From Alphaproteobacteria bacterium (GTDB lineage: Bacteria > Pseudomonadota > Alphaproteobacteria > UBA9219): DNA of 16,047 nt. Position 1 is the stretch's first letter, and the number at the start of each line of letters is the position of its first letter. The notes under the pieces were generated by a model. It ran no database searches. It had not been told where the DNA came from and saw only the letters and a list, made by a program, of their open reading frames with translations. Positions 1 to 16,047 of the stretch are shown here, piece by piece. The stretch is taken from contig JAQUPC010000043.1 of assembly GCA_028716765.1 (NCBI GenBank), positions 1-16,047 of the forward strand, read 5' to 3'. The position numbers were made by a program, and so were the translations under genes.

Positions 1-2
1 TT

Positions 3-563
3 CCGGCCTTTCTCGACGAATCCCTGAAGCCCTGGCGCGAACATTTGGCGCGCGCCGCGGCAGGAACGGCTTCTCTCGACAAGGCTCTTAAAGCCCGCGC
101 CGTGCGCGAAGCGCTCAGCCTCAAGTTAAGCGGCAAAGGCCTGCTGAATGAACTGCGGCGTTTGTATCCTGTCGGTTTGTCGCCGAAAGCCGCCGGGGAA
201 ATTCTTGACAACATGGAGAAGGCGCTGCGCCGCATAACCTTGCGGGCGCGTTTGACGGTTGCTGTCCTCAGCCTTGTTTTAAGCACAGGCATGTTCTCGG
301 GTTTTTTCCTTACGCCGCTTCATGAAGTGATAATGAAAGCCTTGACGCCGCGGCTTGTCTTGCTTCTCGAAGCCCTGTTGCCGGCCGCGGCCATAGGTCT
401 CAGCGGATTCGCCCTCGTCCACGCCGCAAAGTGGGTTTTGCAACGCCGCTACCCGCGAATCGATGTCCGGCTCAGTCAAAGCATCGGCAAGATCGGCTAC
501 GGCGCATTGGCCGGGATTCTGGCGATTTATGCAGCCATATACTTAATGGCAAAATATCTTTGA
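3..563 (+). CDS. Hypothetical membrane protein, C-terminal part (5' end outside window)
   Basis: The frame is open from the left edge and ends at a TGA at 561-563, giving at least 186 residues; the true start lies upstream. The first half is charged and helical, with many Lys, Arg, Glu and Ala. The second half has three likely membrane segments: one beginning LTVAVLSLVLSTGMF, one around LLLEALLPAAAIGLSG, and one at the end around YGALAGILAIYAAIYLM. Short basic loops separate them. I recognise no catalytic motif or family. The frame is uninterrupted and uses G/C at third positions like its neighbours, so it is probably a real gene. An inner-membrane location is inferred from the hydrophobic segments. 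A kinase-like protein with a membrane-anchored C-terminus is conceivable but cannot be argued from this fragment. Confidence 0.7.
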   Translation, partial: PAFLDESLKPWREHLARAAAGTASLDKALKARAVREALSLKLSGKGLLNELRRLYPVGLSPKAAGEILDNMEKALRRITLRARLTVAVLSLVLSTGMFSGFFLTPLHEVIMKALTPRLVLLLEALLPAAAIGLSGFALVHAAKWVLQRRYPRIDVRLSQSIGKIGYGALAGILAIYAAIYLMAKYL

Positions 564-584
564 TCCCCAAGGGACCTGGCAAAC

Positions 585-629
585 ATGGTTAATTTAAAAC
601 CTTAACCTTGTTTTGTGGCCATTAACCAT
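585..629. promoter_or_regulatory. Cluster of TTAACC motifs, possible CtrA-type sites
   Basis: ATGGTTAA lies at 585-592, TTAACC at 602-607 and TTAACCAT at 622-629, with another TTAA at 641-644. The first and third are the same octamer in opposite orientation. TTAACCAT and TTAA-spacer-TTAA are known recognition patterns of the alphaproteobacterial cell-cycle regulator CtrA. The sites sit 130-180 bp upstream of the gene at 762. Binding is inferred from motif match alone, and this intergenic region is AT-rich, so chance matches are possible. Confidence 0.35.
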
Positions 630-658
630 TCTGTAATTTTTTAAACGAATCCTCTCCT

Positions 659-690
659 TGATTGTTATCTTATGACTCGGGTAACAATCA
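659..690. promoter_or_regulatory. 9-bp perfect inverted repeat upstream of the gene at 762
   Basis: TGATTGTTA at 659-667 is matched by its exact reverse complement TAACAATCA at 682-690, with a 14-nt spacer. The arm centres are 23 bp apart, about two helical turns, which suits a dimeric DNA-binding regulator better than a terminator: the arms are AT-rich and no T-run follows. It lies 72 bp before the start codon at 762, where an operator would be expected. The regulator is unknown. Confidence 0.4.
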
Positions 691-761
691 TTTCGTGAGA
701 TTCGTGCGTTGCGTATCTTGATTTAAGGATCCTCGAAACTTTTTTTGCTGCGGAGTAAAAC

Positions 762-1280
762 ATGAAGAACAGGGTTATCAATATTCTTGCTTCATTTCCT
801 TCCGATAAAGAGGGTGCCGAAGCCTCTCTCCAGGAATTGTTTTCCGAATGCCGTGAAGACTTTCCGAGACTAAAATCCGTGCTTCACGTTTTGCCTTCGC
901 TTCTCGCCGGCGCTGAAAACGGCAACCGCGCCGGCGCGGTAAGCGTGGCCACGGCTGCGCTTCATGCTTGCAAGGAACATCCTGCGTTCATTAACGGCCT
1001 CGTAAAGGATTTGCTCGTTGTTTTTCCTCCCGCAAGAATACGCGACGAAGCCGTTTTCCGCCCCCTCGCCAAGACGATGGCCCAATCGTGTGAAACGGGA
1101 ATGGCGGCGCTGAAAGACAAGCGCGATGACTATTACTCTTTGATAAATTTCACTTTAAGGGAAAAACGCGACCTGCTTCTTGATTGTATGGGAAAACCGC
1201 GCCCCCCAAGGAGTGGCCACCACACAAGCGGAAGGTTTTTCCGCCGCGGCCCGGAACCATTGGTGCTCGTAGCAACCTAA
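762..1280 (+). CDS. Hypothetical protein, 172 aa
   Basis: The ATG at 762 is preceded by GCGGAG seven or so bases upstream, a credible ribosome binding site, so this start is well supported. The product is mostly helical and soluble, with no signal peptide or membrane segment. The first 150 residues are a mix of Leu, Ala and charged residues; the last 30 are basic and Pro/Gly/Arg-rich. I recognise no family. The gene stands alone: 198 bp of motif-rich DNA lies upstream, and a strong terminator begins 15 bp after its TAA. A monocistronic unit with its own promoter and an individually regulated role is therefore likely. No function is proposed. Confidence 0.65.
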   Translation: MKNRVINILASFPSDKEGAEASLQELFSECREDFPRLKSVLHVLPSLLAGAENGNRAGAVSVATAALHACKEHPAFINGLVKDLLVVFPPARIRDEAVFRPLAKTMAQSCETGMAALKDKRDDYYSLINFTLREKRDLLLDCMGKPRPPRSGHHTSGRFFRRGPEPLVLVAT

Positions 1281-1295
1281 AACATAACCGCGAAC

Positions 1296-1330
1296 AAAAA
1301 CCCCGGTTCTTTCAGAACCGGGGTTTTTTT
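1296..1330. terminator. Bidirectional rho-independent terminator
   Basis: A 15-bp perfect inverted repeat at 1296-1310 and 1314-1328, core CCCCGGTTCT, closes a 3-nt loop and is followed on the plus strand by a run of T. The A-run on the left arm gives a T-run on the minus strand. It therefore serves both the hypothetical gene ending at 1280 and atpA ending at 1354. Confidence 0.93.
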
Positions 1331-1353
1331 ATTGCGTAAACGTTTGTTGAAGA

Positions 1354-2883
1354 TCAGGCAAAAGCCGCCGTGTAGGTCTCCATAAAGGCCTTCAGCTTTT
1401 CCTCCGTGTCCGGCGAAATCTGCTTGTCCTTGCGGATGGCGGCGAGAATGGCCGTGCCATTGCCGCGCAACTCGGCCAGAAGGCCTGTTTCATAGCGCCC
1501 CACGTCGTCGACGCTCACTTTATCGAGATAGCCTTTCACGCCCGAATAGATCACGGCGACCTGCTCCTCGACCGGCAGCGGCGCGTATTGCGGCTGCTTG
1601 AGAAGTTCCGTCAAACGGCGTCCGCGGTTCAGCAACTTCTGCGTCGAGGCGTCCAGATCCGAGGCGAACTGCGAGAACGCTTCCATTTCGCGGAACTGGG
1701 CCAGATCGAGCTTGATCGAACCGGCGACCTGCTTCATCGCCTTGATTTGCGCGGCCGAGCCGACGCGGCTGACCGACAAACCGACGTTGATGGCCGGGCG
1801 CACGCCCTTATAGAACAGAGCGGTCTCAAGGAAGATCTGCCCGTCCGTGATCGAAATCACGTTGGTCGGAATGTACGCGGTCACGTCGCCCGCCTGCGTC
1901 TCGATGATCGGCAAAGCCGTTAGCGAACCGCCGCCTTGCTTGTCGTTCATTTTCGCGGCGCGCTCCAGCAAGCGCGAATGCAGGTAGAACACGTCGCCGG
2001 GGTACGCTTCGCGTCCGGGAGGACGGCGCAGCAGAAGCGACATCTGGCGGTAGGCCACGGCCTGCTTCGACAAATCGTCGTACACGATCACGGCGTGCAT
2101 GCCGTTGTCGCGGAAATATTCGCCCATCGCGCACGCGGCGTAGGGAGCGATGAACTGCAGCGGCGCGGGCTCGGAAGCCGTGGCCGCGACGATGATCGAA
2201 TACTCAAGCGCGCCGGCGTCTTCCAGCACCTTCACGATCTGCGCCACCGTCGAGCGTTTCTGCCCCACGGCTACATAGATGCAATACAGCTTTTGCTTTT
2301 CGTCGTTGCCCTTGTTGATGGGCTTTTGATTAATGAACGTGTCGATCGCCACGGCCGTTTTGCCGGTCTGGCGGTCGCCGATGATAAGTTCGCGTTGCCC
2401 GCGCCCGATCGGAACCAGCGAATCGATGGCCTTAAGCCCCGTTTGCATCGGCTCGCTGACGGACTGCCGCGGAATGATGCCGGGGGCCTTCACCTCAATA
2501 CGCTCCATCTTGACGTCCTTGAGCGGACCCTTGCCGTCGATCGGGTTTCCAAGCGCGTCCACCACGCGGCCCAGAAGGCCCTTGCCGACCGGCACGTCGA
2601 CGATGGCGTCGGTGCGCTTGACCATATCGCCTTCGCGAATGCTGCGGTCGTCGCCGAAGATCACGACGCCGACGCTGTCGGTTTCCAGGTTGAGCGCCAT
2701 GCCTTTGACGCCGTTGTTGAACTCGACCATTTCACCGGCGCGAACGTTGTCGAGCCCGTAAACGATCGCGACGCCGTCGCCGACCTTCAACACCTGGCCC
2801 ACTTCCGCAACTTCGGCGGCGGCGCCTATCTGCGCCATCTGCTTCTTTAATACGGCTGAAATTTCCGATGCGCGAATATCCAT
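1354..2883 (-). CDS. atpA: F1F0 ATP synthase subunit alpha
   Basis: The product is 509 aa, the usual length. It is the non-catalytic nucleotide-binding subunit of the F1 head, peripheral on the cytoplasmic face of the membrane, assembling with beta into the alpha3beta3 hexamer. The N-terminus ([16 protein letters not shown]) is the delta-binding region. GDRQTGKT near residue 170 is the P-loop, and the motif around [10 protein letters not shown] near residue 372 carries the conserved Arg that contacts the beta-subunit active site. The ATG directly abuts the TAA of atpH with no spacer, implying translational coupling. Unusually, the gene is followed by a strong terminator at 1296-1330 and a convergent unrelated gene. 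The expected atpG, atpD and atpC are therefore not downstream here. Confidence 0.98.
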
Positions 2884-3471
2884 TTACGCTGCCTCCTGTT
2901 GCGACTTCAATTGACGTTCCAGCCGCGCCAGCTTGCCTCGAACCGAAGCATCCATCAGTCGCGACCCGATTTTCACCATCAGCCCGCCCAGCAGGCCGGA
3001 ATCTTCCTTGACGAACAAATTCACCTTGCCGCCCGTCAGCTTTTCCATATCGCCGGAAAGCTTTTCCTTTTGGGCGGGCGTCAACGGCTGCGCCGTATAA
3101 ACCTCGACCGTATGTTCCCCGCGCCGGTCGGCCAGCTCGTACAAAAACGCTTCGATCATGTCTTCCAGATGACTCAGGCGGCGTTTATGCGCGACGAGTG
3201 AAAGAAAGGATCCCGCCATCGCGCCCAACTTGGCCGTTGTTGCGACAAGTTCCATGGACTTGACCAACTGTGCCCGCGTCAGACGCGGATTGCGAATGAT
3301 CTGATGATATTCGGCGTTGCCCTTCACCAGCGTCTTGAAAACGCGCAAATCGGCCGCCACGGCATCCAGTTGTTTCTTCTCTTCGGCCAGTTCGTAAAGC
3401 GCGTGTGCATACCGCCGCGCAAGGATCGCGGCTTCACCGGCCATTTTGTGAGCGTTAATCTGTTCCGGCAT
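2884..3471 (-). CDS. atpH: F1F0 ATP synthase subunit delta
   Basis: The 195-aa product has the OSCP/delta family features: an N-terminal helical domain with ARRYAHALYELAEEKKQLD near residues 18-36, and a C-terminal region with DSGLLGGLMVKIGSRLMDASVRGKL near residues 157-181, the conserved family signature. It connects the F1 head to the peripheral stalk. The ATG at 3469-3471 has AGGA about six bases upstream. It is the first gene of an atpH-atpA unit; its TAA touches the atpA ATG. A candidate promoter lies at 3519-3547. About 165 bp separate it from the divergently transcribed 6S RNA candidate. Confidence 0.96.
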   Translation of the reverse strand: MPEQINAHKMAGEAAILARRYAHALYELAEEKKQLDAVAADLRVFKTLVKGNAEYHQIIRNPRLTRAQLVKSMELVATTAKLGAMAGSFLSLVAHKRRLSHLEDMIEAFLYELADRRGEHTVEVYTAQPLTPAQKEKLSGDMEKLTGGKVNLFVKEDSGLLGGLMVKIGSRLMDASVRGKLARLERQLKSQQEAA

Positions 3472-3518
3472 ATTAATCCTGGAATCTTCTCAAGATCGTT
3501 AAGGAATTGATCGCGCTG

Positions 3519-3547
3519 GAGATAGCAGAGGCTGTTGCTGTGCGCAA
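3519..3547 (-). promoter_or_regulatory. Candidate promoter of atpHA with an overlapping inverted repeat
   Basis: On the minus strand a TTGCGC (3542-3547) and a TATCTC (3519-3524) are separated by 17 bp, about 48 bp upstream of the atpH start. A 7-bp inverted repeat, CTGTTGC at 3532-3538 and GCAACAG at 3544-3550, overlaps the -35 box. The hexamers match consensus only partly, so the call is tentative. Confidence 0.35.
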
Positions 3548-3609
3548 CAGGTGTTAACGGTTTTTTTTGCATGGCCGTAAGGGCCGCATTTTGCCGGTCT
3601 TTTCCCGTT

Positions 3610-3638
3610 TGCCGGGGGACTTGAAAAAGGGTATATTC
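3610..3638 (+). promoter_or_regulatory. Housekeeping-type promoter of the 6S RNA candidate
   Basis: TTGCCG (3610-3615) and TATATT (3633-3638) are separated by exactly 17 bp. The predicted transcription start, about seven bases downstream, falls at 3645-3646, precisely where the closing stem of the RNA candidate begins. No reading frame follows within 300 bp, so this promoter most likely drives a non-coding RNA. Confidence 0.6.
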
Positions 3639-3645
3639 CCGGTTG

Positions 3646-3808
3646 GAAGGCTTCTGCGCGGTTCGACAGGAGCTAAATCCCCGGGGCCGTTAATGAGACC
3701 CTCCAGGGAGCCGTCCCTGACCGGAGCCGTGGTTCCGGACATATGGCGCCCACCTGCTTAATAGCAGGCCGCGGAGGATCGCTGCCACCGGCCGAGGCGG
3801 GGCCTTCC
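3646..3808 (+). ncRNA. ssrS: 6S RNA candidate, about 163 nt
   Basis: The stretch has the three-part 6S architecture. A closing stem pairs GGAAGGC (3646-3652) with GCCTTCC (3802-3808). An open central region carries a 6-bp hairpin on its 3' side only: CCTGCT at 3753-3758 with AGCAGG at 3763-3768. A long terminal rod pairs 3683-3690 with 3743-3751, then 3695-3700 with 3731-3736, then CTCC with GGAG, and is capped by AGGGA-GCCG-TCCCT at 3705-3718. The length is typical. The hairpin and the GGAGGATCG that follows agree with my recollection of alphaproteobacterial 6S RNAs. 6S RNA binds the housekeeping RNA polymerase holoenzyme by mimicking an open promoter. A different structured RNA cannot be excluded without a covariance search. 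Confidence 0.6.
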
Positions 3809-3815
3809 ACTTTTC

Positions 3816-3956
3816 AGGGATCGGGGAACAGGGAACAGGGATTGGATAACACCATATTCTGATGGCAGCGTTTTTATTGACGTCTACCAAAGATTGACGG
3901 ATACCAAACGTAGCTATGGAAGGCCAAACCAACACAAATCAAAATCCCTGATCCCT
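3816..3956. repeat. Inverted arrays of a 7-nt repeat (AGGGAAC type)
   Basis: From 3816 to 3843 four units of seven bases follow each other: AGGGATC, GGGGAAC, AGGGAAC, AGGGATT. About 100 bp further on, at 3943-3956, two units appear in the opposite orientation (AATCCCT, GATCCCT), ending four bases before the dapF start. The whole can be read as a small palindromic element between the 6S RNA candidate and dapF. Between the arms, ATTGACG occurs at 3876-3882 and again at 3893-3899; the first could be a -35 box for dapF. Confidence 0.6.
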
Positions 3957-3959
3957 AAT

Positions 3960-4787
3960 ATGAACCGCTCTTTCTTCAAAATGCACGGCCTCGGCAACGA
4001 CTTTGTGGTCATGGACAGCCGTGCGGACAACTTCGTCCCCGATGAACCGCTGCGCCGCAAGATTGCCGACCGGCACCGCGGCGTAGGCTGCGACCAGCTG
4101 ATCGTGCTGCTTCCCAAGCACGACCCGGACGCCGATCTGTTTATGCGCATCTATAATCCGGACGGCTCCGAGGCGGGCGCTTGCGGCAACGCGACCCGGT
4201 GCGTGGGGCATCTTCTGTTTCAGGAAACGGGCCATTCCAAAGCTATTATTCAAACTATCTCCGGCCTGTTGAAAGTAAGCGCCGAAAAAAGCGGCTCGAT
4301 CGCCGTCGATTTCGGGCCGCCGCATCTCAAGTGGAAGGAAATTCCCCTTGCGCAAGAGGTCGATACGCTTGAGGTGCCGGTCAGCGCCGGCGATCTCGCC
4401 AATCCGTGCTGCGTCGGCATGGGCAATCCTCATGCCGTATTTTTCGTTGAGAACGCCGAGGCCGTGCCGCTCGAAGTCACGGGGCCGAAACTGGAAAAGC
4501 ACGCGATGTTCCCGCGCCGTTGCAACATCGAAGTGGCGCAAATTGTCGACAAACAGCGCATTCGCATGCGCGTGTGGGAACGCGGAGCCGGGATCACGCA
4601 GGCTTGCGGTTCCGGCGCTTGCGCCACGCTCGTCGCCGCCGTCCGGCGGGGACTCTCCGCCCGGCGCGCCGTTATTGTACTCGATGGCGGCGAATTGACC
4701 ATCGAATGGCGCGAAAGCGACGGTCACGTTCTTATGTCAGGCCCGGCAACTTTGGCGTTTCGCGGCACGTTTGCCGAATTGTTCTAG
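3960..4787 (+). CDS. dapF: Diaminopimelate epimerase
   Basis: The 275-aa enzyme interconverts LL- and meso-diaminopimelate in the cytoplasm, supplying lysine and peptidoglycan synthesis. The family signature is complete: KMHGLGNDF at residues 7-15, ACGNATRC with one catalytic Cys at 75, GNPHAV near 155, and ACGSGACA with the second catalytic Cys at 216. I chose the ATG at 3960 because family proteins begin a few residues before KMHGLGNDF. The frame remains open upstream to a TTG at 3894, but that part lies in the palindromic repeat. No clear Shine-Dalgarno precedes 3960. The next gene, 67 bp downstream, is a membrane protein. Confidence 0.96.
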   Translation: MNRSFFKMHGLGNDFVVMDSRADNFVPDEPLRRKIADRHRGVGCDQLIVLLPKHDPDADLFMRIYNPDGSEAGACGNATRCVGHLLFQETGHSKAIIQTISGLLKVSAEKSGSIAVDFGPPHLKWKEIPLAQEVDTLEVPVSAGDLANPCCVGMGNPHAVFFVENAEAVPLEVTGPKLEKHAMFPRRCNIEVAQIVDKQRIRMRVWERGAGITQACGSGACATLVAAVRRGLSARRAVIVLDGGELTIEWRESDGHVLMSGPATLAFRGTFAELF

Positions 4788-4854
4788 TTTTCCCGTTTCT
4801 TAACTTTTTTGCTTTCTTGTGATCCCGGACCGTCCACTTCGAATGAGGAGATCC

Positions 4855-5679
4855 ATGTGCCAACCGATTAAGAGCCTTCCGCAGACGTTTTTTTCCCGTT
4901 CGTTCTATGCGGGCTTGATAACTCAAGGAAAAGGCATCGGCCTTGGGTTCATTCTGCTCCTTGTGCTTTTCAATTATGCGGCTCCGGTACTTCTAAAGGC
5001 TCCTGCTCTCCCGGATGTGAAACAGAGGATCGAGGATTTTTTCAACCGTCTTCCCGGCATGACCATAAAAGGCGGGAAGTTGAGCATGGACAAGCCGTCA
5101 CCCTATACCGTCGATTTCAATTTTGGCGACAAAAGTTCGTTCACGATTCTGTTCGACACCGCCTATCAGGAAAGCGGGATCGCAAAACTTGAAGAGGACA
5201 TGGAAAGCAAGAATACGGATATCCTCGTGACGTCGGATTTCGCCGCCGTGAGGAAAAACCGCCAAGGCGCGAACGTCGAAATTCACAGTTTCGGAAAGTT
5301 CGCCAAACAGCCCATCAACGTCGATCACGGCCAATGGGCAAATATCGGCAAGAAAGCGGCGCAATACTTCCCTTTCCTGTTCGTTATAGCCGTCATTCCC
5401 GTCTTTCTGGCGGTTTTCTTTCTGACGTTCGTGAAATCCCTGATCGTCAAGTTTTTCGCGCTCTTTTTTACGATAAAGCCCGATCTCCCGGCCGCGATGC
5501 GGCTGGCCGCGGCGGCGGCGATGCCCGCCAGCCTCATCAACCTTCTGCTTGTGGTGCTGGCGGCGGTTCTTCAGCAACCGATCCAACGGCTTCCGGGCTT
5601 TTCCGGCTTCCTGATCTGGCTGGCCTTCGCGATTTATGGCTTGTGGAGCGTGAACTCAGCCGCAAAAAATACGAATTGA
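4855..5679 (+). CDS. DUF1189-like membrane protein
   Basis: The product is 274 aa from the ATG at 4855, which has GAGGAG four bases upstream; a GTG at 4819 in the same frame lacks such support. The layout is one membrane segment near residues 28-45 (IGLGFILLLVLFNYAAP), then an extracytoplasmic domain of about 120 residues with predicted beta-structure. Three or four closely spaced membrane segments follow from about residue 172 to the end. This topology and the N-terminal LPQTFFSRSFYAGL with the following Gly-rich helix resemble DUF1189 family proteins, whose function is unknown. It follows dapF by 67 bp and may be co-transcribed. Its last 24 bp overlap the convergent ORF of the fabH-associated insert. 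Confidence 0.75.
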   Translation: MCQPIKSLPQTFFSRSFYAGLITQGKGIGLGFILLLVLFNYAAPVLLKAPALPDVKQRIEDFFNRLPGMTIKGGKLSMDKPSPYTVDFNFGDKSSFTILFDTAYQESGIAKLEEDMESKNTDILVTSDFAAVRKNRQGANVEIHSFGKFAKQPINVDHGQWANIGKKAAQYFPFLFVIAVIPVFLAVFFLTFVKSLIVKFFALFFTIKPDLPAAMRLAAAAAMPASLINLLLVVLAAVLQQPIQRLPGFSGFLIWLAFAIYGLWSVNSAAKNTN

Positions 5680-6513
5680 AACGGGCGCTTTTTTGAAGGC
5701 GGTTTTACTCACCACCGCACCAGCGCGGCGCCCCACGTAAAGCCGCCGCCCATCGCGTCGAGCAGAACAAGCTAACGTCTCTTGTTCCGAATGGCGTTCG
5801 TTCGCATACCACGGAACTTTTGTTTTCAGCCCCATCTGCCGCAGCAGCCAGGTCAGCCCAAGCCCTATGGCATTTCTTTTCTGCGGGTGTCTTTTTACGA
5901 GTGTGAGGGTATGCGTTAATGTTTTCTGCGCGAGAGCAAAATACAGGCGGGACGGCTTAATAACTATTTTTCCACATGCCGCGTCATCTTGCGCATCTTC
6001 AATGCTATCTATCAGGTTGCCAACAATCGCGGCTTCTCGAAGAAACACAGCGAATCTTTTGTTTGCGCCAAGTTCACTGGCCAATGCCAGAATCATATCG
6101 GCGGTGCTTGCCGCTTCTCTCTCTCGTTCTGTTATATACTTTCGCGGATTTCTTGTGGAAGACATCGTTTTGCCGCTGTCAAAAACCTCTTCGGTTTTCT
6201 TGAGGAATTCGAGTTTCTGCGTCTCAGCGGACTCGTCCAGAATAGACTTAAGAACAACGAGCGATTGGTGAACTTCCAGTCTATCATTAATTGCAAGGGT
6301 CTCTTTGCCGCCAAGGTAACGGAGAATGTTTTTCACCGCCCACTCTCGTTGAGGCTTATCCAAAGCGTCCACATACAGGTCAACCCACCCCATGCTTTGC
6401 ATAAGAGAGCAGACAATCTCTTTCGTTTTTTCGTGAAGAGAGGCGAAAAAACCTTGTTCTGCTATATGAATGATGGCGTTGGCGGCACGCGTGTATTGTG
6501 CAATTTCCTGCAT
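5656..6513 (-). CDS. Orphan helical protein of the fabH insert, possible isoprenoid-synthase-like fold; chimeric C-terminus
   Basis: The frame gives 285 aa from the ATG at 6511-6513. Residues 1-247 come from the insert. Residues 248-268 translate the displaced fabH tail in a non-fabH frame, and 269-285 read into ancestral downstream DNA, ending 24 bp inside the convergent DUF1189-like gene. The insert-encoded part is rich in amphipathic helix. DLYVD at 45-49 and NLIDSIEDAQDD at 166-177, followed by a short charged turn and GKIVIKP, recall the two Asp-rich motifs of squalene/phytoene synthases. Spacing is only roughly right and overall similarity is unproven. No membrane segment or signal peptide is seen. 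No good Shine-Dalgarno precedes the ATG. It lies 130 bp behind fabH in the same direction and may be read from the fabH transcript. Confidence 0.6.
   Translation of the reverse strand: MQEIAQYTRAANAIIHIAEQGFFASLHEKTKEIVCSLMQSMGWVDLYVDALDKPQREWAVKNILRYLGGKETLAINDRLEVHQSLVVLKSILDESAETQKLEFLKKTEEVFDSGKTMSSTRNPRKYITEREREAASTADMILALASELGANKRFAVFLREAAIVGNLIDSIEDAQDDAACGKIVIKPSRLYFALAQKTLTHTLTLVKRHPQKRNAIGLGLTWLLRQMGLKTKVPWYANERHSEQETLACSARRDGRRLYVGRRAGAVVSKTAFKKAPVSIRIFCG
5711..5773 (-). repeat. Displaced copy of the fabH 3' end (direct repeat, left)
   Basis: These 63 bp match 6646-6708 at 62 positions. Read on the minus strand they encode the last 20 FabH residues ([10 protein letters not shown]... 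to the final Trp), and a TGA follows that Trp codon directly. The one mismatch (5766 against 6701) changes GTC to GTT, both Val. This is probably the original gene end, separated from fabH by the insert. Confidence 0.92.
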
Positions 6514-6532
6514 ATGAATCGCGAGGTTATAG

Positions 6533-6566
6533 TTTCTCTAAAATTAACCGTGAGCTTTCTCTAAAA
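6533..6566. repeat. Pair of 11-bp direct repeats upstream of the insert gene
   Basis: TTTCTCTAAAA occurs at 6533-6543 and again at 6556-6566, 23 bp apart, about two helical turns on the same face of DNA. The pair lies 20-55 bp upstream of the start at 6513, within the AT-rich right end of the insert. It could be a regulator or recombinase arm-type site; there is no direct support for either. Confidence 0.4.
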
Positions 6567-6643
6567 AAATCTTCTATACTATCGTCCATATCATGGAAAT
6601 CATGAAAGTAATTCAACAGAATATGGTTAACTTTGTAACGTAG

Positions 6644-7618
6644 CTACCACCGCACCAGCGCGGCGCCCCACGTAAAGCCGCCGCCCATCGCGTCGAGCAG
6701 GACAAGCTGGCCGCGCTTGATGCGTCCGTCGGCCACGGCCACGCTGAGCGCCAGCGGCACCGAGGCCGCCGAGGTGTTGGCATGCTCGGCCATCGTCTTC
6801 ACGACGCGCTCCGGCGGCAAATGAAGCCTCTTGGCAATGCCGTCGATGATGCGCTGGTTCGCCTGATGCGGCACGAGCCAATCGATGGCTCCTTGTGGCA
6901 GGTTGTTGGCCGCGAGCGTCTCGTCCACGACTTCGGCAAGGCGGAGAACGGCATGGCGGTAAACCTCGCCGCCTTTCATGCGCATATGGCCCGTCGTCGC
7001 TGTGCTCCCCGGCCCGCCGTCGACGTAAAGCGTGTCGTAGTGGCTGCCGTCGGCGTGCAGATGCGTGGACAGTATGCCGCGATCCGACGTATCGCCCTTG
7101 CCTTCCGCCGCCTGCAAAACGACGGCGCCCGCGCCGTCGCCGAACAAAACGCAAGTCGTGCGGTCGGTCCAGTCGATAAGACGGGAAAGCGTTTCCGCCC
7201 CGATGACTAAAACCGTATTGACCTGCCCGAGCCGGATAAAATTGTCGGCAACCGCCATCGCATACACAAAGCCGGAACAAACCGCCTGCACATCAAAAGC
7301 AAAACCCCGCGTAATGCCGAGCCGCGCCTGAACGCGCGCAGCGGTGGCGGGAAACGTGTTGTCGGGCGTCGTCGTCGCCACGATGACGGCGTCGATCGCC
7401 CCCGCCTCAAGACCCGCGTCGGCCAGCGCCTTTTGCGCCGCCTGCACCGCGAGATCGGACGTCTTTTCGTTTTCGCCCGCGATATGGCGTTGCTTGATGC
7501 CGGTGCGCTGAACGATCCATTCGTCGGACGTCTCGACGCGCTTCGCCAACTCATCGTTCGTGACGATGCGTTCGGGCAGATAGCCGCCGCAGCCGAGAAT
7601 AACGGAACGGCGGATCAT
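6644..7618 (-). CDS. fabH: Beta-ketoacyl-ACP synthase III
   Basis: The 324-aa cytoplasmic enzyme condenses a short acyl-CoA, usually acetyl-CoA, with malonyl-ACP to start fatty acid synthesis. The Cys-His-Asn triad is present: C114 in [11 protein letters not shown]251 in VPHQANQR and N281 in EHANTSAAS. The C-terminal [14 protein letters not shown] is the conserved family ending. The ATG overlaps the plsX stop by four bases (ATGA), so the two are translationally coupled. The last 20 codons are duplicated at 5711-5773, beyond an insert, which suggests this gene end is an integration site. Alphaproteobacteria often have ihfA after fabH; here it is absent. Confidence 0.98.
6646..6708 (-). repeat. 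fabH 3' end copy joined to the gene (direct repeat, right)
   Basis: This is the partner of the repeat at 5711-5773 and forms the last 20 codons of the intact fabH. The repeat stops one base into the stop codon: the stop here is TAG, while the other copy has TGA, so homology ends exactly at the gene end. Confidence 0.92.
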
Positions 7619-8694
7619 GATCCTTCATCCCCCAAAACGGGTTGTGCCGTAGCGGCATCGGACAATGCCGTCTCGACCTCGCCGTAATGCCGCGCCAGTT
7701 CGTCGCGGATGCGCCCGTTGAAGTTATGCGCGGCAAGATCGTAGGCCACGCCGATGGCGTTCGCGAACCCTTCGTCGTCCGTGCCGCCGTGGCTTTTCAC
7801 GCATACGCCCTGCAAACCGAGGAACATCGCGCCGTTGTGGCGGCGCGGATCGGCGCGGAGCTTGAGCCTTTGCAAGGCGCCGCGCGCCAGCAAATAACCG
7901 AGACGCGCGGACAGCGACGATTGAAACGCCTTGCGCAAAAAATCCGACATCAGGTTCGCCGTGCCTTCGGCGGTCTTGAGCGCGATGTTGCCGCTGAATC
8001 CGTCCGTCACGACAACGTCGACGGTGCCCGCGAAAATGTCGTTGCCTTCGATAAAGCCGTAGAAACTGCCGGGCACGGGCCTCTCGCGCAAAATAGCGGC
8101 GGCGGTGCGGACCTCGTCGTGCCCCTTCATCTCCTCGACGCCGATGTTGAGAAGACCGATGGAAGGCTCGCTGATGCCCAGCACGGTGTGGCAAAAAATC
8201 GCGCCCATCATGGCGAATTGCACCAGATTTTCGGCGTCGCACTCCAGATTGGCGCCGAGATCGAGCATCACGCATTCGCCGGTTTTGGTCGGAAAGATCG
8301 TCGCGATAGCCGGGCGGTCGATCCCCGGCATGGTTCGCATCACGAACTTGGCCATCGCCATCAAGGCGCCCGTGTTCCCGGCCGAAACGACGCTGGCCGC
8401 TTCGCCTTGCGCCACGGCGTTGATCGCAAGGCGCATGCTCGACGCGCGGCCCTGCCGCAGAGCCAGCGAGGGCTTCATATCGTTCGAAATGACGCCTTCG
8501 GCGTGGCGCACCTCGCTCACGCCGCGCAAGGACGCATGACGGTCGAGAAGCGGCTTGATGCGCGTTTCGTCGCCGAAAAACTGATAGTTGATTTTCGGAT
8601 AGCGTTCATGCGCCAGAGCAGCGCCGCCCACGATCATCCGGGGCGCGTTGTCACCGCCCATCGCATCCAGTGCGATTACGGTCCGATTGGTCAT
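7615..8694 (-). CDS. plsX: Phosphate acyltransferase PlsX
   Basis: The 359-aa protein makes acyl-phosphate from acyl-ACP, the substrate PlsY uses to acylate glycerol-3-phosphate. It is a peripheral membrane enzyme. The start is ATG with the family signature [13 protein letters not shown] at residues 7-19. [15 protein letters not shown] near residue 100, [15 protein letters not shown] near 146 and [14 protein letters not shown] near 226 are further conserved blocks. It lies 28 bp after rpmF and overlaps fabH by four bases, the usual rpmF-plsX-fabH order. The gene is intact and typical in length. Confidence 0.98.
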
Positions 8695-8722
8695 GACAAA
8701 AACCGCCGCTGAACGCGTTGAT

Positions 8723-8908
8723 TTACGATTTTGACTTCGCTTTGACCGCCTCGCGGCCGTCGTAATGGCCGCAAGCCTTGCAAATGTTGTGCGAACGCTT
8801 CGGCTCGCCGCAGTTCTTGCACTCCGCCGTGTTGACGGGCTTCAGCGCATGATGCGAACGGCGCATGTTGCGAACGGATTTCGATGTTTTTCTCTTGGGT
8901 ACGGCCAT
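8723..8908 (-). CDS. rpmF: 50S ribosomal protein L32
   Basis: The 61-aa basic protein starts [20 protein letters not shown], typical of L32. It has two Cys pairs, CKNC at 30-33 and CKAC at 43-46, that could bind zinc. GAGAG lies about 8-12 bases before the ATG as a ribosome binding site. About 77 bp of AT-rich DNA separates it from the small ORF upstream and may hold the promoter of the rpmF-plsX-fabH unit, though I see no strong hexamer pair with good spacing. Confidence 0.97.
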
Positions 8909-8985
8909 GACGAACTCTCACTTGGTAAACGATGTTAAAAAAACGGCGAGACGATTTTTTGTATCATCTCTTTTGGACAATGCCC

Positions 8986-9237
8986 CTAAGGCGATGCGTG
9001 CCACCTTGTTCTTCTTTGACAGGACGTGACTTTAAGGACCTCCGCTTTCCCCGGTTCCGGGGGCTTGAGCCACGACGTATACTCAACCCTCATATCCCGT
9101 TGAGGCTCCGTTGAACGCTTTTCAGGCTCTTCTTTCATCACGTCGGCTTCTTTCCCTTGCGAGAACCCCTGGTTTTCCTCCAACAATTGACTGGCAGCCT
9201 TTTTCCGCCGCCGATACTCATCAAGATAATAAAGCAT
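8986..9237 (-). CDS. Small hypothetical protein, 83 aa, doubtful
   Basis: This frame fills the space between the yceD terminator and rpmF. The product is highly charged (Lys, Arg, Glu) and starts MLYYLDEYRRRKKAASQLLE, with a middle rich in Glu and Lys and no Cys before the last 13 residues. No family is recognised. There is no clear Shine-Dalgarno before the ATG; the upstream bases are pyrimidine-rich. In its favour, it has the same direction as its neighbours, it starts just after a terminator, and no other feature explains the 250 bp. It may be a lineage-specific gene or non-coding leader. Confidence 0.4.
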   Translation of the reverse strand: MLYYLDEYRRRKKAASQLLEENQGFSQGKEADVMKEEPEKRSTEPQRDMRVEYTSWLKPPEPGKAEVLKVTSCQRRTRWHASP

Positions 9238-9262
9238 AACCGAGAAAGCCTAAATAGAAAGA

Positions 9263-9287
9263 CGCGGCCCTGAGGCTCAGAGCCGCG
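9263..9287 (-). terminator. Rho-independent terminator after yceD
   Basis: An 11-bp stem with one mismatch (9263-9273 with 9277-9287) closes a 3-nt loop. On the minus strand the sequence after the stem is T-rich (TCTTTCTATTT), so it can end the yceD transcript and isolates it from rpmF. On the plus strand the T-run is about 11 bases too far. Confidence 0.6.
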
Positions 9288-9380
9288 CAATCACCTCTTT
9301 TTTAAGGAAACTCCGCGAAAATGCAAGGAGAAAGGACGCTCATCCTCTCGCCGTCCGTAAACCATCTTTTCCGGAATCTC

Positions 9381-9944
9381 TTAAGCCCCTTGTTTCTGGG
9401 ACTTTTTCTTCAGTTCCGCCAGCCTGGCGAAAGGATTATTTTTACCGGCCTCTTGCGGCATCGCGCCCAAATCGGCCACGGGCAACGAAGCCCCCTCCTT
9501 GCGCGGGTAAGGATCGAGCGCCACGGCCAGATGCTGCGCCACCAGTTCGCCAAGATCGATCACGCCGTTCACGATAGGCTCCGGCGCCTCGTCCCCCCCG
9601 GAATCCTCATGCGGCGGACTCGCCCCGGCATCGAGCATCGCAGGAGGCGCGAAAAGAATGCCGATCTTGTCCGTAATATGAGCGGGAACAGGCTCCAGCG
9701 TCACGACGCATTGCTGCACCACATCGGCCAAAAGCGTGCCCGTCACCGCGATAATCTTCCCGTCGGCATGATCCATATTAAGATCGGCCTCGAGTTTCGA
9801 AAGATCGAGCAACCCGAAGCGGGCGGCCAATGCCTTGCGTTCCGCCGGGCTGGCCACGATATGCTCTTCCATGCCGCCTGCCGGGATTTTATCGACAGGC
9901 AGAGGCCGCGAAAGTTCGGGTTCGGCGGCGACAGGGTGTTTCAT
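9381..9944 (-). CDS. yceD: DUF177/YceD family protein
   Basis: The product is 187 aa from the ATG at 9942-9944; an in-frame ATG at 10028 would add 28 residues not typical of the family. The central part has the family pattern: GTLLADVVQQC at residues 69-79 followed by VTLEPVPAHI, then an acidic, Pro-rich linker and VIDLGELVAQHLAVALDPYPRK, and it ends in a basic tail. YceD/DUF177 proteins are linked to 23S rRNA metabolism and to rpmF, next to which they are usually encoded. Here a terminator and a small ORF separate the two. TTGGCA at 10012-10017 with TTAAAT at 9987-9992 on the minus strand is a possible but widely spaced promoter. Confidence 0.85.
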   Translation of the reverse strand: MKHPVAAEPELSRPLPVDKIPAGGMEEHIVASPAERKALAARFGLLDLSKLEADLNMDHADGKIIAVTGTLLADVVQQCVVTLEPVPAHITDKIGILFAPPAMLDAGASPPHEDSGGDEAPEPIVNGVIDLGELVAQHLAVALDPYPRKEGASLPVADLGAMPQEAGKNNPFARLAELKKKSQKQGA

Positions 9945-10119
9945 GTTAATCTCGCGTTTCGGGGCGGCGTCCATCCGGCGTAGCAAATTTAATCCGCGGA
10001 AACAATCGCCTTGCCAAAAAAAGGACACGAAGGCAGGCTCATGATTGACACAGGCGCGCGGGCATGGGATTCAGTTGACAGAAAAGAGAGACAGGAAACA
10101 AGGGTTGCGTTTTACCGTC

Positions 10120-10572
10120 ATGTCCACATCGGCTCCACGTCTTATCCTGCTTGCCGGAAGCCTGGTTCTGCTTCTTTCCGCCTGCGCGCCGACGATGCGC
10201 AACCGCGGCAATTTGCTCGAGCCCGAGAAACTTGCCGAGATCAAACCGGGCGAAAGCACGCGCGAAAACTGTGCCAACAAGCTGGGATCCCCCACGGAAG
10301 TCAGCACGTTCGACGAAAACGTATGGTATTACTTCGGCCGCCGCACCGAACAGTATTCGTTCCTCGATCCGGAAGTGATCGAACAGAAAGCCGTCGAAAT
10401 CCGCTTCAACGATCAGGGCGTGGTGACGGCGGTAAACAACCTCGATCCGTCCCAATGCCAGGAAGTCTCGCCCGTGGCGCGCAGCACGCCCACCTACGGC
10501 CACGACTTGACGTTTATCGAACAGCTGGTAGGCAACCTCGGTTCGACGTCGAAAGCCGCAAAGAAGAAATAG
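10120..10572 (+). CDS. bamE: Outer membrane assembly lipoprotein BamE (SmpA/OmlA)
   Basis: From the ATG at 10120 the 150-aa product begins with a lipoprotein signal peptide: a polar N-terminus, LILLAGSLVLLLSAC with lipobox Cys at 21. The mature protein carries the SmpA/OmlA domain: an IKPGESTRENCANKLGSP block (family pattern of a Gly-x-Ser/Thr turn then Lys-Leu-Gly-x-Pro) and VWYYFGRRTEQ, then a beta-strand ending in VVTAVNNLD. BamE is a BAM complex subunit on the periplasmic side of the outer membrane. A TTG at 10045 would put 25 extra residues before the signal peptide and is unlikely. The ribosome binding site is poor: AAGGG is about 15 bases away. It is divergent from yceD. The 3' end overlaps the convergent phosphatase gene by 59 bp. 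Confidence 0.9.
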   Translation: MSTSAPRLILLAGSLVLLLSACAPTMRNRGNLLEPEKLAEIKPGESTRENCANKLGSPTEVSTFDENVWYYFGRRTEQYSFLDPEVIEQKAVEIRFNDQGVVTAVNNLDPSQCQEVSPVARSTPTYGHDLTFIEQLVGNLGSTSKAAKKK

Positions 10573-11290
10573 GCTCCGCGGGCGCGTTCGCCGCAACGGT
10601 TCCCGCCAACGCCAGAAAATCGGACAATGTGTTTACCGTGACATCCACGTAGGAACCCATATTGGGATAGCGCGCGGGATTGACGATGCGCCCATGCGTC
10701 AGAAGTGCGGTAGCGCCCAAAACCTTCCTGGCGGAAACCAGATTTTCTGCGGTGTCTTCCACCATACACGTTAATTCAGGCGGCCAGCCAAGCAGCGCTA
10801 GCGCCTTAAGGTAGGCCTTTTCCGTTATCTTCAGATTGAAGCCGACCTTTTCGATCGAAATAATCCGGTTCTGCGGAATGACGCCTTCCAGCCCCCATGC
10901 CTTCAAGGATTTATTAATCCAGGGTTCGCTGCTGTGGGACAAAACAGCCAGCGGCACGGGGCTTGCGAGCAATTGCCCGCGCGTGACATCGCAGGGGCCG
11001 TTCAGGCTGAAATCGATGCCCTCGTGGTAAATATCGTTGAAGGCTTCGATGCTGATGCCGTACTTGTGCCAAAAAACGCAGAAACAGGAGCTGCACTTTT
11101 TATGGGAAAGCCTTGCCTCCGCCAGCGCCTCTTCTTTCGTCAAAGGCGCGCCGAGCCGTAAAACCGTGTCGGCAAGGACATCGAGGCAATGCTCGCTGAA
11201 CTGCGGCGTGATCTCGCCGAAGGTCCCATCCAGATCGAGTAAGGCATACTTGATATTATTGAGGGGCGCCGGGCCCGTTAAGTTTTTCAT
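10514..11290 (-). CDS. HAD-superfamily hydrolase, pyrimidine 5'-nucleotidase-like (paralogue 1)
   Basis: The 258-aa product has the HAD motifs: DLDGT at 19-23 (nucleophile Asp and acid/base Asp), LSHS as motif II, a Lys after GFNL as motif III, and MVEDTAENL as motif IV. The cap between motifs I and II is helical and contains several Cys (KKCSSCFC). The layout resembles the pyrimidine 5'-nucleotidase branch of HAD-IA, but the substrate cannot be read from sequence. The ATG at 11288-11290 has GGGATGAG directly before it and lies one base after the TGA of the next gene, with which it shares fold and many aligned motifs. The last 20 or so codons overlap bamE on the opposite strand. Confidence 0.85.
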   Translation of the reverse strand: MKNLTGPAPLNNIKYALLDLDGTFGEITPQFSEHCLDVLADTVLRLGAPLTKEEALAEARLSHKKCSSCFCVFWHKYGISIEAFNDIYHEGIDFSLNGPCDVTRGQLLASPVPLAVLSHSSEPWINKSLKAWGLEGVIPQNRIISIEKVGFNLKITEKAYLKALALLGWPPELTCMVEDTAENLVSARKVLGATALLTHGRIVNPARYPNMGSYVDVTVNTLSDFLALAGTVAANAPAEPISSLRLSTSNRGCLPAVR

Positions 11291-11291
11291 C

Positions 11292-12035
11292 TCATCCCGC
11301 CGCCATTCCATAATCGGGGCGCGCACCAGGCTCTCTCACGCGCGCAGGAAGAGCCATGACCAGCGCCTTCATGAACACGGCAAGGTCGTCGCAAACGTAA
11401 TCGACATAGTCATGAGCGGCCGGATCAAATGCGCGGCCATGCGTGATATGAACGGTCTTCATGCCAAAGTTCTTGGCCGGAATAAGGTTCAAGAGGGAAT
11501 CCTCAACCATCGCGGTTTGGCCGGCCAGAAACCCGGTTTTGTCGAGTACGATGCGGTAGGGCTCTTCGCTTTGCGATTTGAAATTGAAGCCGACGTCCTC
11601 AAGCCCGAACACGCGTTCCGGCGGAATGATTCCGTCCATGCCGAACCTTTTAATCGCCGAATTGACCCAGCCGCGGTTGCTGTGCGACAATACCGCGAGG
11701 GGAAGCGGGCACGCGCGCAGTCCCGCCACCGTCAAGGGATCGACGTGGACATAGTCCTGTTCCAGCCGTTGGTGATACAAGTCGTGCCAAAGCGAAGTTG
11801 AAAATTTGTACTCTTTCTGGAAAACGGCGAAACTGGAGCCGAAGTCTTTATACGATTGTTCCGCTCTGACCATCGCCTCGCCCCGCGTCATCGAGACGCC
11901 GAATTGCCCGCAAAGCGTCAGCGCCGTCTCGACGGCCACTTCATGGCAATGGCGCTCGAACTCTTCGGTGAAGCGGTAAATCGTGCCGTCAAAGTCGAGC
12001 AAAACAAGTTTCAGATCCTGAACCGCTTTTTCCAC
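11292..12035 (-). CDS. HAD-superfamily hydrolase, pyrimidine 5'-nucleotidase-like (paralogue 2)
   Basis: The 247-aa product is the clearer of the two paralogues. DFDGT at 14-18 is motif I, LAVLSHSNRGW is motif II, GFNFK holds the motif III Lys, and MVEDSLLNLIPAKNFGMKTV is motif IV with the typical HAD-IA continuation. The cap includes YKDFGSSFAVFQKEYKF, like the tyrosine-rich loop of pyrimidine 5'-nucleotidases. It is intracellular, with no signal peptide. It follows the amidohydrolase gene by 21 bp and leads into paralogue 1 after a single base, so the three are probably one transcript. The pair appears to come from an old tandem duplication. Confidence 0.88.
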   Translation of the reverse strand: MEKAVQDLKLVLLDFDGTIYRFTEEFERHCHEVAVETALTLCGQFGVSMTRGEAMVRAEQSYKDFGSSFAVFQKEYKFSTSLWHDLYHQRLEQDYVHVDPLTVAGLRACPLPLAVLSHSNRGWVNSAIKRFGMDGIIPPERVFGLEDVGFNFKSQSEEPYRIVLDKTGFLAGQTAMVEDSLLNLIPAKNFGMKTVHITHGRAFDPAAHDYVDYVCDDLAVFMKALVMALPARVREPGARPDYGMAAG

Positions 12036-12056
12036 TTAAAAGTCCTTCCGGGTTTA

Positions 12057-12911
12057 TTATTCCGCCGCCCTGGCTTCCTGATTATCCAGAGGCAGCATTT
12101 GCCTGGCGAGCGTCATAAAGGCCTTTGTCAAATCCCGGTATAATTGCGAAAAATTTTCATTCTTTTCAAGTGTTTGTTCGTTCATGTAAAGACAGCGGCT
12201 TATCTCCAGCTGCAAGGCGTGGCAGCCGCGCTGCGGCTGGCCGTAACGCCTAAGGATTTCAACGCCTTTATAGGGATTGTTTAACGCAACGCTATAGCCC
12301 ATGTCTTGCAGCAGATCGTGCACGAGGCTGGTTAATGCCGGATCGCAGCTCGTTCCGTCCCGGTCGCCGATCACGAAATCATGATGCCGGCGCAATCCGC
12401 CGGGCCGGGCCGGCCCCGGCATGGAATGGCAATCGATAAGATAAACCTCGCCGAAACGCGCGGCTTGTTTCGCCAAAAGATTTTCCAGCGCCGCATGGTA
12501 AGGCCGATAGTACCGATCGATCCTTTTCTGCACTTCGGCGACAGGCAAAGGCGCGTCGTACATCGCCACGCCGCCCTTGCATAAACGCCGCACGAGGCCG
12601 AGTCCCTGCAACGTGTTCTTCGAAGGCTGAAGCGGCAAAGGCCACTCTTCCGCAAGCACGGCCGGATCGAGATCGTCCTCGGCGCGGTTGACGTCGACAT
12701 AGCTTCGCGGAAACTCGGCCTGAAGGATCGTCGCGCCCGCCCCGGCCCCGCCCGCGATCAGTTCGTCCACATAGGCGTCTTCCGCCTGCCGCAAAACCGG
12801 CAAAGGGCAAACGAACCCGAAATCCTCCGGATACCCCCGCCCGCTGTGGGGCGAGCTGAGGATGAGAGGCGAAGCAGCTTCCCGTATCGTATGAGACAAG
12901 AGGGGTTTCAT
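12057..12911 (-). CDS. N-formylglutamate amidohydrolase family protein
   Basis: The 284-aa product has the family blocks in order: SSPHSGRGYP near residue 19, a QAEDAYVDEL block near 42, PRSYVDVNRAEDDLDP near 68, LIDCHSMPG near 158, FVIGDRDGTSC near 179 and a Gly-Cys-His-Ala-Leu-Gln-Leu-Glu-Ile block near 233. The His and Glu residues in these blocks are the likely metal ligands. Enzymes of this type hydrolyse N-formyl-L-glutamate to formate and glutamate in histidine breakdown, but many homologues lie outside hut operons and act on other N-acyl amino acids. No hut gene is present here, so I give no symbol. AAGG lies about 10 bases before the ATG. It is the first gene of a unit with the two HAD hydrolases. 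Confidence 0.9.
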   Translation of the reverse strand: MKPLLSHTIREAASPLILSSPHSGRGYPEDFGFVCPLPVLRQAEDAYVDELIAGGAGAGATILQAEFPRSYVDVNRAEDDLDPAVLAEEWPLPLQPSKNTLQGLGLVRRLCKGGVAMYDAPLPVAEVQKRIDRYYRPYHAALENLLAKQAARFGEVYLIDCHSMPGPARPGGLRRHHDFVIGDRDGTSCDPALTSLVHDLLQDMGYSVALNNPYKGVEILRRYGQPQRGCHALQLEISRCLYMNEQTLEKNENFSQLYRDLTKAFMTLARQMLPLDNQEARAAE

Positions 12912-12938
12912 GATAAAAATACCTTACCACTTAACGTC

Positions 12939-12957
12939 ATTCCCGCGAAAGCGGAAT
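12939..12957. repeat. REP-like palindrome between uvrB and the amidohydrolase gene
   Basis: ATTCCCGC-GAAA-GCGGAAT forms a stem of 7 bp with one bulged base and a GAAA loop. It matches the widespread proteobacterial CGTCATTCCCGC...GCGGGAAT repeat type. A T-run follows on the plus strand, but no plus-strand gene lies upstream to terminate. Confidence 0.65.
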
Positions 12958-12979
12958 CCGGTTTTTTATGCCGCGAAGG

Positions 12980-15094
12980 TTAACGGGATCGGGACCGAAT
13001 GCGTGATCCCCGCTTGCGCGAGGAAGCTGGCAAAGAGGTAACACTGCCAGCCCCAATCTCCAGCTCCGCAGCCTCCAGCCGCCGGATCTCGTCGCGCAGG
13101 CGCGCGGCTTCTTCGAACGCCAGATCGTCCGCCGCCGTCCGCATACGTTTGTCCAAATCGCGAATGTGAGCGCGCAAATCCTTGCCGCTTAGGGTCAATT
13201 CGCCCGCCAGACCTGCAGGAACGGTCACGTGATCGCGCTCGTAAACCGAGCCGAGAATGTCGCCGATGTTCTTCTTGACGCTCTCCGGCGTGATCCCGTG
13301 CGCCGCGTTGTAGATTTGCTGTTTTTCGCGACGGCGGGACGTTTCCTCCATCGCGGCCCTCATGCTGCCGGTGACGCGATCCGCGTACAAAATCGCCTTG
13401 CCGTCGATGTTGCGCGCCGCGCGGCCTATCGTCTGGATCAGCGACGTGCGCGAACGCAGATACCCTTCCTTGTCGGCATCCAATATCGCCACAAGACCGC
13501 ATTCGGGAATGTCCAGTCCCTCGCGCAACAAATTGATGCCGATCAGAACGTCGTAAACGCCGAGGCGCAGATCGCGGATGATTTCGATGCGCTCCAGAGT
13601 CTCCACGTCCGAATGGATATAGCGCACCTTGACGCCCGCCTCGCTCATGTAATCGGTCAGCGCCTCGGCCATCTTCTTGGTGAGCGTGGTGACGAGCACG
13701 CGCTGGCCGCGTTTGGTCACCTCGCGCACCTCGAACAGCAGATCGTCCACCTGTTTTTCGGTCGGACGCACGATGACCGGCGGATCAATGAGTCCCGTGG
13801 GCCGCACCACCTGTTCGACGAACACGCCTTTCGTTTGCTCAAGTTCCCACGGCCCCGGCGTCGCGGACATAAAGAGCGTTTGCGGCCGCATAACGTTCCA
13901 TTCCTCGAACTTCAGGGGCCGGTTATCGGCGCACGACGGCAGGCGAAAGCCGTATTGCGCCAGAGTCGTTTTGCGCTTGAAGTCGCCGCGGTACATGGCG
14001 TTCAGCTGCGGCACCATTACGTGGCTTTCGTCCACGAAAAGCATTGTGTTTTCCGGCAGATATTCAAACAACGTCGGCGGCGGCTCGCCCGGCTTGCGCC
14101 CCGTGAGAAAGCGCGAGTAATTCTCGATTCCGGCGCAGCTGCCCGTGGCCAGCATCATCTCCATGTCGAATTGCGTGCGTTCGCGAAGGCGTTGCTCCTC
14201 AAGCAATCTTCCCTCCGCCAGCAATTGCGCCAATCGTTCCTTCAACTCGACTTTGATGTTCGCGACGGCCTGCTCCAGCGTCGGCTTGGGCGTGACATAG
14301 TGGCTGTTGGCATACACCTTCACGGCATCAAGCGTTCCGCCCTTCTCGCCTGTGAGCGGATCGAACTCAACGATCTGCTCGATCTCGTCGCCGAACAGCG
14401 TAAAACGCCAGGCGCGGTCCTCAAGGTGCGCCGGAAACAGCTCGACCGTATCCCCGCGCACGCGGAAATCGCCGCGCCCGAATGCCATGTCGTTGCGGCG
14501 GTACTGCAATTCGACCAGCGCCGCCAAAAGCCGCTGGCGCGGCAGCGTCTGCCCCTTGGACAGCGTCAGCACCATATCTTGATACGTCTCGACCGACCCG
14601 ATGCCGTAGATGCACGACACCGAAGCCACGATGATGACGTCGTCGCGCTCGAGCAGCGAACGCGTCGCCGCGTGACGCATGCGGTCGATCTGCTCGTTGA
14701 TCATCGCCTCTTTTTCGATGTAGGTGTCCGTGCGCGGCACATAGGCTTCGGGCTGGTAATAATCGTAATAGCTGACAAAATATTCCACCGCGTTTTCGGG
14801 GAAAAAGCTTTTCATCTCGCCATAAAGCTGGGCCGCCAGCGTCTTGTTCGGCGCGAGGACAAGCGTCGGGCGCTGCAGCGTCTGGATCGTATGCGCCATG
14901 GTAAACGTCTTGCCGGAGCCGGTGACCCCCAGCAGCACCTGATCCCGCTCGCCGCGCCGGAAACCATCACAAATGGCCGTGATCGCCTCCGGCTGGTCGC
15001 CCGCGGGCTTAAAGTCCGAGGTTAACACGAACTTTTTTCCGGCCTCGGGCCGGATGTTTGGTTTGACAACGTCAGCGAAGATGGGGAAAATCAT
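12980..15094 (-). CDS. uvrB: UvrABC excision nuclease subunit B
   Basis: The 704-aa helicase-like damage-verification subunit of nucleotide excision repair receives DNA from UvrA and recruits UvrC. The P-loop GVTGSGKT is at 56-63, the beta-hairpin region [19 protein letters not shown] near 108-126, [13 protein letters not shown] near 355, and helicase motifs V-VI in [12 protein letters not shown] and QTIGRAARN near 530-570. A UVR motif ([19 protein letters not shown]) lies near 645 for UvrC contact. The ATG at 15092-15094 has GGAA upstream; 20-odd residues precede the usual start of similarity. The final 18 residues are basic, Ser/Arg-rich, and partly encoded by a REP-like palindrome. It stands alone, 69 bp from a divergent gene; no clear LexA box is visible there. 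Confidence 0.98.
13008..13023. repeat. REP-like palindrome inside the uvrB 3' end
   Basis: On the minus strand CCTCGC-GCAA-GCGGGG is a 6-bp stem with a tetraloop, related in shape to the palindrome at 12939-12957. It is read in frame as part of the last 20 codons of uvrB. Confidence 0.5.
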
Positions 15095-15163
15095 GGGGTT
15101 CCGGTTATTTTTATTAACTATTTTTAATAGCTGGCTTTACGGATTGCAGAAACAAAAATCATT
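15095..15163. promoter_or_regulatory. Divergent promoter region uvrB / proB-like
   Basis: These 69 bp must serve both genes. The centre is AT-rich with a small palindrome CTATT-TTT-AATAG at 15118-15130. I see no hexamer pair good enough to place a promoter and no SOS box. Confidence 0.3.
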
Positions 15164-16033
15164 ATGAACACACAGATGGTAAAGGAAGCGATTATTGTCA
15201 AGATCGGCACATCCGCGCTGAGCCTTCCCGATGGCAGGCCGGATATTAAGGTGCTTCGTTCCCTTTGCAGGCAGATCGCCAAATTGAAAGCCGAGGGTCA
15301 CCACGTAATTCTCGTGACCTCCGGCGCCGTCGGCATCGGCAGAGCCATCGCAAAAGAAAGAGGCATTTCGTTCGATGGCCTCGATGAAACGCTGATAAAG
15401 CAAATTTGTTCGGGCCTGGGACAACCCGTCCTAATGAGCCTTTATGACAGGCTTCTGGCAAAACACGGCATATCGGTCCCGCAAATCCTTCCGACAAAAT
15501 CCGATTTTGGGGTCAACGGCGGCTCTGAAGGACAAGCGTCCGTCTTTCCGGATAAACTCGATCCTGATTTCGTAAAACCTCTTCTCGCGTCCATGCAGCA
15601 CGATAACTTGCTGCCTATCGTCAACGAAAACGACATGGTGTCGGCGCGGGAAATTAAATTTACCGACAACGATGAATTAGCGGGCTTGCTGGCCAAGCTG
15701 GTGAAGGCCGATCGCATGATCATTCTTTCCAATGTCGAGGGCGTCTATAAAAAGCCGGGTGAAGCGGAGGTGATCCCCGTTTTCAATTTGACCGATCCGA
15801 ATACCTGGCCGCAAAGCGTCAAGGGCACATCACCCAGCGGCATTGGCGGCATGGAAAGCAAGGTAAGGGTGGCCGAAACCCTTATGGATCAGGGCACGGC
15901 CTTTTACATCGCGTCTTCCCGCAAAAAGAACGCTTTGCCGAACATCATGCGCGAAAAGCGCGTTGGCACCGAGATTATATGCCAACGGCCGAAAAACGCG
16001 CCGCGTATTCAGTTTGCGTACTCGCCCGCATAA
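15164..16033 (+). CDS. proB: Glutamate 5-kinase-like amino acid kinase without PUA domain
   Basis: The 289-aa product is an amino acid kinase. VKIGTS (12-17) and VTSGAVGIGR (51-60) are the N-terminal ATP/phosphate motifs; PIVNENDMV (151-159), IKFTDNDEL (164-172) and GIGGMESK (226-233) match ProB, which phosphorylates glutamate in the first step of proline synthesis. Two things are unusual. The chain stops just after the kinase domain, so the C-terminal PUA domain of ProB (about 367 aa in Escherichia coli) is absent. Also, residues 116-140 are longer than the usual short Arg-x-Asn-Ala-Arg loop, which shapes the glutamate site, and do not resemble it. No proA or obgE is adjacent in the window. 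Either ATG, 15164 or 15176, could be the start; neither has a strong ribosome binding site. Confidence 0.75.
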   Translation: MNTQMVKEAIIVKIGTSALSLPDGRPDIKVLRSLCRQIAKLKAEGHHVILVTSGAVGIGRAIAKERGISFDGLDETLIKQICSGLGQPVLMSLYDRLLAKHGISVPQILPTKSDFGVNGGSEGQASVFPDKLDPDFVKPLLASMQHDNLLPIVNENDMVSAREIKFTDNDELAGLLAKLVKADRMIILSNVEGVYKKPGEAEVIPVFNLTDPNTWPQSVKGTSPSGIGGMESKVRVAETLMDQGTAFYIASSRKKNALPNIMREKRVGTEIICQRPKNAPRIQFAYSPA

Positions 16034-16047
16034 GCGATCCGCGGCTT

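Follow-up and report, generated by a model that had tools for sequence, protein, structure and literature searches.

A short foreign insert between two copies of the fabH 3' end in an alphaproteobacterial contig

We found that the final 20 codons of fabH are present in two copies in direct orientation in the window (the whole 16,047-nt stretch of alphaproteobacterial DNA that was analysed), on either side of a piece of foreign DNA that carries one nearly complete gene (Table 1). The insertion looks real, recent and foreign; it is ordinary in kind and unusual in its target, fabH, and in its cargo. The reading that we tentatively prefer is that of a decayed remnant of an attachment-site (Campbell) type insertion at fabH.

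Table 1. Features around the 3' end of fabH in the window
Feature	Position	Strand	Basis
DUF1189 gene, convergent neighbour of fabH (ORF start possibly 4819)	4855..5679	+	PF06691, 1.9e-15
Cargo ORF, 285 aa, ATG at 6513; continues across copy 1 in a frame other than that of fabH and stops inside the end of DUF1189	5656..6513	-	ORF list; four relatives
Repeat copy 1, the displaced tail of fabH, closed by TGA (5709-5711); adjoins the ancestral neighbour DUF1189	5711..5773	-	Repeat comparison; position as fabH end in G016/L114
Foreign insert, 872 bp, 45.4% GC	5774..6645		Composition
Conserved cargo core, residues 1-235; DxxxD at 45-49 and 169-173	5809..6513	-	Five-protein alignment and motif positions
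Interval from fabH stop to cargo start, 130 bp	6514..6643	-	Sequence
fabH (beta-ketoacyl-ACP synthase III), intact, stop TAG	6644..7618	-	PF08541 4e-36, PF08545 9e-33; ORF 324 aa
Repeat copy 2, tail of functional fabH	6646..6708	-	Repeat comparison

The two tail copies agree at 62 of 63 bases, and their starts are 935 bp apart. The sole mismatch, GTC against GTT, encodes Val in both cases and is the eighth base from the inner edge, so that the strictly identical block is 55 bp long. No exact direct repeat in the window is longer, and since 200 simulated windows (first-order Markov) yielded none above 17 bp, the repeat is not due to chance. Past the inner edge, 9 of 16 bases still match, giving a 79-bp match at 90%, while no further likeness between the flanks was found beyond those 16 bases. 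On the outer side, copy 1 follows the fabH frame up to the last Trp codon and is then closed by TGA, whereas the functional fabH ends with TAG, and no likeness was detected past the T common to both stop codons. The repeat therefore ends with the last sense codon of fabH; the stop codons after it differ and the DNA behind them is unrelated, which shows that two different sequences stand behind one common gene end. An earlier note on this DNA had described the 63-bp duplication with its one synonymous mismatch, the different stops directly after the last Trp and the end of the likeness at the gene end, and on all these points our results agree with it. No imperfect inverted repeat beyond chance was found in the fabH tail (50 of 300 shuffles were equally good). 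We also observed an exact inverted 11-mer match between positions 5761-5771, in copy 1 and including its base that differs from fabH, and positions 6453-6463, in the conserved AEQG codons of the cargo; this length was reached in 5 of 1000 shuffles of the insert, and the match is possibly a product of chance.

The DNA between the copies, noted earlier as about 870 bp of AT-richer sequence, has a GC content of 45.4% compared with 57.6% in the remaining window. The third-position GC of its ORF is 0.49, while values of 0.63-0.81 were obtained for the 13 other window genes, and its codon score is -0.18 as compared with 0.12 to 0.45 in the same genes. By GC content and codon use, the 872-bp insert is foreign DNA. 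It had also been claimed that the element lacks a recombinase of its own, and indeed neither the ORF list nor Pfam revealed one within the insert, which contains one foreign gene only. A consensus scan of the 130 bp that separate the fabH stop from the start of the cargo found no sigma-70-like site, and no Rfam match up to E 5 was obtained inside the insert. Comparison of the DNA from 5600-6800 with plasmid records gave 19 matches, located in the fabH part and the tail (7 annotated as ketoacyl-ACP synthase III and 12 without annotation), and comparison with phage records gave 13 matches, each over 24-27 bases only.

Several other identities were considered and rejected. An integron gene cassette was discarded because GTTRRRY/RYYYAAC core sites are present at neither edge, a single RYYYAAC being located at 6611; a tRNA as target, because there is no tRNA in the window; a transposon, because terminal inverted repeats were not found; and a phage or plasmid origin, because no relative of the cargo was detected in phage, plasmid or IMG/VR collections. 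Elsewhere in the window, a 6S RNA (RF00013) was identified on the plus strand at 3648-3807 (64.2 bits, gathering score 46.4), and two overlapping HAD-type hydrolase-like ORFs, recognized by eye in the ORF list, occupy 10514-12035 on the minus strand and are perhaps tandem paralogues.

The nearest relatives by fabH belong to an order with 33 genomes, 1.1-3.1 Mb in size, and reach 79% protein identity at best; the surroundings of fabH were compared in 20 relatives of that order. The sequence behind fabH differs among these 20. One of them, genome G016, which is another species, presents the order of an empty site (locus L114): a DUF1189 gene with 33% identity to that of the window is convergent with fabH, 14 bp separate both stop codons, and there is one fabH end, as the earlier note had anticipated for relatives with an empty site. 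The other 19 have different neighbours or too little DNA. From the arrangement in G016, copy 1 occupies the position of the ancestral fabH end and the body of fabH has been separated from it; copy 1 is the displaced old end and copy 2 the rebuilt one. As either copy matches the 20 relatives at no more than 53 of 63 positions and the copies match each other at 62, the duplication is young or was derived from a very close strain. In addition, L114 carries at 4319-5145 a 55-bp direct repeat (94.5%), its copies 772 bp apart around a 134-aa ORF; this repeat is intergenic, lies ahead of a tsaD-like gene and belongs to the same genome that shows the empty fabH site.

The position of copy 1 also bears on whether the duplication might be an assembly artefact. 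Strain variants in a metagenome contig may have been collapsed or joined into a chimera; as a variant, there may be a collapsed tandem of the 935-bp unit. The cargo protein is known in the protein collection from one contig, which would suit such an error, but a fabH tail is present at both insert edges, the copies differ in one base and in their stops, and copy 1 is at the ancestral place; we regard an artefact as very unlikely.

According to the preferred reading, foreign DNA would have inserted into the final 20 codons of the chromosomal fabH, bringing a copy of them with its own stop, so that fabH would have stayed whole while the old tail was displaced by 935 bp. An integrative element with the fabH tail in its attP would have integrated by the Campbell type of insertion, and most of it, recombinase included, would have been lost afterwards by a deletion that reached from within the cargo gene to the border of the displaced tail, leaving one nearly complete gene; we infer both the larger element and the deletion. 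Given the similarity of 62 of 63 bases to the host tail, compared with at most 53 of 63 in the 20 relatives, the element would have to have taken its tail copy from this strain or one very close to it. Support for such a remnant comes from the edge of the repeat at the last sense codon, with two stops and unrelated DNA after it, from the location of copy 1 where fabH ends in G016, from the foreign GC content and codon use of the insert, and from the frequency of tyrosine recombinases in the order, where they are present in at least 31 of the 33 genomes. It is weakened by the lack of a recombinase in the insert, by the failure of fabH to recur as a target, by the absence of an inverted repeat beyond chance in the tail, by the close origin that the tail copy would need, and by the need for both the loss of the recombinase and a precisely placed deletion.

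A rebuilt target gene together with a displaced fragment is the signature described for tDNA islands (PMC4383910), which also argues for a remnant, and SGI1 integrates at the 3' end of trmE (PMC8409611). Both these islands and the fabH insert have foreign DNA between a complete target and a displaced 3' copy in direct orientation. The insert differs from them in its length of only 872 bp, its lack of a recombinase, its target, its cargo cut at one edge, and a site at which nothing similar was seen in the other genomes examined. Thus, the proposal in the earlier note of an integrative element at the fabH 3' end stands with regard to the foreign DNA, the rebuilt tail and the empty-site order in G016, whereas its tyrosine-recombinase drive finds no support, given that none is present, the cargo is cut and the site does not recur.

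A one-off capture, combining homologous exchange in fabH with illegitimate joining (HFIR), is nearly as good an explanation as the remnant, and we still consider it rather unlikely. In such an event, DNA of a close strain with the cargo behind its fabH would have recombined in fabH, and illegitimate joining would have attached its other end to the recipient fabH at a point 63 bp short of the gene end, cutting the cargo gene; no recombinase would be necessary and the length of the repeat would be arbitrary. This would explain the boundary at the gene end and the two stops, as two alleles sharing only fabH, would account for the single synonymous mismatch, and would explain the cut cargo gene and the absent recombinase at once; the variation of the sequence after fabH among the 20 relatives is also in its favour. 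HFIR can insert longer foreign stretches. The process has been documented in competent bacteria, where segments of 3-10 bp are described (PMC6382021), and like our case it would leave two junctions, one within homologous DNA and the other at an arbitrary place where a gene is cut. In the present case, however, neither the donor nor the recombination event has been seen, and there is no sign here of natural competence; the donor required would be nearly identical in fabH but would have another neighbour. In our judgement, attachment-site integration has a higher prior than one-sided capture, but it requires that a recombinase was lost and that a deletion took place.

The use of fabH as a target elsewhere was evaluated in 99 fabH loci, which include some genomes twice and some with little downstream DNA. 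Extra copies of the tail were present only in the two loci covering genome G001, as a short tandem array, a weak match of 29 of 40 in L036 having been left out of this count. When 385 genomes of the class were searched with a codon pattern for the end of FabH, 69 matched, and G001 alone had more than one match; the 316 genomes with no match are uninformative. With a slightly longer pattern, there was no match in any IMG/VR contig. In G001 (L128 7859-8247; L063 belongs to the same genome), a 98-bp unit that includes approximately the last 43 bases of fabH is repeated in four tandem copies behind the gene, and there is no other matching place in this genome. A scan of 130 loci (1.24 Mb) for direct repeats of at least 38 bp and 85% identity, 60-4000 bp apart, returned one each in L021, L036, L042, L043 and L114, plus the G001 array. 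The literature searched yielded no report of fabH as an integration site and no paper on integrase-less elements. The earlier note did not know fabH as a common site; in the 99 loci and the 69 pattern-matching genomes, the G001 array aside, fabH did not recur as a target and no second occupied fabH was found.

The G001 array is relevant to a local repair duplication, in which a staggered break across the fabH end would have been filled in and stray DNA ligated between the ends, the 63 bp representing a target-site duplication of accidental length. This would yield nearly identical copies with no donor strain, and G001 provides a fabH tail duplicated without a recombinase, though in tandem and with no foreign DNA. 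We nevertheless find it improbable, since it would take luck for the boundary to fall on the last sense codon with a new stop from the insert directly behind it.

Among the matches listed, no integrase was found on a fabH contig, and a weaker match is present in genome G025 (L113 8699-10024), where a tyrosine integrase gene (PF00589, E 1e-15) lies ~1.2 kb downstream of fabH with its 3' end overlapping tRNA-Pro. The one integrase found near a fabH is thus located at tRNA-Pro.

The cargo protein has four relatives (P0002-P0005) among 5.8 billion proteins and, as judged from these searches, is an orphan family of five known members with no sequence relatives. After the conserved core, 11 codons remain here to the end of the insert, compared with 20-30 residues in the four relatives. 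As the cargo frame leaves the insert and continues through copy 1, the insert does not contain the cargo's own stop; the gene is cut at the junction though nearly complete, which counts against a tidy, complete element. The cargo was not found in the 33 genomes of the order in a search run without a positive control.

Structural modelling points to class I terpene/prenyl synthases, and the protein probably has a predicted terpenoid-synthase fold, from which we infer the identity of the enzyme; the model that includes the out-of-frame tail has a pLDDT of 37.5. The DxxxD motif at residues 45-49 is present in four of the five members (N replaces the first D in P0004) and that at 169-173 in all five, positions that presumably suit the class I isoprenoid synthase superfamily. 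The family differs from class I isoprenoid synthases such as MoeN5, dehydrosqualene synthase and terpene cyclases in having no sequence match to them, and P0004 deviates in the first motif. The best Pfam match had an E value of 0.005, for one of four members and to an unrelated domain; no Pfam match to squalene/phytoene synthase (PF00494) was obtained, and hhalign against PF00494 (14 members) gave a probability of 0.3%, with 4 of 20 column-shuffled controls scoring higher. Among viral fold models, uncharacterised proteins of Pithovirus and Cedratvirus come closest (TM 0.71 and 0.68, 12-13% identity). One member has a PHROG match of unknown function (E 0.0023), and one of the five has a match to PtuA (PADLOC, E 0.001); a defence protein as cargo was rejected.

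These features of the cargo also bear on an intact minute satellite, which would be complete but non-autonomous, with a recombinase encoded elsewhere in the genome moving it in trans. The flanking repeats and the rebuilt target are compatible with it, and a gene running into an attachment site has a parallel in the G025 integrase. However, the insert lacks a stop belonging to the cargo, no second occupied fabH was found in the 99 loci or the 69 pattern-matching genomes, and the order genomes lack the cargo in the uncontrolled search, so that we consider a satellite highly improbable. It is just as improbable that the fabH 3' end serves as the attachment site of such a trans-moved element, whose sole gene, for a new terpenoid-synthase-like protein, would have its C-terminus supplied by the tail of the host gene wherever it lands; a C-terminus of this origin would also explain the strong differences between the tails of the five family members. 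Of the two possibilities raised in the earlier note, a satellite or a remnant, the remnant is the most likely, rather than a living element, while the satellite is possible but not the likeliest.

The insert offers a clean, small case of foreign DNA at the end of an essential-type gene that remains unbroken. The cargo may matter more than the insertion, as it belongs to a five-member family without sequence relatives and with a predicted terpenoid-synthase fold; if active, it would represent, on the basis of the models, a new branch of isoprenoid enzymes.
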